In this document: positions 1 to 64,000 of the stretch, in pieces
How positions within the stretch are numbered: position 1 is the first letter of the stretch
Layout of the letters: each line of letters begins with the position of its first letter
Source: Flavobacterium lotistagni
Lineage (GTDB): Bacteria > Bacteroidota > Bacteroidia > Flavobacteriales > Flavobacteriaceae
Direction: 5' to 3'
DNA: 64,000 nt
Assembly (NCBI RefSeq): GCF_011392125.1
Contig: NZ_JAAJBU010000001.1
Location: 558,001 to 622,000 of the forward strand
The notes under the pieces: model-generated
Seen by the model: only the letters and a program-made list of their open reading frames with translations
The model's database searches: none
Told to the model about the DNA's origin: nothing
Program-made: the position numbers and the translations under genes

Positions 1-451
1 TGTCTTTCTTGTCGTCTTTCGGCGGATTTTCCTTCAGCATTTTCTTGGCCAAGGCAAAGTTGTACCGCGACTGCTCATCTTCGGGATTGTTTCTTAACGC
101 ATTTTTGTAGGCTTCGACGGCTTGGGTGTAGTTTTTCTCTTTCATGTACACGTTACCCAAATTGTGAAAAGCTTGATGCTTCTGGGGTTTATCAGTAGCG
201 CTTTCAAGGGCTTTCAGATAGGAATACTTCGCTTCACCGGCTTGATTCTGGCGGTAAATCGAGTTGCCTAGATTGTAAGATGCCGTAGGATTTTTGCGTG
301 TTTTGGATAATGAAATCCGGTAATCCGCTTCGGCATCGGCGTATTTTTTGGCCTCGAAAGCGTCGTTCCCTTTGGGCAAATGCTTGTCGGTTTCTTGAGC
401 AAATCCGGCCAAAGAAAACAATAATAAACTATATATCAGGAGTTGCTTCAT
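1..451 (-). CDS. batC: BatC-like TPR protein, 3' end cut by window edge
   Basis: The visible N-terminal 150 residues start with a signal peptide (MKQLLIYSLLLFSLAGFAQ) followed by tetratricopeptide repeats, for example ASYNLGNSIYRQ, AFHNLGNVYMKEKN and SRYNFALAKKML. The reading frame runs off the left end of the window in a Lys/Asp-rich stretch (KENPPKDDKKD). The start overlaps the batB stop as ATGATGA, so either of two adjacent ATGs (451 or 454) could be used; coupling to batB translation is likely. In Bacteroidota Bat loci a periplasmic TPR protein follows the two VWA proteins and probably scaffolds them at the inner membrane. The product name rests on this position plus the TPRs; the true C-terminus is outside the window. 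Confidence 0.82.
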   Translation of the reverse strand, partial: MKQLLIYSLLLFSLAGFAQETDKHLPKGNDAFEAKKYADAEADYRISLSKTRKNPTASYNLGNSIYRQNQAGEAKYSYLKALESATDKPQKHQAFHNLGNVYMKEKNYTQAVEAYKNALRNNPEDEQSRYNFALAKKMLKENPPKDDKKD

Positions 452-1488
452 CATTCTTTTTCATTAAACAGATTCAACTTCTTGATCCAGCCCGTGCGTC
501 GGTCCAAAAGGAATATATCGACAAACAACAAGACAAACGCAATCCCTAAAAACCATTGGAACTGCGACTGGAAATCGGCCATTTCGGTAGCCTCGAATTC
601 GGTTTTCTGAATGTTGTCGAGCGCCTTTTTGATGTATGCCAAAACTTCTTTGGTATTGTTGCCATTCACATAACCGCCTTTGGTTTCCTTAGCGATTTCC
701 ATCAAACTTTGCGGATTGAGTTTGGTAATGACTACTTCATTGTTATTGTCGCGTTTGAAATTCTGCACCACACCATTTTCCTTAATCGGAATTGGGCCAC
801 CTTTTTCAGTTCCGACTCCAATGGTAATGATTTTCATGCCGTTCTTGTTGGCTTCGGCGGCAGCTTCTAGTGCGCCTTCGGAGTGGTCTTCTCCATCAGA
901 AACCATGATGACCAATTTGCTGGTTTTGTTGCCTTTATCGAAATAAGTCGAACAGAGTTTGATAGCTTCATCGAGCGAAGTTCCTTGAGAAGAAACCACC
1001 GAGGTATTCATGCTCTGCAAAAACATCTTTGAAACGCCGTAGTCGGTTGTAATCGGCAATACCGGAAACGCACTTCCGGCATAGGCAACAATTCCAATTC
1101 TGTCATTGCCCAATTGGTTGATGATTTGCGAGACAAGTTGCTTGCTTTTCTCTAGGCGGCTGGGCGCAACATCTTCGGCAAGCATACTTTTAGAAACGTC
1201 GATTGCAAAAACAATGTCGATACCTTCGCGCTTGACGGTTTCCATCTTGGTGCCGATTTTCGGATTCACCAAACCAAGAACCAACGCCACTAGAGCCAAC
1301 ATCATTAAAGTAAATTTCAACACCGGTTTGAAAACGGACCGATCCGGGCTGAGCCTTTTGACCAAAGCCAAGTCGCCAAATTCGCGTTGTTTTTTTCTCT
1401 TCCAGAGCAGCACGTACAAAAATAGCAGCACCAGCACGGGAATGATTCCGATCCAATAAAGATAGCCTTGTTCTTCTAGTTCGTACAT
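451..1488 (-). CDS. batB: BatB: membrane-anchored von Willebrand factor A protein
   Basis: This 345-residue protein has membrane segments at about 11-29, 56-76 and 315-335, with a VWA domain between the second and third. The metal-ion-dependent adhesion site starts with D97-V-S99-K-S101, so metal binding appears intact. The start codon shares a base with the batA stop (TAATG), and the next gene (TPR protein) begins inside its stop codon, so the genes are translationally coupled. BatA/BatB pairs are linked to aerotolerance in Bacteroides fragilis and to envelope stress elsewhere, but the molecular role is not settled. BatB is separated from BatA here by its downstream position next to the TPR gene. 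Confidence 0.9.
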   Translation of the reverse strand: MYELEEQGYLYWIGIIPVLVLLFLYVLLWKRKKQREFGDLALVKRLSPDRSVFKPVLKFTLMMLALVALVLGLVNPKIGTKMETVKREGIDIVFAIDVSKSMLAEDVAPSRLEKSKQLVSQIINQLGNDRIGIVAYAGSAFPVLPITTDYGVSKMFLQSMNTSVVSSQGTSLDEAIKLCSTYFDKGNKTSKLVIMVSDGEDHSEGALEAAAEANKNGMKIITIGVGTEKGGPIPIKENGVVQNFKRDNNNEVVITKLNPQSLMEIAKETKGGYVNGNNTKEVLAYIKKALDNIQKTEFEATEMADFQSQFQWFLGIAFVLLFVDIFLLDRRTGWIKKLNLFNEKE

Positions 1489-2489
1489 TATATAAAACTT
1501 TTAAAAACCGTGTTGCGCAAACCTACTTCTAACAATAGTAGCGCGCCAGCCAATAACACCAGTGGTCGGTACTTCTCGTCGTAGTCGTAAAAACGCAACT
1601 CTTCAATTTCGGTGGTTTCGAGCTTATTGATTTCGTTATAGATTTGCTGCAGTTTTGAATTGCTTGTCGCACGGAAATATTTTCCTCCGGTTTTTTGGGC
1701 GATGTTCTGCATGAGTTTTTCATCGATTTCTACCTGCATCATCCGGAACAAAAACTGTCCGTTGGGTGCAATCGCGTATGGAAATTCAGCCATTCCGTTG
1801 GTACCAATTCCGATGGTGTACACCTTGATACCGTATTGTTCGGCAATGTCTGATGCGGTTTCGGGTTCAATAAATCCGGCATTGTTAACGCCGTCCGTAA
1901 GCAAGATAATTACTTTGCTTTTGGCCTTACTGTCTTTCAATCGATTGACTGCTGTGGTGAGGCCCATTCCAATTCCGGTTCCGTCTTGTAGGGTGTTGTC
2001 GTATTTGATACTTCTGATGGCATCCTGAATGACGGCTTTATCTGAAGTAACAGGTGTTTTGGTGTAAGCTTCTGCGGCATAAACCACCAGCCCAATTCGA
2101 TCGTTAGGGCGTTCTTCGACAAATTTCGACGCTACTTTTTTGAGCGCCTCCATTCGGTTAGGTTTCAGGTCTTTGGCGAGCATACTTCCGGAAACATCCA
2201 CAGCAATAACAATGTCGATTCCGCGCGTGGTTTTGGTTCGGTTGCTCACATCAACGGTTCTCGGACGCGCCATGGCCACAATCAGTGCGCTTAAAGCCAA
2301 CAATCGCAGCGCAAACAAAAGCGGTTGCAATTTCGCCAATAACGAAGGCTTGCTTTGAAAACCTTGAATCGAGCTAATCTTCAATGTAGGCGCTTGGGTT
2401 TTTCGCTTGAACCAATACCAGACAATCGCTATCGGAAGTAGCGCAAAAAGCCAGAAAAACTGAGGGTTTAAAAAGGTCACTTCTTTCAT
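1488..2489 (-). CDS. batA: BatA: membrane-anchored von Willebrand factor A protein
   Basis: A 333-residue paralogue of BatB with the same plan: N-terminal membrane segments at about 10-27 and 56-74, a VWA domain from about 90 and a final hydrophobic helix near the C-terminus. The MIDAS motif D98-V-S100-G-S102 is intact, and a downstream LLTDGVNNAG segment supplies the expected aspartate. It overlaps the upstream gene by four bases (ATGA) and the downstream batB by one. Such proteins are thought to work with the MoxR ATPase encoded at the head of the operon, which may load or remodel the metal-bound VWA domains. Confidence 0.9.
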   Translation of the reverse strand: MKEVTFLNPQFFWLFALLPIAIVWYWFKRKTQAPTLKISSIQGFQSKPSLLAKLQPLLFALRLLALSALIVAMARPRTVDVSNRTKTTRGIDIVIAVDVSGSMLAKDLKPNRMEALKKVASKFVEERPNDRIGLVVYAAEAYTKTPVTSDKAVIQDAIRSIKYDNTLQDGTGIGMGLTTAVNRLKDSKAKSKVIILLTDGVNNAGFIEPETASDIAEQYGIKVYTIGIGTNGMAEFPYAIAPNGQFLFRMMQVEIDEKLMQNIAQKTGGKYFRATSNSKLQQIYNEINKLETTEIEELRFYDYDEKYRPLVLLAGALLLLEVGLRNTVFKSFI

Positions 2490-4123
2490 GATCCCAGTTT
2501 TTTAAGTTCTACGGAATTCAAGATGCGTTCGAAAATCTTTTTGGCATAAGTGTCGCCTTCCTCGTGCATCATGACAATTTGCTGCAAACCGCCTTCTTGA
2601 TTGAACAAGACGATTTCATAATAAACCCTTGTGCTACTATTGGTGAGGGCATTCAATCTGGAAAAAGTACCGTAGGCTCGAATGCCTCTGACGCCTTGTT
2701 TGGTGTCAAATTCTTCTTGCTTCACGAGCATATTCTGCGCGCCGGTGGTTTCCAACATGTTGATGGAGCCTTCCACAGACTTCGATAAATCGAGCTCGCC
2801 TTCTTGTTTGAATTTCAGCGTCGACACCATGACTTGAAAGTCATCAAGCAAACCGCCATAACGGAAACTTTGCATTTCTTTAATCAGCGCCATATTTTCT
2901 TTGGGCAAGAGCTTGCTCATGTCGGTTCTTTTGAGCACTTGCGGAGTTTCGATGACCACCGCCGGATTGCCATATTCGCTATACACCCATTCGCCTTCGA
3001 GCAATTCTTTGGAATCGTTGCCCAAGATTTCATCTTTCACATAGGCAAACCCTTTAGTGGTAATCAGGTAGGTAAGCACCGCAACGACAATTCCTAAAAC
3101 TACTGCCGTCGCCGTAATGATGCGCGATTTTCTCTTTTTCTTGAGTTGCAGTTTGAGTTGTTCCTGACGTTGCATTTCGTTGAGCAACAATTCTTCTTTG
3201 TCTTCCTCAATCACTACCGGAATAGCTTTGTCTAAAATGACAATAGAACTTTCTATTTTTTTTCGGTCTTCTGTGATTTCAAAGTCTAGCGGTTTTGATT
3301 TAGCAAATTTGACCAAATCGGCTTGTTTTAAAACGCGCTCCAGATTTTCGATGGTTTCTGGCGTGAGCTTCATTTTCTTTTTCATCGAGGCGGTTCGCAA
3401 ACCTTCAATGAGTTCTGAAGTCGTGCTTTCCATGGCCGGGATTTCAATCGCTTCTTCTATGTAGGTTCGCGCGATATCGGTGAGTTCGCTATAATAAGCT
3501 TTCACTTCGCCTTTTTGCCAAAGTTGTTTCTTCTCTAAAGTATTGAGTAAACTGGTTGCCTTTTCGATTGGCGTTTTGTAGATTTCCTCCTCTATTTTTT
3601 TCGTTTGGCGGATTTTCAAATACCAATAAACAAAAGCACCTATTCCGGCTAAAAGAAGCAAAGCCAAAAACAGTTTCCATATCCAGCTTTTGCTCGACGG
3701 AACTGCTGCTATGGGTTTGATGTCGTACATTTTCTGCCGTAGCGTGTCAACCTGAACATTGGCCACTTCAATACTTAGACTATCGGAGAAATAGGGTTTG
3801 TTGTTGATTAAGACCGTGACTCTGGGAATGACATATTTTCCGCTATCGAACTGGGTTAATCCGTATTTTTTAATCAACTCATATCGGCCGCCGTTTCTGA
3901 CAGTATCGATTTTATAAGATTCAATGACTTCAAGTGCACCGATGTTTTTCGGGTTCGGGAAGGCTACTTTGGCCGTAGTATCGACGGAAGTTTTGAGGGT
4001 AAGTTTGAATTCGCCTCCAATTTTTTGCTTGGTTTTATCGAGGCTTGTCACTAACGGTTTCTGTTGCGCGAAAACAACCACTGAGAGCAGCAAAAAGCAA
4101 AGGGTAAAAAACCTGTTTTTCAT
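2486..4123 (-). CDS. Bat-locus membrane protein with two membrane segments (BatD-like, unnamed)
   Basis: A 545-residue protein with a signal peptide (cleavage near FAQQ), a periplasmic beta-rich domain to about 165, a first membrane helix at about 167-188 (WKLFLALLLLAGIGAFVYWY), a cytoplasmic charged helical region (190-330) and a second membrane helix near 345-365, then a C-terminal domain of about 170 residues. It sits where Bacteroidota Bat loci usually carry a protein related to the BatD/DUF4381 group, between the DUF58 gene and batA, overlapping batA by four bases. I infer a role in assembling or regulating the MoxR/VWA complex at the inner membrane. I cannot assign a precise family name from sequence alone. 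Confidence 0.75.
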   Translation of the reverse strand: MKNRFFTLCFLLLSVVVFAQQKPLVTSLDKTKQKIGGEFKLTLKTSVDTTAKVAFPNPKNIGALEVIESYKIDTVRNGGRYELIKKYGLTQFDSGKYVIPRVTVLINNKPYFSDSLSIEVANVQVDTLRQKMYDIKPIAAVPSSKSWIWKLFLALLLLAGIGAFVYWYLKIRQTKKIEEEIYKTPIEKATSLLNTLEKKQLWQKGEVKAYYSELTDIARTYIEEAIEIPAMESTTSELIEGLRTASMKKKMKLTPETIENLERVLKQADLVKFAKSKPLDFEITEDRKKIESSIVILDKAIPVVIEEDKEELLLNEMQRQEQLKLQLKKKRKSRIITATAVVLGIVVAVLTYLITTKGFAYVKDEILGNDSKELLEGEWVYSEYGNPAVVIETPQVLKRTDMSKLLPKENMALIKEMQSFRYGGLLDDFQVMVSTLKFKQEGELDLSKSVEGSINMLETTGAQNMLVKQEEFDTKQGVRGIRAYGTFSRLNALTNSSTRVYYEIVLFNQEGGLQQIVMMHEEGDTYAKKIFERILNSVELKKLGS

Positions 4124-4136
4124 TTTTATCCGCAGT

Positions 4137-5003
4137 TTATCTCGATTTAAAATAACCTAGTAACTTGGTAACATAACTCTCATCAACTCTAGTACTGACC
4201 ACGCCAGCGCCCGATTTACTGAAGGTTTCCCGAAAATACGCGACCTTGTCTTGATAGTATTTTTCGTAGTTCAACCGCACTGATTTTGATCCGGTGTTGA
4301 TCCATTGCACCGCGCCAGTTTCGGCATCTTGCATCGACACTACGCCAAGGTTAGGCATTTTTTCCTCGCGCACATCGTAAACTCGGATTCCGGTGATATC
4401 GTGCTTTTTGGAAGCTATTTTCAAGGTTTGCTCGTATTCGCCGGTCATGAAATCGGAAATCACAAACACAATCGCTTTTTTCTTTTGTGTGCCCGAAAGG
4501 AATTTCAGCGCTTGGGCCAAATCGGTTTTTTGGCTTTTCGGTTGGAACTCGATTAGCTCGCGAATGATCCGCAATACATGTGAACGGCCTTTCTTGGGCG
4601 GAATGTAGAGTTCGATTTGGTCTGAAAACAAAATCAATCCAATCTTATCATTGTTCTGCGTAGCCGAAAAAGCCATTGTCGCGGCAATCTCGGTGACAAT
4701 ATCTTTCTTGAACTGGTTTTGTGTTCCGAAACTTTCCGAACCACTGATATCGACCATCAGCATCATCGTGAGTTCGCGTTCTTCCTCGAAAACCTTAACG
4801 TAAGGTTCGTTGTAGCGCGCCGTTACGTTCCAGTCTATGGCCCGAATGTCGTCTCCATACTGATATTGTCGTACTTCAGAAAATGTCATGCCTCGGCCTT
4901 TGAAAGACGTATGGTATTCGCCCGAAAAGATATGATCGCTCAATCTTCGGGTTTTGATTTCGATTTTCCGTACTTTTTTGAGAAGGTCTTTTGTTTCCAT
5001 CAT
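4137..5003 (-). CDS. DUF58 domain protein of the Bat/MoxR locus
   Basis: This 288-residue protein has the DUF58 hallmark segment (YQYGDDIRAIDWNVTARYNE) in its N-terminal third and a VWA-like fold after it, beginning MLMVDISGSESFGT, where DISGS supplies a MIDAS-type motif. There is no signal peptide or membrane helix, so it is probably cytoplasmic. DUF58 genes almost always follow moxR, as here, and are taken to be partners of the MoxR ATPase. It lies 13 bp upstream of the next operon gene. The spacer to moxR contains an inverted repeat, described separately. Confidence 0.9.
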   Translation of the reverse strand: MMETKDLLKKVRKIEIKTRRLSDHIFSGEYHTSFKGRGMTFSEVRQYQYGDDIRAIDWNVTARYNEPYVKVFEEERELTMMLMVDISGSESFGTQNQFKKDIVTEIAATMAFSATQNNDKIGLILFSDQIELYIPPKKGRSHVLRIIRELIEFQPKSQKTDLAQALKFLSGTQKKKAIVFVISDFMTGEYEQTLKIASKKHDITGIRVYDVREEKMPNLGVVSMQDAETGAVQWINTGSKSVRLNYEKYYQDKVAYFRETFSKSGAGVVSTRVDESYVTKLLGYFKSR

Positions 5004-5027
5004 TCAGTTGCTGGTTGCCGGTTGTTA

Positions 5028-5063
5028 GTTATTGGTTTTGGAAAGAATCCATCAACCAATAAC
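5028..5063. repeat. Inverted repeat in the moxR-DUF58 spacer
   Basis: GTTATTGGTT (5028-5037) and AACCAATAAC (5054-5063) form a perfect 10-bp inverted repeat with a 16-nt loop, within a spacer (5004-5079) built of degenerate GTTGNTGGTT/AACCAATAACC-type words. It lies between two genes of one operon. There is no T-tract, so it does not look like a terminator. Similar low-complexity hairpins are, as I recall, frequent between flavobacterial genes. It may simply be repeat debris, or it may moderate moxR versus DUF58 expression. Confidence 0.6.
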
Positions 5064-5079
5064 CATAAACTATCAACCA

Positions 5080-6084
5080 TTAAGGTACTTCAACCTCGTT
5101 GACGATTTTGTTGATGATATCTACTGAAGTGATATTTTCAGCTTCGGCCTCATAAGTAACCCCAATTCTGTGGCGCAACACATCGTGAACCACCGCACGC
5201 ACGTCTTCAGGAATGACATAACCGCGGCGTTTGATAAAGGCATAACATTTTGCTGCGTTGGCTAAATTGATGCTACCGCGCGGCGAAGCACCGAAACTAA
5301 TCAGGTGTTTGATGTTTTCGAGCTTGTATTTCTCAGGGCTTCGGGTAGCGAAGATGATATCGAGGATGTATTTTTCGATTTTCTCGTCCATGTATACCTC
5401 GCGGACTACTTCTTGGGCGCGCAGGATTTGCTCTACGGAAACCACCGGCTTCACTTGTTCATAAGCTCCCGATAGGTTCTGACGGATGACCATGCGCTCT
5501 TCTTCGAGTTTTGGGTAATCGATGACCGTCTTGAGCATGAAACGATCGACTTGGGCTTCCGGAAGCGGATAAGTTCCTTCTTGTTCAATCGGGTTTTGGG
5601 TAGCCAATACCAAAAACGGCTTGTCTAGTTTGAAAGTGGTATCGCCAATGGTAACTTGTTTTTCCTGCATCGCTTCGAGTAAAGCAGATTGCACTTTGGC
5701 AGGCGCTCGGTTGATCTCGTCGGCTAAAACGAAATTGGCAAAGATTGGCCCTTTTTTGATGGAAAACTCGTTCTGTTTGATATTGTAAATCATCGTCCCG
5801 ATAACATCGGCAGGTAAAAGGTCTGGAGTGAATTGGATCCGGCTGAAAGAACCGTGAACCGCTTTAGACAGAGTGTTAATGGCTAAAGTTTTGGCGAGTC
5901 CCGGAACGCCTTCGAGCAAAATATGACCTTGCCCTAAAAGCCCAATGAGCAATCGTTCTACCATGTGCTTCTGACCCACGATAACTTTATTCATTTCCAT
6001 GGTCAGCAAATCGATAAAAGCACTTTCTCTTTCAATCTTTTCATTGATCGCCCTGATGTCGAGCGTCGATGTAGTTTCTTCCAT
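5080..6084 (-). CDS. moxR: MoxR-family AAA+ ATPase
   Basis: This 334-residue cytoplasmic ATPase has Walker A G59-VPGLA-K65-T66, Walker B ending in D122-E123 (FVLADEINR), a sensor-1 ATQNP motif and a C-terminal AAA lid. These are the diagnostic MoxR features, and the length matches the family. MoxR proteins act as chaperone-like ATPases on VWA-domain partners, and this one heads an operon with DUF58, BatA and BatB. The start is the ATG at 6084; the 130-bp AT-rich upstream region holds TCAATTTG, one mismatch from the -7 consensus TAnnTTTG, so the operon promoter is only tentatively placed there. Confidence 0.95.
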   Translation of the reverse strand: MEETTSTLDIRAINEKIERESAFIDLLTMEMNKVIVGQKHMVERLLIGLLGQGHILLEGVPGLAKTLAINTLSKAVHGSFSRIQFTPDLLPADVIGTMIYNIKQNEFSIKKGPIFANFVLADEINRAPAKVQSALLEAMQEKQVTIGDTTFKLDKPFLVLATQNPIEQEGTYPLPEAQVDRFMLKTVIDYPKLEEERMVIRQNLSGAYEQVKPVVSVEQILRAQEVVREVYMDEKIEKYILDIIFATRSPEKYKLENIKHLISFGASPRGSINLANAAKCYAFIKRRGYVIPEDVRAVVHDVLRHRIGVTYEAEAENITSVDIINKIVNEVEVP

Positions 6085-6296
6085 TTTCGGTTAGTTTTAA
6101 GCCGTGAATTGTTCTGTTAAAATTTTCGGTGCAAATTGAATTTTTTTTTAGACGCTCGATGTTAAAAAATGGTTAAAAGTTATGCGAAGCCCCGAATTTT
6201 AAGGAGGAATTGTGATTGTCTTTTTATATTTTTAAGAAGCCCAAAAGCACGGGCAAACCAATCATATTTGTAAGTTTACCAAATCAAAGAAATCTT

Positions 6297-7169
6297 ATGG
6301 AACACACAACTTTTTCAAAGCTGATTGCCGGAGTGATGACTTGGGGCAGTTGGGGCAAAAACCTCAACACCTCGGATATGGAAAACCTAATACAAGTATG
6401 CCTGGAAAATGGGCTCAGCAGTTTTGACCATGCGGATATTTATGGCGGTTACTCAACCGAAAGCGCCTTTGGAACTGCTTTAAAACAAAGCGGAATCGAC
6501 AGAAAGAAAATCCAACTGATTACAAAATGCGGCATTCAATACCAATGTGAAAATCGCCCGAACCAAATCAAACATTACGATTATTCGAAAGATTACATTA
6601 TTTGGTCTGTGGAAACTTCGCTTAAAAACCTGCAAACTGATTATTTGGATTTGCTGCTCTTGCACCGCCCGAGCCCACTAATGCATCCTGAGGAAATTGC
6701 CGAGGCGATTCATCGATTAAAAACCGAAGGTAAAATCTTGGATTTCGGAGTGTCGAATTTTACTGCTTCTCAAACCGATTTAATCCAAAGTGCTATTAAG
6801 GTAAATTACAATCAAATTCAGTTCTCGGCCACACACTTGCAACCGATGCTCGACGGCAGCCTCGATTATATGCAAACCCAAAACATCCGACCGATGGCTT
6901 GGAATCCGCTGGGTTCCGTATTTAAACGCGATGATTTGCAAGCACAAAGGGTTTTGTCTGTAGTAAACAAACTGGCTGTAAAATATGAAACCGCTCCCGA
7001 TTTGATTTTGCTCTCTTGGATATTAAAACACCCTGCTGGGATTCTTCCGGTTTGTGGCACCGCCAATCCCAAACGAATCAAACAGCTTATCAAAGCCACT
7101 GAAATTGATTTGGAATTACAAGACTGGTTCTCGATTTGGGTGGAAAGCACCGGCAATAAAGTGCCTTAA
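6297..7169 (+). CDS. Aldo/keto reductase
   Basis: A 290-residue NAD(P)H-dependent oxidoreductase of the aldo/keto reductase fold. The catalytic tetrad is readable: D44 and Y49 in FDHADIYGG, K77 in TKCG and H123 in LLLHRPSP. I start at the ATG at 6297 (MEHTTFSKLIAG), which matches the normal beginning of the barrel. A TTG 81 bp upstream, preceded by AAGGAGG at 6201-6207, would add 27 residues that do not resemble the family. It is followed after three bases by the AlbA_2 gene, so the two are probably co-transcribed. The substrate cannot be told from sequence. Confidence 0.92.
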   Translation: MEHTTFSKLIAGVMTWGSWGKNLNTSDMENLIQVCLENGLSSFDHADIYGGYSTESAFGTALKQSGIDRKKIQLITKCGIQYQCENRPNQIKHYDYSKDYIIWSVETSLKNLQTDYLDLLLLHRPSPLMHPEEIAEAIHRLKTEGKILDFGVSNFTASQTDLIQSAIKVNYNQIQFSATHLQPMLDGSLDYMQTQNIRPMAWNPLGSVFKRDDLQAQRVLSVVNKLAVKYETAPDLILLSWILKHPAGILPVCGTANPKRIKQLIKATEIDLELQDWFSIWVESTGNKVP

Positions 7170-7172
7170 GCC

Positions 7173-8312
7173 ATGATCAACAAGCGTCTTTTAATCAAGA
7201 ACCTGCTGGCTCACAACGATGAGTGTAGTTTCTATGATAAAAAGCGCCAACTCAACCTGCATTCGCGTGAAGGCAAGGCGAAATTCCTAAAGCATATCTG
7301 CGCACTGTCGAATTCGAATCCGACCAATAATTCTTACATCGTCGTTGGTGTAGAAGATCATGATAATTTAATTGTAGGCGACGATTTCTTCGACGATAGC
7401 CGCATTCAGAATCTGGTCAATGCTTTTCTGGAAAATCCACCGAAAATACAATATGAGAATGTGCCTTTTCCAAATCTTCCGAAAGGCAAAGTTGTCGGAT
7501 TGGTGACCATCAAACCGAAGAATCGCGTGTCTTTTTTTAAGAAAGGCATCCACACTATTTTGGCCAATACGGTTTTTGTCCGCGTGGGCAGCAACAGCAT
7601 GCCGCTCGAAGGCAAGTTTGAGAAAAACTACCAAAATACCGCAACGGTAATCAGCATTGAGAACAGCTCGCGAAACAGCGTAGGGTATACGCTCGACGGA
7701 GTCATCGACTTCATGAATTTCCGCCACAAAGACATGGACTCGAAATACAAGGTGTTTAAAGAGCTTTTTGTGATTTGTTGGGCCGGGATTTCCAAAACCG
7801 TCCGCGGGCAAGAATATCTATCGCGCGTTGACATTGAACTTATCAACGAACAAGTCAAGCTTTTTTATTCCGCCCAAGACGAAGTCACGATTGTTTATGA
7901 TCAAAACAGTTTCACCATTACCGAATATGTCGCCCTAGGACTCAACGACAAAACGAGTTACTATCCTTTAGAGAAACAAACCATCCGTTTTTTTGACAAC
8001 GGCTACTACAAAATTGACCGCGAGATGCTCTTTGAACCGCCGGAATTCAACAAAAAAATGTTGTATCATATCTATAATGCCAATATCGCGCTTTTGGGGC
8101 AACTGCAAAAAGGATATCGGCTCTCGGCTCGCGAACAGAAAGATTTAGAAAACCTGCCGTCTACTTTTATGATTTGTTACCTCAACGGTTTTGATGAGGC
8201 CAAGCAAAAACTCATCGATGCCAAACTGTTATTGAAACCTTATGCTGGCATTTACCAGTCATTTAAAGAGGCGCTCCGGATTTTGAGAAAGATGAAATAC
8301 GATGTGCAGTAA
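7173..8312 (+). CDS. AlbA_2/Schlafen-type putative nucleic-acid or ATP-binding protein
   Basis: This 379-residue protein begins with a domain resembling the AlbA_2 (Schlafen-AlbA) family: ECSFYDKK, then FLKHICALSNSNPT, then YIVVGVEDHDNLIVG, the usual order of motifs. Residues from about 150 to the end are a helical region I do not recognise. Bacterial AlbA_2 proteins are often annotated as ATP-binding or transcriptional regulators; a biochemical role is rarely known. It starts three bases after the aldo/keto reductase stop. Its own TAA abuts the TAA of the convergent gene, forming the palindrome CAGTAATTACTG. Confidence 0.75.
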   Translation: MINKRLLIKNLLAHNDECSFYDKKRQLNLHSREGKAKFLKHICALSNSNPTNNSYIVVGVEDHDNLIVGDDFFDDSRIQNLVNAFLENPPKIQYENVPFPNLPKGKVVGLVTIKPKNRVSFFKKGIHTILANTVFVRVGSNSMPLEGKFEKNYQNTATVISIENSSRNSVGYTLDGVIDFMNFRHKDMDSKYKVFKELFVICWAGISKTVRGQEYLSRVDIELINEQVKLFYSAQDEVTIVYDQNSFTITEYVALGLNDKTSYYPLEKQTIRFFDNGYYKIDREMLFEPPEFNKKMLYHIYNANIALLGQLQKGYRLSAREQKDLENLPSTFMICYLNGFDEAKQKLIDAKLLLKPYAGIYQSFKEALRILRKMKYDVQ

Positions 8313-8930
8313 TTACTGTTTTTTCAAAATAACACGAATGGTTTTGTAACGTTGCTCGCGGAAATAACCCACGATATAAATGCCATCGGCCAGTTGGTCA
8401 AGCGGAATTTTCCCTTGGTTGTTTTTCAAATTGGCGACGTATTTCCCGCTAATGTCGAATACAAAAACGTGACTAATTTTGGCATCGATGAGCAATTCTC
8501 CGGAACTAGGGTTGATTATATTTTCGGTTGTATTTAGCGTTTGGTCGAACAAAAACAAAGGGCTTGAAAACGGCACCGAAAAAGCGCTCTCCACTTTATC
8601 TTGCAATTGCTCGGGTTGATATGAACCGTAAAAAGCTTTGACAATGAGCCGGTAAAAATCTGGTTGGTTTAAAATCAGAGGCAACTCGAATTCATTGTGC
8701 AAATAGTCGATAGCCGATCCGAAACCCGAAATGAACAGCGCCTCTATAGTAATCGTATTTTGCTCGACCGAATACTGCCAAGTTTGAAAATAGTAAAGCT
8801 CTGCGGCCTGAGTGTCAATACGCACTTTGAGGTTTTTCTCTAATTGGGAAATATTTACCCTTGCGATATGCAGTGCGCTCGCGTTAAAGAAAAACAACAG
8901 GCACAAAAAACAGGAAATCTTTGTTTTCAT
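8313..8930 (-). CDS. Small secreted protein with probable T9SS type A sorting domain
   Basis: I choose the ATG at 8930 (MKTKISCFLCLLFFF), one base after the upstream stop, giving 205 residues; an ATG at 8945 would add five residues and overlap the upstream gene. There is a clear signal peptide. The last 70 residues (SSGELLIDAKISHVFVFDIS, then GKYVANL, then LADGIYIVGYFREQRYKTIR) match the layout of the Por/T9SS type A C-terminal sorting domain, though they lack the usual PNP start. The central 115 residues are unrecognised. The protein is probably exported through T9SS and attached to the surface or released. The partner gene directly upstream suggests a shared function. Confidence 0.72.
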   Translation of the reverse strand: MKTKISCFLCLLFFFNASALHIARVNISQLEKNLKVRIDTQAAELYYFQTWQYSVEQNTITIEALFISGFGSAIDYLHNEFELPLILNQPDFYRLIVKAFYGSYQPEQLQDKVESAFSVPFSSPLFLFDQTLNTTENIINPSSGELLIDAKISHVFVFDISGKYVANLKNNQGKIPLDQLADGIYIVGYFREQRYKTIRVILKKQ

Positions 8931-8931
8931 T

Positions 8932-10074
8932 TTAATCGAATTCATTTAACCCATACAGGATTTCTTTCATTTTCGTGCCGTTGATTTCCACCGGTTTATA
9001 AGCAACCTTAAACTTCTCGATGGCTACATTAATATCGGATTTGAGCTTTTTATACTCTACCGGCAATTTCGATTCGCAAGGAATTTCGTTTTCATAACTG
9101 CTCAGAATGATGCCGAACTTTTCATAGAATTTTCCACCTTGATCAATGAAATTGTTGTATTGCGAGATGAACTGCAACAGCCTGTCAATAGGAAAATCTA
9201 GATTCACCTGCATTTTATACTGCGCCGAACCGGTGGTGGTTTTCATCTTATCTAGATAGTCTTCCATTTTCTGGGTCAAATTTTCCCAGTCGTCGTTGGT
9301 GCGGCAGTTTTCCAGCGAGGCGTTGTAACCTATCGGCTTGGTATAATCTTTAAACAACAACTCGATGTCTTGTTTGATTTTATCATTGTTGTTTTGCAGA
9401 AAAGCAGTCTCGAAGTAAATCGTGTTCAAGTCGTTTTGCATACGAAGCGAAAAATCCAGTATGCATTCCACCTTGGCGAGTTCTTTTTCTTTTTCCTCTT
9501 TAGAAAGCGACGAGGTAAGCATGCCTCCGAAGGTCTGAATGACTGAAGCGACAGGATTGGCCGCCAACAAACTCGTAAGCTCGAACGCGCTTTTCTTTTC
9601 CTTCTTGGTCGAAACCAATTCTTTGAGTTTGCCGTATTCCGGGTATTGGTTCGGGTTGGCTATTTTACTAATCTCGTTGAAAGTACGCACCGAAGCGAAA
9701 TGATGGTCGAGGCTCAAGACTTTTTCATACAGGATTTTGATAATTTGCAAACCCTTGAGGTACCGAACTTTGGCCACATCGTTGCCATTGTCTTTTTGCA
9801 ACTGCCGAATTTGATCTTGAATCAAACCCTTTTGAATCAGCAAATCAACTTTGGCTTGAAGAATGGTAACCGATTTCAGTTCGTCGTCAACAGCCTGTAA
9901 CCTGGCGTGCTCAATTTTGAACAGCCTAACATACTGCTCGTTGATGGAGTCAATAGATGCCGAGAGTTGCGCCAGAATGACATTCGGATTGGTTTCGTTG
10001 TCAGAAAAAGTAGCGAAAACGTTCGTCGCTAGCAACAAAAATAGCGTCGAGTAGAAGATTTGGGTTTTCATCAT
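8932..10074 (-). CDS. Exported, mostly helical protein of unknown function
   Basis: This 380-residue product has a signal peptide (MMKTQIFYSTLFLLLATNVFA) and is otherwise dominated by charged, heptad-like helical sequence (about 30-130, 185-230 and 250-330), suggesting coiled coils. A short Ala/Gly-rich stretch (VASVIQTFGGMLTSSLS, about 190) interrupts the helices. I do not recognise the family. Its stop is one base before the start of the T9SS-type protein gene, so the two form an operon and may form a secreted or periplasmic complex. Confidence 0.7.
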   Translation of the reverse strand: MMKTQIFYSTLFLLLATNVFATFSDNETNPNVILAQLSASIDSINEQYVRLFKIEHARLQAVDDELKSVTILQAKVDLLIQKGLIQDQIRQLQKDNGNDVAKVRYLKGLQIIKILYEKVLSLDHHFASVRTFNEISKIANPNQYPEYGKLKELVSTKKEKKSAFELTSLLAANPVASVIQTFGGMLTSSLSKEEKEKELAKVECILDFSLRMQNDLNTIYFETAFLQNNNDKIKQDIELLFKDYTKPIGYNASLENCRTNDDWENLTQKMEDYLDKMKTTTGSAQYKMQVNLDFPIDRLLQFISQYNNFIDQGGKFYEKFGIILSSYENEIPCESKLPVEYKKLKSDINVAIEKFKVAYKPVEINGTKMKEILYGLNEFD

Positions 10075-10193
10075 CCGTAGGGTTGAGTGGCGTGTACATT
10101 TTTAATAGGTTCATGGCGTGTAAATCGATATGGATAATAAAAAGCGAAAAAAACAACCTGTCTAATGAAAGTGAAATAATAGCGTTTGCAATA

Positions 10194-11318
10194 TTATGGA
10201 TGTGCTGGAATAACTTCTAAATCCAAAGTACTCCAATCGTCGGTTTTGTTTACTAAATCTTGCCACTCACATAGGTTCTCTTGAGTTACCTTTTGCCCAT
10301 TGACACTGACAATTTGATCGCCAAGTTGGTATTTGTTCTGTGATTTTTCTTTAACTGATACCACCAGTTTATTCTCGTATACTTTGGCGTAGTAGGTTAC
10401 TTTTCGGCTCAATTGGCTCTCAATAGGATTTTGATTACGTTTGATGTAAACCTTATTGTGTTGGTAATCAATTAGCCAATCAAAAGCTTTGATGAAATTG
10501 ATGCCGATGTTTTGGGCTTTGATCGATGAGGAAACCGAGAGTCTGGTCAATCCTTTTTCACCGGATATTTCGTAGGGTACAGTTTCGTATAACTGATCTA
10601 TGCTTTTACCAGCATTATTTATAGTCGAATATATCGCACCTTCAAATGTTTTTGAAGGATATTGGGAAAAATCCAGTTGATTCGAAAATGGAAAAATGAT
10701 ACTCCCTGAGTAGCCCGTATCTAGCTTAAACTTATGTTCTTTACCATCGATTTTTAAGAATACAAATATTTGATTTCTATTGCACTCAGACTTAATCAAT
10801 TTGTAAGAGTCAATATCTGATTTGCTTTTAATTTCGCTCGCTCTGATATTACAGATTCTTTGATTTGTAAAATCTAAAAACACGCCAAAGTCATTCTGAA
10901 AAAAAGCATCCAGCCCAACAATGCCTTTAAACAACAAGCCTTTAGAGCAAGCACTTTGGGGCATCTGAGAAAATAAAACCAATTTATTCTCACTCTCAAA
11001 AATCGTTGACTGTAGTTTGACTGTTAATAATTTATTTTGGCTCTTTTTTCGATCAGCTCCAACATGACTGCCAAACCTCGCTATCTTTTTTTTGCTGAAC
11101 TCAGGAATTGCATTCGAGTCATTTACCACAGAGGTTGTAGCACCCGAATCAAAAACAAAGGATTGCTTTTTATTCTCTAATTCGACTTCGAAAACAGGAA
11201 TTCCTTTGGACGAAATGTCAATACACTCTTCCTTTAGAACAATTTTCTCATTCATCACATATTTTACTGCGGTGCATGAAGCCAGCAAAGCAAAAAATAA
11301 AACCAAAACTACTTTCAT
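10194..11318 (-). CDS. Retropepsin-like aspartyl protease lipoprotein with C-terminal PDZ domain
   Basis: The chosen start at 11318 gives a 374-residue protein with a lipoprotein signal ending LLAS-C15. A start further upstream would place 48 unrelated residues before it. Two aspartyl-protease half-sites are visible, D57-SGATTSVV and D200-TGYSGSII, the second in a duplicated half, so a single chain could form a complete pepsin/retropepsin-like site. Residues of about 310-365 form a PDZ domain (QLGDQIVSVNGQKV). It should be anchored on the outer envelope, facing the periplasm or outside. It follows the small Cys-tail secreted protein gene after 56 bp that contain a hairpin. The substrate is unknown; the neighbouring secreted protein is an obvious candidate. 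Confidence 0.85.
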   Translation of the reverse strand: MKVVLVLFFALLASCTAVKYVMNEKIVLKEECIDISSKGIPVFEVELENKKQSFVFDSGATTSVVNDSNAIPEFSKKKIARFGSHVGADRKKSQNKLLTVKLQSTIFESENKLVLFSQMPQSACSKGLLFKGIVGLDAFFQNDFGVFLDFTNQRICNIRASEIKSKSDIDSYKLIKSECNRNQIFVFLKIDGKEHKFKLDTGYSGSIIFPFSNQLDFSQYPSKTFEGAIYSTINNAGKSIDQLYETVPYEISGEKGLTRLSVSSSIKAQNIGINFIKAFDWLIDYQHNKVYIKRNQNPIESQLSRKVTYYAKVYENKLVVSVKEKSQNKYQLGDQIVSVNGQKVTQENLCEWQDLVNKTDDWSTLDLEVIPAHP

Positions 11319-11336
11319 ACGTTGACAAGTTGATGA

Positions 11337-11366
11337 AGCAGCCTGAAAAATAAATCCCAGGCTGCT
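11337..11366 (-). other. Intercistronic hairpin between secreted peptide and protease genes
   Basis: AGCAGCCTG (11337-11345) and CAGGCTGCT (11358-11366) pair perfectly over 9 bp around a 12-nt loop. On the transcript it begins eight bases after the stop of the small secreted protein gene. No T-tract follows the stem, so it is not a canonical terminator. It could protect the upstream mRNA segment from 3' exonucleases or reduce read-through, giving more of the small protein than of the protease. Confidence 0.6.
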
Positions 11367-11374
11367 GTCCTTTT

Positions 11375-11818
11375 TTAAGGCATATCTTGTATTACTGGTC
11401 CTCCACAAGGCACTATTTCGCATATCAAATCGACAACTAATTTGATCAAACACATCCAGCAAAATCTATTCTGATTGTTTAAGGTAGCTCCTTGTAAGGC
11501 TTTTAAGCCTCCTTTGCTACTTAATAGTGCCAAATTAATCATGGATTTTCCGTCATAAGTCTTCAACACGGTTTCCGAATTCGCCCCAGTCGATAAATAA
11601 TTAAAAATATCACTTAAGAACTTTTCCTCTTCTTTCGCTGGAACTGTAGTGCCGATTTGGTTCTTTAACCACTCTTGATAAGACATTCCTTTAGTGTAAG
11701 TTCCTTTAGCGGCTGCCACGGCGACAGTCATAGCTGATTTAGTGTAACTGCCATTTTGTGCGTTGGCAACCAATCCGAATAAAAATGAGGCAATTAATGT
11801 AAAAAATAATTTTTTCAT
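11375..11818 (-). CDS. Small secreted protein with cysteine-rich hydrophobic C-terminal tail
   Basis: This 147-residue protein has a signal peptide (MKKLFFTLIASFLFGLVANAQ). The middle part is Ala/Lys/Ser-rich and soluble-looking. All four cysteines (C120, C123, C133, C138) fall in the last 28 residues, spaced C-x2-C-x9-C-x4-C in a hydrophobic segment ending in CGGPVIQDMP. A KGG motif at 102-104 lies before that tail. I do not recognise the family. The layout, soluble pro-region plus compact Cys tail and an adjacent surface protease, would fit a processed secreted peptide, a protease substrate or an adhesive; this is inference. The surroundings are visibly more AT-rich than the flanking metabolic genes. 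Confidence 0.72.
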   Translation of the reverse strand: MKKLFFTLIASFLFGLVANAQNGSYTKSAMTVAVAAAKGTYTKGMSYQEWLKNQIGTTVPAKEEEKFLSDIFNYLSTGANSETVLKTYDGKSMINLALLSSKGGLKALQGATLNNQNRFCWMCLIKLVVDLICEIVPCGGPVIQDMP

Positions 11819-12043
11819 GGCTAATAAAAATTTTAATGTTAAATAAAAATTGAGTTTTAATAAGATCGCGAATCTTGTAGGGTAAAGCTACTTTGCAAAA
11901 ACCAAAACGCGCGGCAGATTTTCTGTAACTAATGTTAAATTAATCGCGAGCAAGTTGCTATATGCACCCAAAGAATTAATCTGTGGATGCTGTAAAACAT
12001 CTTTGGGCAGATTTTCATATCTTGCCTGCTCTGAAATTCATCT

Positions 12044-12769
12044 ATGAGAACACTAGTCATTGGCGATATTCACGGTGGTTTACGGGCTTTGCACCAAGTG
12101 TTTGAACGTGCCAAAGTAACCCCAGAAGACTTGCTTATTTTTTTGGGAGATTATGTGGATGGTTGGAGCCAGTCGCCGCAAGTATTGGATTTTCTGATTT
12201 CCTTACAACAAACCCACTGTTGTATTTTCATGCGCGGGAACCACGACCAACTGCTCTGTGATTGGCTGCGTGAAAGTAAAGACAATCGGCTGTGGCACCA
12301 ACACGGTGGCGAATCGACGATTATGGCCTACACCAAAGTTACCGCCGCAGACAAACAAAAGCACATTCGATTTCTTGAGTCATTGCAAGACTATTATCTC
12401 GATGATCAGAACCGTTTGTTTGTGCATGCCGGATTCACCAATATGAATGGCGTGGAGTTCGAATATTTTCCGAGAATGTTCTATTGGGAACGAACGCTTT
12501 GGGAAACCGCGATGTCATTCGATAAAAATCTAGACTACGATTCGCCGCGTTATCCTCGAAGGCTAAAAGTTTATGAAGAAATATACATAGGCCATACGCC
12601 GGTAACCCAAATTGGACGAAAAGTGCCTACGCAAATGGCCAACGTTTGGAACATTGACACCGGAGCCGCTTTCAAAGGTAAGCTTAGTATTCTTGATGTT
12701 GAAAGTAAGGAGTTCTGGCAAAGCGACGCACTACCCGACTTATACCCTAATGAAAAAGGTCGAAATTAA
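12044..12769 (+). CDS. Metallophosphoesterase (ser/thr protein phosphatase type)
   Basis: A 241-residue cytoplasmic calcineurin-like phosphoesterase. The metal-binding motifs are in order: GDIHG at 7-11, GDYVDG at 35-40, RGNHD at 64-68, then VHAGF and IGHTP with the downstream histidines. This resembles the PP1/lambda-phosphatase-like bacterial branch (PrpA/ApaH relatives). The substrate could be phosphoproteins or dinucleoside polyphosphates and is not decidable here. It precedes the outer-membrane protein gene by 43 bp, so read-through is possible. TATCTTGC, a variant -7 box, lies at about 12017-12024. Confidence 0.9.
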   Translation: MRTLVIGDIHGGLRALHQVFERAKVTPEDLLIFLGDYVDGWSQSPQVLDFLISLQQTHCCIFMRGNHDQLLCDWLRESKDNRLWHQHGGESTIMAYTKVTAADKQKHIRFLESLQDYYLDDQNRLFVHAGFTNMNGVEFEYFPRMFYWERTLWETAMSFDKNLDYDSPRYPRRLKVYEEIYIGHTPVTQIGRKVPTQMANVWNIDTGAAFKGKLSILDVESKEFWQSDALPDLYPNEKGRN

Positions 12770-12812
12770 ACCGAACTTACTATCTTTGGCCTAAATTTAA
12801 TTCCATATAGCC

Positions 12813-13307
12813 ATGAGAAAAATTATTACGGTATTATTATTAGGTTCATTTTCACTACTGAGCGCACAAGCATACAAAGGCAAAGGCGATATTAAAGGTC
12901 AAGTGGGAGCGAACCTGCAAGACCACGGAACCGGGATTTTCTTTTCCGGTGATTACGGTGTAGGCGAAAATATGTCGTTCGGGTTTACAACCAATTATCT
13001 GTTGAGTACTCGAGAAATTGAAGGGGAAAAAGCAGATTTTGGTGATCGTTTCGATTTGAAAGTTCGATTCAACGCCAATTTGGGCAATGTGTTTCAACTC
13101 GATAAAAAAATGGACATCTATCCAGGTCTTAATTTAGGATTGCGTAATTTCGGCGGGCATTTGGGTTTCCGTTATTTCTTTACTGACGGATTCGGATTGT
13201 TCTCAGAAGCTGGTATCCCGATTGCGAAATACGATTCAGACGTTTACGGATTTGACCATTACAACAATCAGTTTGTGTTCAATATTGGGGCGAGTTTCAA
13301 TTTGTAA
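12813..13307 (+). CDS. Small outer-membrane beta-barrel-like protein
   Basis: This 164-residue protein has a signal peptide ending near SAQA and then alternating hydrophobic/polar strands rich in Gly and aromatic residues (GTGIFFSGDYGVGENMSFGF, and later LNLGLRNFGGHLGFRYFF), ending in FNIGASFNL. This is the look of an eight-stranded barrel of about 15 kDa. It resembles Flavobacteriaceae-restricted proteins annotated only as DUFs; I believe DUF6646 but cannot confirm. It is followed by a strong terminator. Confidence 0.75.
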   Translation: MRKIITVLLLGSFSLLSAQAYKGKGDIKGQVGANLQDHGTGIFFSGDYGVGENMSFGFTTNYLLSTREIEGEKADFGDRFDLKVRFNANLGNVFQLDKKMDIYPGLNLGLRNFGGHLGFRYFFTDGFGLFSEAGIPIAKYDSDVYGFDHYNNQFVFNIGASFNL

Positions 13308-13330
13308 AAACAATTCAATAAAAAGAAAAA

Positions 13331-13356
13331 GCGGCCTGTAATAGGCCGCTTTTTTT
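13331..13356. terminator. Bidirectional rho-independent terminator
   Basis: GCGGCCT (13331-13337) pairs with AGGCCGC (13343-13349) around GTAAT, followed by seven T on the plus strand and preceded by an A-rich run that gives a T-tract on the minus strand. It lies between the convergent outer-membrane protein and aldehyde dehydrogenase genes and can serve both. Confidence 0.9.
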
Positions 13357-13398
13357 ATGGAAAAAATTCAGAATTAAATTCGTGCCATTCGTGTTCGT

Positions 13399-14955
13399 TT
13401 ACAAATCAAACTTGATGCCCTGAGCCAACGGCAAATTAGTAGTGTAATTGATGGTGTTGGTTTGTCTTCTCATATAGATTTTCCAAGCATCAGAACCTGA
13501 TTCACGTCCGCCGCCAGTTTCTTTTTCCCCGCCGAAAGCACCTCCAATTTCAGCTCCGGAAGTTCCTATATTGACATTTGCAATTCCGCAATCTGAACCG
13601 GCAACTGACAAGAACTTCTCGGCCTCACGCAAGTTATTGGTCATGATTGCAGAAGATAAGCCTTGGGCTACCCCGTTTTGCAATTCGATGGCATTTTCCA
13701 CTTCGCCTGAATATTTCAACAAGTACAAGACAGGGGCGAAAGTTTCGTGCTGCACGATTTCAAATGAATTTTGAGCTTCTGCAATGGCCGGTTTGACATA
13801 GCAACCACTTTCGTATCCTTCGCCAGTAAGCACGCCTCCTTCTACCAATATTTTCCCACCTTCGGCTACTACTTTTTCTAATGCTTTATTATACATTTCA
13901 ACTGCGTGTTTGTCAATCAGCGGGCCGACATGGTTGTTCTGGTCTAGCGGATTTCCGATGCGCAATTGTTTGTAAGCACCTACGATGGCGTCTTTCACTT
14001 TATCGTAAATACTCTCGTGGATAATCAATCGGCGTGTAGAGGTACATCTTTGACCGGCTGTTCCGACAGCTCCGAAAACAGCGCCAATCACGGTCATTTT
14101 GATATCGGCATCTGGAGTAACGATAATGGCATTGTTTCCTCCGAGTTCTAATAATGATTTTCCTAAACGGGCAGCCACTGCTTGCGCTACGATTTTACCC
14201 ATTCGGGTAGAACCTGTGGCTGAAACCAACGGAATTCTAGTGTCGGCCGTCATGAGTTCACCGATTTTGTAATCCCCATTGACCAAACATGATATTCCTT
14301 CAGGCAAATTATTCTCTTTTAAAACTTCGGCGATGATGTTTTGACAAGCAATGCCGCAAAGTGGGGTTTTTTCGGATGGTTTCCAGATGCAAACATCGCC
14401 TGCAATCCAAGCCAAGGCCGTATTCCAAGACCAAACGGCTACAGGGAAATTGAATGCTGAAATAATCCCGACTACACCTAACGGATGATATTGCTCGTAC
14501 ATTCTGTGCCCAGGACGTTCTGAATGCATTGTCAGCCCGTGCAATTGGCGCGATAATCCTACGGCAAAATCGCAGATGTCGATCATTTCCTGAACTTCTC
14601 CGTATCCTTCTTGTAGGGATTTACCCATTTCGTAGGAAACCAGTTTGCCCAGCGATTCTTTGTGCTTGCGAAGTTTCTCTCCGAACTGGCGCACAATCTC
14701 GCCGCGTTGTGGTGCGGGCATGAGTCGGAACGTTTTGAAAGCTTCGGTGGCTGCTTGCATGGCTTTTTCGTAATCAGCTGCGGTAGAAATCCTCACCGAG
14801 CCTATCAATTGACCGTCAACCGGTGAATAAGATTCGAGGATTTCGCCAGAAGCAAAGTTGTTTTGTCCGGTAGAAGTGCCTTCGTTCAAGGACTTCACTC
14901 CAAGTTGGGCTAAAGCTTCGGTCATGCCGAATTGTTCTGCTATTGTTGTGGTCAT
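13399..14955 (-). CDS. Aldehyde dehydrogenase, ALDH7 / piperideine-6-carboxylate dehydrogenase type
   Basis: A 518-residue NAD-dependent aldehyde dehydrogenase. The catalytic residues are visible: N169 (AFNF), K192 (WKPSEKT), E270 (LELGG) and nucleophile C304 in GTAGQRCTSTRR. That motif and the ENNLPEG segment are typical of ALDH7 (antiquitin, aminoadipate semialdehyde dehydrogenase, AmaB/Pcd), so lysine degradation is the most likely pathway. The gene downstream of 3-hydroxyanthranilate dioxygenase might suggest a role with aminomuconate semialdehyde, but the family match points away from that. A structured repeat lies in the 223-bp upstream spacer, and a consensus -7 box precedes the gene. 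Confidence 0.93.
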   Translation of the reverse strand: MTTTIAEQFGMTEALAQLGVKSLNEGTSTGQNNFASGEILESYSPVDGQLIGSVRISTAADYEKAMQAATEAFKTFRLMPAPQRGEIVRQFGEKLRKHKESLGKLVSYEMGKSLQEGYGEVQEMIDICDFAVGLSRQLHGLTMHSERPGHRMYEQYHPLGVVGIISAFNFPVAVWSWNTALAWIAGDVCIWKPSEKTPLCGIACQNIIAEVLKENNLPEGISCLVNGDYKIGELMTADTRIPLVSATGSTRMGKIVAQAVAARLGKSLLELGGNNAIIVTPDADIKMTVIGAVFGAVGTAGQRCTSTRRLIIHESIYDKVKDAIVGAYKQLRIGNPLDQNNHVGPLIDKHAVEMYNKALEKVVAEGGKILVEGGVLTGEGYESGCYVKPAIAEAQNSFEIVQHETFAPVLYLLKYSGEVENAIELQNGVAQGLSSAIMTNNLREAEKFLSVAGSDCGIANVNIGTSGAEIGGAFGGEKETGGGRESGSDAWKIYMRRQTNTINYTTNLPLAQGIKFDL

Positions 14956-14990
14956 AATTTATTTTTTTCTAATTACATCGATTTCGGTCG

Positions 14991-14998
14991 CAAAAGTA
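14991..14998 (-). promoter_or_regulatory. Putative -7 box of the aldehyde dehydrogenase gene
   Basis: On the minus strand the sequence reads TACTTTTG, an exact match to the Bacteroidota -7 consensus TAnnTTTG, 36 nt upstream of the ATG. A -33 TTG at the usual spacing is not evident. Its presence suggests the gene has its own promoter rather than depending on read-through from the dioxygenase. Confidence 0.6.
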
Positions 14999-15050
14999 AA
15001 TAATAATTGACTATGATTGATTTTTAGTTAATAATTCGTTGGGCAACGGC

Positions 15051-15140
15051 AGCCCTAGCCCTGATGGCAGCGGCATCCTTTTGCGGTGCGTCAGCTGAGC
15101 GAAAGATATAGCGGACAGCAGGTTCCCGGCTCCTAAAAAA
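15051..15140 (+). ncRNA. Structured intergenic element, Flavo-1-like, copy 1
   Basis: The plus strand folds as an outer stem CCTG (15060-15063)/CAGG (15119-15122), a conserved purine-rich internal loop (ATGGCAGCGGCATC on the 5' side, ATATAGCGGACAG on the 3' side) and an inner stem CTTTTGC (15078-15084)/GCGAAAG (15099-15105) containing one T-G pair. AGC/GCT (57-59 with 129-131) adds a basal stem. A second copy at 38351-38457 keeps the loop but changes the stems with compensation. The T-G pair would be A-C on the other strand, supporting plus orientation, antisense to the flanking genes. I think this is the Rfam candidate Flavo-1 RNA, from memory. Function is unknown. Confidence 0.6.
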
Positions 15141-15178
15141 GCAAAGATTGCCACAGATTAAATCCTGTTAAAGTGCGT

Positions 15179-15709
15179 TTATTTGATATACTTCGGATCG
15201 GTTGCCATGACGGTGCCACATTGCTCGCAAGTTCGAAGTTGTTCCGAGTTGTAAAAATGTTCGTAGTGAGGCAGGAAATCCTGCTCAATATCGTGTAATT
15301 CAAAATAAACCTCGTGGAGTTTGTGGTTGCAATTTTCGCAAAACCACAGCAGCCCGTCTGTAAAGCCTTTACCTGCTCGTTTGCGTTCGATGACCAAGCC
15401 GATTGAATTTTCTCCGCGCACCGGTGAATGCGGTGTTTTGGCTGGATGCAAGTACATATCGCCTGCGCTGAGTTCCATTTCCTTTCGCTGGCCGTTTTCT
15501 TGAACTATGACTTTGATGGTACCTTCGAGTTGGTAAAAAAGCTCTTCGGTTTCATTGTAATGATAGTCTTTTCTGGCGTTCGGGCCCGCGACTACCATGA
15601 CGATATAATCTTCCGAGTCGGTATAAATGCTTTTGTTGCCCACCGGTGGTTGGAGTAAATGACGGTTTTGATCGATCCAGCGGTTCAGGTTGAAAGGTTT
15701 CTGAGCCAT
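15179..15709 (-). CDS. nbaC: 3-hydroxyanthranilate 3,4-dioxygenase
   Basis: A 176-residue cupin dioxygenase that opens the ring of 3-hydroxyanthranilate in the kynurenine branch of tryptophan degradation, leading to quinolinate or to 2-aminomuconate. Metal ligands H50, E56 and H94 and substrate-contacting R46 and R98 align, shifted by one, with the residues known from the Cupriavidus enzyme. The second, rubredoxin-like metal site is present as C124-x2-C127 and C161-x2-C164. No other kynurenine-pathway gene is in the window. The spacer to the nuclease gene upstream holds a terminator, so it probably has its own promoter. Confidence 0.96.
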   Translation of the reverse strand: MAQKPFNLNRWIDQNRHLLQPPVGNKSIYTDSEDYIVMVVAGPNARKDYHYNETEELFYQLEGTIKVIVQENGQRKEMELSAGDMYLHPAKTPHSPVRGENSIGLVIERKRAGKGFTDGLLWFCENCNHKLHEVYFELHDIEQDFLPHYEHFYNSEQLRTCEQCGTVMATDPKYIK

Positions 15710-15727
15710 GACTAAATTGTTTTTGAT

Positions 15728-15755
15728 AAAAAAGGATAGTGCCCGACTATCCTTT
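15728..15755 (-). terminator. Rho-independent terminator of the EEP nuclease gene
   Basis: On the minus strand AAAGGATAGT and ACTATCCTTT pair over 10 bp around CGGGC, followed by six T. It lies 9 bp past the stop of the nuclease/phosphatase gene and just before the dioxygenase gene. Confidence 0.88.
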
Positions 15756-15763
15756 GTATAAAT

Positions 15764-16876
15764 TTATTTTGCTTCCTTAATTAGGTATATGTACACCGGA
15801 AAGTGGTCGCTGAAACCAATTTCGTTGGCGCCATGCCGCAGCGGATAGCCTTTGTATTGGCCCACTTTGGTAATCATGTAGGGTTTATTGTATATGCCGG
15901 CTTTCCAATAACGGAATGAAGAATAATCTGGCTTGATAAGGGTTTCAGAAACCATAATTTGATCAAAGATATCACCTGCATCACGATAGAACAAAGTGCA
16001 ATGCCCGTCTTTGGCCATTTGTTCGAACGGATTATAAACCCCGAATTCTTTAACTTGCTCTTTTTTAAGTTTGGCTCCGATGCCTTCCTTGACGCTTTTG
16101 TTGTAAGTACCGTCGTTCAAATCACCCATGGCAATAATTTTGGCATTCGGGTTGACTTTATAGATGGAATCCATGACTTTTCGGGCTAAGCGTCCGGCTG
16201 CTTCGCGGAAAGGACTACTTTTTTTCTCACCGCCCGAACGTGATGGCCAGTGATTGACCATGATGTTGACTTCTTCACCATCCAGAAAACCTGTTACCAA
16301 CAGAATATCTCGCGTGTAAACTCTATCGCCGGTTTTGACCTCGATTTTGTCTTTGTCAAGTTTGTCTTCGTCGGTTTCTTTGTCTTTTTCTTTTTCTTCT
16401 GTTTTATAAATCAGCAACGGAATATTGACCGAACTAGTGGGTTTAAAGTGTTTCTTCTGATACAATAACGCCACATCGATACCTCGTTTGTCCGGCGAAT
16501 CATAGTGTACGATGCCGTAATCGTTTACCGCCAGTTTGGGCTGCTTGACTAAATCTTCTAAAACGCCACGGTTTTCGATTTCGCAGCCGCCAATAATTAC
16601 TGGTGAATTTGTGGTGTTTTCTCCGGTTCCGATTTCAGAAAGCACGCGAGCCAAATTCTCGAGTTTTTGGTGGTACTTCTTCGAGGTCCAGTTTTGGGCT
16701 CCATTGGGCAACCATTCTTCGTCGTTGTTGGCTTGGTTAATCGTGTCAAAAAGGTTTTCGAAATTATAGAACGCTACGGTGTTAATGACGTATTTCTTTG
16801 CTTTCTTTTCCTGAGCTTGGACTCCGCCGAAGGTTAAACTCAGCACAAATAGGGCAATTAAGTTGCTCACTCTCAT
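15764..16876 (-). CDS. Secreted endonuclease/exonuclease/phosphatase-fold (EEP) protein
   Basis: A 370-residue exported hydrolase of the DNase I-like EEP superfamily. After the signal peptide (cleavage near VQA) come FYNFENLFDT, the GGCEIENRGVLEDL metal-binding segment (catalytic Glu in EIENR), VNHWPSRSGG with the active-site His, IAMGDLNDGTYN (the GDLND motif) and finally FSDHFPVYI with the terminal SDH motif. A charged Lys/Glu/Asp insert lies near residues 175-195. Substrates of such exported enzymes include extracellular DNA and phosphoesters. It is divergent from a TonB-dependent receptor operon with promoter boxes only 20 bp apart, which suggests joint regulation in nucleic-acid or phosphate acquisition. 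Confidence 0.92.
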   Translation of the reverse strand: MRVSNLIALFVLSLTFGGVQAQEKKAKKYVINTVAFYNFENLFDTINQANNDEEWLPNGAQNWTSKKYHQKLENLARVLSEIGTGENTTNSPVIIGGCEIENRGVLEDLVKQPKLAVNDYGIVHYDSPDKRGIDVALLYQKKHFKPTSSVNIPLLIYKTEEKEKDKETDEDKLDKDKIEVKTGDRVYTRDILLVTGFLDGEEVNIMVNHWPSRSGGEKKSSPFREAAGRLARKVMDSIYKVNPNAKIIAMGDLNDGTYNKSVKEGIGAKLKKEQVKEFGVYNPFEQMAKDGHCTLFYRDAGDIFDQIMVSETLIKPDYSSFRYWKAGIYNKPYMITKVGQYKGYPLRHGANEIGFSDHFPVYIYLIKEAK

Positions 16877-16925
16877 TGTTTGATAGGTATTAATTTAAGG
16901 TAACCAGAAGGATAAATTTAGCAGC

Positions 16926-16933
16926 CAAAAGTA
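16926..16933 (-). promoter_or_regulatory. Putative -7 box of the EEP nuclease gene
   Basis: The minus strand reads TACTTTTG, matching TAnnTTTG, about 50 nt upstream of the start codon. It is 20 bp from the opposite-facing box of the receptor operon, so polymerase binding at the two sites would probably interfere or be coordinated. Confidence 0.6.
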
Positions 16934-16953
16934 TGTAATATTATTAAAAGATG

Positions 16954-16961
16954 TACATTTG
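16954..16961 (+). promoter_or_regulatory. Putative -7 box of the TonB receptor operon
   Basis: TACATTTG matches TAnnTTTG and lies 58 nt upstream of the receptor ATG. No TTG is found at the -33 position, as often seen for regulated promoters. Confidence 0.5.
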
Positions 16962-16968
16962 TCGGCTG

Positions 16969-16984
16969 TTAAGTTTTTATTAAG
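16969..16984 (+). promoter_or_regulatory. TTAAG direct repeats with 11-bp period
   Basis: TTAAG occurs at 16969-16973 and 16980-16984, one helical turn apart, inside TGTTAAGTTTTTATTAAGC. An 11-bp direct repeat is the layout of PhoB/OmpR-type operators. It lies between the divergent nuclease and receptor genes. Identity of any binding protein is inference only. Confidence 0.35.
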
Positions 16985-17019
16985 CTCGACAAAATCAAAA
17001 TTTAAATTAATCTTTATTT

Positions 17020-19848
17020 ATGAGAAAACTTGTTTTTAGTATCTTATTTGTGATGCAGGTGGTTTTCGTATTCGCACAATCCGGTTCAGGTGTTACAGGA
17101 AAAGTGGTGGATTCAAAAACTCAGAAACCATTGCAAAATGTGGTCGTCACGATTTTGAATTCTCCACTGACAGAATTGACTGACGCTAGTGGAAAATTCA
17201 CCTTTAAAGAGTTGTCGCAAGGAAACCAAGTCTTGGAAATCAAGACACAAGGTTACACCGAGCAGATGATTCCTGTAGAAATTGTATCGGGAAAAATCCT
17301 CGATTTAGGAGTCGTCCTCTTTGTAGAAGACCAAACCCAAGAGCAACAATTAAGCTTAGTAACGATTACTGAAAACGATTTGGGCGACGACAATAGCGGC
17401 TCAGAAAGTACTTCTGGTTTGCTTCAGGCCAGTCGTGATGTATACCAACAGGCGGCAGCTTTCAACTGGGGACAGGCAAGATTCAGAATTCGAGGTCTTG
17501 ACAACGAATATGGCACTACTATGATTAATGGGGTTTCCATGAATAAAATTTACGATGGTCGCCCACAATGGAGCAACTGGGGCGGATTGAATGATGCCAC
17601 AAGAAACCAAGAATTCACTTCTGGTTCTGCGCCATCTGATTATACTTTCGGAGGTATTTTAGGAACGCAGGAAATCAATACTAGAGCTTCAATTTACAGA
17701 AAAGGTTCAAGGATTTCGTTTTCGGGAACCAACACCAACTACAGTTGGAGAACCATGGGTACACATGCCTCAGGAATGAATGCCAAAGGATGGGCTTTTG
17801 TGGTTTCGGCTTCAAGAAGATGGGCTGAAGAAGGCTACTTTGAAGGCACAGACTACAGTGCTAATTCGCTCTTTGCCAGTGTTGAGAAAAAATTCAACGA
17901 TCACCACTCTTTGAATTTTACCTCAATTTATGCACAAAACTACAGAGGCAAAAACTCACCTAACACTCAAGAAGTTACTGATATCGCAGGTGTAAAATAC
18001 AACTCTTATTGGGGTTGGCAAGATGGAGAAAAAAGAAATTCCCGTGTGAAGACCGTTGAAGAGCCTATCTTAATGTTAAGCCACTATTGGAAATTCAATT
18101 CTAAAACCAGCTTAAACACAAACTTGAGTTATCAAATCGGTAAAATCGGCAACAGTCGTCTGGATTTTCAAGGTCAGGACAACCCGGATCCAACTTATTA
18201 CAGAAATCTGCCCAGCTTCTACACGACTCAATTTGATGACAACGGAAACTACATAGGCAATAGCGCGACAAACGTTCTGGAAGCTTCTAGAGCCAAATTC
18301 CTAACTAATCGTCAAATCAACTGGAACGAAATATATGATGCCAACCGATTGAGCACCGACGGAAACAGTTATTACGTGCTTTATGAAGACCGCACCGACG
18401 ACGAACAGTTCAATGCCAATACAATTTTGACTTCTCAGTTGAGCGACAATGTGATGATGAATGGTGCCGTGAATTTCCGCAAACTTAGATCGAACAATTT
18501 CCAGTATTTGCTTGACTTGCTTGGTGGAAATTACTACAAGGATTTTGATAATTTCGGTACAGGTTCGCAACAAGAACCCGACTTGAACAATCCGAACAGA
18601 AGAGTATACGAAGGTGATAAATTTGGTTACAACTACAATTTATACGCTACAACAATCGATGCTTTTACTCAGTTCAAGTTCACTTACAAAAAAGTCGATT
18701 TCTACATGGCGCAAAGCTACAGCAAAGCTTACTACCAAAGAGAAGGTTTGTATAGAAACGGTTACTATCCTACCAATTCATTCGGTAAAAGCGAGAAAAT
18801 TTCATTTGACAACTTTGGTTTCAAAGGTGGTATGACTTATAAAATTTCAGGACGTCATTTTATCGATTTAAACGGATATTATGCTACGAAAGCTCCGAAC
18901 TTGAGAAACACTTTCCCGAATGCTAGAGCGAACAACAACGTTTATGACAATTTAGAAAGCGAAGTGATTTCAAGTACCGATGCAAGCTATATCATCAAAA
19001 CGCCAAAGATGAAAATGAGATTGACTGGATTCTATTCTTACATCAAAGGATCGACGGAAACTTCGTTCTTCTTTGCTGATGCTATTGATGATGGAAGTGA
19101 CGATAATGGCGATAGCGCTTTCGTTGCAGAAACCATCAACGGTTTGAATAAAAAGAATGTTGGAGTCGAGTTTGGTTTGGAGTATCAACTCTCTAAAACA
19201 ATCAAAATGACTCTTGCTGGAACCTATGGTGAATTTACCTATGATAGCAATCCAACCGTACAATTAAATATTGACGATCAGGCGACGGCTACTAATACCT
19301 TCCCAATCAGAGATTACGGAAAAGCCAATATGAAAAACTATAGACAACCGGGAATGCCACAAACTGCAGCTTCTTTTGGGTTGGAATATAGAGCCCCTAA
19401 ATTTTGGTGGATTGGCGCCAATGCCAACTATCTAGCCAACAATTACATTGATGTGGCTCCAATTTTAAGAACTGACGCTTTTTTACAAGACCCTACATTT
19501 GGTAACAGCGGCACTCCATTCTACGAAGCTACTCAAGAAAGAGTGGATCAGTTGTTAGAACAGGAAAAGTTCAAAGATTTCACTTTAGTAAATTTAACAG
19601 GTGGTAAATCATGGAAAGTAGGTAATCAAACTTTTGGTTTCTTTGCCAGCATCAACAATGTTTTTGATATTACCTATAAAACCGGTGGCTTTGAACAAGC
19701 CAGAAACTCAAGTTTCAGACAATTGAACCAAGATGTTTCGCATCTGGACACTAATGGAGCTTATGTAGCGCATACGCCTTCTTTCGGGCCAAAGTATTTC
19801 TACGGATTTGGCAGAACTTACTTTGTGAACCTTTACATTAATTTTTAA
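17020..19848 (+). CDS. TonB-dependent outer-membrane receptor with N-terminal carboxypeptidase-regulatory-like domain
   Basis: This 942-residue protein has a signal peptide (ending FAQSG), a CarboxypepD_reg-like beta-sandwich at about 22-105 (GKVVDSKTQKPLQNVVVTIL), a plug domain at about 130-260 and a 22-strand-type barrel to the C-terminus, which ends in aromatic FVNLYINF. It imports a ligand across the outer membrane using TonB energy. There is no SusD partner; instead two lipoproteins follow at 9 and 5 bp, which places all three in one operon. With the divergent exported nuclease, the cargo may be a nucleotide or phosphate-containing product. Confidence 0.93.
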   Translation: MRKLVFSILFVMQVVFVFAQSGSGVTGKVVDSKTQKPLQNVVVTILNSPLTELTDASGKFTFKELSQGNQVLEIKTQGYTEQMIPVEIVSGKILDLGVVLFVEDQTQEQQLSLVTITENDLGDDNSGSESTSGLLQASRDVYQQAAAFNWGQARFRIRGLDNEYGTTMINGVSMNKIYDGRPQWSNWGGLNDATRNQEFTSGSAPSDYTFGGILGTQEINTRASIYRKGSRISFSGTNTNYSWRTMGTHASGMNAKGWAFVVSASRRWAEEGYFEGTDYSANSLFASVEKKFNDHHSLNFTSIYAQNYRGKNSPNTQEVTDIAGVKYNSYWGWQDGEKRNSRVKTVEEPILMLSHYWKFNSKTSLNTNLSYQIGKIGNSRLDFQGQDNPDPTYYRNLPSFYTTQFDDNGNYIGNSATNVLEASRAKFLTNRQINWNEIYDANRLSTDGNSYYVLYEDRTDDEQFNANTILTSQLSDNVMMNGAVNFRKLRSNNFQYLLDLLGGNYYKDFDNFGTGSQQEPDLNNPNRRVYEGDKFGYNYNLYATTIDAFTQFKFTYKKVDFYMAQSYSKAYYQREGLYRNGYYPTNSFGKSEKISFDNFGFKGGMTYKISGRHFIDLNGYYATKAPNLRNTFPNARANNNVYDNLESEVISSTDASYIIKTPKMKMRLTGFYSYIKGSTETSFFFADAIDDGSDDNGDSAFVAETINGLNKKNVGVEFGLEYQLSKTIKMTLAGTYGEFTYDSNPTVQLNIDDQATATNTFPIRDYGKANMKNYRQPGMPQTAASFGLEYRAPKFWWIGANANYLANNYIDVAPILRTDAFLQDPTFGNSGTPFYEATQERVDQLLEQEKFKDFTLVNLTGGKSWKVGNQTFGFFASINNVFDITYKTGGFEQARNSSFRQLNQDVSHLDTNGAYVAHTPSFGPKYFYGFGRTYFVNLYINF

Positions 19849-19857
19849 TTTAGTATC

Positions 19858-20481
19858 ATGAAAAAAATATCTTTATATGCAATTGCTGCCATGTGTGCTT
19901 TGGCATTTACAGGTTGTACCTCAGAAAGCGATATAGAAAACAAGCAAACCAAAAGAACCTTGTTTATAGAGAACTTTTCAGATAATACGGACAATACAAA
20001 TTTGGATACCCCAGGATGGATTAATTATGCCCAGATTGGCACCTACAAATTTACAGAGGAAATCTTTGAAGGCAACGGCTATGCTCAGTTCACTTCATTT
20101 CAATCTCAAGCTAGCAACAGACAGCCTTTGAATGTGGCTTGGTTGATTTCACCTGCCTTTGACATGGACCAACAAGAAGGTGAAAAATTAGTTTTTCAAG
20201 CCGCTCATGCTTTCTTGTCTTCTGCTGATAATACATTAGAATTAATGGTTTCAACTGATTTTGATGGAAATATTGCTAACTTTAATCAAGCTAGTTGGGT
20301 TAATATTCCTGTGAAAACCCCAACTGTATTTAATGATTTCTACGAATATGTAAATTCTGGAGAGGTGGATTTATCAAGGTTTCAAGGAACTTTACATTTC
20401 GCTTTTAAAGTAAAAGGATCTGGAACCAATCAGAATCTAGACGCAACATACCAAATTGATAACATTCGTTTATACTACTAA
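19858..20481 (+). CDS. Surface lipoprotein with choice-of-anchor J-like domain
   Basis: A 207-residue lipoprotein with lipobox LAFTG-C20. After a Ser/Glu/Asp-rich linker, a single beta-sandwich follows, from TLFIENFSDN through TPGWINY, WLISPAFDM, DFDGNIANF and the closing YQIDNIRLYY. This N-to-C pattern is the choice-of-anchor J / DUF5017-like fold that in Bacteroidota binds ligands at the cell surface. It lies between the receptor and the DUF5689 lipoprotein with spacings of 9 and 5 bp. A role as ligand-capturing partner of the receptor is inferred. Confidence 0.82.
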   Translation: MKKISLYAIAAMCALAFTGCTSESDIENKQTKRTLFIENFSDNTDNTNLDTPGWINYAQIGTYKFTEEIFEGNGYAQFTSFQSQASNRQPLNVAWLISPAFDMDQQEGEKLVFQAAHAFLSSADNTLELMVSTDFDGNIANFNQASWVNIPVKTPTVFNDFYEYVNSGEVDLSRFQGTLHFAFKVKGSGTNQNLDATYQIDNIRLYY

Positions 20482-20486
20482 GAAAT

Positions 20487-21830
20487 ATGAAAACAAGATT
20501 GATTAAATCGCTGACCGTTTTTTCGATGCTACTTGTGCTAAGCACTAGTTGTGTGAAAGACGATTCAAACATGGACAATTCTGAAACAGGAATTGTAACA
20601 TACGAACTTACCGCAAACAAAACTGTTCAGGACATCATTACGTTCAACAACACGGCGAATCCGGTACAATATACCGCTGATGATATTATTGAAGCTTATG
20701 TAACTTCTACTGACGAAACCGGCACTTTTTACAACACGATTTGTTTGCAAAACATTGCCACCAACTCCAGCCAACCGATTGGTTTAAGTGTAACAGCTAA
20801 CTTTTCATCTTACGTAAAAGGATTTACTCCTGGAAGAAAAATTTACATCAAAATGCAAGGTTTGTATACCGCTGTTGTTGATGGTTCATTGAAAATCGGA
20901 GCTTTGTTCGAAGGTGAAATCGGAAGAATCTCAGAAAATGAATGGCAAAATTTCTTATTCCCATCAGCTACGATAGTTGACGAAGACAATATGGTTAGAA
21001 CCATGTCATTGGCTACTGCTGCAAATAATACCAATTTGAATACTTTGATTGAAATTGATAATGTTCAGTTTGCCGATAGCTCTTTAGGAAGAACACTATT
21101 TGATATTGATTCGGGCGGAAGTGCAACTAACCATGATATTACAGATGTAAATGGTGGAACTACACGTTTTTTCAGAGTGAGTTCATTTGCGCTTTTTGCG
21201 TATCAACCTGTTCCTTCTGGGAGAGGAAAATTAAGAGGTGTGATGACAAAATACGGCTCTGATTTTCAGTTTTTGGTTCGTCATCAAAACGACATCAAAC
21301 TTACCAATCCAAGAACATATACTTTCAACAGTACCTTGAATGAAAACTTTGAAAGCTATGACACCAACCTAAAAAGTTTTGTAAAGTATTTGAATTTTGA
21401 CATCTCTGGAGCTAAAAATTGGATTGTTAAAAGTGTCAACAGTACTAAATGTATACAAATGAGTTCATTTGGTGGCGATTTACAGTCAAATAAAACTTAT
21501 TTTGTAGTTCCTGTAGATTTCACTGCAGCCAATACTTTTACATTTTCAATTGATACTGATTTCTTCTCTACAGGTTTAGGTTTAAAAGTATATCGTTCGA
21601 CTGATTATGTCCCTGGTGAGAAAATAACCAATGCCACTTTGAATGACATTACTTCTAATTTCACTTTGCCAACAGAAACCACTTCAGCTTTTGTTTCAGC
21701 TGGAATCTATAATTTCCCGACCAATTTAACCGGTAATGGCTATGTTATTTTCGAATACACCGGAAGTAATATTTCTGGACCAACTCTGCTAACCACAAAC
21801 GTAAACATTGACAATATTGTAATCAATTAA
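20487..21830 (+). CDS. DUF5689 lipoprotein with C-terminal choice-of-anchor J-like domain
   Basis: This 447-residue lipoprotein has lipobox VLSTS-C22. Residues of about 40-270 resemble DUF5689 (TADDIIEAYVTSTDETGTFY, then VKGFTPGRKIYIKMQGLY), an OB-like domain common beside TonB receptors in Flavobacteria. From about 280 a second beta-sandwich runs through LNENFESYD to a closing NIDNIVIN, repeating the fold of the preceding lipoprotein. The tandem suggests duplication of the anchor-J module within the operon. OB-like domains next to an exported nuclease hint at nucleic-acid binding; this is inference. A strong terminator ends the operon. Confidence 0.85.
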   Translation: MKTRLIKSLTVFSMLLVLSTSCVKDDSNMDNSETGIVTYELTANKTVQDIITFNNTANPVQYTADDIIEAYVTSTDETGTFYNTICLQNIATNSSQPIGLSVTANFSSYVKGFTPGRKIYIKMQGLYTAVVDGSLKIGALFEGEIGRISENEWQNFLFPSATIVDEDNMVRTMSLATAANNTNLNTLIEIDNVQFADSSLGRTLFDIDSGGSATNHDITDVNGGTTRFFRVSSFALFAYQPVPSGRGKLRGVMTKYGSDFQFLVRHQNDIKLTNPRTYTFNSTLNENFESYDTNLKSFVKYLNFDISGAKNWIVKSVNSTKCIQMSSFGGDLQSNKTYFVVPVDFTAANTFTFSIDTDFFSTGLGLKVYRSTDYVPGEKITNATLNDITSNFTLPTETTSAFVSAGIYNFPTNLTGNGYVIFEYTGSNISGPTLLTTNVNIDNIVIN

Positions 21831-21852
21831 TTTTTTTTACAGATTCAAACAT

Positions 21853-21882
21853 AAAAAGCGCCTCAAAATAGGCGCTTTTTTG
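21853..21882 (+). terminator. Rho-independent terminator of the receptor operon
   Basis: AAAAAGCGCCT (21853-21863) pairs with AGGCGCTTTTT (21870-21880) around CAAAAT, ending in a T-tract, 22 bp past the DUF5689 gene. Confidence 0.92.
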
Positions 21883-22407
21883 TTTCTGTCTAAAGGCTGT
21901 ATAGAAAAGTAGTCTTTAAAATCCCTCTAGCCGCTTAACTGACGCTTTTGCAGATTCATTTATGCTTTCATAATAGTACAACTTTGTTAGTGTGGTTTCT
22001 GGGTATTGATTCGAATAAATGCTGCATAAGGAAATGGTTGTATCAATCTAATCTCAAGGCAAAAGTTATGTTCACATCGCTACTCCTTGAGACTTACCAA
22101 TACAAACATTAATCAAATTACTTGTATAATAAAACCCTATGAAACTTTTTAATCAAATCGGTTAACAATAGTGATAAACTAAAATTAGTCTATTGGTTTC
22201 TTGGTATTATTATTGTAGAAAAACTATTCTAGGGCATCAATCAAGGTTGCCTTTTTACTTTAAAACAAACGCAAAACAGGAACTCAACTGCCAGTAATTA
22301 AAACTTGTTGGGTTAATATTCGTCCTTGGGATTACCTAATACTGATGATACGCTGAAAATAATAGCTGGCAATTGGTATTAGTTTAAGAATCCATCGAAA
22401 TATTAGT
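21883..22407. other. 525-bp gene-free spacer between two facing terminators
   Basis: No credible reading frame, promoter box or known RNA was found here. The stretch is AT-rich. The one distinct structure is an 8-bp inverted repeat TCTCAAGG (22052-22059)/CCTTGAGA (22085-22092) with a 25-nt loop. Terminators close it on both sides, facing inward. It could be a decayed gene or hold an unrecognised small RNA. Confidence 0.5.
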
Positions 22408-22437
22408 AAAAAAAACCAGACCTTTAACAGTCTGGTT
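22408..22437 (-). terminator. Rho-independent terminator of the adhesin-PorP-OmpA operon
   Basis: On the minus strand AACCAGAC pairs with GTCTGGTT around TGTTAAAG and is followed by a T-tract. It lies 24 bp past the OmpA-family gene stop. Confidence 0.92.
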
Positions 22438-22461
22438 ATTCCTAATATAGTTGTTGCTTTT

Positions 22462-24333
22462 TTACTTTACAATCAAGAACTCTGAACGTCTGTTTTGAGC
22501 GTGTTGCTCTTCAGTACAGTTTTCTTTACAATCGGCTTTAGGTTCAGTTTCACCCATTCCTTTTGCAGAAATTCTAGAGGCGTCGATTCCTTTAGAAATG
22601 ATATACTGTCTAGTAGATTTGGCTCTTCGATCTGACAAATTAAGGTTGTAAACGTCACTTCCCCTGTTGTCTGTATGCGATTTAGCCATAATTACTAACT
22701 TGTCATTGCTCTTCATGACTTGAACTAACTTATCGAGTTCGAAAGCACCTTCTTGTGTAATATTGCTTTTATTGTACTCAAAGAAAATCGGGTTCAGTAC
22801 AATCTCGGTTTCGGTCACAATCACATCGATAGGCTGAATCGCTGCGTCTACTTTGGTTTGACCACCTTTGGTATTGCTCACGATGAAAGTGTTGCTCTCA
22901 AATCCTTCTTTAGAAGCTTGAATGCTGTAGGATTTGTTACATTCCACCTCATAAGAAACTTCTCCTTTCTCATTGGTAGTTTTGGTAGCAATGACGTTCT
23001 TTTTGTCATCAACAATAGAAACACTAGCATTGGTTAACAGTTCTCCGGTTTTCGCGTTGGTCACAATCGTGAGCACTTCGACTCCACAAACTGGTGTAGC
23101 TGAGAAAATATCATCGTTCCCGTTTCGGTTACTAGAGAAGAAACCTAAATTTTTAGCTTTGTTGAAAGTAAAAGCGAAATCATCTTTTTCCGTGTTGACG
23201 GGTTTACCAATGTTTACCGCTTCAGTTCCTTTGGCCAAATCAATCTGGAATACATCCAAACCGCCAAGCCCTGGCTTTCCGCTTGATGAATAGAACAATG
23301 TGGTGTTGTCATCGGCGATGAATGGGAAACTCTCGTTGCCTTCTGTGTTTACCTTATTTCCTAGATTCTCTGGAGTACCAAAGGTTCCGTCTTGGTTAAC
23401 TGCAACTTTCCAGATATCTACACCACCAATACTCCCCGGCATATTAGAGGAAAAGTAAAGTGTTTTTCCATCACGACTCAAACAAGGGTTGCTTGTTGAG
23501 TATTCGCTGCTGTTGAATGGTAAGGAAATTACTTTACCCCACTTTCCGTTGTCTTTGGTCGATACAAATAAATTGTTCTTTCCCAATTTTAGTTTATTCT
23601 TCTTGTCTTTTTCAAATGATGCTTCGCGGAAACTGTCGCTGGCAAAATAAGCAGTTGTTCCGTCTGTGCTAATAGTGATTGGTCCATCGTGGTATTTAGA
23701 ATTCAATTCACTAACCGTAGTAGCATTGGTAATGGTACCGTCAATGTTGTAATCGGCCCTGTAAATATCCAAATAAGGCTCTTCGTTCCAGCCATACTCT
23801 TTTCTAGATCCATTTCTAGCGCTAGTAAAATATAACTGATTGTCATACAATACTGCTCCGAAATCTGATTTATCACTAGAGATTTCTAATGATTTTACGT
23901 CGTATGCCTTTAATTTATCTAGCAATTTTGGAACGTAATTCGGATTGGCTTTGAAGGTTTTTGCTCTTTGATCGTTGGGTGCTAAAGAGGCAAACTTTTG
24001 CATTTGCTTGTTCGCATCTTCATACTTCCCGTTGGCCTTGAGCATTTGTGCATAACGATAATATGTTTCTGCATCTTGTTCATTCTCAGTTGCCCTAGCA
24101 TACCATTTGGTTGCTTCAGTCGTATTGAACATATTGTAGTAAGTGTCGGCCAATTGCTTATAAACGTAGTTGTCTGATTTACCGTTCTCGACCAATTTTA
24201 GATATTCTGCAGCGGCATCCACATATTCGTAGCGACTGTATAATTTATCTGCTTTCTTTGTGGCTGCATTCTGTGCGCTTAGCGATCCAAAGGCTATCAC
24301 AAAACTAAATGCTATATAAATTCCTTTACTCAT
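22462..24333 (-). CDS. OmpA-family protein with TPR and WD40-like (PD40) repeats
   Basis: I start at the ATG at 24333 (MSKGIYIAFSFVIAFGSLSAQ, a clear signal peptide), giving 623 residues; an ATG at 24375 would add 14 charged residues. TPR-like helices (about 20-130) are followed by PD40-type beta-propeller segments (YFASDSFREA, LYFSSNMPGSIGGVDIW, LFYSSSGKPGLGGLDVF), a carboxypeptidase-like beta domain (about 415-500) and a C-terminal OmpA peptidoglycan-binding domain (KSHTDNRGSDVYNLNLSDRR). Such proteins follow PorP/SprF in Flavobacteria and resemble the PorE family that links T9SS to peptidoglycan; here it is most likely an accessory of the adjacent adhesin-PorP pair. Confidence 0.9.
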   Translation of the reverse strand: MSKGIYIAFSFVIAFGSLSAQNAATKKADKLYSRYEYVDAAAEYLKLVENGKSDNYVYKQLADTYYNMFNTTEATKWYARATENEQDAETYYRYAQMLKANGKYEDANKQMQKFASLAPNDQRAKTFKANPNYVPKLLDKLKAYDVKSLEISSDKSDFGAVLYDNQLYFTSARNGSRKEYGWNEEPYLDIYRADYNIDGTITNATTVSELNSKYHDGPITISTDGTTAYFASDSFREASFEKDKKNKLKLGKNNLFVSTKDNGKWGKVISLPFNSSEYSTSNPCLSRDGKTLYFSSNMPGSIGGVDIWKVAVNQDGTFGTPENLGNKVNTEGNESFPFIADDNTTLFYSSSGKPGLGGLDVFQIDLAKGTEAVNIGKPVNTEKDDFAFTFNKAKNLGFFSSNRNGNDDIFSATPVCGVEVLTIVTNAKTGELLTNASVSIVDDKKNVIATKTTNEKGEVSYEVECNKSYSIQASKEGFESNTFIVSNTKGGQTKVDAAIQPIDVIVTETEIVLNPIFFEYNKSNITQEGAFELDKLVQVMKSNDKLVIMAKSHTDNRGSDVYNLNLSDRRAKSTRQYIISKGIDASRISAKGMGETEPKADCKENCTEEQHAQNRRSEFLIVK

Positions 24334-24393
24334 GTTTTTATATTCTTTTCGATATTCGTGAATCTTAGATTTCATGTTAAATTGCTTTTGATT

Positions 24394-25317
24394 TTAGAAA
24401 TATCTAGGTGATTGTGATACTTTTTTCGGGAAGTTCAGATCGAATAACAAAATAACTTCGTGTGAAGATGGTGTGGTAACTTTCAAATCCGAGATGATGT
24501 GGTCATAGGCATAACCAATTCTCAAATTCGGGCTGATGGCATAATTGACCATGGCACCAAAGCTGTCTTCCTTGCGATAAGTAGCACCGACTTCAAATTT
24601 CTGGTTGAATAAAAAATTCGTCGAAATATCATAAGAAACCGGCGCGCCAAAAGCAGATTTGACCATCGCAAAAGGCTTGAATTTGGTGTTCTCGCTCAAA
24701 TCGAAAACGTAACCTCCGGTCAAGAAATAGTGTGAGGTTTCATCTCCGAATTTTCTTCCGTTATAATCCAAATGCGTCGATTTGAGAATATTTGGCACCG
24801 AGAACGCCACATAGTATTTCTGGGTGTAATAGAAAACCCCAGAGCCGATGTTCAAAAACGTATTGCTGGTGTTTTCCTGAAAAGCCGGGTCATTCAAATC
24901 GGGAACATTTCCGTCTCCGATTTCGCTGAACAAACCTACTTTATGGAAAGTCGCACCTGCCTTCAAACCGAAAGCCAAACGGTGTTCGCCGCCCAAATTC
25001 AACGTGTAAGAGAAATCGCCATACACATTATTTTCTTCCACCGGCCCAATCTTATCGGAAATCACCGAAAGACCGATTCCGACATTTTTACCCACCGGAG
25101 TCGATCCTGAAAACGAGAACGTCGCCGGAGCATCTTCGATATCTACCCATTGCTTGCGATAAAGCAATCCAAAAGAAAGATTCTCTTTAGAGCCCGCATA
25201 GGCCGGGTTAATCACGTTCATGTTGTACATATATTGCGTATAGTGTGGATCTTGCTGGGCTTGGGCGTCGAATAATGCGAGAACCAATACTATTGTCGTA
25301 TAAAATATTTTCTTCAT
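24394..25317 (-). CDS. PorP/SprF-family type IX secretion membrane protein
   Basis: A 307-residue outer-membrane protein with a signal peptide (cleavage near AQAQ) and the family-typical beginning QDPHYTQYMYNMNVINPAYAG, then repeated barrel strands to the end (VILLFDLNFPKK). PorP/SprF proteins are needed for secretion or surface attachment of the giant T9SS adhesin encoded directly upstream, as SprF is for SprB in F. johnsoniae. It lies 52 bp downstream of the adhesin gene and 18 bp or more before the OmpA gene, all in one operon. Confidence 0.95.
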   Translation of the reverse strand: MKKIFYTTIVLVLALFDAQAQQDPHYTQYMYNMNVINPAYAGSKENLSFGLLYRKQWVDIEDAPATFSFSGSTPVGKNVGIGLSVISDKIGPVEENNVYGDFSYTLNLGGEHRLAFGLKAGATFHKVGLFSEIGDGNVPDLNDPAFQENTSNTFLNIGSGVFYYTQKYYVAFSVPNILKSTHLDYNGRKFGDETSHYFLTGGYVFDLSENTKFKPFAMVKSAFGAPVSYDISTNFLFNQKFEVGATYRKEDSFGAMVNYAISPNLRIGYAYDHIISDLKVTTPSSHEVILLFDLNFPKKVSQSPRYF

Positions 25318-25369
25318 TTTTCTATGTTTTGAAATTGTTGATTGTTGTCTTTAATTGAGCCGATTCATA

Positions 25370-28300
25370 TTACAATTCGTGGTTAATATAAATCCAGCCG
25401 GTTTTTGATTTTTCGCCATTTCTTTCAATAACATAAAAATAGGTTCCGTCCGGTAATTCATCGCCGTCATCAGATTGTCCATACCATTCTTTTGAGTAGT
25501 TGGATTTGCTATACACTTTTGAGCCGTATCTGTTGAAGATTTCAAGTTTAGTTACGTTTTGTCCTTCTAGGTCAAAATAGTCATTCAAACCATCTCCTGC
25601 TCCGGTTCCTTTAGGCGATATACCTTTTTGAATCGTACAAGAAATTGTAGTAACATTTATTGGCTGAGTTGCAGAACAACCTTGATAAGTGACCTCTACG
25701 GTATAATCTCCTGTTTGAGTAACGACCAAAGTACTGGTGTTGCCTCCAAGCACATTTCCGCTAGCGTCTTTCCAAACAAATGTGGCAGTTTCGAAATTAG
25801 AATCTGAAGTAATGGTTAGCGTATAGTTACCGTTAATACAACCCGGAACAATTACAAACTCAGGATTATCCGCGATGGTTACTTCTAAAGTATGGCTTGT
25901 ATAACAACCTACATTGGGCGTTGGTGTGAAGACGTAATCAGCACCCTGTGTAACATCAATAGTACTCGGAGACCAAGTTCCGCTGATACCATTCGGTGAA
26001 GTCGTTTGTAAAGCTGGTGCTGCTGCTCCTGAACAAAGCGTTAAAGCGGCATCAAAGTCTGGAGCTAAAATAGAATTTACAGTAACGGTAATCGTCTCTG
26101 ATAACGCACATTGCCCTGGGTTTGGTGTAAACACATAGTTAGCCGTTTGTGTGTTATCGATAGTAGCTGGTAACCAAGTTCCTGAAATTCCATTGTTGGA
26201 AATACCTTGTAACGAACCTACCGCATCACCTGCACATATAGCAGCTATAGCATTGAATGTTGGAACAATAGTCGGGTTGTCAATAGTAATATTATAAGTT
26301 CTAACCGAAGCACATTGATTGGCATCAGGTGTAAAAGTATACCCTTGTGTGCCTACAGCTTGATTGTCAATCGTTGCTGGAGACCAAGTTCCTTGAATAC
26401 CATTAGGTGAAAAGTTGGGCAATGTTGGAACTGTTGCCCCAGGACAATACGTTGGGAACTCGGCGAAATCGGGAACACGAACTGCAGTAATTGTAATTGG
26501 GAATTCGGTGAATCCTCCAGAAATACAATTGGCCAAATCAGGCTGTACTTCATATCGAATAGTAAAATCTCCGGCTGGTGAACCCGCTACATTGATTTCC
26601 CCTGTATTTGGATCAATAACCAAAGTATTCGGGTTAGAAGTATATGCTCCTCCTGTTACAAAACCAGCTGCACTTGTATCTGGATTGATGTTCGCATCTG
26701 AATTACAAACCGGTGTCGTGTAAGTAAATGCAGTAACTGGTGTTTGTGCGAATTGAGGAACAATATTCACCTGTACTGAATTGGTACAACCTGTAGCAAT
26801 TTCTCTAACGGTAATGGTATGTGTTCCAAGGGCAACATTCGAGAATGTTGTAGTAAACTGCCAAGCACCACCGTCAATATTGTAATCATACAAATTAGAA
26901 GATGTTAATGGGTGTAAACCAACACTGTCATATATATCGTCATCATTGATGGTCCAATCAACTGGATTCCAAGTCATGCTTGGTGCTGTGGCACTAGTAT
27001 TTCTTCTGTAATCATAGCCTGTTTCTCCATTAGGAGTAAAAGCAGATCCATCAGTAGCGCCCCAAAGATCGATTTCAACATCAGAAAGCGAGGTCAAACG
27101 AATGTTGTCATTCTCGTTAATTCCTGCGGCGCAAGTAGTTTGCTGATAAGTTGAAACACCTCCTTCATCAGGGCTGTTGCTTACTTTGAATACTTGAGTT
27201 GTATTGTTGGCAATGGTTCCTGACAAAGTATATTCACAAGAAGTAAAACTATTACCGTTGTTGTATATTTTCAACTTGTAGTTGCTTAGATCTTTTGTGA
27301 CTCCAGTTCCGTTGAACAGTTCTACATAAGTTAATGAGGAACCGCTGGTATCAGAATCCGTTACTTCAGAAATAAACAAATCAGAAGCATTGGCTCCGGC
27401 CGGAGAAACCGGTGAAGTTACGACCACCGTTCCGGTAGTATTCTGACAATCTGGTTGTGTAATATTAACTGTCGGTGGATCAATTCCGAAAATATTCACA
27501 GTAAAGTTACCTTCTCTGATACACTCGCCCGATTGAGCGTAAATATAAATGGTTTGAGTTTCGGTAATATTAAAATCGGTTACTACTGTTCCGGTTCCTG
27601 TAGGTCCACCTGGAGCGGTATAATAAGTATTATTTACAGGTAAACCAGGAAGCGTAACATTGTTACAATCTGAAAGACTCGGTTGCACAAACAAATCAAC
27701 AGTATCAATGGTAATATCAAACGTACTTTCATCACTACATAAGCCTGAAACTCCGTAAACATACAATGTTTGAGAAGAGGAAATAGTATCTCCTCCTGCT
27801 CCTGAATACATCGTTCCAGTTCCTGCTGGGCCTGTATAATAATTAAATGGTGAAGGCAAGCTTTCCAAAACAAGATTACTACATGCTCTGGCAGGTGCTA
27901 AATCTGGTGCATCTAAATCTTCTACAATATTAACTGTAAAGCTAATTTCAGCCGTACATGGAGGTGTTGAAGTAGTTGAAGCATATACATAAATCGTATT
28001 GGCTCCTGGAGTTGTGATTGGTAATGAAGCATCTATCGGCCCTACTCCACCTGGTTGAGAGAAATAATTACCTACAGTTAATGTGGGTAATTGATAACTT
28101 TGACAAGCTTGGGCGTCAGCAATTGGAGGAATCACCAACTCTTGGATATTAAGCAATACGTCTTCAGTTTTAGTGGTAACTTGACCACCACAACCCGTGT
28201 AAACTGCTTTCGCGGTCATATTAGTTGTTTCGGTAACACATACATTGATAGTTGGGTTGCTGCTGTAGAATTCGCCATCTTTCAACCAAGAAAATTCAAC

Positions 28301-31300
28301 GTTTGAGTTTCCGTTAGGGGTAAATCTCCATGCTTCGTTATGTGCTTCCCACGCCCCTAAGTTCCTGTTTGGCGGGAAGTGTGCTAAAGTACCTGAATCA
28401 TTCTGAATACCAATAACACCAAGACCTTCGTTCCAATCTTCGCAAACGGTTCTGTCTTGCACATATACTTCAATGATGTTTGAAGTTTCGTAAAGCACAA
28501 TTTGACTGGTTTGTAAACCTACAGAAGTACCGCAATCGAATTGTCCTACATTATAGTAGTTAACTACAAACGCTCTACAAGGAGCAGCTCCTAAAACTTG
28601 ATAGTTGATACTCCGTTGTATTGGAGAAGTATCTACCGCAGGGTTGATATCCTGATAAACACCATAAATAGCATTGAGAATCGGGAAAGTCGGATCAGGT
28701 ATCAATTGATCGGCATCGGTATTCCAAGCACAGTTAGCGCCTTGAGCATATTCATCGAAAGTGATCACACCATTCGAACCTACATTAACTTTAGGGTAAT
28801 TTACCCCAAAGAAACAGAAGTTAAACGGAAGCGTAAACGGAGCAGACCAAACGTCGTCGGTGGTTACTGGCAATTGCGTTCCGCCGGTAAATGGGAAAGG
28901 CGGAGCAAAATTCAATGGTAAAACCGTATAAGTTGTTGTATCTTTTGAATCAGTATAGGCTGCAGATAAGTCTACACAGTTTTCGCCAGGGCATAGATCA
29001 ATTACACCTGGACTTGTAGTTTCTACTGAAATATCTACACTCGCACAAATAGCAGGCGGTACAGAAATAAAGAACGTAATTGGCCCAGTCCAACGACTCT
29101 TGTCAGTGTCAGAACAATGGCTTCTCACGAAAAACTCATAAAACCCAGGCTCTAATTCTGGCGTAGTAAACGTCGTTACTGTAAGTGGGATTCCAACAGT
29201 ACTTCCATTCGGAACACTTGCTCCCGGAGTTTGATAAACTAAATCCCAATTGGTAGCAGTTCCAACTTCTGTCCATGACAAAGTAGCCGTTTGGTCTGAA
29301 TTGTTAGCCGATAAAGGATTTATAGGCTGCGGACAGGTAGGAATCGTACAGAAGTTAAACGGTCCGGCCCAAGTACTGTTGCCGTTCACGCCGCCGCAAA
29401 CACTTCTAACATAATACTCATAACAAGTATCCGGTGTCAAACCTGGTGCGGTGTATGGGTTACTTGTTACTGTGGTGCCCTGTTGGCTCGTTGGCGGTGC
29501 CGGAGAACCTGGTGGTACAATAACAATTTGCCATTCTGTTACCGGGCTATTCACGTTATTGGTCCAGCCTAATTTAGCTGTAAACGCAGTAATCTCTGTA
29601 GCGGTAAGTGCCGATGGTTTATAACATGATGGTGGTGTAGTTACGTTTCTCGGCACACTCCAAGTACTCACATCGCCAGGGCCACAATTTCCTCTGATAT
29701 AAAAAGTATAAGCGGTCTCAGGAGTCAATCCTGTGTATACATAAGTATAATTGTTGGCTGGTGTTGGTAATGCGGTAACATCTGCCATAGTAATAGCTAC
29801 CCATCCTGTTGTACTAATGTTTGGTGCTGGCGAACCTTGTGGCAAGGCCAAAACATGCCATGCCGTAGTACTCGGAACATTCGTAAATTGAAGCGTCACA
29901 GAAAATGCTGTTAAACCAGCAGCCACTGAAGTTAGGGTTGTTGGCTTGAAACAAGTAGGCGTCGTCGTAAACGCGCGTGGGCCAGCCCATGTACTTACTC
30001 CGTTAGCGCCACCACAATTCGTGCGCACATAATAAACATAATTGGTTTCTGGAGTTAATGGTGTACCATTATATACCCATGACCAAGTTGGGCCAGGTCC
30101 GGCTTCTCCAGGATTTACACTTATCCAACCTGTTGAATCTGCCGTTGGTGCTGGTGAACCGGCAGGCAATACTAAAACTTGCCAAGCAGTTTGCCCTGGG
30201 TTGGTCCAAGTGAAAGTACCTCCGAAAGGAGTTGGTGTAGAACCTAAAGCAGTTGGCTTAGGACAAGCAATTCCGGTGGTGAAAGCTCTCGGCCCAGCCG
30301 GAAGGCTAATAATTCCAGTCCCGCAATCAGTTCTGATGTAAAATTCATATTGGGTTTCAGGAATTAAACCTGTTGCTACATAAGAAAAAGTTGGTCCTGC
30401 GCCACCGCCGCCATTGGTGGTTACCCAGTTTGGATTATCCGGCAATGGATCTGGCAAACTTGCCAATTGCACAAGAATCTGCCAGTTAGTCTGTCCGGCA
30501 TTGGTCCATTGTAATGTCGCTCCAAAAGGAGTAATCGTAGCTGCCGGTACTGTCAAAGCAGTTGGTTTCGGGCATTGCTCTTTGGTTCTGAAGTTGGTTC
30601 CACCTTTCCAATCACTAGGGCCATTAACCGAGCAGATGGCACGGATATAAACGGTGTAATTGGTATCAGGTAGTAAATCACCTACTGGGATTGTAAAAGT
30701 AGTAGCGGGTGCTGGCACAGTATAACAAAGACCTCCGGTACAAGCAGCTCCGTTAACTGGCACAGGAGAACCTTGAGTGACTACCAACAATTCGAAGGCG
30801 GTTGTCGTGGGTGCGGTTCCAGTTGCGTTCCAATTTACAACGGCATTGTTGAAAGTGATTGTAGCTGCCGGAACGGTTGGGTTTGCTGTAGGCGGTAAAC
30901 ACAATGGATCGGTGCAATCTACTGTTCCTGTATATAAATCAGTTCCAATCGATGCCTGACTGTTGGTAGTCATGGCATAAATCGTCTGGTTGAAACTGTT
31001 TTTGATATTGATTCTGATTTCATCCGGTGCATCACCTCCAACGCTCCAGAATAAAGTAAAGGGTTGGTCATCACACAAAGGCACTGTAACAACAGTTGGT
31101 CCTCCGTTAGTGATTGTAGCTCCGAGAGTAGCCACTACCAAACCGCCTTGTTTTACTTGCATTCTTCCGTTGTTCCAACCATCGCCTCCGGTATCGGTTA
31201 AGGTGAAGGTATGGGTACATTGGTTAGCCACTTCACAACCCGAAGTGTTGAATAAAAATGGGCCTGACCATGGACTGTAAACTCCAGCGCCACAATTTGC

Positions 31301-32854
31301 TCTTACCCAATATTGGTAGGCTGTTGAAGGAGTTAGTGCCGCTCCAGCTAATGTTGTTGTAAAAGTTAGGGTCGGATCTGGTGTTGGTACTCCTGCTGTA
31401 GTAGGAATCGATGATCCAGCAGTTTGAACGGCCACTTCCCAATCGGTCTCAGTTCCTGCCGCCCAAGTTGCTTCGGCGCTAGTTGGTCCAATTGGAGTGG
31501 TCACTGTAAGTCCTGTTGGTTGCGGACATTCTGTAGCCAACTGAATGTTCAAATTGTATTGATAGCTGGTTACCGCAGATGTACCTGACAATACAATATA
31601 TATAGTCTGCCCGGCGGTTAAAGTCAAAGACGGGATAACCCTAACGTTAGAGTTTGTATTTCCCACACCCGCAATACAGTTGTTTCCGACAGTAACGCAA
31701 CTGGCATATACAAACATACCTGTATTGTTGGTTCCGTTCGGGTTCATGCTGATGTAGATATTTTGTGCTTCGGGAGCAGTATAAGAATAGATGACATCAT
31801 TGCTGGCCATAAAACCGTTGGCTGAAGCACCACAAGAAGCTGCTCCTGTAGTTCCGGTGATATTGTTTCCGTAAATAGAGGTGTTGCTAGTATCTGAATA
31901 AGGTAATGGTGTTACCACAAGTGGTTCGGCGCAGGTTCTTCCTAAAGGTTTAGTATTCCAGTTGAAAGGCCCCACCCATTCGCTGTTCGAAGTAGGGCAA
32001 ATTCCCCTTACATAATATTGGTACGCAGTATTCGGTATCAATCCTGTTGCGGTGTAGCCTCGCTGTGGAGTAGTTGTTGAGGTAAATATTGGTGTTGTCA
32101 CAACGTCAGGAGCAGGCACATCAACTGTAAAACCCGCAGGCCCATATTGTACCTGGAACTGTGTCGTGTTTGGTGCAGTCCATCTTAATTCGGTAGTTGT
32201 GGCTTGAATTGTTGCCGTAACTACAGCAAGGACTGACGGATTCAAACACTTCTCCACCACTTTTACATCATCGACTAACCAACGGTCGCCGCTGATTTGA
32301 AGACCTGGTTGCGTCACCGTTCTAACAAAAGCAATATAGCGAAGTCCGGTAAAGTTTAAGTCTAGTGTTTTTTCTTCATAATCCAACTGATCTGCTGTGA
32401 TGGTGCTGAGTTCGGTTTCGGTATATTCTGCAAAAACAGTATAAGCAGCCAAATCCGAAGGGTCAGCAGAAGCGGACACCCGAATTTGGTATCGGGCACT
32501 ATTGTCATCCCCGGTTAAAGTCTGTCTGGTAAAAAACCGCAACTGGCTATTGGCTGTAATGTTCAGTTGTGGCGTGATCAGCCATTCTTCCGCATTTTCT
32601 ACACCAGGTAAATTCTGGCGATCAATATAAGCGGCTTTAGCACCACTATTGGCTGGGAACGGATTGACTCTGTTACGCCAGTTGGGCGCGGTAAAAGTTC
32701 GGTTGTCTTTCACTAACCAGTTTCCAGAATTCATCGCCCACACGCCTGCCCCATCTGGAGTATCCGGTGCGCTTTCAAAGTCTTCGTTGAGTATTTGGGA
32801 ATATCCAAGCACCGATGAAAACGATAGTAAAAGGATGAAAATAATTTTTTTCAT
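25370..32854 (-). CDS. Giant T9SS-secreted adhesin with fibronectin III repeats and gliding-motility-type C-terminal domain
   Basis: A 2494-residue surface protein. Order of parts: signal peptide 1-19; choice-of-anchor J-like domain (about 21-200, DRWLVDDVKVVE); about eight Fn3 domains between 200 and 1280, most opening with CPKPTAL-like and closing with WAGP-F-T motifs, two of them separated by other beta domains; a region of about 250 residues (1280-1530) with GVNYPKVNVGSNGVITF resembling a nidogen-like fold; Ig-like modules; a lamin-tail-like domain (about 1850-2010, TYVELFNGTG); three 67-70-residue repeats (about 2125-2332); an Ig/PKD-like module; and a type B sorting domain (2406-2494: GLNDYFDLEG, LEIFNRYGSKVY, LPDGTYFYVI). 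It should be secreted by T9SS and attached outside. A role in gliding or adhesion is inferred. Confidence 0.95.
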   Translation of the reverse strand: MKKIIFILLLSFSSVLGYSQILNEDFESAPDTPDGAGVWAMNSGNWLVKDNRTFTAPNWRNRVNPFPANSGAKAAYIDRQNLPGVENAEEWLITPQLNITANSQLRFFTRQTLTGDDNSARYQIRVSASADPSDLAAYTVFAEYTETELSTITADQLDYEEKTLDLNFTGLRYIAFVRTVTQPGLQISGDRWLVDDVKVVEKCLNPSVLAVVTATIQATTTELRWTAPNTTQFQVQYGPAGFTVDVPAPDVVTTPIFTSTTTPQRGYTATGLIPNTAYQYYVRGICPTSNSEWVGPFNWNTKPLGRTCAEPLVVTPLPYSDTSNTSIYGNNITGTTGAASCGASANGFMASNDVIYSYTAPEAQNIYISMNPNGTNNTGMFVYASCVTVGNNCIAGVGNTNSNVRVIPSLTLTAGQTIYIVLSGTSAVTSYQYNLNIQLATECPQPTGLTVTTPIGPTSAEATWAAGTETDWEVAVQTAGSSIPTTAGVPTPDPTLTFTTTLAGAALTPSTAYQYWVRANCGAGVYSPWSGPFLFNTSGCEVANQCTHTFTLTDTGGDGWNNGRMQVKQGGLVVATLGATITNGGPTVVTVPLCDDQPFTLFWSVGGDAPDEIRINIKNSFNQTIYAMTTNSQASIGTDLYTGTVDCTDPLCLPPTANPTVPAATITFNNAVVNWNATGTAPTTTAFELLVVTQGSPVPVNGAACTGGLCYTVPAPATTFTIPVGDLLPDTNYTVYIRAICSVNGPSDWKGGTNFRTKEQCPKPTALTVPAATITPFGATLQWTNAGQTNWQILVQLASLPDPLPDNPNWVTTNGGGGAGPTFSYVATGLIPETQYEFYIRTDCGTGIISLPAGPRAFTTGIACPKPTALGSTPTPFGGTFTWTNPGQTAWQVLVLPAGSPAPTADSTGWISVNPGEAGPGPTWSWVYNGTPLTPETNYVYYVRTNCGGANGVSTWAGPRAFTTTPTCFKPTTLTSVAAGLTAFSVTLQFTNVPSTTAWHVLALPQGSPAPNISTTGWVAITMADVTALPTPANNYTYVYTGLTPETAYTFYIRGNCGPGDVSTWSVPRNVTTPPSCYKPSALTATEITAFTAKLGWTNNVNSPVTEWQIVIVPPGSPAPPTSQQGTTVTSNPYTAPGLTPDTCYEYYVRSVCGGVNGNSTWAGPFNFCTIPTCPQPINPLSANNSDQTATLSWTEVGTATNWDLVYQTPGASVPNGSTVGIPLTVTTFTTPELEPGFYEFFVRSHCSDTDKSRWTGPITFFISVPPAICASVDISVETTSPGVIDLCPGENCVDLSAAYTDSKDTTTYTVLPLNFAPPFPFTGGTQLPVTTDDVWSAPFTLPFNFCFFGVNYPKVNVGSNGVITFDEYAQGANCAWNTDADQLIPDPTFPILNAIYGVYQDINPAVDTSPIQRSINYQVLGAAPCRAFVVNYYNVGQFDCGTSVGLQTSQIVLYETSNIIEVYVQDRTVCEDWNEGLGVIGIQNDSGTLAHFPPNRNLGAWEAHNEAWRFTPNGNSNVEFSWLKDGEFYSSNPTINVCVTETTNMTAKAVYTGCGGQVTTKTEDVLLNIQELVIPPIADAQACQSYQLPTLTVGNYFSQPGGVGPIDASLPITTPGANTIYVYASTTSTPPCTAEISFTVNIVEDLDAPDLAPARACSNLVLESLPSPFNYYTGPAGTGTMYSGAGGDTISSSQTLYVYGVSGLCSDESTFDITIDTVDLFVQPSLSDCNNVTLPGLPVNNTYYTAPGGPTGTGTVVTDFNITETQTIYIYAQSGECIREGNFTVNIFGIDPPTVNITQPDCQNTTGTVVVTSPVSPAGANASDLFISEVTDSDTSGSSLTYVELFNGTGVTKDLSNYKLKIYNNGNSFTSCEYTLSGTIANNTTQVFKVSNSPDEGGVSTYQQTTCAAGINENDNIRLTSLSDVEIDLWGATDGSAFTPNGETGYDYRRNTSATAPSMTWNPVDWTINDDDIYDSVGLHPLTSSNLYDYNIDGGAWQFTTTFSNVALGTHTITVREIATGCTNSVQVNIVPQFAQTPVTAFTYTTPVCNSDANINPDTSAAGFVTGGAYTSNPNTLVIDPNTGEINVAGSPAGDFTIRYEVQPDLANCISGGFTEFPITITAVRVPDFAEFPTYCPGATVPTLPNFSPNGIQGTWSPATIDNQAVGTQGYTFTPDANQCASVRTYNITIDNPTIVPTFNAIAAICAGDAVGSLQGISNNGISGTWLPATIDNTQTANYVFTPNPGQCALSETITVTVNSILAPDFDAALTLCSGAAAPALQTTSPNGISGTWSPSTIDVTQGADYVFTPTPNVGCYTSHTLEVTIADNPEFVIVPGCINGNYTLTITSDSNFETATFVWKDASGNVLGGNTSTLVVTQTGDYTVEVTYQGCSATQPINVTTISCTIQKGISPKGTGAGDGLNDYFDLEGQNVTKLEIFNRYGSKVYSKSNYSKEWYGQSDDGDELPDGTYFYVIERNGEKSKTGWIYINHEL

Positions 32855-32901
32855 AATGAAAGTTTAGTTGGTTTATTATAGCGTTCTAATTTTAGAAGCT
32901 C

Positions 32902-32909
32902 CAAATTTA
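32902..32909 (-). promoter_or_regulatory. Putative -7 box of the adhesin operon
   Basis: The minus strand reads TAAATTTG, matching TAnnTTTG, about 48 nt upstream of the adhesin ATG. A -33 TTG at consensus spacing was not seen. Confidence 0.55.
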
Positions 32910-32994
32910 ACAAAATTTATGAAAGCATTAATATAAATTTACTTTTTAACGATTTTCTGCAAAGAATGCCCGATTTAATGCACCAAATGCGCAA

Positions 32995-33022
32995 TTGAAT
33001 TGAAGCTTTTTAATTAGCTTTG
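32995..33022 (+). promoter_or_regulatory. Putative promoter of hflX
   Basis: TTG (32995-32997), a 17-bp spacer and TAGCTTTG (33015-33022) match both halves of the Bacteroidota promoter consensus. The expected start point is about 10-14 nt before the hflX ATG at 33039. Confidence 0.65.
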
Positions 33023-33038
33023 CCACACATTTTTTACC

Positions 33039-34265
33039 ATGCTCGAGAAAGAAAACATCAATTTTGAAAAAACTGTCATCGTCGGGATTGTCACCCAAAA
33101 CCAATCGGAAGACAAACTCACCGAATACCTTGACGAACTTGAATTTTTGACCTTTACTGCCGGCGGTGAAGTCGTCAAGCGCTTCTTCCAAAAAATGGAT
33201 CGCCCGAACCCGAAAACCTTTTTAGGCACCGGTAAAATGGACGAAATTCACCACTATGTAAAAGAGCATCAAATCTCGACTGTGATTTTCGACGACGAGC
33301 TATCACCTTCGCAACAAAAAAATATCACACGCCTGCTGAACTGCAAAGTTCTAGATCGCACCAACCTCATCTTGGATATTTTCGCGCAAAGGGCAGAAAC
33401 TTCTTACGCCCGTACGCAAGTAGAATTGGCGCAATGTCAATATTTGTTGCCAAGATTATCCGGAATGTGGACACACCTCGAACGCCAAAAAGGAGGAATC
33501 GGACTGCGTGGACCGGGTGAAACCGAAATCGAAACCGACCGCCGTATAGTACGTGATCGCATTTCGTTACTGAAAGAAAAAATCAAAACTATCGACAAAC
33601 AAATGTCGGTGCAGCGAAGTAACCGCGGGGCAATGGTAAGAGTGGCTTTGGTGGGTTATACCAATGTAGGGAAATCGACCTTAATGAATGTGATTAGTAA
33701 AAGTGAAGTCTTTGTCGAGAATAAACTCTTTGCCACCTTAGATACTACTGTTCGCAAAGTAGTCATAAAAAACCTGCCGTTCCTACTTTCTGATACGGTA
33801 GGGTTTATCCGAAAATTGCCGACACAACTCGTTGAATCCTTCAAAAGTACACTCGATGAAGTACGCGAAGCCGATTTGCTCTTGCACGTGGTCGATATTT
33901 CGCATCCAGATTTTGAAGATCATATCAGCTCAGTCAACCAAATTTTGCTCGACATTAAAAGCAACAACAAACCCACATTGATGGTTTTCAACAAGATAGA
34001 TGCCTACCAACATTTAACTATTGAGGAAGACGACCTGATTACCGAGAAAACCAAAAGGCACTACACTTTACAAGAATGGAAACAGACTTGGATGAACGAT
34101 GTGGGCGAGAAAAACGCGTTGTTCATTTCGGCTGTGAATAAAGAAAATCTCGAAGAATTCCGCAAAAGGGTTTATGAAGCGGTTCGGGAAATCCACATTA
34201 CTCGTTTTCCTTACAATAAATTTCTCTATCCGGATTATGAGGATGCCGTCGAGAAAGAAGAATAA
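33039..34265 (+). CDS. hflX: Ribosome-associated GTPase HflX
   Basis: A 408-residue cytoplasmic GTPase. The N-terminal HflX domain includes the glycine-rich GGIGLRGPGETEIETDRR segment (152-169), and the G domain has G1 G206-YTNVGKST214, G3 DTVGF and G4 NKID. HflX splits stalled or hibernating 70S ribosomes under stress. The length fits the family, with a short C-terminal tail. It is monocistronic, with its own promoter and terminator. Confidence 0.96.
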   Translation: MLEKENINFEKTVIVGIVTQNQSEDKLTEYLDELEFLTFTAGGEVVKRFFQKMDRPNPKTFLGTGKMDEIHHYVKEHQISTVIFDDELSPSQQKNITRLLNCKVLDRTNLILDIFAQRAETSYARTQVELAQCQYLLPRLSGMWTHLERQKGGIGLRGPGETEIETDRRIVRDRISLLKEKIKTIDKQMSVQRSNRGAMVRVALVGYTNVGKSTLMNVISKSEVFVENKLFATLDTTVRKVVIKNLPFLLSDTVGFIRKLPTQLVESFKSTLDEVREADLLLHVVDISHPDFEDHISSVNQILLDIKSNNKPTLMVFNKIDAYQHLTIEEDDLITEKTKRHYTLQEWKQTWMNDVGEKNALFISAVNKENLEEFRKRVYEAVREIHITRFPYNKFLYPDYEDAVEKEE

Positions 34266-34268
34266 AAA

Positions 34269-34301
34269 AAAGACCTTTAAGAGCAATTCCTAAAGGTCTT
34301 T
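34269..34301. terminator. Bidirectional terminator between hflX and the DUF3078 gene
   Basis: AAAGACCTTTA (34269-34279) pairs with TAAAGGTCTTT (34291-34301) around an 11-nt loop. An A-run on the left gives a T-tract on the minus strand, and T-rich sequence follows on the right, so it can serve both convergent genes. Confidence 0.9.
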
Positions 34302-34318
34302 ATTGTTTTTGGTTTCAG

Positions 34319-35236
34319 TTAGAATCCGTAATTCAAGCCAAGTCCGAAAATCTGTCTGGTCTGAAATCCGCGGAAAGCATTGTCGTCATAAATCGCTTGG
34401 AATACCAAGTTGGTCGTTAAATAACGATTGATGCGCATCACCATATTCATGGTATAATCCATGTCTACGTTTTGCGGATCTTCTAGATAGTTGGTGTATA
34501 AGTTCAACGTGTTTTCCATAGATACGTTGGTCATCAAATCGAGCTTGTAATAACCTGAAGCGTAGAAACCGAGTTCGTAACGGGTGCTTTTTCCTTCTTC
34601 GACACCGAAATATGCTTTTTCAGGCAGTGTAAAATCAGCATCTACAAAAGTAACTTTGGAGGTTAGTGGAGCCAAATTCACTTTGAGATTATCACTCTTC
34701 TTCCAGAACATACCCGGACCGAAAGTGAGATAAGCTGGCGAGAAGAGGTTGGTGTTTTCAGTTCGAATCTCTTTTCCGTTGGCATCTTTACCATAGATAT
34801 ATCCTTTGGTGAATTGGGTGCGGAAATTCAAAAAGAACGAGTAGTACCAATAGCCTACCGCTTTTTTTCCGAATACTGAATTGTATTCAAAACGGTCGTC
34901 GGTTTTCTTTTCAAAATCGGAATTCTTGGTCTGGATCAAACCGTATGAGGCAATGATTTTATTGTCCCAAGTGATGTCGTTTCTTTTGTAATTGAAATCG
35001 TAGTTGATGCCCAAATTCCCGGAAAGGTTATTCTCGCCTCCGGCCAACCAGTTATTGAAGTTGGATTGGTTGAAAAGAAAAATCAGGTTTCCTTTTTTGG
35101 TCCAGCCGGCTCCGGTAGTATCAACGATTTTTTTTACTGCTTTCTCAGTATTGGTGATGATTTCTTTCTCAGCGTCCTGGGCATTCATGATTCCCACGCC
35201 GCAGAAAAGCACTGTTAAGAATAGGATTTTTTTCAT
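34319..35236 (-). CDS. DUF3078 outer-membrane protein
   Basis: A 305-residue exported protein: signal peptide ending MNAQD, a short acidic helix, then GWTKKGNLIFLFNQSNFNNW, the characteristic DUF3078 opening, and alternating beta-strands with aromatic belts to a terminal IFGLGLNYGF. It is probably a barrel in the outer membrane. The role of the family is unknown. It follows the suf/DUF2480 genes after 59 bp, so partial co-transcription is possible. Confidence 0.88.
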   Translation of the reverse strand: MKKILFLTVLFCGVGIMNAQDAEKEIITNTEKAVKKIVDTTGAGWTKKGNLIFLFNQSNFNNWLAGGENNLSGNLGINYDFNYKRNDITWDNKIIASYGLIQTKNSDFEKKTDDRFEYNSVFGKKAVGYWYYSFFLNFRTQFTKGYIYGKDANGKEIRTENTNLFSPAYLTFGPGMFWKKSDNLKVNLAPLTSKVTFVDADFTLPEKAYFGVEEGKSTRYELGFYASGYYKLDLMTNVSMENTLNLYTNYLEDPQNVDMDYTMNMVMRINRYLTTNLVFQAIYDDNAFRGFQTRQIFGLGLNYGF

Positions 35237-35295
35237 TTCTAAGGGTTTTTGTTTTTCGCGGTAAAGATACTAAAACCATCAGAATGACTAGAAAA

Positions 35296-35814
35296 CTAAC
35301 GCTGATTTATAGCCGTTTTAAATAAAGGAACCGCCGAACAGGCCTCGCCATACATGATGCTTTTGGCATAGGGCTGGAGCATTTGCACCGCCAGAATGTA
35401 AGCACTCATCGGCACAGGCTTTTTGGAACACCCTTTTAAAATGATTGGTTTGTCTTTGTATATGGTATAATCGAGCGAAGGAAGTTTTTCTTGATACAAC
35501 ACTGTTTCCAAATCCTCTAACGAACCCGCGACAATTTTTGCCGCATAAGGCTTTAAATGAATCGCAACCAAAATCATCGCCCAAGCCGGAACAATTGCGT
35601 CGGTACTGCAATGTACTGCTACGAATTGATTTTGATATATCGCCCAATCGTGATTTTTCAAAGCCTCACGAAAGTCTTTTTCGCGCAAGACCAAGCCTTC
35701 GAGCAACCATTGTGAAATATCAAGTAGGCAACGTTGGCCCGCAGCATAATAATCTTCGAGATCAAAAACTTCCAGTGCGCTGTTGGCGACTCTATTGATG
35801 ATTTCTTCTTCCAT
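35296..35814 (-). CDS. DUF2480 family protein, last gene of the suf cluster
   Basis: I use the ATG at 35814 (MEEEIINRVANSALEVFDLE), giving 172 residues; a more upstream start would run into the sufT-like gene. The sequence matches the DUF2480 family as I know it from Bacteroidota, including the GCSKKPVPMSAYILAV segment with a conserved Cys. It is cytoplasmic, two bases after the DUF59 gene. The fixed position at the end of flavobacterial suf operons suggests a role in Fe-S biogenesis, but the function is not established. Confidence 0.85.
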   Translation of the reverse strand: MEEEIINRVANSALEVFDLEDYYAAGQRCLLDISQWLLEGLVLREKDFREALKNHDWAIYQNQFVAVHCSTDAIVPAWAMILVAIHLKPYAAKIVAGSLEDLETVLYQEKLPSLDYTIYKDKPIILKGCSKKPVPMSAYILAVQMLQPYAKSIMYGEACSAVPLFKTAINQR

Positions 35815-35816
35815 GG

Positions 35817-36140
35817 TTACAACATGCCGAGTTCCAACTTGGCTTCTTCGCTCATAAGGTCTTTGCTCCACGGCGGATCAAAAGTGATTTCGACTTCGGT
35901 ACCTTTGACATTTTCAATCGCGGAAACTTTCTCTTCGACTTCTTTGGGCAACGTTTCGGCCACCGGACAGTTCGGTGAGGTCAGCGTCATCAGGATTTTA
36001 ACTTGGTAATCTTCGTTGACCATGACATCGTAAATTAACCCAAGTTCGTAAATATCAACAGGGATTTCCGGGTCGTAAATGGTCTTGAGTTTTTTGACAA
36101 TTTGTTCGCCGAGTAATTGGGTGTCTATTTCTTGTTCCAT
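35817..36140 (-). CDS. sufT: DUF59/MIP18 family Fe-S assembly protein (SufT/PaaD-like)
   Basis: A 107-residue cytoplasmic protein with the family motif DPEIPVDIYELGLIY at 23-37 and the conserved C58 in TSPNCPVAE. DUF59 proteins help maturation or transfer of iron-sulfur clusters. Its place inside the suf operon, three bases after sufE, supports that job. The symbol follows the use of sufT for DUF59 genes in suf clusters. Confidence 0.93.
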   Translation of the reverse strand: MEQEIDTQLLGEQIVKKLKTIYDPEIPVDIYELGLIYDVMVNEDYQVKILMTLTSPNCPVAETLPKEVEEKVSAIENVKGTEVEITFDPPWSKDLMSEEAKLELGML

Positions 36141-36143
36141 AGC

Positions 36144-36563
36144 TTATTTTTTTGAATCGTACGCGAGCGCATACATTTTAATTTGTTTGATCATCGACAC
36201 GAGACCGTTGGCGCGTGTGGGTGATAACTGTTCTTTAAGGCCGATTTCGTCGATAAAAGCGGTGTCAGCAGCTAAAATTTCTTGAGGCGTTCTATTGGAA
36301 AACACCCTAATCAGAATCGCAATAATACCTTTAGTTATAATCGCATCACTATCGGCGGTGAAAACGATTTTCTCGTCAACTTCTTCGGCGTGCAACCATA
36401 CTTTTGACTGACAACCTTTGATGGTATTCTCGTCAGTTTTATATTGCGCGTCAATCAGCGGCAAGGTTTTCCCCAAATCAATCACGTATTGAAAACGTTC
36501 TTCCCAATCTTCGAACATCGAAAATTCATCGACAATTTCGTGTTGTATTTCTTTTATAGTCAT
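36144..36563 (-). CDS. sufE: SufE sulfur acceptor
   Basis: A 139-residue protein that accepts persulfide sulfur from SufS on C51 (IKGCQSKVW) and passes it to the SufBCD scaffold. The DWEERFQYVIDLGKTLP segment is typical. Its start overlaps the lipoprotein stop by one base (TAATG), so translation of an envelope protein is coupled to that of a cytosolic sulfur carrier. Confidence 0.95.
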   Translation of the reverse strand: MTIKEIQHEIVDEFSMFEDWEERFQYVIDLGKTLPLIDAQYKTDENTIKGCQSKVWLHAEEVDEKIVFTADSDAIITKGIIAILIRVFSNRTPQEILAADTAFIDEIGLKEQLSPTRANGLVSMIKQIKMYALAYDSKK

Positions 36564-36997
36564 TATTGCGGTAAAGCTAAAAGCGTGATTCGATTGATTA
36601 GTTTCTCAATTTCCACCGGCGGATTGTTGTGGTCAAAAGCCTGCGAATTATAGGTTTTTCCTTGATAAGTAATTTTTACGTTGGCAATGGCTGCCCCGTC
36701 GTAAAACCGTTTTTCAGTCGGACCTTTGTAAGTAGGCAATCCTTCAAGGTCTACTTCTTGAAAGGCTTCGATGATTTTCTTCCAGTCTGCAGTGGAGATT
36801 TTCTGGTCTACTGTAGGATTTTCGTTACTGCGGTCTTTGGAAATCCCGAATTTTTGGTTCTGCACCACAATTTTCTGGAAAAAACCGCGCGTGTTGGCCG
36901 TGTACTCAATTACTGCAGTTTCAATGTCTTGCTTTTGTTCGGAATTACAGCTTTTGGCTAGAAAAAACGTCAAAAAGAATAGCGAAAATAGTTTCAT
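36563..36997 (-). CDS. Lipoprotein of unknown function embedded in the suf operon
   Basis: With the start at 36997 (MKLFSLFFLTFFLAKSC) this is a 144-residue protein with lipobox LAKS-C17, so it is predicted to be lipid-anchored in the envelope. The body has one short alpha/beta-looking domain (GFFQKIVVQNQKFGIS through ANVKITYQGKTYNSQAFDHN). I do not recognise the family. It sits 11 bp after sufS and overlaps sufE by one base. Why an exported protein is translated with cytosolic Fe-S assembly genes is not clear from sequence; sensing of iron or oxidative damage at the envelope is only a guess. Confidence 0.75.
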   Translation of the reverse strand: MKLFSLFFLTFFLAKSCNSEQKQDIETAVIEYTANTRGFFQKIVVQNQKFGISKDRSNENPTVDQKISTADWKKIIEAFQEVDLEGLPTYKGPTEKRFYDGAAIANVKITYQGKTYNSQAFDHNNPPVEIEKLINRITLLALPQ

Positions 36998-37008
36998 GTT
37001 TGTGGGTT

Positions 37009-38223
37009 TTAAAGCAACATGGCTTTGGCTTTTTTGACAGCCTCGACCAAAATGTCTATTTCTTCTTTGGTATTGTAAAAGGCAAACGAGGCGCGAATGG
37101 TTCCCGGAATACAAAAGAAATCCATGATCGGTTGGGCGCAATGATGGCCCGTTCTTACTGCAATTCCTTTTTTGTCGATAATGGTTCCGATGTCGTACGG
37201 ATGAATGCCCTGAATGTTAAACGAAATTACGGAAGTTTTTTCTTTCGCTGTACCTACAATGTTCAATCCTTCTATTTCGGATAACTTTTCGGTCGCATAG
37301 TCGAGCAGTTCGTGTTCGTAAGCCGCAATGTGCTCAAAACCGATGCTGTTGAGATAATCTACCGCAGTTCCTAGTACAATTCCTCCTTCGATATTCGGCG
37401 TTCCGGCCTCGAACTTATGGGGCAAATCGGCGTAAGTGGTTTTCTCGAAACTCACTGTAGCGATCATTTCCCCGCCGCCTTGGTAAGGTGGTAATTGATT
37501 GAGCCATGCTTCCTTTCCATACAAAATTCCGATTCCTGTCGGGCCGCACATCTTGTGGCCGGAGAAAACATAAAAATCACAATCAAGTGCTTGCACATCG
37601 GGTTTGAGGTGCGGTACGGCCTGCGCGCCATCGATTAGAACAGCAGCTCCGACGGTGTGTGCTTTGCGAATCATTTCGGCAATCGGGTTGATGGTGCCCA
37701 ATGCATTCGAGATGTGGTTGACCGCAACGATTTTGGTGTTAGCCGAGAGTAATTTATCGTATTCGGTTTGGATTAATTCACCGTTCTGGTTGATCGGAAT
37801 GACTTTTAAAACCGCTCCGGTTCTCTCGCAGAGCATTTGCCAAGGAACGATATTGCTGTGGTGTTCGAGCGCGGAAACCAGAACTTCATCGCCTTTTTGG
37901 AGTAATGAAGCAAAACCGTTAGCAATGGCGTTGATGCCGTGCGTCGTTCCCGAAGTAAAAATGACTTCATGACTGTGTTGGGCGTTGATGTGCTGCTGGA
38001 TTTTCTTTCTCGAAAGTTCGTAGGCATCGGTGGCTTTCTGGCTCAAACTGTGTACGCCGCGGTGGATGTTGGCGTTGGTTTGGCTGTAATATTCCGAAAT
38101 CGCATCGAGCACGACTTGCGGTTTTTGAGAAGTCGCGCCATTATCGAAATAGACCAGCGGATGACCGTTGACCTTTTGGGAAAGAATCGGAAAATCGGCG
38201 CGTATTTTTTGGATGTCTAACAT
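37009..38223 (-). CDS. sufS: Cysteine desulfurase SufS
   Basis: A 404-residue PLP enzyme that removes sulfur from cysteine as a persulfide for Fe-S assembly. The PLP lysine lies in FSGHKMCGPTGIG and the catalytic C362 in RTGHHCAQP, with the short active-site loop of group II (SufS-type) enzymes. The gene is separated from sufD by 239 bp holding a structured element, unlike the tight spacing of the rest of the operon, so it may have separate control. Confidence 0.97.
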   Translation of the reverse strand: MLDIQKIRADFPILSQKVNGHPLVYFDNGATSQKPQVVLDAISEYYSQTNANIHRGVHSLSQKATDAYELSRKKIQQHINAQHSHEVIFTSGTTHGINAIANGFASLLQKGDEVLVSALEHHSNIVPWQMLCERTGAVLKVIPINQNGELIQTEYDKLLSANTKIVAVNHISNALGTINPIAEMIRKAHTVGAAVLIDGAQAVPHLKPDVQALDCDFYVFSGHKMCGPTGIGILYGKEAWLNQLPPYQGGGEMIATVSFEKTTYADLPHKFEAGTPNIEGGIVLGTAVDYLNSIGFEHIAAYEHELLDYATEKLSEIEGLNIVGTAKEKTSVISFNIQGIHPYDIGTIIDKKGIAVRTGHHCAQPIMDFFCIPGTIRASFAFYNTKEEIDILVEAVKKAKAMLL

Positions 38224-38350
38224 GCTTGTTTAAATGCTACACAAAAGTAGTGTAAAACGTTAAAAATAGTACCCTAAAGGTTTTTATGTCGGGTTCGCGC
38301 AAAGGCGAAAAGACGCTAAGATTTTGACTCAACTTCAAACCTGCTGAAAC

Positions 38351-38457
38351 CCTAGCCCCGATAGCAGCGGCATCTTTTTGTGCCTTTATGGATTTTGATT
38401 TTTCCGCTATGGTTGATGGCACAAAAAATACAGCGGATAGCGGGAAACAGCTCCTGA
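38351..38457 (+). ncRNA. Structured intergenic element, Flavo-1-like, copy 2 (inside suf operon)
   Basis: The plus strand folds as outer stem CCCG (38357-38360)/CGGG (38441-38444), basal AGC/GCT (38354-38356 with 38450-38452), a conserved internal loop (ATAGCAGCGGCATC / ATACAGCGGATAG) and a perfect 10-bp inner stem TTTTTGTGCC (38375-38384)/GGCACAAAAA (38418-38427). The loop sequences match copy 1, while stem bases differ with compensation. It ends 6 bp from the sufD stop and is antisense to the suf transcript when read plus. To its left, 38295-38325 shows GCAAAGGCGAAAAGACGCTAAGA-type short-repeat debris. Confidence 0.65.
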
Positions 38458-38462
38458 AAAAC

Positions 38463-39779
38463 CTACAAATCAAAACCGAGCTTTACACCTAATTTGTTGG
38501 CAATAATTTTAGTGATGCGTTGCTTCAATTCAGGAATTTTGATGTTTTCTATGACCGCGTTGGAGAAAGCATACATGAGCAATGCCTTGGCTTCTTTCTT
38601 CGGAATCCCGCGAGATTGCAGATAGAACATCGCTGTTTCGTCGAGCTGTCCGATGGTGCAACCATGCGAGCATTTCACGTCGTCGGCAAAAATTTCGAGT
38701 TGCGGTTTGGCGTTGATTGTCGCCTTGTCGCTCAAAAGAATATTGTTGCTGCTCTGGAAGGCGTTGGTTTTCTGCGCTTCTTTTTCGACAAAAATTTTCC
38801 CGTTGAAAACACCAGTGGAATTATCGGAAAAAATGCCTTTGTAATCCTGAAAGCTTTCGCAATTTGGGTGCGCGTGATGCACCAAAGTGTAATGGTCTAC
38901 ATGCTGTTTTTCGCCGATGATGGTGATGCCGTTCAAGTGGCTTTCAATGTGCTGTCCGTTGTGGTAAAAGTTCAGGTTGTTGCGCGTGAGATTACCGCCG
39001 AAACTGAAGGTGTTCACATGTACATGACTGTCTTGTTGTTGCGACACATAAGTATTATCGATAAGTGAAGCCGAGTGGAAATCGTTCTGGATTTTGTAGT
39101 AATCGACAATCGCTCTTTTTTGCGCGAAGATTTCCGTCACCGAATTGGTGAGTACCGCATTCTCGTTGAGGCTTTGGTGGCGTTCGATGATCTGCACGTG
39201 TGAGTTTTCACCCACGATAATCAGGTTTCTAGGCTGCACCATCAGCGCGCTTTCTTTGCCGGTGGAGAAATACATGATTTCGATGGGCTTGTCGGCGACT
39301 TTGCTTTTCGGGATATTGATGTAAGCGCCTTCGTTGGCGAAAGCCGTATTGAGCGACGTTAGTGTTTCGTCTTTGCTGGCCACTTTGTTGAAATACGTGT
39401 CGATGACCATTTTGTACTTGGGCTTGTTCAGCGCCGAAGACATCAAACAAACGTCGATTCCGTCGTGCGTGGTCGAGGACAAGAACGAACTGAAAACGCC
39501 ATCGATAAAGACCACTTTATAAGTATCGATCTCGTGCAGGAAATATTTCTTGACTTCGGCAAATTCCACCGCATTTTCATGCTTTGGGAAAACCGTAAAA
39601 TCATGTTTAAGCAAGCTATTGAGTGAAGTATATTTCCAGGCTTCTTCTTTTTTGGTAGGAAAGCCTTTTTCTTCAAAAGTACGAATGGCAGCGGTGCGGA
39701 TGTCGTGCAAATCGGCATTGACATCGACCTGCTCTTCGAAGGCCATGAATGAGGCGATAAGTTTGTCTTTGAGTTCCAT
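38463..39779 (-). CDS. sufD: Fe-S cluster scaffold subunit SufD
   Basis: A 438-residue component of the SufBCD scaffold, with the right-handed beta-helix core and the conserved C-terminal block VKCSHGCTIGQLDETAMFYL followed by RGIPKKEA. It is homologous to SufB at the C-terminus. It starts 34 bp after sufC. The spacer between them contains short AGCTGCCAGCTTCT-like repeat debris. SufD is required with SufC for iron entry into the scaffold in studied bacteria. Confidence 0.96.
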   Translation of the reverse strand: MELKDKLIASFMAFEEQVDVNADLHDIRTAAIRTFEEKGFPTKKEEAWKYTSLNSLLKHDFTVFPKHENAVEFAEVKKYFLHEIDTYKVVFIDGVFSSFLSSTTHDGIDVCLMSSALNKPKYKMVIDTYFNKVASKDETLTSLNTAFANEGAYINIPKSKVADKPIEIMYFSTGKESALMVQPRNLIIVGENSHVQIIERHQSLNENAVLTNSVTEIFAQKRAIVDYYKIQNDFHSASLIDNTYVSQQQDSHVHVNTFSFGGNLTRNNLNFYHNGQHIESHLNGITIIGEKQHVDHYTLVHHAHPNCESFQDYKGIFSDNSTGVFNGKIFVEKEAQKTNAFQSSNNILLSDKATINAKPQLEIFADDVKCSHGCTIGQLDETAMFYLQSRGIPKKEAKALLMYAFSNAVIENIKIPELKQRITKIIANKLGVKLGFDL

Positions 39780-39813
39780 ATCTGTATTGCTGATTGCTAA
39801 AAGCTGCCAGCTT

Positions 39814-40566
39814 CTATGCTTCTTGTTCTTGCTTGATCCAGTCGTAGCCTTTTTCTTCGAGTTCGTATGCGAGTTCTTTTCCGCCCGATTTCACGATTTT
39901 GCCTTTGTACAAAACATGCACAAAATCCGGAACGATATAATCCAAAAGCCTTTGGTAGTGTGTGATGACTACCACAGCGTTCTTTTCGCTTTTGAGTTTG
40001 TTGACGCCATTGGCCACGATTCGCAGCGCGTCGATATCGAGCCCTGAATCGGTTTCGTCGAGAATCGCGAGTTTGGGTTCGAGCATCGCCATCTGAAAAA
40101 TCTCGTTGCGTTTTTTCTCACCGCCGGAAAATCCTTCGTTGAGCGAGCGTGACAAAAACTTGCGGTCGATTTCGAGTAGTTCGGATTTCTCGCGGATCAG
40201 CTTGAGCATTTCGTTGGCCGGCATTTCTTCTTTGCCATTGGCTTTGCGCGTTTCATTGATCGCGGTTTTCATGAAGTTGGTCACCGAAACACCCGGGATT
40301 TCTACCGGATATTGAAACGAAAGGAAAATGCCTTTGTGGGCGCGTTCTTCAGGTGAAAGATCTGATAAATCTTCGCCGTCTAGAAATACTTTTCCGTCGG
40401 TAACTTCGTAATTTTCGTTTCCTGCGATTACGGCAGAAAGCGTACTTTTTCCCGAACCATTCGGGCCCATAATCGCGTGGACTTCGCCGGCTTTTACCTC
40501 GAGGTTGATGCCTCGCAATATTTCTTTGTCTTCTACTGAAGCGTGTAAATTCTTGATTTGTAACAT
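39814..40566 (-). CDS. sufC: SufC ATPase of the Fe-S scaffold complex
   Basis: A 250-residue ABC-type ATPase with Walker A G34-PNGSGKST42, signature FSGGEKKR and Walker B LAILDETDSGLD, the last being the SufC-specific form. It drives conformational change in SufB/SufD. It follows sufB after 38 bp. Confidence 0.97.
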   Translation of the reverse strand: MLQIKNLHASVEDKEILRGINLEVKAGEVHAIMGPNGSGKSTLSAVIAGNENYEVTDGKVFLDGEDLSDLSPEERAHKGIFLSFQYPVEIPGVSVTNFMKTAINETRKANGKEEMPANEMLKLIREKSELLEIDRKFLSRSLNEGFSGGEKKRNEIFQMAMLEPKLAILDETDSGLDIDALRIVANGVNKLKSEKNAVVVITHYQRLLDYIVPDFVHVLYKGKIVKSGGKELAYELEEKGYDWIKQEQEA

Positions 40567-40604
40567 GTTTGTTTTATTGAGAACCGTTTGGGTGTTGTAT
40601 TAAA

Positions 40605-42053
40605 TTATCCGACGCTGCCTTCGAGCGAAATTTCTAGCAGTTTTTGAGCTTCTACAGCAAATTCCATCGGAAGTTTATTGAGTACATCTTTACTGAAACC
40701 GTTGACAATGAGTGCAATTGCCTTTTCTGTTGGAATACCGCGCTGGTTGCAATAGAAAACTTGGTCTTCGCCAATTTTGGAAGTCGTGGCTTCATGCTCG
40801 ATTTTGGCGCTTGGGTTTTTGCTTTCGATGTACGGGAAAGTGTGCGCGCCGCAATTGTTGCCCATTAAAAGTGAATCGCATTGGGAAAAGTTCCGAGCGT
40901 TTTCAGCACGCGATCCAATTTGTACCAAACCACGGTAACTGTTTTGTGATTTCCCGGCCGATATTCCTTTAGAGATAATCGTTGACTTGGTGTTTTTTCC
41001 TAAATGGATCATTTTGGTTCCGGTGTCGGCTTGTTGGAAGTTGTTGGTCACGGCAATCGAGTAGAATTCGCCCACGGAATTATCGCCTTTCAAAACGCAG
41101 GATGGATATTTCCAGGTAACGGCTGAACCGGTCTCGACTTGCGTCCATGAAATTTTGGCGTTTTTCTCGCACAAACCTCTTTTGGTCACGAAATTAAAAA
41201 CGCCGCCATGACCTTCTTTGTTTCCGGGATACCAGTTTTGAACTGTTGAGTATTTGATTTCGGCATCATCCAGAGCAATCAATTCTACAACCGCCGCGTG
41301 CAGTTGGTTTTCGTCACGACTCGGTGCGGTACATCCTTCAAGATAAGAAACGTAACTGCCTTGGTCGGCAATGACTAAAGTTCTTTCGAATTGTCCGGTG
41401 CCGGCTTGGTTGATTCTGAAATAGGTGGAAAGTTCCATCGGGCAGCGAACGCCTTTCGGGATGTAGCAAAACGAGCCATCTGAAAATACAGCCGAATTCA
41501 AAGCTGCATAGAAGTTGTCTTTTTGGGGTACTACTGTTCCCAAGTATTGCTTGACCAAATCGGGATATTCGCGAATCGCTTCAGAAATGGAACAGAAAAT
41601 AATGCCCTTTTCCGATAGCGTTTTCTTGAAAGTAGTTGCCACCGAAACTGAATCGACTACAATATCCATCGCGACGCCAGCTAGTGCTTTTTGCTCATCG
41701 ATTGAAATTCCTAACTTCTTGAAAGTCTCGAGTAATTCCGGATCGACTTCATCTAAGGACGCGTATTTGCTTTTGCTTTTTGGCGCTGAGTAGTAGGAAA
41801 TCGCTTGAAAATCTGGCTTTTCGTAATGCACATTGGCCCATTCGGGTTCGGTCATTTCTTTCCAAGCACGGAACGATTCGATGCGCCAATCGGTCATCCA
41901 CTGGGGTTCTTCTTTGCGTTTGGAAATAGCGCGCACGATGTCTTCATTCAAACCGACGGGAAACGTGTCTGATTCAATGTCGGTGTAAAAACCGTATTCG
42001 TACTCTTTGTTTTCGAGTTCGATTTTTAAATCGTCTTCGGTGTATTTTGACAT
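40605..42053 (-). CDS. sufB: Fe-S cluster scaffold subunit SufB
   Basis: A 482-residue scaffold protein on which the Fe-S cluster is built. Typical blocks include [39 protein letters not shown] and the C-terminal [19 protein letters not shown]. Length and order match the family. It lies 9 bp after sufA in the operon. Confidence 0.97.
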
Positions 42054-42062
42054 AATGTTATT

Positions 42063-42392
42063 TTATAAAGAGAATGATTCACCGCAACCGCAAGTCCTGC
42101 TGGCATTGGGATTGTTGAACACAAAACCTTTTCCGTTAAGCCCACCCGAAAATTCTAAAACGGTGCCAGCCAAATAAAGAAAAGACTTCTTTTCAACGGC
42201 GATTCTCACGTGGTTGTCTTCAAAAACCTTATCATTCTCACCGGTTTCTTTATCAAATTTGAGCTCATACGACAACCCCGAACATCCGCCGCTTTTCACG
42301 CCCACGCGAACGTAATCTTTGGCAGCATCAAAACCGTCGTCTTTCATCATCTCAATTATTTTCTTGCTGGCTGTATCAGATACTTGAATCAT
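42063..42392 (-). CDS. sufA: A-type Fe-S carrier SufA (HesB/IscA family)
   Basis: A 109-residue protein with the three invariant cysteines C37 (GGCSGLSY), C101 and C103 (TCGCGESF). It transfers assembled clusters to targets and is the first gene of the suf operon. The promoter box lies 33 nt upstream. No IscR/SufR-type regulator gene is present nearby. Confidence 0.96.
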   Translation of the reverse strand: MIQVSDTASKKIIEMMKDDGFDAAKDYVRVGVKSGGCSGLSYELKFDKETGENDKVFEDNHVRIAVEKKSFLYLAGTVLEFSGGLNGKGFVFNNPNASRTCGCGESFSL

Positions 42393-42424
42393 AGCTTGTG
42401 TTGATTTTGTCTAAATTAACGATG

Positions 42425-42432
42425 CAAATATA
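42425..42432 (-). promoter_or_regulatory. Putative -7 box of the suf operon
   Basis: The minus strand reads TATATTTG, an exact match to TAnnTTTG, about 33 nt upstream of the sufA ATG. No TTG is seen at the -33 position, which fits a regulated promoter. Confidence 0.65.
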
Positions 42433-42567
42433 CTGCTTTTGAGTGTTTGGCATTTATTCGTTAACATTTTTATAGCGGATGTTCAGAAAAGAAAAAACTC
42501 GATTTGTTAAAAAATTGAAAAAACTCGATATCTTGCAGTCATAAAAACATCTAAACCAAACCCAATT

Positions 42568-43527
42568 ATGGAAGTTATTTCACCAAAAGTCAGGAATTAC
42601 CAATTGCGTTTCCATGGTACCGGAAGCGCTTTTTTTAGTGTTATTATTGTTAATTGGCTACTCACTGTTATTACGCTCGGTTTGTATTATCCGTGGGCCA
42701 AGGCCAACAAATTGAAATACCTTTATGGCGAAACTTCCTTGAATGATGACCGTTTTGCGTTCCATGGCACCGGAAAAGAAATGTTCAAAGGGTTTATCAA
42801 AGTCTTAATTTTATTCGCTTTGATTTATGGTTTGCTCTTCCTTTTTATCTATTTGCAAATGCCTATCATCGGCATCTTGGTATTTTATTGCGCATTTCTG
42901 GCGATTCTGCCTTTAGCGATTCACGGCGCGTATCGTTACAGAATGTCCAGAACGTCTTGGCGAGGCATTCGTTTTGGCTATCGAGGCCAACGAAATGAAC
43001 TGTTTGCGAGTTTTTTCAAATGGTTGTTACTCACGATTATCACCTTCGGGATTTACGGCTCTTGGATGCACGTCAACCTGCGAAGATATGTTTTGGGCAA
43101 TGTTCGTTTCGGCGATATTGAATTTGAATACCGTGGTGACGGCGGTGACTATTTCTTGTTGAATCTAAAAGGTTACTTCCTGACAATAATTACCTTCGGG
43201 ATTTACATATTTTGGTGGCAGAAAGAACTTTTTGATTTTTATGTGAACAATCTTTGGCTAGAGAAAGACGGCGAATCGATTCAATTGAATTCGACCGTTA
43301 CCGGCGGAGGCTTTTTTCAACTGGCAATTGTCAACCTGCTGATTATCGTTTTTACTTTAGGTTTGGGTTATGCTTGGGCCGCTACCAGAACGCTCGAATA
43401 TTTGTTTGATAACATCATCCTTGAAGGCAATATTGATTTGGATTCTATCAACCAAACCGAAGACAACTTCAACGATGCTACCGGCGAGGATGTGAGTGAT
43501 ATGCTTGATCTTGATTTTGTAATGTAA
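42568..43527 (+). CDS. DUF898 (YjgN-like) integral membrane protein
   Basis: A 319-residue protein made of repeated units that combine a short beta-like RFHGTG segment with membrane helices ending in LGLYYPWAKANKLKYL, FGIYGSWMHVNLRRYV, FGIYIFWWQKELFDFY and LGLGYAWAATRTLEYL. Four such units give about six to eight membrane spans. This repeat is the DUF898/YjgN hallmark. The function is unknown. It is separated from the M48 peptidase gene by one base, a pairing found in other bacteria and suggesting joint membrane protein quality control. Confidence 0.9.
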   Translation: MEVISPKVRNYQLRFHGTGSAFFSVIIVNWLLTVITLGLYYPWAKANKLKYLYGETSLNDDRFAFHGTGKEMFKGFIKVLILFALIYGLLFLFIYLQMPIIGILVFYCAFLAILPLAIHGAYRYRMSRTSWRGIRFGYRGQRNELFASFFKWLLLTIITFGIYGSWMHVNLRRYVLGNVRFGDIEFEYRGDGGDYFLLNLKGYFLTIITFGIYIFWWQKELFDFYVNNLWLEKDGESIQLNSTVTGGGFFQLAIVNLLIIVFTLGLGYAWAATRTLEYLFDNIILEGNIDLDSINQTEDNFNDATGEDVSDMLDLDFVM

Positions 43528-43528
43528 A

Positions 43529-44584
43529 ATGGCTGAACAACTTACCGCTATTTTCTACGACGGAAAGTCTTCAGTGCCAAGAACCGTCCACTTGTATTTT
43601 GACAAGCAAAAAGGCATTTTGAGTTTTCAAACCGAAAATCAAGAGCAGTTATGGGAAATTAAATCGGTGACCTTGACATCAAATAAAAACAGCATAACAC
43701 TGCAACACGGCAAAGCGCTTTTTCAGCAATTGGTGATTGACGACCCTGAGTTAATCGTCGCTATTGAGTCTAGTAAAAGAGCTGCCACGACGAATTTATA
43801 CCAACGGTTGATTAATTACGGTTTCCCACTTCACGCATTGGTCGCGTTGCTGATTCTGGGGCTAATCGTTTTGTCGTACTTGTATGTCGTGCCTTGGATT
43901 GGAGAAAAATCTGTCGCGCTGATTCCAGAGGAATATGACAACAAGCTGGGTGATGCTTTTTTCGATCAAAATATGATGTTCACCTCTGTTGATACGGCTC
44001 GCAGCAAAGCACTGAATCAGTTTGCCCAAGAATTGAAACTCAACAATACCAAGAAGCTGCATTTCACCGTTGTAACATCGGAAACCGTGAATGCATTTGC
44101 ACTTCCCAACGGAAATATTGTGGTTTACACCGGTATCTTGAAAGAAATGAAATCCTATGATGAACTCGTTGCGCTTTTAGGACATGAAGTTTCGCATGTT
44201 AATGAAAGACACGCGATGAAAATGATGTGCCGGAATTTGTCGGGTTACCTATTAATTTCGACGATTTTAGGCGATGTCAACGGAGTGATGGCAACTATTG
44301 GCGACAACATCAACAGTTTACAATCGCTTTCTTTCTCCAGAGCATTCGAACAACAAGCCGATAGAGAAGGTTTCAAAATCGTTGTGGCAAATAAAGTGAA
44401 TCCGAGAGGTGTATCCAATTTATTTAAAAGGCTCGAAGACGCTGATTTTGCGGTTCCAGAATTTTTGAGTTCACATCCGATGACCAAAGAACGTATACGA
44501 TATATCGATAAAATGATTAAAACCGAATCGTATCAGATTCTAGAAAACCCTAAATTAAAATCCTTGTTTAAAGTAATAAAATAA
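43529..44584 (+). CDS. M48-family membrane metallopeptidase
   Basis: A 351-residue zinc peptidase. An N-terminal cytoplasmic domain (1-95) resembles the small domain often found on M48 proteins in DUF898 operons. It is followed by one membrane helix (101-121) and an M48 catalytic domain with H219-E-V-S-H223 and a downstream Glu in FSRAFEQQADREG. The orientation places the catalytic domain outside the cytoplasm. BepA/HtpX-type relatives act on misassembled envelope proteins. The stop overlaps the next start (TAATG), coupling it to the metallo-hydrolase. Confidence 0.93.
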   Translation: MAEQLTAIFYDGKSSVPRTVHLYFDKQKGILSFQTENQEQLWEIKSVTLTSNKNSITLQHGKALFQQLVIDDPELIVAIESSKRAATTNLYQRLINYGFPLHALVALLILGLIVLSYLYVVPWIGEKSVALIPEEYDNKLGDAFFDQNMMFTSVDTARSKALNQFAQELKLNNTKKLHFTVVTSETVNAFALPNGNIVVYTGILKEMKSYDELVALLGHEVSHVNERHAMKMMCRNLSGYLLISTILGDVNGVMATIGDNINSLQSLSFSRAFEQQADREGFKIVVANKVNPRGVSNLFKRLEDADFAVPEFLSSHPMTKERIRYIDKMIKTESYQILENPKLKSLFKVIK

Positions 44585-45441
44585 TGAAACTATATCCTGT
44601 TGAATCCGGCAATTTTAAATTAGACGGCGGTGCCATGTTTGGCGTAGTGCCGAAAACCATTTGGAACAAAACCAATCCGGCCGATGCCAATAATTTGATT
44701 GATATTGCCGCGCGATGTTTACTAATTGAAGATGGCAATCGCTTGATTTTGATTGATACCGGTTTGGGCAACAAACAATCGGAGAAATTTTTTGGTTATT
44801 ACTCGCTATGGGGCACACACAGCTTAGATAAATCACTGGCCAATTACGGCTTTCACCGAGATGATGTGACCGACGTTTTTATGACGCACCTGCATTTCGA
44901 TCACTGTGGCGGTAGCATCCAATGGAACAAAGACCGAACCGGCTACGAACCTGCTTTCAAAAACGCTAAATTCTGGACCAATGAAAACCACTGGCAATGG
45001 GCCACAGAACCAAATGCGCGAGAAAAAGCGTCATTTTTGAAAGAGAATATTTTACCGATGCAGCAAAGCGGCCAATTGAACTTCATCACCAAACCAGAAT
45101 CTGACTTTACCGAAGCATCAGAATTGGGTTTCGGCATTTTCTTCGTAGACGGTCATACCGAGAAAATGATGATTCCGCACATCAAGTATCAGGACAAAAC
45201 TATTTGTTTCATGGCAGATTTATTGCCTACCGCCGGACATATTCCGCTACCTTACGTCATGGGTTATGACACTCGACCGTTACTTACCTTACCCGAAAAG
45301 GAAAAATTTATGAATGCTGCGGCCGACAACAATTATTACTTGTTCTTAGAGCACGACGCACACAACGAACTCATTACAGTCGAGCATACCGAAAAAGGCG
45401 TTCGGTTGAAAGAAGTATTCGGTAGTCTGGATATATTTTAA
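44584..45441 (+). CDS. MBL-fold metallo-hydrolase
   Basis: A 285-residue cytoplasmic hydrolase with the zinc motif H102-L-H104-F-D106-H107, an upstream LILIDTGLG strand and later VDGHTEKMM and LEHDAHN histidines. The layout resembles AttM/AhlD-like lactonases and other small-molecule esterases; the true substrate cannot be told. It overlaps the M48 gene by one base and is the last gene of that operon, so a role tied to the membrane proteins is possible but unproven. Confidence 0.9.
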   Translation: MKLYPVESGNFKLDGGAMFGVVPKTIWNKTNPADANNLIDIAARCLLIEDGNRLILIDTGLGNKQSEKFFGYYSLWGTHSLDKSLANYGFHRDDVTDVFMTHLHFDHCGGSIQWNKDRTGYEPAFKNAKFWTNENHWQWATEPNAREKASFLKENILPMQQSGQLNFITKPESDFTEASELGFGIFFVDGHTEKMMIPHIKYQDKTICFMADLLPTAGHIPLPYVMGYDTRPLLTLPEKEKFMNAAADNNYYLFLEHDAHNELITVEHTEKGVRLKEVFGSLDIF

Positions 45442-45470
45442 GCCTTAATGATTGATTTTCAATTATAAAT

Positions 45471-45505
45471 ATATGTTAATTATTTTATTGATATGTCAAT
45501 TTTTG
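45471..45505. repeat. Direct repeats upstream of the MarR gene
   Basis: ATATGTTAATTATTT (45471-45485) and ATATGTCAATTTTTG (45491-45505) share 12 of 15 bases, with starts 20 bp apart, about two helical turns. They lie in the AT-rich spacer between the hydrolase and the MarR regulator and might be operator half-sites, though MarR sites are usually palindromic. Confidence 0.35.
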
Positions 45506-45614
45506 ATTTATCATTTTTAAGTTTGTCGTTCTAAAACCACAATGGTGTGTTTGATTGTTTATAAATCTATTTTCAATCTTATCATTGCTTTTTAAACATT
45601 TCTATTTTTACACA

Positions 45615-46046
45615 ATGGAACGACTCGAAACCATCAATTTCTACTTGCTCGACAAAGCCATTCGAACTTATCGTGTGTATTCTCAGAAAAAACTACGCGA
45701 AAATGGATTCAAAATCACCGTCGACCAGTGGTTGGTGATTAAAGTACTGATGGAAAACCCCGGGATTTCACAACTAAGCCTTGCGGAAAAAGCCTTTAAA
45801 GACAATGCTTCCATAACACGAATTATTGAACTGTTGGTTAAATCAAAATATTTGGATCGAAAAGTCAACCCGAAAGACCGCCGCACTTCAATTTTAAAAG
45901 TAACACCCGATGGTGAGGAAATCATCAACAAAGTTCAAGGCTTGGTGTTGCAAAACAGAAAAGTCGCCCAAACCGGAATCACTATAGAGGAACTAGAAAA
46001 CCTCAATATCACTTTAAAAAAAATCATTAAAAACTGTCAACCATAA
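45615..46046 (+). CDS. MarR-family transcriptional regulator
   Basis: I use the ATG at 45615 (MERLETINFYLLDKAIRTYR), which gives a normal 143-residue MarR protein; an earlier start would add a hydrophobic run encoded by AT-rich spacer. The winged helix-turn-helix is visible: QWLVIKVLMENPGISQLSLA, then KDNASITRIIELLVKSKYLD and the wing RKVNPKDRRTSILKVT. It may control its own gene or the upstream membrane/hydrolase operon. Ligand unknown. Confidence 0.92.
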   Translation: MERLETINFYLLDKAIRTYRVYSQKKLRENGFKITVDQWLVIKVLMENPGISQLSLAEKAFKDNASITRIIELLVKSKYLDRKVNPKDRRTSILKVTPDGEEIINKVQGLVLQNRKVAQTGITIEELENLNITLKKIIKNCQP

Positions 46047-46237
46047 TCTTGTTTATGCTCAAATTAGTCAACATTTTTGTACTGCTTTTCATAACCGCTA
46101 TCCAGTTGGTTCTTTCGATTTTTCTCTGAACTAACTCGTTAAACCAACAAAATAGGTTACTCCTGAAGTGATTCAGTTGCTTTTGTACGCATACTAAATT
46201 AATGTTAATCCTGCCGAGTTTTCGCCTCAAAGCTGAT

Positions 46238-46245
46238 TATTTTTG
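46238..46245 (+). promoter_or_regulatory. Putative -7 box of the S8 peptidase gene
   Basis: TATTTTTG matches TAnnTTTG and ends 20 nt before the ATG at 46266. Upstream at -33 only TTTT is found. Confidence 0.55.
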
Positions 46246-46265
46246 GCCCAATAAAACTATTTACT

Positions 46266-47861
46266 ATGAATTTGATTAAAACAATTTCCTTTTCGATACT
46301 CCTAAGTGCCACAGTGTCGTTTTCAATGCAAGCGCAGGGCACTAGCTTTGCTGCAAAAAAAGGACAACTCACCGATGAGCAACTAAAAAGATGGAGCCAT
46401 CTCGATTTAGGTAAAGACAGCGTTCCGGGTATGAGTGTTGACCGAGTTTATTCAGAACTAATCAAAAACAGAAAAGGCAAAAAAGTAATTGTTGGTGTAA
46501 TCGATTCAGGTGTCGATATCGAACACGAAGATTTGAAAAATGTGCTTTGGACCAACAAAAAAGAAATAGCAGGCAATGGAGTTGACGATGATAAAAACGG
46601 TTTTGTCGATGACATTCACGGCTGGAATTTCTTGGGTGATTCTGGAAACGAGAACCTTGAAATGACTCGAATACTGAAAAAGACTGACGATGGTTCACCA
46701 GAATACAAAGCCGCTAAAACTGAACATGAGAAAATGTATCAGGAAAACCTTCAAGGCAAGCAACAAGTTGACTTTCTTTTCAAAGCCAACCAAGACATCA
46801 AAGATTATCTGAAAAAAGACAATTATACCCTCGAAGAAGTCAAAGCGATTGAAACGACCGACCCTTCGCTAAACCGCAGCAAGCAAGTCATGATTAGCGT
46901 TATCGGGCAAGCCGGACCGGATTTCAACGACGGTTTAAACGACTATAAAAATCAGGTGTACGACATGCTCAATTACAACCTCAACAAAGACTTTGACGGC
47001 AGAAAAATCTTGGGCGACAACCCAGACGACATGACCAACACGCATTACGGCAACAACATCGTTTATGGCCCTGATAAGAAAAATGCTTTGCACGGAACGC
47101 ATGTTGCGGGAATCATTGCCCAAAGCCGCAACAACAATTTAGGCGGCGACGGAATCGCTGACAACGCTGAAATCATGGCCATCCGCGCCGTGCCTAATGG
47201 TGATGAGTACGACAAAGATATCGCTCTAAGTATCCGTTACGCAGTAGATAATGGCGCCAAAGTAATCAACGGGAGTTTCGGAAAGAGTTTTTCACCGCAC
47301 AAACAATGGGTTTACGACGCGATTAAATACGCTGAAAAGAAAGACGTTCTTATTGTTCACGCCGCCGGAAATGATGCCAAGGATATCGATGTGGAAAGCA
47401 ATTTTCCAAATGATTCCGACGACAAGAAAACAGAATTTGCTGACAACATGATTACCGTAGGCGCTTTGAGCTACAACTATGGCGAGAAAATCATCGCACC
47501 GTTTTCTAACTACGGAAAACTCAATGTAGATGTTTATGCGCCTGGAATGGAAATTTATGCTACTACGCCAAACAATACCTACAAATACGAGCAAGGTACT
47601 TCAATGGCTTCTCCAAATGTAGCCGGTGTGGCTGCGATGATTCGTTCTTATTTCCCGAACCTGACTGCCAAACAAGTGAAGTATATTTTGATGAATTCAG
47701 GAACTGCCGTTACCGACAAAGTAATTGTAGGCGGAAACCCTGATGACAAAAAAGCCATGACCGACATTTGCAAATCAGGTAAAATCGTCAACGCCTACAA
47801 CGCCTTTAAAATGGCCGAGAAAATGTCTGTCAAAAGCAAGAGCAAAAAAGTAAGGGGTTAA
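46266..47861 (+). CDS. Exported S8 (subtilisin-type) serine peptidase
   Basis: A 531-residue secreted protease. After a signal peptide (about 1-24, MQAQG) the triad is D80 (VIDSGVD), H276 (LHGTHVAG) and S446 (GTSMASP), with oxyanion N369 (HAAGND). The Asp-His distance of 196 residues is far longer than in classical subtilisins, because of a charged helical insert at about 130-265. There is no C-terminal T9SS domain, so it probably stays in the periplasm or is lost by another route. It has its own promoter and terminator. Confidence 0.94.
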   Translation: MNLIKTISFSILLSATVSFSMQAQGTSFAAKKGQLTDEQLKRWSHLDLGKDSVPGMSVDRVYSELIKNRKGKKVIVGVIDSGVDIEHEDLKNVLWTNKKEIAGNGVDDDKNGFVDDIHGWNFLGDSGNENLEMTRILKKTDDGSPEYKAAKTEHEKMYQENLQGKQQVDFLFKANQDIKDYLKKDNYTLEEVKAIETTDPSLNRSKQVMISVIGQAGPDFNDGLNDYKNQVYDMLNYNLNKDFDGRKILGDNPDDMTNTHYGNNIVYGPDKKNALHGTHVAGIIAQSRNNNLGGDGIADNAEIMAIRAVPNGDEYDKDIALSIRYAVDNGAKVINGSFGKSFSPHKQWVYDAIKYAEKKDVLIVHAAGNDAKDIDVESNFPNDSDDKKTEFADNMITVGALSYNYGEKIIAPFSNYGKLNVDVYAPGMEIYATTPNNTYKYEQGTSMASPNVAGVAAMIRSYFPNLTAKQVKYILMNSGTAVTDKVIVGGNPDDKKAMTDICKSGKIVNAYNAFKMAEKMSVKSKSKKVRG

Positions 47862-47880
47862 TCCTCTCTGAAAATAAAAG

Positions 47881-47926
47881 AATAAGCCTGCAAGGAAATT
47901 GAAACTTCAGGCTTATTTTTGTTTTT
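47881..47926 (+). terminator. Terminator of the S8 peptidase gene, overlapping a promoter-like box
   Basis: AATAAGCCTG (47881-47890) pairs with CAGGCTTATT (47908-47917) around a 17-nt loop and is followed by TTTGTTTTT. The 3' arm and T-tract also contain TATTTTTG (47914-47921), an exact TAnnTTTG box 21 nt before the M1 peptidase ATG. Confidence 0.85.
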
Positions 47927-47942
47927 AATCAATCCGTTATTT

Positions 47943-49844
47943 ATGAAATCAATCTTTTCTTTTGTGCTGTTTTCAATCGGGAGTTTTCTTTGGTCACAGC
48001 AAACCGGTTACTGGCAACAGCATGCTGATTATAAAATGAACGTTGTGGTCGACGCACCAAAATATCAATACAAAGGCACTCAAGAGTTGGTTTACACTAA
48101 CAATTCGCCCGATACGTTGAAACGAGTGTTTTATCATTTGTACAACAATGCGTTCCAACCCGGCAGTGAGATGGATATGCGCCTACAATCCATTGCCGAT
48201 CCAGACCGCAGAATGGTGACCAAAGTGAAAGTAGACGGAAAGGAAGTTAAAGAAAGCCGCATTGCCAAACTCAAACCAAACGAAATCGGTTATTTAAAGA
48301 TTTCCAACTTCAAGCAAGACGGAATTTCTGCCAATATCAAAGAAGTCGGAACGATTCTCGAAGTGACCTTGCCCAAGCCAATTCTGCCAAATTCTAAAAC
48401 AGTTTTCAGCCTAGATTTCGACGGACAAGTTCCGGTACAAATCAGACGTTCGGGCAGAAATAATGCTGAGGGCGTTGAATTCTCAATGAGCCAATGGTAT
48501 CCGAAAATCGCCGAATTTGACTTCGAAGGTTGGCATGCCGATCCGTACATTGCGCGTGAGTTCCATGGTGTTTGGGGCAATTTCGATGTCAAAATCACTA
48601 TCGACAAAGACTATGTTCTGGGCGGCAGCGGTTATCTTCAAAACAAAAACGAAATCGGAAAAGGTTACCAAGACACCGGCGTAACGGTGAATTATCCTAA
48701 AAAAACCAAAACCCTGACTTGGCATTTCCTCGCTCCGAACGTACACGATTTTACTTGGGCAGCCGACAAAAATTACCAGCACGATGTCTATCAGATTCCC
48801 GGCGGTGCGACCTTGCATTTTCTGTACAAAAACAATCCGAAAATCATCGACAATTGGAAAAAAGCACAGCCCGAAACCGCGCGTCTGATGCAGTTCTATA
48901 ACCAGACCGTGGGCAAATATCCTTATGATCAGTACTCAGTAATTCAAGGTGGCGATGGCGGTATGGAATACGCGATGTGCACTTTGATTCTTGGTGAAGG
49001 TGAATACGACGGCCTTATCGGGGTGATTGCTCACGAAATGGCACATTCTTGGTTTCAGCATGTTTTGGCCTCTAACGAAAGCAAACACGGATGGATGGAC
49101 GAGGGTTTTACCTCGTTCTTGGAAGATTTAGGAATGAACGAAATTGCCGTCAAAAAAGTGGATAATCCGCACAAAGGCTCTTACGATGGTTATTATTATA
49201 TGGTGAATTCAGGCAAGGAACAACCGCAAAGCACGCATTCAGACCGCTATGATTTTAATCAGGTTTACAGCATCACATCGTATAGCAAAGGTGACGTTTT
49301 TCTGGCGCAATTGGGCTATTTGATCGGGCGCGAAAATTTAATGAAAACCCTCAAGAGATATTACCGCGATTTCCAATTCAAACATCCTACACCAAATGAT
49401 ATCAAACGAACGGCGGAAAGGGTTTCTGGAGCCAACCTCGATTGGTATCTTACAGACTGGACGCAAACCACCAATACGATCGACTACGCCATTCAAAATG
49501 TAGAAAGCGCTACCGATGGCGTGCCTCGAACCGGTATTACATTGGAGAGAATCGGAAGGATGCCGATGCCGCTCGACATTTTAGTGGAATACACCGACGG
49601 CACTAAAGAATCTTTTTACATTCCGCTACGGATGATGAATTTCGAGAAAGACAACCCGAACCCAGAAATCAAAAGAACCGTTTTGTCGGATTGGGCTTGG
49701 GCCAGCCCGCGTTATTTCTTTGAGTTGAGCAAAGCGAAAACTTCTATTAAAAAAATCACCATTGACCCGAGCGGCTTAATGGCCGATGTGAAGCAAGAGA
49801 ACAATGTTTTCCCGGCAGCGCCCAAAATCGAAAACAAAAAATAA
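47943..49844 (+). CDS. Exported M1-family metallopeptidase
   Basis: With the ATG at 47943 (MKSIFSFVLFSIGSFLWSQQ, a signal peptide) the protein has 633 residues. The zinc site is H364-E-M-A-H368 with E387 eighteen residues on (GWMDEGFTSF), and the aminopeptidase GGMEYA exopeptidase motif is at 339-344. The N-terminal beta domain and C-terminal helical region match M1 peptidases of Bacteroidota. It probably trims peptides in the periplasm. It lies between two terminators, so it is monocistronic. Confidence 0.95.
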   Translation: MKSIFSFVLFSIGSFLWSQQTGYWQQHADYKMNVVVDAPKYQYKGTQELVYTNNSPDTLKRVFYHLYNNAFQPGSEMDMRLQSIADPDRRMVTKVKVDGKEVKESRIAKLKPNEIGYLKISNFKQDGISANIKEVGTILEVTLPKPILPNSKTVFSLDFDGQVPVQIRRSGRNNAEGVEFSMSQWYPKIAEFDFEGWHADPYIAREFHGVWGNFDVKITIDKDYVLGGSGYLQNKNEIGKGYQDTGVTVNYPKKTKTLTWHFLAPNVHDFTWAADKNYQHDVYQIPGGATLHFLYKNNPKIIDNWKKAQPETARLMQFYNQTVGKYPYDQYSVIQGGDGGMEYAMCTLILGEGEYDGLIGVIAHEMAHSWFQHVLASNESKHGWMDEGFTSFLEDLGMNEIAVKKVDNPHKGSYDGYYYMVNSGKEQPQSTHSDRYDFNQVYSITSYSKGDVFLAQLGYLIGRENLMKTLKRYYRDFQFKHPTPNDIKRTAERVSGANLDWYLTDWTQTTNTIDYAIQNVESATDGVPRTGITLERIGRMPMPLDILVEYTDGTKESFYIPLRMMNFEKDNPNPEIKRTVLSDWAWASPRYFFELSKAKTSIKKITIDPSGLMADVKQENNVFPAAPKIENKK

Positions 49845-49847
49845 TAG

Positions 49848-49886
49848 AAAAGCCCTCAACTAAAATACTTGAGGGCTTTTCGTTTT
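49848..49886 (+). terminator. Rho-independent terminator of the M1 peptidase gene
   Basis: AAAAGCCCTCAA (49848-49859) and TTGAGGGCTTTT (49869-49880) form a perfect 12-bp stem followed by CGTTTT. Confidence 0.93.
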
Positions 49887-50037
49887 ATCTGCTTTACTTG
49901 TAGCAGTTGCTTCTTCAACTCACGGATATTGCTCAGTATCTTGAAATGTTTTTTTCGGGTTACTCTAATAAAATTAATTCCTGTTAAAACAAAATTCCTA
50001 ACACAATTCGGAGGTAGATTTTCAAAATTGCAATTGG

Positions 50038-50067
50038 TTTGATTTTACCTTTGGCTTTGTACCTTTG
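50038..50067 (+). promoter_or_regulatory. Putative promoter of rnpA with tandem -7 boxes
   Basis: Two identical TACCTTTG boxes lie at 50046-50053 and 50060-50067, 14 bp apart, both matching TAnnTTTG. TTTG at 50038-50041 has an 18-bp spacer to the second box, the better promoter, which would give a leader of about 13 nt. Confidence 0.6.
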
Positions 50068-50083
50068 CCCCGAAACCAGAAAG

Positions 50084-50467
50084 ATGAAATTTACCTATCC
50101 TAAATCTCAGAAACTCAAAAGCAGCAAAACAATCGACTTGCTTTTTGCTCAAGGAAAGTCAGTATCGAAGTTTCCCTTGCGACTGGTTTACATTGCCCTT
50201 GAGCAAGACGATGCGAAAACAACCGTCGGGGTTTCGGTTTCTAAAAAATACTTCAAGCGCGCCACCGATCGCAATTATTTCAAACGTGTTTTGCGAGAAA
50301 CTTACCGGCTCAACCAACACTTGCTTCACGGCTGTATCGATAAGCCACATGGATTTATGCTTTTTTACCAAACTTCAGAACGCTTGCCCTATACTAAAAT
50401 CCAAGAGAAAACCGTTCAATTGTTTGAGAAATTTTCGGCTCAAATTCAAGCGAAAACGAAATCTTAA
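50084..50467 (+). CDS. rnpA: Ribonuclease P protein component
   Basis: A 127-residue basic protein starting at 50084 (MKFTYPKSQKLKSSKTIDLL); an upstream start would add residues encoded by the promoter. The RNA-binding region TTVGVSVSKKYFKRATDRNYFKR contains the family motif in the form ATDRNYFKR. It forms RNase P with the M1-type RNA, which is not in this window, to mature tRNA 5' ends. Unlike most bacteria, rpmH is not next to it. Confidence 0.94.
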   Translation: MKFTYPKSQKLKSSKTIDLLFAQGKSVSKFPLRLVYIALEQDDAKTTVGVSVSKKYFKRATDRNYFKRVLRETYRLNQHLLHGCIDKPHGFMLFYQTSERLPYTKIQEKTVQLFEKFSAQIQAKTKS

Positions 50468-50473
50468 TTTCTA

Positions 50474-50503
50474 TTGTTTTTCATCGGTAAACCGCTATAT
50501 TTG
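50474..50503 (+). promoter_or_regulatory. Putative promoter of the S41 peptidase gene
   Basis: TTG (50474-50476), a 19-bp spacer and TATATTTG (50496-50503) match both promoter halves, 47 nt upstream of the ATG at 50550. Confidence 0.7.
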
Positions 50504-50549
50504 ACTCCGCTCCAAAGGATTTTAAACCCAATTTCAAAAACCTATTACC

Positions 50550-52187
50550 ATGCCAGCAGCATTTAAAAAAAGATATATCATTCCTGCAGTGGCCGGTGCT
50601 TTTCTGTTTGTGGGAGTGAGCTTCAAGGAAGACTTTTTTGAAGTGGCCAAGCAAATCGAAATTTTCACGACCTTGTTCAAATCGCTCAACGCCAATTATG
50701 TAGATGAAACCAATCCTGCACAGCTCATGGACAAGGCTATTAAAAGCATGCTCGCCGACTTGGATCCATATACCAATTACTTCAACGAACAAGACGTAGT
50801 TAAATACAAAATCAACAATACCGGCGAATACACTGAAATTGGCGCGCTGATGATGCGCAAAGAAGACAAGCTGATTATCAAAGAACCTTACAAAGATTTT
50901 CCGGCCGATAAAGCTGGTTTGAAAGCCGGCGACGAGATCATACAAATTGGCGACGTGGATTTGAAAGATTTCAACGAAGATGCTTCACAACTGCTCAAAG
51001 GCGGAAAAAATACCAAAATCAACGTAAAATATATCCGTCAAGGCAAAACCGCAACCGCTACCATTACTTTGGGCGAAGTGGAAGTTAAGGCGGTACCGTT
51101 CTTCGGCAAAATAGACGACAAAACTGGCTATATTGTGCTTTCGCAATTTACAGCCAAAGCAGCCCTAGAAACCAAAGAGGCATTGGAAAAGCTCAAAGAC
51201 CAGGGCGCCGAAAGAATCGTTTTGGATTTGCGCGGAAACCCCGGCGGTTTGCTCAATGAAGCCGTTACAATCTGCAGTTTCTTTGTGCCCAAAAACGAAG
51301 TAATCGTGACGACCAAATCGAAAGTTGAGAAACACAACAACACTTATAAAACCAACCGCGACCCTATCGATACTGAAATTCCGTTGGCGATTATTGTAGA
51401 TGGGAAAAGTGCTTCAGCCTCAGAGATTGTTTCAGGCGCTTTACAAGATTTAGACCGCGCCGTGATTTTAGGATCACGCAGTTTCGGCAAAGGATTGGTA
51501 CAACGCCCAGTAGATTTAACTTACGGCACCCAACTCAAAGTAACCATTTCCCGGTATTACACACCTTCAGGTCGCTGTATCCAAGCACTCGATTATTGGA
51601 ACAAAGACAAAGACGGCCATGCAGTGCGAACCACTTCGGATAATTACAATGCTTTTAAAACAAAAAAAGGCAGAACGGTTTATGATGGCGGTGGGATTTT
51701 ACCTGACATCGTGATGGACGAAACCAAACTGAGTCCAATTGTAGAAAAACTTGTGAAGAACGACGGAATTTTCAATTACGTAACGGATTATTATTATAAA
51801 CATCCGAATTTAGGAACCACGATTCCGGTCATAACCGATGACGATTTTTCTGATTTCAAAGCCTTTTTGAAAAAACAAAATTTCAACTTCGACACCGAGT
51901 CTGAATTGGCACTCAAGAATACTCTTGCTGCAGCAAAAACAGAAAAAATTGACGGTGCCATTGCTGCCGAGTACCAGCAACTCATGGCTGCCATTCAGCG
52001 TAGTGAAGAAAATGAGCTCAACCGCAACCAGAAGGAAATCAAGAACTTAATTCTCGACGAAATCATTAAAAGATACCAATATAAAGAAGGGCTTTATCAA
52101 TATTACATCAGAAATAATGCAGAAGTGAAAAAGGCCGTTTCAATTCTAGCCAATCCGTCTGAATACAATAAAATTTTAAAGAAATAA
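50550..52187 (+). CDS. S41-family C-terminal processing peptidase
   Basis: A 545-residue protease of the Tsp/CtpA family. A membrane-anchoring N-terminus (about 9-24) is followed by a helical cap, a PDZ domain (about 95-175, ADKAGLKAGDEIIQIGD) and the catalytic core with the Ser-Lys dyad S289 (SASASEIVSG) and K314 (SFGKGLVQ), 25 residues apart as in E. coli Tsp. The C-terminal helical extension fits the family. It overlaps the next gene by one base, so protease and OmpA-like protein are translated together. Confidence 0.94.
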   Translation: MPAAFKKRYIIPAVAGAFLFVGVSFKEDFFEVAKQIEIFTTLFKSLNANYVDETNPAQLMDKAIKSMLADLDPYTNYFNEQDVVKYKINNTGEYTEIGALMMRKEDKLIIKEPYKDFPADKAGLKAGDEIIQIGDVDLKDFNEDASQLLKGGKNTKINVKYIRQGKTATATITLGEVEVKAVPFFGKIDDKTGYIVLSQFTAKAALETKEALEKLKDQGAERIVLDLRGNPGGLLNEAVTICSFFVPKNEVIVTTKSKVEKHNNTYKTNRDPIDTEIPLAIIVDGKSASASEIVSGALQDLDRAVILGSRSFGKGLVQRPVDLTYGTQLKVTISRYYTPSGRCIQALDYWNKDKDGHAVRTTSDNYNAFKTKKGRTVYDGGGILPDIVMDETKLSPIVEKLVKNDGIFNYVTDYYYKHPNLGTTIPVITDDDFSDFKAFLKKQNFNFDTESELALKNTLAAAKTEKIDGAIAAEYQQLMAAIQRSEENELNRNQKEIKNLILDEIIKRYQYKEGLYQYYIRNNAEVKKAVSILANPSEYNKILKK

Positions 52188-53002
52188 TGAGGCAATTTTT
52201 CCCTGTTTTATTGTTGCTTAGCTATAGCTGGCTCTACGCTCAAGAAGAAGTAGTACAATCGGTTTACTTTGAAACCAACAAATTCAATCTCGACGAAAAA
52301 CAAGGAACCGCAGTGGTAGATTTCATCAAAAACACCGATTCCACCCGAATTGAATCTATCGAGATTTTTGGCTACACCGACGACGTGGGTAAAGATGCCT
52401 ATAATTTCAAATTGTCTACCAATCGGGCCAACACCATCAAAGAAAAACTGATGCAAAGCGGCATCAAAAATAAAATCATCGTGACCATCGAAGGCAAAGG
52501 CCGGATTTTGATTGATGACGATATCGTGGAGAACTTACCCGAGCGCCGATCCAAAAACCGCCGCGTGGATTTGGTGCTGAACCTCAAGCCCCTACCAAAA
52601 ATTGAATTGCCTGGTTTTTATACTAGTATTCAAAACAAACACATGATTGGCGATCATATTTACTTGGAGAATTTGCTTTTTGAACGCGGCAGTAGCAAGC
52701 TGACTTTTCAGGCCAAAACCCAACTAGATAAAATCGCGAAATTGTTGCTAAAATACCGCAAATTAGAATTTGAGATCCAAGGCCATGTTTGCTGCACGCC
52801 ACCATACCAAAAAGAAGCCATCGATCGGGAAACCCGGAAAAGAAATTTGTCGTCGAACCGCGCCGAATCAGTTTTCAAGTACCTGGTCTTCAAAAAAATT
52901 GATAAAAAGCGGATGACCTACAAAGGCTACGGAAACTCAGTTCCGCTCGGGAAAGGCTCTGAATACGATCGTCGGGTAGAACTCGTGATCACTAAAATTT
53001 GA
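52187..53002 (+). CDS. Exported protein with two tandem OmpA-like domains
   Basis: A 271-residue protein with a signal peptide (cleavage near LYAQ). Two OmpA-type peptidoglycan-binding domains follow directly: one at about 25-130 (YFETNKFNLDEKQ, IFGYTDDVGKDAYNFKLSTN, ERRSKNRRVDLVL) and a second at about 160-271 (LFERGSSKLTFQAK, IQGHVCC, LSSNRAESVFKYL, YDRRVELVI). A double OmpA domain without a barrel is less usual. In domain 2 the usual TD-G segment is replaced by HVCCTPPYQ. It is coupled to the S41 peptidase gene. Confidence 0.88.
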   Translation: MRQFFPVLLLLSYSWLYAQEEVVQSVYFETNKFNLDEKQGTAVVDFIKNTDSTRIESIEIFGYTDDVGKDAYNFKLSTNRANTIKEKLMQSGIKNKIIVTIEGKGRILIDDDIVENLPERRSKNRRVDLVLNLKPLPKIELPGFYTSIQNKHMIGDHIYLENLLFERGSSKLTFQAKTQLDKIAKLLLKYRKLEFEIQGHVCCTPPYQKEAIDRETRKRNLSSNRAESVFKYLVFKKIDKKRMTYKGYGNSVPLGKGSEYDRRVELVITKI

Positions 53003-53449
53003 TTATTTTTTCTTCATTCGGATGTGTTCGATATCATCCTCAAGATAGACTTCACCAAGCGCTATAAAACCGTGGCTTTCGTAGAATTTTTTCAGATATA
53101 ATTGCGCTGAAATAGTAATCTGATTGGTGTGGAAACGGGCTGCAATTGCTTGAATTGCTTCTTGCATCAATTCATGCCCTATTTTTTTATGGCGATATTC
53201 AGGCTTCACCACCACACGGCCGATGGAACTTTCTTGGAAATAATCACCCGCATCAAACAGCCGCGCATAAGCCACGATTTCAGCGTTTTCTTCGCCGATT
53301 AGGTGCAATGCTTTCCTGTCTTTGGAATCAATGTCGTGGTAAATGCAATTTTGCTCCACGATAAAGACCGTTTCGCGCAATTGCAACAAATCGTATAACT
53401 CATCGGCTGAAAGTGCCGCAAATGGCTTTATTTTCCAGTTTAAACTCAT
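53003..53449 (-). CDS. elaA: ElaA-type GNAT acetyltransferase
   Basis: A 148-residue GNAT acetyltransferase with the ElaA pattern: LYDLLQLRETVFIVEQNC, then YHDIDSKDRKALHLIG, the acetyl-CoA loop VVKPEYRHKKIGHELM and the terminal FYESHGFIALGEVYLEDDIE. The natural substrate is unknown. Its stop abuts the stop of the convergent OmpA-like gene with no spacer, and its ATG overlaps the DUF4837 stop by four bases. Confidence 0.92.
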   Translation of the reverse strand: MSLNWKIKPFAALSADELYDLLQLRETVFIVEQNCIYHDIDSKDRKALHLIGEENAEIVAYARLFDAGDYFQESSIGRVVVKPEYRHKKIGHELMQEAIQAIAARFHTNQITISAQLYLKKFYESHGFIALGEVYLEDDIEHIRMKKK

Positions 53450-54441
53450 GACTTCTTTTTGTTTTCTTTGACCGAAAAGACCACTGATTTAATAATGGCT
53501 TCGAGTTCAAACATCAAATCTCGCTTTTCTTTTGAAGGATCATAGCAAAAACCTTCGAGTACCAAAATCCGTCTTTTGGTCCGATCAATGATGCTGTAGT
53601 TGATAAACGGCCCAGACATATAGTCATTGCTGAGTTCCCATGTGCCTTTGGCTTCGTAGGCTTCCTTTCCGTTGATGTTGGTGTGAAACAAATAGGGCGA
53701 ATAAGAATCCTCGGTCACCATTTGTGTGCGGCGCGCGGTTCCGTGAATGTACAATCTTCCTATAGAATCACGGCTTCGGATAATATGCTGCAATACCTCG
53801 CGATCGTCGGCAAAACTATTGAGCGGTAACTGATAAATCAAAATGCTGGTATTGCCGCTAGTAATTTCTTTCTTGAGCCAGATGAACTTGCGGCGCTGCA
53901 AAACATAGTTGTAACCTTTTGGAATGTGTAAATCTATTTTAAATTTCCTCCTAATCTTTTGGGTATTGATTCTCGCCGTATCAATGATGCGCTGATTCTC
54001 GGCGATTTCCGTTTGACGCATTCTCTGAATAATTTCTGGCGAATGGGTTTCAATCAATCCTAAAATAACCGCCGCGTTCTTTCCTGAAATATGAAATACA
54101 TTTTGTGGGCTGGCGTACTCGTTACGAACAATTTCAAACTTGTTTTCAGGTTGCTTTTTTACCACAATAATGTTTCGCGAATTGGTCATAAAACCTTCTA
54201 AAAGTTTCACCGGATATTGATTGATGGTGAATAGTGGTTCTTCTTGCGGTAAACCAATCACCGGCGAGGCGAATTTGTTGCGAATGCTGTCGCCCACTTC
54301 GCCATTCCAAAGTTGATCGTCAATGATAACCGAAATCGTATTGATTTTGCCCGAAGTTTTTTCCGTCTCGTTATTTCTTTTCTGGAAGCACGAGCAGAAA
54401 ATTCCCGATAGGATAAGCACAAAAAAAAGGGCTTTTTTCAT
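53446..54441 (-). CDS. DUF4837 lipoprotein
   Basis: A 331-residue lipoprotein with lipobox GIFCS-C18. The body begins ISVIIDDQLWNGEVGDSIRN and ends in a domain with EGFCYDPSKEKRDLMFELEA, which I recognise as the DUF4837 family of Flavobacteria. The function is unknown. It lies 39 bp after the LysM transglycosylase and before elaA, in one operon, which suggests a cell-wall-related role. Confidence 0.86.
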   Translation of the reverse strand: MKKALFFVLILSGIFCSCFQKRNNETEKTSGKINTISVIIDDQLWNGEVGDSIRNKFASPVIGLPQEEPLFTINQYPVKLLEGFMTNSRNIIVVKKQPENKFEIVRNEYASPQNVFHISGKNAAVILGLIETHSPEIIQRMRQTEIAENQRIIDTARINTQKIRRKFKIDLHIPKGYNYVLQRRKFIWLKKEITSGNTSILIYQLPLNSFADDREVLQHIIRSRDSIGRLYIHGTARRTQMVTEDSYSPYLFHTNINGKEAYEAKGTWELSNDYMSGPFINYSIIDRTKRRILVLEGFCYDPSKEKRDLMFELEAIIKSVVFSVKENKKKS

Positions 54442-54480
54442 GGTTTGAAATAAGCCCTAAATTTAAATCAATTTTTTAGA

Positions 54481-56763
54481 TTAACCGTTTATTTTGAGTT
54501 TCATTCCCGGTTTTAAGGAGTTGCCGTTGATGCCGTTCCATTTCTTGATATCTGAAACCGTTACGCCAGGATATTTTTTAGCGATACTGAATAGTGAATC
54601 GCCTTTCTGAACATAATAGTGGTTTTCTTTAGCTTTCTTTGCGGCTTTATCTTTTTTAGTTGAGTTCTCTGCAATTGTTTGATTGTTATCAGCGATGAGT
54701 TTTTTGCCTACAATAAGTTTGTCTCCCAATTGGATGTTGTCGTCTTGCAAATCATTCCACATTTTCAAATCTGAAACCGCTACGTTATTCTTTCTGGCGA
54801 TCACGCCTAAGTTATCACCACGTTGCACCACATATTCCACGTTCCTGATCTCAGTTTTCACAACAGGTTCGTTTTCTTGTTGGTCTTCGTGGTTGATTTT
54901 AATATCAGCAATTTTTAACTTGCTTTCTAATTGAATGTTATTGTCTTCAAGGTTGTTCCATTTTTTGAGGTCATCCACAGTCACATTATATTTTTTTGCG
55001 ATGCTGCTCAAATTGTCGCCTTTTTCAACAATGTAGAAATCTTCATTAGTATCGGTATCTTTCTTGGTTTTATCCACCGCCGCCAAAGCCTCATTTTTAT
55101 CAGTTTTAACTAACTTTCTGACGGTAGTAACCACTCTTTCATTGGTGATGATTTTGAGTTTTTTGCCCAGCGGAACATTGTTGTTTTTGAGTTTGTTCCA
55201 CTTTTTGATGTCGCTCATCGCCACGCCGTATTTGTCAGCAATTTCACCTAAACTATCCCCTTTTCTGACTTTGTGTGTTTTGGTAACATCTTTAAAAGAA
55301 ACCACTTTTTCCTCTTTGTAAACTTTCTGCTCTTTTGGGGTAGCCTCAACTACGGCCGTAGCGGTTGTCTTGCTTATCGGAACAATAGCAATAGTATCGT
55401 TCTTGACTTTCTTGGCTTTTGCTGCAATTCGCTCGGCAGTAATAATTTTCAGATTTCTGCCCAAAGGCGCTTTATTGCTCTTGAGTTTGTTCCATTTTTT
55501 GATATCAGAAATCGAAACATCGTAACGATCGGCTATCTCACTCAAGTTGTCGCCGCGTCTGACTTTGTGAAATTTGGTTCTTGAAACCAAATAACTCTCT
55601 TGCGTTGAAGAAGAATCCCGCGAAGCCAAAGCTTGTTGCATTCTAGAAAACGGCTTTTCACGTTGGTCGGCTTCATGTTGCACGTAAGCATATATTTTGT
55701 CTTCATTCGAGGTAAAAACAGCAATTTTCTCAGACGGCAATCTCAAGTAATGTTTGGTGTCGAAATAAGCCGGAACCACATTGAGCTTGAATTGCGGATT
55801 GAGCATTTGTAACTGTGCCACAGGAATATCTAACAAATCTGAAATCTGCTTGAAAGAGATCTGTTTTTTGATCATAATGGTATCTGTAGCAAAGTGCTTT
55901 ACCAGCGCGCGGTTAGGTTTAATACCGTGTTCTTTATGGTATTCGTAGATATACATCGTAGCCAAAAATGCTGGTACATAACCCTGGGTTTCTTGCGGAA
56001 GATACTTTCTGATGTTCCAGAAATTTTGCTGTCCGCCCGAACGTCTGATGGCTTTGGCCACATTACCCGGACCTGAATTGTATGATGCCAATACCAAATC
56101 CCAATCGCCAAAAATTTTGTACATATTGGTCATGTATTGCGCTGCGGCTTCACTAGCTTTTAACGGATCGCTGCGTTCGTCAACATACGAATCAATATTC
56201 AAATTGTATTGTTTTCCGGTTTGGTACATGAACTGCCAAAGTCCGGTGGCGCCAACTCTTGAAACCGCTTTCGGGTTCAATGCCGATTCTACTACCGCCA
56301 AATACTTGATTTCAAGTGGTACGTTTTGTTTGGCTAAAGCATCTTCGAAAAGCGGAAAATAATATTCTGAAATCGCCATTAACCTTTCGTATGCTTTCTT
56401 GCGATTTCTCAAAAACGACTTGATGATGTTCTCTAAACCTTGGTTGTACTCGATGTTGAACGGAGACTTCGAATCCATTTCCTTCAAACGCGCTTTGAGC
56501 AATTCGGTGGGCAATTCGTAATCTACTTTTTGGTCGAGATTGATGGTTTTAATGTCGGCTTCTAAATCATTGTACAAGTCTAGGCTTGTTAGTTCTTTAA
56601 GCCACAAGCTATCCACGCATGAAGCAATATTGTCTTTGATGAAAGTTTTTTTAATGGAATCGAGATAGGAAATATTGCTTTGGGGCTTGGTGGAAAAATC
56701 CTGAGCAAACGCTTGTAATGTAAGGAACAAGCTCGCCGCTAAAGTGATTTTCTTTAAATTCAT
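54481..56763 (-). CDS. Membrane-bound lytic transglycosylase with five LysM domains
   Basis: A 760-residue exported enzyme (signal peptide to about 20). The SLT domain (about 145-270) has the catalytic E159 in VVESALNP and the usual VGATGLWQFM and ASYNSGPGNVAKAI segments, so it cleaves peptidoglycan between MurNAc and GlcNAc. Five LysM domains follow (RRGDNLSEIA, RKGDSLGEIA, EKGDNLSSIA, QRGDNLGVIA, QKGDSLFSIA), with DIKKWN or close variants after each, joined by Lys-rich linkers. The plan is that of MltD, with more LysM units than the two or so of E. coli. A good promoter lies 83 nt upstream. Confidence 0.95.
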   Translation of the reverse strand: MNLKKITLAASLFLTLQAFAQDFSTKPQSNISYLDSIKKTFIKDNIASCVDSLWLKELTSLDLYNDLEADIKTINLDQKVDYELPTELLKARLKEMDSKSPFNIEYNQGLENIIKSFLRNRKKAYERLMAISEYYFPLFEDALAKQNVPLEIKYLAVVESALNPKAVSRVGATGLWQFMYQTGKQYNLNIDSYVDERSDPLKASEAAAQYMTNMYKIFGDWDLVLASYNSGPGNVAKAIRRSGGQQNFWNIRKYLPQETQGYVPAFLATMYIYEYHKEHGIKPNRALVKHFATDTIMIKKQISFKQISDLLDIPVAQLQMLNPQFKLNVVPAYFDTKHYLRLPSEKIAVFTSNEDKIYAYVQHEADQREKPFSRMQQALASRDSSSTQESYLVSRTKFHKVRRGDNLSEIADRYDVSISDIKKWNKLKSNKAPLGRNLKIITAERIAAKAKKVKNDTIAIVPISKTTATAVVEATPKEQKVYKEEKVVSFKDVTKTHKVRKGDSLGEIADKYGVAMSDIKKWNKLKNNNVPLGKKLKIITNERVVTTVRKLVKTDKNEALAAVDKTKKDTDTNEDFYIVEKGDNLSSIAKKYNVTVDDLKKWNNLEDNNIQLESKLKIADIKINHEDQQENEPVVKTEIRNVEYVVQRGDNLGVIARKNNVAVSDLKMWNDLQDDNIQLGDKLIVGKKLIADNNQTIAENSTKKDKAAKKAKENHYYVQKGDSLFSIAKKYPGVTVSDIKKWNGINGNSLKPGMKLKING

Positions 56764-56846
56764 AGTGTTTATTTTTGGCTCTCTTATAGAAAGAAAACTG
56801 GGGATAACATTTACAAATGGTTATTTATCAAACCTTTGCGCTGCGG

Positions 56847-56879
56847 CAAAAATAACAATCTAATAACAAAGTTCGCAAA
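56847..56879 (-). promoter_or_regulatory. Putative promoter of the LysM transglycosylase operon
   Basis: On the minus strand TTTG (56876-56879), a 21-bp spacer and TATTTTTG (56847-56854) match both halves of the consensus; leader about 80 nt. Confidence 0.65.
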
Positions 56880-56943
56880 TTTGATAACTTAAAGTTGTGC
56901 TAAATATTGTATTTTTAAAAAATTCGACGTGTTAATTGTGAAT

Positions 56944-58131
56944 TTAATCAAGAATGGCTGCAATTCCGGGTAAGGTTTTTCCTTCGAGCATTTCAAGCAT
57001 TGCGCCGCCTCCGGTAGATACGTAACTCATTTTGGGTTCCAAGCCGAATTGCTTCACGGCAGCTACCGAATCTCCGCCTCCAACTAGTGAAAAAGCGCCT
57101 TTACTTGTGGCTTCTGCAATGTCATTTCCAAGAGCAATAGTTCCTTTTGCAAACGATGGCATTTCAAAAACACCCAAAGGGCCGTTCCATAAAATGGTTT
57201 TTGAAGACAAAATCACTTCGCGGAATTGTTCCAATGATTTTGGTCCGGCGTCCAAACCTTGCCATCCGTCAGGAATCGTATTAACGTCAGAGATTTGGGT
57301 TGCTGCATCATTTGAAAAAGCGTTCGCCGCCACTACATCAACCGGCAAATGAATTTGAACGCCTTTTTCTTTAGCGGCTTTCAAAATCTCTAAGGCAAGT
57401 TCTTGTTTGTCATCTTCACAAATAGAATCACCTATTTTTCCTCCCAAAGCTTTGATGAAAGTGAAAGTCATTCCGCCGCCAATAATCATGTGGTCTACTT
57501 TGTCTAATATATTCTCAATTACTGTTATTTTGGAAGAAACTTTAGAACCGCCCAAAACAGCCGTAACAGGTTTTTCGCTATTTTTCAACACTTTATTGAG
57601 ACTTTCAATTTCTTTAGCGAGTAAAGTGCCGAAACATTTCTTGTCAGGAAAAAACTGAGCAATAATGGTAGTGGATGCGTGGGCTCGGTGGGCCGTTCCA
57701 AAAGCATCGTTTACGTAGATGTCGCCCAAAGACGCTAACTCTTTTGAAAAAGCTACATCGCCAGCTTCTTCTTCTGTGTGGAATCTTAAGTTTTCAAGTA
57801 ATAAAACGTCTCCAGGTTTTAAACTTGTGGCTGCTTCATGAGCAGAATCACCAATACAATTATTTGCGAACTTTACAGAAACTCCGAGAATTTCTGAGGT
57901 TTTCTTCACGATATGCTCTAAGGAATATTTTGCCTCTACTCCTTTTGGTCGTCCTAAATGCGACATTAGAATTGCACTTCCTCCGTCTGCTAAAATCTTA
58001 TCAATGGTTGGTTTGGCGGCTTCGATTCGGGTGGCATCGGTCACGTTGAAATTTTCATCGAGCGGCACGTTAAAATCTACGCGGATGATTGCTTTTTTGT
58101 TTTTAAAATCGAAATCGGCCAAAGTTTTCAT
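56944..58131 (-). CDS. pgk: Phosphoglycerate kinase
   Basis: A 395-residue glycolytic/gluconeogenic kinase (1,3-bisphosphoglycerate + ADP to 3-phosphoglycerate + ATP). Landmarks are [50 protein letters not shown] and the ATP-site end block GGGDSVAAV with STGGGAMLE. Length and motifs are standard. It is divergent from holB, with the two promoter boxes in the 119-bp spacer. Confidence 0.98.
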
Positions 58132-58157
58132 CGGATTTATTTTTTAGGAATTTGGCG

Positions 58158-58165
58158 CAAATATA
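58158..58165 (-). promoter_or_regulatory. Putative -7 box of pgk
   Basis: The minus strand reads TATATTTG, an exact TAnnTTTG match, 27 nt upstream of the pgk ATG. Confidence 0.65.
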
Positions 58166-58215
58166 CGATTTAAATTTTTTGGCTGAAATAGCAGTCTATT
58201 CGCTTTATCAATTGG

Positions 58216-58247
58216 TTTGGGCGCTTGCCAAGTTTCAGTTATATTTG
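58216..58247 (+). promoter_or_regulatory. Putative holB promoter that predicts a leaderless mRNA
   Basis: TTTG (58216-58219), a 20-bp spacer and TATATTTG (58240-58247) match both consensus halves. The expected start point, about four to six bases after the box, falls on or beside the holB ATG at 58251. Confidence 0.65.
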
Positions 58248-58250
58248 CTG

Positions 58251-59399
58251 ATGCTATTTTCAGAAATTTTAGGCCAGGATTACCTTAAAAACCATCTTAG
58301 AAAGAGCGCCCTTTCGGGCCGCGTTCCGCACGCACAGTTATTCGTTGGTCCAGAGGGCAGTGGTACTTTGCCAATGGCAATTGCTTATTCGCAATACATT
58401 TTGTGTCAGAATTCGGGCGATGAAAACCTAGGTGGTAATGAAGCTTGTAATTTGAAATTCCAGCATTTCTCGCACCCGGATTTGCATTTTATCTACCCGA
58501 CAGTCACTACTGAAGACGTTAAGACCAAACCCAAAAGCTTAGATTTTGTAGCGGATTGGCGAAATTTCTTAGCTGATAACCCTTATGGAAGTTTGTTTGA
58601 TTGGTACCAATTGCTTGGTGTTCAAAACAAACAAGGCGAAATTCGGGTGGGAGATGCACAAGAAATCTTGAAATCCTTATCGCTCAAAGCATACGAAGGC
58701 GGATACAAAATCACTATTATTTGGTACGCTGAAAAAATGAACATCGAAGCTTCGAACAAACTGCTTAAACTTCTCGAAGAACCTGCAGACAAAACGGTTT
58801 TCATTTTAATTGCCGAGAACGAAGAAGACATCATTAAAACCATTCGCTCACGCTGCCAAGTGCTTCAATTCAGTGCGTTACCCGAAAAAGTCATTGCCGA
58901 AACTCTTATCGAGCGCAAAGAAATCGATCCGAGAACTGCTAAAAAACTAGCGCACCAATCACAAGGAAATTTTAATAAAGCCCTACAACTTTTAAATGAA
59001 ACTGGCGAAGATATTTTGTTTGAAAAGTGGTTTGTAGACTGGGTTCGGGCCGCTTTTCGAGCCAAGGGAAATGCTGCAGCGATTCAAGACTTGATTCAGT
59101 GGAGCGAACAGATTGCGGCTTTGGGTCGTGAAACGCAAAAAAAGTTTCTGGGTTACTGTATTGATTTGTTTCGTCAGGCTTTGCTGTTGAATTATCAAGC
59201 CACTAGCTTGGTGTATATGGAGCCCAAAATCGAGAAATTCAAACTCGAGAATTTCGCGCCTTTTGTCAACGGCAATAATATCCACGAGATTTTTAAAGAG
59301 CTTTCCGACGCGATGTATCATATTGAGCGCAACGGAAATGCCAAAATTATTCTGACCGATTTGTCGATCAAACTCACGCGTTTAATCCATAAAAAATAA
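58251..59399 (+). CDS. holB: DNA polymerase III delta-prime subunit (clamp-loader subunit)
   Basis: The start at 58251 (MLFSEILGQDYLKNHLRKSA) gives 382 residues and matches the usual beginning of the protein; a start at 58152 would add 33 residues encoded by promoter sequence. The AAA+ fold shows PHAQLFVGPEGSGTLPMA (a degenerate P-loop lacking Lys, normal for non-hydrolysing delta-prime), IIWYAEKMNIEASNKLLKLL, EEP and SRCQVLQF. It is part of the DNA polymerase III clamp loader. It is followed after 3 bp by the DoxX-like gene. Confidence 0.95.
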   Translation: MLFSEILGQDYLKNHLRKSALSGRVPHAQLFVGPEGSGTLPMAIAYSQYILCQNSGDENLGGNEACNLKFQHFSHPDLHFIYPTVTTEDVKTKPKSLDFVADWRNFLADNPYGSLFDWYQLLGVQNKQGEIRVGDAQEILKSLSLKAYEGGYKITIIWYAEKMNIEASNKLLKLLEEPADKTVFILIAENEEDIIKTIRSRCQVLQFSALPEKVIAETLIERKEIDPRTAKKLAHQSQGNFNKALQLLNETGEDILFEKWFVDWVRAAFRAKGNAAAIQDLIQWSEQIAALGRETQKKFLGYCIDLFRQALLLNYQATSLVYMEPKIEKFKLENFAPFVNGNNIHEIFKELSDAMYHIERNGNAKIILTDLSIKLTRLIHKK

Positions 59400-59402
59400 C
59401 CC

Positions 59403-59786
59403 ATGCCGAATGCTGCCTCGATGCTGATTTTGATTTTTTTGGCCATTACCTTTATCCAATCTGGTTACGACAAAGTCATGGACTGGAGGGGCAATGTGGC
59501 TTGGCTTAAAGAACATTTTGCCAAAACCAGCCTAAGCAACCACATTCCGCTGGCATTGCTGCATCTTTTGGTTCTGGAACTGATTTCCGGCGTTCTTTGT
59601 GTTGTCGGCGCAATCCAACTTTGGCTGCAAAACGAAAGGCTTTTCGGATTCTATGGCGCTGTTTTTTCGTGCGTTACCTTAATCATGCTTTTGTTCGGAC
59701 AAAGGCTGGCAAAAGATTACGACGGAGCCAGAACCATTGTGATTTACTTTATTCCGGCGGTGATAGCCGTTTATTGGCTCGGCTGA
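59403..59786 (+). CDS. DoxX-like integral membrane protein
   Basis: A 127-residue protein with four membrane helices (about 5-20, 44-68, 78-98, 107-126) and the DoxX-type N-terminal FIQSGYDKVMDW. DoxX proteins are small quinone- or thiosulfate-linked membrane subunits in some bacteria, but here the function is open. It starts 3 bp after holB, and its last 16 bases overlap the end of the convergent helicase gene. Confidence 0.82.
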   Translation: MPNAASMLILIFLAITFIQSGYDKVMDWRGNVAWLKEHFAKTSLSNHIPLALLHLLVLELISGVLCVVGAIQLWLQNERLFGFYGAVFSCVTLIMLLFGQRLAKDYDGARTIVIYFIPAVIAVYWLG

Positions 59787-62068
59787 TTGCTAACGGCTTT
59801 GCCTAAACTGGCGCGGAACATTTTGAGTTCGTCCCAAGTGAAAGCCTCGCCATATTTTTCTTTGAGCGGGCTCAGCGAAACCTCCTGGTAGCCTTCAAAA
59901 GCTTGCTGTAATGCACTTATTTTATCTTCCGTTAAGATATCATTTATATTGATTGCCTTTATTTCGATGAGCTTTGCCAAATGGTTGAAAATAGTTTGTC
60001 TGCTGAGTTTTCGCAACTCTGCAATATCGGCTACTGTGTGCTGTTGCTGCCACAACTCGTAGGTGACCAAGTAGGTCGATTTTTTAGGCTCTTTTGATTT
60101 CTTGGTTTTCTTATCGGTATAGCGTTCTGTCTGCTGCTCATTCTCAATCAGGGTAAGATTAGCTTCTAGGAATTGGCTTCGAACTGATTCAATCAAATTG
60201 AACTTATAGTTTTTAATCGATGTGGATTGCAGTTTTTCTTTTGACAATGCCGCTCCGGATTGAATCGTCTCCACTAATGCTTTTGCCTTGAGCAGTTGCA
60301 AAACAGTCTCGGTTTGTGCCTCGTCTAGGTCGAGCAATTCTTCGAAAAACGCTTTGGCTTTCTTCACGCGCCCCACTTCCTCTTTTTTCCAAAGAATGTC
60401 ACGCAAGAGTTGGTCTAAAGGCTTGAAAAAATAGTCATGCGCGGCTTGGACTCTTTCTGAAATGTAGTCCATATCTGGTTCTGCGGCGGTAAAGAGTTGA
60501 TCGAGTTGAGCGCTGAATTTTCTTGCTGGCACCAACAATTCTGATATTGTATCGGCATTTTGCTTGGCCCAATGGGCGTGCTTGGCTTTCTCCGATGAGG
60601 TGCCTTTTTCGCGATAACTAAATTGATGCTGTCGCCAAAGCTGCACTAATGCTGACCAATCGAAAGCCTGTTTGAGATAATCGCGAAGGAATATTTTACT
60701 TTCTTGTTGTAGGGCTACTTCAAGGTCGTCCTGCGTCATTTTGCTGTTGGCGTAATCCATGACTTGTTGGTCATTGGTGATACCGTTCATTTTTAGAGGC
60801 GAAAGTAATACCAAACCTTCTGGGCTGCGCAATCGTGAAAGCGCGACGTAGGCTTGCCCAGGCAAGAAAACCTCAGATACATCAAGCGCCGCCCGCTCGA
60901 AAGTAAGGCCTTGGCTTTTATGAACCGTAATGGCCCAAGCTAGTTTTATCGGATAATGCACAAAAGTGCCCAATACTTCTTCTTCGATTTCGTTGGTGAG
61001 TTCGCTAACTCGGTATCGGATATTTTGCCATTCGTATTTCTCCACTGTGATGTAACGCTGCTCTTCGGGAAAATGCACTAAGATTTCGGCCTCAGACAAG
61101 GCTTCAATGACGCCCATTTTTCCGTTGAAATATTGCTTATTATACGATAAATCGTTTTTGACAAACATGATTTGCGCGCCGACTTTGAGTTTTAGTTCTG
61201 CTTCTACGGGAAAAATCTTATCGGGAAAATCACCTACGATTTCAGGGAAATAAATTTGTTCTTGCGCGTTCAAATCTGCTAGAGATTGCTGATTCACGGC
61301 GTCTGCTTTGGCATTGTGCGTCGTGAGCAGGATATAACCTGGATGGGATTTCAAATCAAAATCAGGTTGTACGAAAGTATTGAGATATTGCATGTCACTC
61401 ACGCTAATTTGGTTGTGGCGCAAATGGTTCAACAGGGAAATAAAATGCTCGTCAGATTGTCGGAAAATCTTCGAAAGTTCAATGTATAGTGGCGGATTTT
61501 CGGTTACGACTTTCGAATGAAAAAAGAAATTTCCGCGGTAATAATTTCGGAGTACTTGCCATTCAGAGGGTTTAATCACCGGAGGCAACTGCAGCAAATC
61601 GCCAATAAACAAAACTTGCACGCCTCCAAATGGCAGTTTGCTTTTGCGAATGGTTTGCAGCATAAAATCTATGGCATCAAGCAAATCAGCACGCAACATA
61701 CTGACTTCGTCTATGATGAGCAGTTCCATTTTGCTTAATACCGATTTCTTGGCTCCGCTAATTTTGAAGGGGCGCAACAAGGTACTTTTGGATTCGAATT
61801 TCACGGTCTCAGAAAACACAGGCGTGATGTATTCTGGGATAAAGGCCGCAAAGGGCAACTGAAACTGCGAATGAATCGTGACTCCGTTGGCGTTGAGTGC
61901 GGCAATTCCTGTGGGAGCGACCACCACCGTATTCTTGTGCGTCGTGTTGATGATTTCGCGCAACAGGGTTGTTTTTCCTGTGCCTGCTTTTCCGGTTAGA
62001 AATACAGATCGTTTGGTTTGGTTAATGAACTGAAGAGTCAGTTGGGCTTCGGCGGTAAAATGTTCCAT
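59771..62068 (-). CDS. PIF1-like ATP-dependent helicase with C-terminal helix-turn-helix
   Basis: A 765-residue SF1 helicase. Walker A is G26-KAGTGKT33, followed by VVVAPTGIAALNANG (motif Ia), LLIDEVSMLRADLLD (motif II), VLFIGDLLQLPPV (motif III) and, near 370, AWAITVHKSQGLTFERAALDV (motif V/VI). Residues of about 460-640 are helical linkers. The last part (YELWQQQHTVADIAELRKLS, then RQTIFNHLAKLIEI) is a helix-turn-helix often fused to these bacterial PIF1 relatives. It probably unwinds DNA at stalled forks. The 3' end overlaps the DoxX-like gene by 16 bases. Confidence 0.92.
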   Translation of the reverse strand: MEHFTAEAQLTLQFINQTKRSVFLTGKAGTGKTTLLREIINTTHKNTVVVAPTGIAALNANGVTIHSQFQLPFAAFIPEYITPVFSETVKFESKSTLLRPFKISGAKKSVLSKMELLIIDEVSMLRADLLDAIDFMLQTIRKSKLPFGGVQVLFIGDLLQLPPVIKPSEWQVLRNYYRGNFFFHSKVVTENPPLYIELSKIFRQSDEHFISLLNHLRHNQISVSDMQYLNTFVQPDFDLKSHPGYILLTTHNAKADAVNQQSLADLNAQEQIYFPEIVGDFPDKIFPVEAELKLKVGAQIMFVKNDLSYNKQYFNGKMGVIEALSEAEILVHFPEEQRYITVEKYEWQNIRYRVSELTNEIEEEVLGTFVHYPIKLAWAITVHKSQGLTFERAALDVSEVFLPGQAYVALSRLRSPEGLVLLSPLKMNGITNDQQVMDYANSKMTQDDLEVALQQESKIFLRDYLKQAFDWSALVQLWRQHQFSYREKGTSSEKAKHAHWAKQNADTISELLVPARKFSAQLDQLFTAAEPDMDYISERVQAAHDYFFKPLDQLLRDILWKKEEVGRVKKAKAFFEELLDLDEAQTETVLQLLKAKALVETIQSGAALSKEKLQSTSIKNYKFNLIESVRSQFLEANLTLIENEQQTERYTDKKTKKSKEPKKSTYLVTYELWQQQHTVADIAELRKLSRQTIFNHLAKLIEIKAININDILTEDKISALQQAFEGYQEVSLSPLKEKYGEAFTWDELKMFRASLGKAVSNQPSQ

Positions 62069-62101
62069 ATGGCTGATATTAAAATCATAAAAGTAACACT
62101 T

Positions 62102-63037
62102 TTATTGTAGAGTTTTTTCCATGGCGGACAAATTCTCGTTTACGATTCTAGAGCATTTTGTCGCCCCGACATCGTTTAAATGGTCAGCATCATAAAAATC
62201 ATCATCGGAAAAGCGAGCGTCGTTAAAAAGATTCAAATAGTAGGCTGTTCCCAGATTTTTCTGTTGAAATTCGAAGCAGGCTTTCTGAATCGCCAGCAAT
62301 TTCTTGGGGTTTAAATAACGCCCATAAACTTGGGTCTGAGGCATCGAAACAATCAAAATTTGGAGCTTTTCTTCCTTGCATCGGTTGATGATGGCCTGAA
62401 TCCGGTTTTTATTGAGGGTAAAATCCATCAAACCGTCTTCTTGAACCAGCGCCCTTTCTTGGGCCACTTTGTTCGGATCGGTACGGTTCTGCTTTTTGTA
62501 ATTAGTGCCCCAACCGGAGGCGTCGCAGTCTACGATTGTACCCTCTTGAAGATACCGGTATAGAATTTTCTTGAATCTTACAAAATTCTGCACCAAAGCT
62601 AAAGAGTATTGTCGAGGGTCAAAAACTGAAATTGTCGGAACTTGAAGTCCCATAAATCGTTGGTAATAAAATTTGCGCCAAGGGTCATCACCAGTATCGT
62701 CAACCTGACTTAAATTGGTGTACTCGATACAAAAAACCACCTGTTTCAGTCGGGGCAATTGGGGAATATTCTTCTCAAATAGTAATTGATCAAAAAAAAT
62801 CGTCTGACTCACATTTGAAAGGTTAAAAGTCGGTTTCGAAAAATACTTCGGATTCAACCCATAAAGACAATGAGAATCGCCAAAGAGCAATACTTCAATT
62901 CTATTTTTATTTCTATTAAGCTGCTGATTTTTAACGACATAGTTATTTGGAACCAGTCGATAAAAAACCTCAATCGCCGCGAAAGTCAAGAAAATTGGAA
63001 GCAGGAACAAAAACAACCTCAGGAGGAACTTCTTCAT
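62102..63037 (-). CDS. Membrane-anchored SGNH-hydrolase-like protein
   Basis: A 311-residue protein with one N-terminal membrane helix (about 4-24) and a domain outside the cytoplasm. It carries VLLFGDSHCLYGLN (block with a candidate nucleophile Ser after GD) and DFYDADHLNDVGATK (the terminal D-x-x-H pair), the signature of SGNH/GDSL esterases, related to AlgX/DltD-type proteins. An O-acyl or O-acetyl transfer role on a surface glycan is possible. It is separated from the helicase by 33 bp and from the OmpH gene by a terminator. Confidence 0.72.
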   Translation of the reverse strand: MKKFLLRLFLFLLPIFLTFAAIEVFYRLVPNNYVVKNQQLNRNKNRIEVLLFGDSHCLYGLNPKYFSKPTFNLSNVSQTIFFDQLLFEKNIPQLPRLKQVVFCIEYTNLSQVDDTGDDPWRKFYYQRFMGLQVPTISVFDPRQYSLALVQNFVRFKKILYRYLQEGTIVDCDASGWGTNYKKQNRTDPNKVAQERALVQEDGLMDFTLNKNRIQAIINRCKEEKLQILIVSMPQTQVYGRYLNPKKLLAIQKACFEFQQKNLGTAYYLNLFNDARFSDDDFYDADHLNDVGATKCSRIVNENLSAMEKTLQ

Positions 63038-63069
63038 CAGTGTTACAACAGTAATTTAGAATACGTTAT

Positions 63070-63098
63070 AAAAAAAGGCGCCTAACAAGGACACCTTT
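63070..63098 (-). terminator. Rho-independent terminator of the OmpH-like gene
   Basis: On the minus strand AAAGGTGTCC pairs with GGCGCCTTT over 9 bp, including two G-T pairs, and is followed by a T-tract. It lies 16 bp past the gene's end. Confidence 0.8.
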
Positions 63099-63113
63099 AT
63101 TGAATCAAAAAAC

Positions 63114-63677
63114 TTACTTTTTAATTGGCTCTTTGTTGCCCTCAGACTGGTATTTCTCGTTAAGGACTTTTACAATCTCGGCTGTAATATCGTATTGGTC
63201 TTTTGCATACAGTATCGAGACGGCTTCACCCGTTGCGTAGATATAATCATAGCCTTTTTCCTTGCCATATTGCTTGATAAAACTCTTAACGTTTTTAACC
63301 AGCGAATCCATTTCTGCGCCGCTTTCTTGTTGCAACTGCTGAAGCATACTGTCTTGGGCGTAACGCAACTCTTGTTCCTTCTTCTGTAATCTCTCACCAT
63401 TTTCCTGGGCCCATGCCTGTCCTTTGGCTTGCGCATTCTTTTGGAAGCTAGAAGCTTCCGCCTTAAAACGCGCTACTTCGGTCTGAAGTTCTTTGCCCAT
63501 AACATCCGATTTGGTTTTGTACTTAGCTTCAATGTCTTTGGCTTTAGTATACTCTTCGAGCAGTTTTGAAGTGTCAACGTAGGCTGTTTTGAACTCCTTT
63601 GCAGCGGCTGGGCTGTTATTGTTATTACAAGAGATTAGGGAAACTGAAATTGCTAAAAATAAAAGTATTCTTTTCAT
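63114..63677 (-). CDS. OmpH/Skp-family periplasmic chaperone, lipoprotein form
   Basis: A 187-residue helical protein of the Skp/OmpH family. FKTAYVDTSKLLEEY is the beta-start, followed by a long coiled-coil (about 45-135) and a C-terminal segment YGKEKGYDYIYATGEAVSILYA. The signal ends in LIS-C17, so this copy seems lipid-anchored, while classical Skp is soluble. It would hold unfolded outer-membrane proteins. A TAAATTTG box lies 33 nt upstream. Confidence 0.9.
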   Translation of the reverse strand: MKRILLFLAISVSLISCNNNNSPAAAKEFKTAYVDTSKLLEEYTKAKDIEAKYKTKSDVMGKELQTEVARFKAEASSFQKNAQAKGQAWAQENGERLQKKEQELRYAQDSMLQQLQQESGAEMDSLVKNVKSFIKQYGKEKGYDYIYATGEAVSILYAKDQYDITAEIVKVLNEKYQSEGNKEPIKK

Positions 63678-63709
63678 GTGATGGGATTAATTGAACTCAA
63701 AAAAGAGCT

Positions 63710-63717
63710 CAAATTTA
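63710..63717 (-). promoter_or_regulatory. Putative -7 box of the OmpH-like gene
   Basis: The minus strand reads TAAATTTG, an exact TAnnTTTG match. Just downstream, TTGAGCTC and GAGTTCAA can form an 8-bp hairpin around T6 in the leader (about 63688-63709). Confidence 0.55.
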
Positions 63718-63724
63718 GATTAAT

Positions 63725-64000
63725 TTATTGATTTTTAAAGATATAGATTAGAGACGAATATTCGCCGGTACGACGTCCTTTTAAGTTCGATTTTAACCCG
63801 ATTAGGAAAGCTTTAATAAAATTCATCTTTCCGGTCTTGTATTTCTCGGATAAAAGAGAGACATAATATGCATCAAAAAGCATCGGCAAAGTCTGGACTA
63901 ATTGAAAGTTTTCCCTTTCAAAAATGGTTCGCATAGCAGTCTTGGAAAAATGCCACAAGTGTCTTGGAACATCATAAGCCGCCCAATAATTTTGGTAATA
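63725..64000 (-). CDS. SAM-dependent methyltransferase, C-terminal fragment cut by window edge
   Basis: The last 91 residues of a gene that enters from the right end. They read on from YYQNYWAAYDVPRHLWHFS into TAMRTIFERENFQLVQTLPM, a segment typical of the C-terminal part of class I (Methyltransf_23-type) methyltransferases, where DVPRHLWHFS is the usual substrate-side loop. The SAM-binding motifs lie outside the window. Substrate unknown. Confidence 0.75.
   Translation of the reverse strand, partial: YYQNYWAAYDVPRHLWHFSKTAMRTIFERENFQLVQTLPMLFDAYYVSLLSEKYKTGKMNFIKAFLIGLKSNLKGRRTGEYSSLIYIFKNQ

Follow-up and report, generated by a model that had tools for sequence, protein, structure and literature searches.

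The window analysed here, a 64,000-nt stretch of Flavobacterium lotistagni DNA, raises the question of why a gene for a small exported protein with a cysteine-bearing tail lies next to a gene for an aspartic-protease lipoprotein. A preliminary description of the locus had proposed that the protease matures the small protein, degrades it or provides self-protection against it. We refer to relatives of the 147-aa small protein as SMALL, to relatives of the aspartic-protease lipoprotein as RETRO, to TraB/PrgY/GumN-like lipoproteins as TRAB, and to exported proteins of ~150 and ~380 aa as S150 and H380, respectively. The locus has the following features.

11375 to 11818, reverse strand: SMALL, exported precursor-like protein of 147 aa (profile family A3, 34 rows)
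11756 to 11818, reverse strand: Sec-type signal peptide of SMALL, residues 1 to 21, ending in ANAQ, with probable cleavage after AQ
11378 to 11467, reverse strand: C-terminal tail of SMALL, residues 118 to 147, bearing all four cysteines
11337 to 11366, reverse strand: hairpin between the SMALL and RETRO genes, 9-bp perfect stem AGCAGCCTG/CAGGCTGCT (fold z, -4.5)
10194 to 11318, reverse strand: RETRO, 374-aa lipoprotein, two-lobed retropepsin-like aspartic protease with a PDZ-like C terminus
11142 to 11150, reverse strand: half-site 1, FDSGA, D57-S-G59 (D and G invariant in 22/22)
10713 to 10721, reverse strand: half-site 2, LDTGY, D200-T-G202 (D and G invariant in 22/22)
10209 to 10391, reverse strand: PDZ-like C-terminal region of RETRO (weak Pfam matches plus alignment conservation)
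8932 to 10074, reverse strand: H380, the next gene of the locus, for a conserved and mostly helical exported protein
8313 to 8945, reverse strand: 210-aa exported protein with a type IX secretion C-terminal signal, last same-strand gene
12044 to 12769, forward strand: flanking calcineurin-like phosphoesterase gene
7173 to 8312, forward strand: flanking SLFN/AlbA-DUF5929 gene

The cysteines of the window's SMALL are residues 120, 123, 133, and 138 (C-x2-C-x9-C-x4-C), with no further cysteine in the protein, as the preliminary description of an exported 147-residue protein had stated. The accompanying claim that the protein matches no known family also held for family models and solved structures: the window protein gave no Pfam match, no NCBIfam match near the cut-off, and no match to TIGR04032 (SdpC toxin family) at an E value of 1, while SMALL gave no match in a Foldseek search (best E value, 3), in a profile search of the PDB, or with any of the bacteriocin models scanned. 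Membership in Fulvocin C-like or halocin C8-like groups was rejected, since the proteins scanned had no NCBIfam or Pfam match.

The best-conserved part of SMALL is the signal peptide. Among the matches listed, numerous exported proteins of the genus with no other relation to SMALL have similar signal peptides, and many of the listed genus-wide SMALL profile matches span little beyond the signal. SMALL proteins recurrently begin with a Sec signal, continue with a helical prodomain, and end in a hydrophobic tail that is often amphipathic. In the 51 SMALL sequences of at least 120 aa, cysteines accounted for 106 of the 2,295 residues in the last 45 positions versus 13 of the 4,911 prodomain residues, and mean hydropathy was 0.74 in the last 26 residues versus -0.39 in the prodomain. 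Amphipathicity exceeded the shuffle mean in 45 of 49 tails (mean z, 1.5) and was individually significant in only 22 of the 49. AF2 modeling from 34 SMALL sequences (mean pLDDT, 77; pTM, 0.65) predicted confident prodomain helices at residues ~25 to 100, a low-confidence linker, and a separate tail helix at residues 121 to 135. In the 14 members checked, the final 26 residues carry a net charge between -2 and +1, and most of the short SMALL forms paired with RETRO have a basic residue just before or inside the start of the tail. The expected conservation of cysteine spacing failed, as the last 60 residues of SMALL contain between 0 and 4 cysteines; a conserved four-cysteine motif was therefore rejected as a family trait. 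Across 20 RETRO loci, sequences were on average 24% identical pairwise in the prodomain, 27% in the tail, 36% in RETRO, and 64% in H380. The locus has the layout of a bacteriocin-type precursor, with an exported precursor, a hydrophobic or amphipathic C-terminal peptide, and an adjoining dedicated partner gene.

The listed open reading frame of RETRO extends from 10194 to 11462 with a TTG start. We adopted the ATG at 11318 as the probable start because it yields a lipoprotein signal, with the lipobox LLASC and Cys15. The protein matched Pfam RVP above the gathering score (E value, 2e-6; 28.4 bits; gathering score, 20.7), and profile searches of the PDB related lobe 1 to the FIV and HIV-2 proteases and lobe 2 to retroviral-like aspartic protease 1, with modest E values. 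Both lobes thus match retropepsins (clan AA) by profile, but RETRO differs from usual members in combining two lobes in one lipoprotein chain with a PDZ-like region. The lipobox cysteine is invariant in 22 aligned RETRO sequences, as are the D and G residues of both half-sites; a pattern scan for D-[TS]-G found both half-sites in 24 of 25 distinct RETRO partners and one in the remaining 347-aa protein. Matches to PDZ_6 (E value, 0.009), PDZ (0.026), and PDZ_2 (0.055) were weak and all below the gathering scores, which is why the region is termed PDZ-like; it is kept in the alignment of the 22 relatives. Of the preliminary description of a PDZ-containing aspartyl-protease lipoprotein, the RVP match, the two half-sites, and the lipobox therefore stood, whereas the PDZ assignment stayed below threshold. 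The distribution of RETRO is patchy (11 of 296 genomes, own included). Mobile carriage was rejected as far as plasmids are concerned, since tblastn at an E value of 1e-5 gave no match in 72,556 plasmid records. A C-terminal proline of SMALL was considered as a PDZ ligand and rejected: it is present in 22 of 29 RETRO-paired and 2 of 21 TRAB-paired SMALL, yet phylogeny can explain the association, since the tree offers just 1 (starred branches) to 4 independent pairs.

Conservation of the pair was analysed in two sets of loci. Since a scan of genome contigs using SMALL alone confirmed nothing, H380 was used for the named locus set, for which 80 of 107 loci were kept; these were picked regardless of SMALL, and their genomes overlap the same-genus set, in which 40 regions were annotated with a SMALL model built without the signal peptide. 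Members used to train the SMALL, RETRO, and TRAB models are included in the counts, and the whole-genome searches score few candidates per genome (9, 4, and 7), which makes the resulting counts lower bounds. The counts leave out a locus with four internal stops (L005), one unrelated by its open reading frames (L006), short, mostly signal-peptide matches, two open reading frames of L068 at E values of 0.04 to 0.09, a SMALL truncated by a contig end with its partner unseen (L063), and a contig-end fragment in L084.

In both sets together, the next non-SMALL gene after 52 distinct SMALL genes was RETRO in 29 cases, TRAB in 21, S150 in 1, and another gene in 1. Both exceptions share their locus with a protease type, TRAB (L054) or RETRO (L168), and none of the 52 SMALL genes lies in a protease-free locus. 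The pairing of SMALL with a protease is far from chance. The proposal of a conserved pair was thus confirmed, with a protease-type lipoprotein after 50 of the 52 SMALL genes, whereas the expectation that the partner is always an aspartyl protease was not, as it is TraB-like in 21. The 80 H380-chosen loci contain 42 SMALL genes, whose next non-SMALL gene is RETRO (26), TRAB (15), or S150 (1); conversely, SMALL is directly upstream of 22 of 26 RETRO and 15 of 19 TRAB genes, and the remainder adjoin exported proteins of divergent sequence, partners in tandem, split frames, or, for one TRAB fragment, an unrelated gene. The usual gene order is one or two SMALL genes, RETRO or TRAB, often S150, and then H380, with exceptions (e.g., L139, L148, L153, L168, and L177).

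Searches of whole genomes gave a similar picture. SMALL had matches in 6 of 150 genomes, own included; L003 carries the same SMALL-RETRO pair, and in L004 and L007 a SMALL relative is followed by a different lipoprotein (TraB_PrgY_gumN by Pfam in L007). All 11 RETRO matches in 296 genomes have a small protein with a signal-like start directly upstream; 10 of these match the SMALL model, of which they are also training members, and that of L013 does not. In 398 same-genus genomes, the SMALL profile matched in at least 248 genomes, with at least 35 places at an E value of 1e-19 or better. The RETRO profile found at least 26 places at an E value below 1e-70, 19 of which have SMALL upstream in the fetched stretch; the others comprise divergent exported small proteins (G179 and G322), an apparent relic (G397), a tandem second copy (G430), solitary genes (G499 and the second copy of G425), and a SMALL-less place (G479). 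None of six weaker aspartic proteases found with loci had SMALL. The TRAB search gave at least 12 places at an E value of 1e-80 or better, 11 with SMALL and 1 alone (G363). RETRO occurs without SMALL in L086, L269, and L271, three separate places of the protease tree. The L269 protein, sister to the protease of the window, comes from a genome with a different SMALL/RETRO locus, and the L086 protein adjoins an apparent relic, by eye something like a precursor tail. In addition, one RETRO clade adjoins precursors with unrelated linkers and tails.

Pfam TraB_PrgY_gumN was matched above the gathering score (26.8 bits) by one of three TRAB proteins scanned (L007, 31.0 bits), with 18.4 bits for L055 and no match for L004; a profile search of the PDB gave nothing relevant for TRAB. 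All 11 aligned TRAB sequences share six invariant residues (H55, E82, R212, N213, G233, and H236), which we take to be the TIKI/TraB motif residues. On a quick tree of SMALL prodomains, four partner changes are needed, one of which is forced by starred branches. By sequence comparison, two unrelated enzyme types occupy one place beside one precursor family. Eighteen loci with weaker TRAB matches have no SMALL by the model; in L258, L259, and L280 (region of L267) another exported Cys-tailed protein is upstream of TRAB, as is a similar protein of unclear start in L256, so TRAB pairs with at least two precursor families. The second family consists of Cys-tailed precursors of 157 to 165 aa with the motif [FY]V[KN]M.LP early in the mature part, whose genes are directly upstream of TraB-like lipoproteins, some of these in tandem. 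Its members are located as follows.

L259, 971 to 1447: second Cys-tailed precursor
L258, 2210 to 2704: second Cys-tailed precursor
L123, 2159 to 2632: second Cys-tailed precursor
L256, 947 to 1444: second Cys-tailed precursor, start unclear

The SMALL and RETRO genes of the window have the same direction, are 56 nt apart with the hairpin in the gap, and likely form one operon, judging from their arrangement. The hairpin has a folding energy of -20.6 kcal/mol (z, -4.5). Gaps of 30 to 160 nt, taken from 25 RETRO and 21 TRAB pairs with the partner start set by the lipobox rule, contained perfect stems of at least 9 bp in 18 of 21 RETRO and 11 of 18 TRAB cases (29 of 39), for 0.22 and 0.28 expected from shuffles, and none were present in 20 control gaps between the partner and the next gene. 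Since no T-run follows the window hairpin on the coding strand, we read it as a 3'-end stabilizer or partial terminator, which may favor the precursor over the protease. A hairpin favoring the precursor over its partner is a common design of bacteriocin operons.

H380 directly follows RETRO in the window, where S150 is absent, and is 54 to 79% identical to 22 aligned relatives. It gave no Pfam match above the cut-off, and its model (pLDDT, 71.7) gave no Foldseek match in the PDB at an E value below 0.16; the idea, taken from a hydrophobic stretch, that H380 might be a ClyA-type pore former is unsupported. H380 is found in Flavobacterium, Myroides, Chryseobacterium, Lacinutrix, Dokdonia, and others (L099 to L178). 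The 210-aa protein scored 25 bits with NCBIfam TIGR04183 (cut-off, 23), and proteins similar to it by eye are present in L049 and L066. H380 was present in 10 of 150 genomes, own included. Of 60 genomes searched, 35 have the DUF5929 flank, 30 of them with loci; in 14 of 29 other genomes, the phosphoesterase flank is ~20 to 1,440 nt downstream of DUF5929 with no H380 motif between, and among the remaining DUF5929 relatives H380 follows in two and 13 could not be assigned within 1.5 kb. The SMALL-RETRO-H380 locus is accessory in Flavobacteriaceae.

What occupies the place upstream of H380 elsewhere was classed in 65 of the 80 H380 loci, 15 having too little upstream sequence. These comprise SMALL plus RETRO (18), SMALL plus TRAB (14), all three (1), a divergent small protein with RETRO or TRAB (3), SdpABC-like genes (2), Cys/hydrophobic-tail precursors (3), and others (24). 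The 24 others hold lipoproteins and mixed exported genes that are not classable as toxins and by themselves do not prove a toxin slot. The SdpABC-like and other precursor loci are located as follows.

L113, 4952 to 7032: SdpABC-like antimicrobial peptide operon, Flavobacteriaceae, same strand, upstream of S150-H380
L172, 3642 to 6697: SdpABC-like antimicrobial peptide operon, Flavobacteriaceae, same strand, upstream of S150-H380
L068, 3112 to 4176: Cys/Gly/Ala-rich hydrophobic-tail precursor, directly followed by a 3-4-TM protein
L069, 3808 to 4681: Cys/Gly/Ala-rich hydrophobic-tail precursor, directly followed by a 3-4-TM protein
L072, 5619 to 6499: Cys/Gly/Ala-rich hydrophobic-tail precursor, directly followed by a 3-4-TM protein

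In L113 and L172, which belong to two other species, SdpA scored, respectively, 94.9 and 74.0 bits (NCBIfam cut-off, 53.1) and SdpB 212.6 and 223.6 bits (cut-off, 178.4); the SdpC-like proteins score below the cut-off, and one or two extra genes separate SdpABC from S150. Exported proteins with similar signals and Gly/Ala- or Cys-rich tails are followed 2 to 20 nt on by 2-6-TM proteins in L068, L069, L071, L072, L074, and L086, and such exported proteins lack a multi-TM follower in L070, L075, and the case of the 226-aa protein of L069. The precursor and TM-protein pairs of L068, L069, and L072 matched no model; they resemble halocin-type bacteriocin/immunity pairs. A repeated triple of a Gly-rich-tailed exported protein, a ~200-aa exported protein, and a ~160-aa exported protein was also seen upstream of H380 (L117, 6420 to 8252; L155, 6606 to 8416). 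Adjoining L056, L053, L061, L160, and L175 are ~565-aa TPR-AraC-like proteins, subtilisin-like lipoproteins, and short GG-leader peptides, judged by eye and with not every locus having all three.

We put the chance at about even that the locus encodes a bacteriocin-like Sec-exported peptide and a dedicated surface protease most likely protecting the producer, a reading drawn from sequence comparisons. The 147-aa protein would be a Sec-exported precursor in which a helical prodomain precedes the tail, a bacteriocin-like peptide that is short, hydrophobic, and amphipathic and that has a Cys loop in most relatives. RETRO would be a surface-anchored two-lobed aspartic protease dedicated to this peptide, which it would cut or capture before the producer's own membrane, with self-protection as the most likely result; a TIKI/TraB-like lipoprotein would replace it in many relatives, and the intergenic hairpin would let the precursor be made in excess of the protease. 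Four steps of this reading are inferred: the tail comes free, the freed peptide kills, the protease acts on it, and the producer is thereby protected. The presence of RETRO or TRAB after 50 of 52 SMALL genes and the invariance of both half-sites support this explanation, and its bacteriocin part is further supported by the layout of SMALL, the cysteines and hydrophobicity of the tail, the hairpins after the precursor gene, and the place upstream of H380 shared with SdpABC. SdpABC (TIGR04032/04033/04034) likewise pairs an exported precursor, hydrophobic in its C-terminal region, with dedicated partners in the membrane, and lies at this position ahead of S150-H380 in L113 and L172; SMALL differs in having no TIGR04032 match, no recognised adjoining SdpA or SdpB, and surface proteases as partners. 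The bacteriocin reading is weakened by the tail charge, unlike that of many cationic bacteriocins, by significant amphipathicity in only 22 of 49 tails, and by the lack of a match of SMALL to any bacteriocin model scanned. The unclassed exported genes in 24 of 65 H380 loci, the missing multi-TM follower in L070 and L075, and the weak PDZ match also weaken the explanation as a whole. A precedent for the proposed protease role is PrgY, a TraB-family membrane peptidase thought to degrade the donor's own secreted pheromone outside the cell (PMC7117660). The likeness lies in the TraB-like partner of 21 of 52 SMALL genes, and the differences in the window's partner, an unrelated aspartic protease, and in the PrgY peptide, a short pheromone of Enterococcus plasmids.

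The same co-location and conservation would be expected if RETRO matured the peptide by cutting the prodomain from the tail after export, with immunity residing elsewhere, e.g., in H380 or in target specificity, a possibility that we consider rather unlikely although it agrees with the strict co-occurrence of SMALL and protease in the same order, the low-confidence linker between prodomain and tail, and the basic residue near the tail start in most RETRO-paired short forms. SdpA and SdpB are required for SDP maturation, and they occupy the same place in other loci. A further precedent comes from Abi/CAAX bacteriocin loci with a resident protease gene (SilX and SagE), whose role in immunity or processing is debated, and in the streptococcal SilX locus deletion of the protease pointed to peptide processing, not immunity (PMC9298176); these are CAAX-type enzymes, another class, in streptococci. 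SilX thus also weakens the case for protection, as does the small number of stand-alone proteases, just three, which may have other substrates. A maturation role is in turn weakened by SMALL-less RETRO in three places of the tree, one after an apparent precursor deletion, by one protease clade adjoining precursors of unrelated linkers and tails, and by two unrelated enzyme types alternating next to one precursor family. The first two of these observations, together with the absence of SMALL from protease-free loci, favor protection, which we regard as about twice as probable as maturation. The preliminary suggestion of maturation, degradation or self-protection was partly supported, with a peptide-toxin/self-protection locus as the best reading.

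Two other explanations are compatible with parts of the data. SMALL could be a peptide pheromone precursor whose signal the protease ends or matures, as PrgY does for cCF10, and regulatory genes do occur beside loci: simple patterns found histidine kinase/NarL-like genes in 12 and TPR-AraC regulators in 13 of 80 loci, more were seen by eye (e.g., L054, L062, and L082), and GG-leader peptides are near some loci. The same patterns, which undercount (L110 was missed), placed a regulator near just 7 of 35 loci with SMALL and H380, and none was recognised among the open reading frames of window positions 6000 to 16000; together with the hydrophobic tails and the place shared with SdpABC, this makes signaling improbable. 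We consider it still less probable that SMALL belongs to the ordinary envelope or surface-structural proteins and that the protease serves quality control. The same-strand neighbours are indeed exported, one with a type IX secretion signal, but fast divergence (prodomain and tail identities of 24% and 27% against 64% for H380 in RETRO loci), the patchy distribution of the protease, the alternative partners, RETRO or TRAB, and the closely spaced flanks without H380 in 14 of 29 relatives speak against it.

Among the papers listed by searches of the open-access literature, none described the SMALL-protease pair or its locus, and none dealt with a two-lobed lipoprotein of the RETRO type as a bacteriocin partner. 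To our knowledge, few bacteriocin systems of Bacteroidota have been described, and rapidly diverging exported precursors next to a conserved core gene would provide a handle for finding more of them. An HIV-protease-like enzyme as the partner of a peptide toxin would be unusual, and H380 would become a candidate for the Gram-negative handling of Sec-exported peptide toxins. Extending the protective reading to the family, we propose tentatively, and with some doubt, that Flavobacteriaceae may guard themselves by surface lipoprotein proteases of two unrelated, alternating types, with an H380/S150 module that is also present beside SdpABC and other precursors. If true, immunity would come from proteolysis at the cell surface, and many unrelated peptide toxins would share one handling module.
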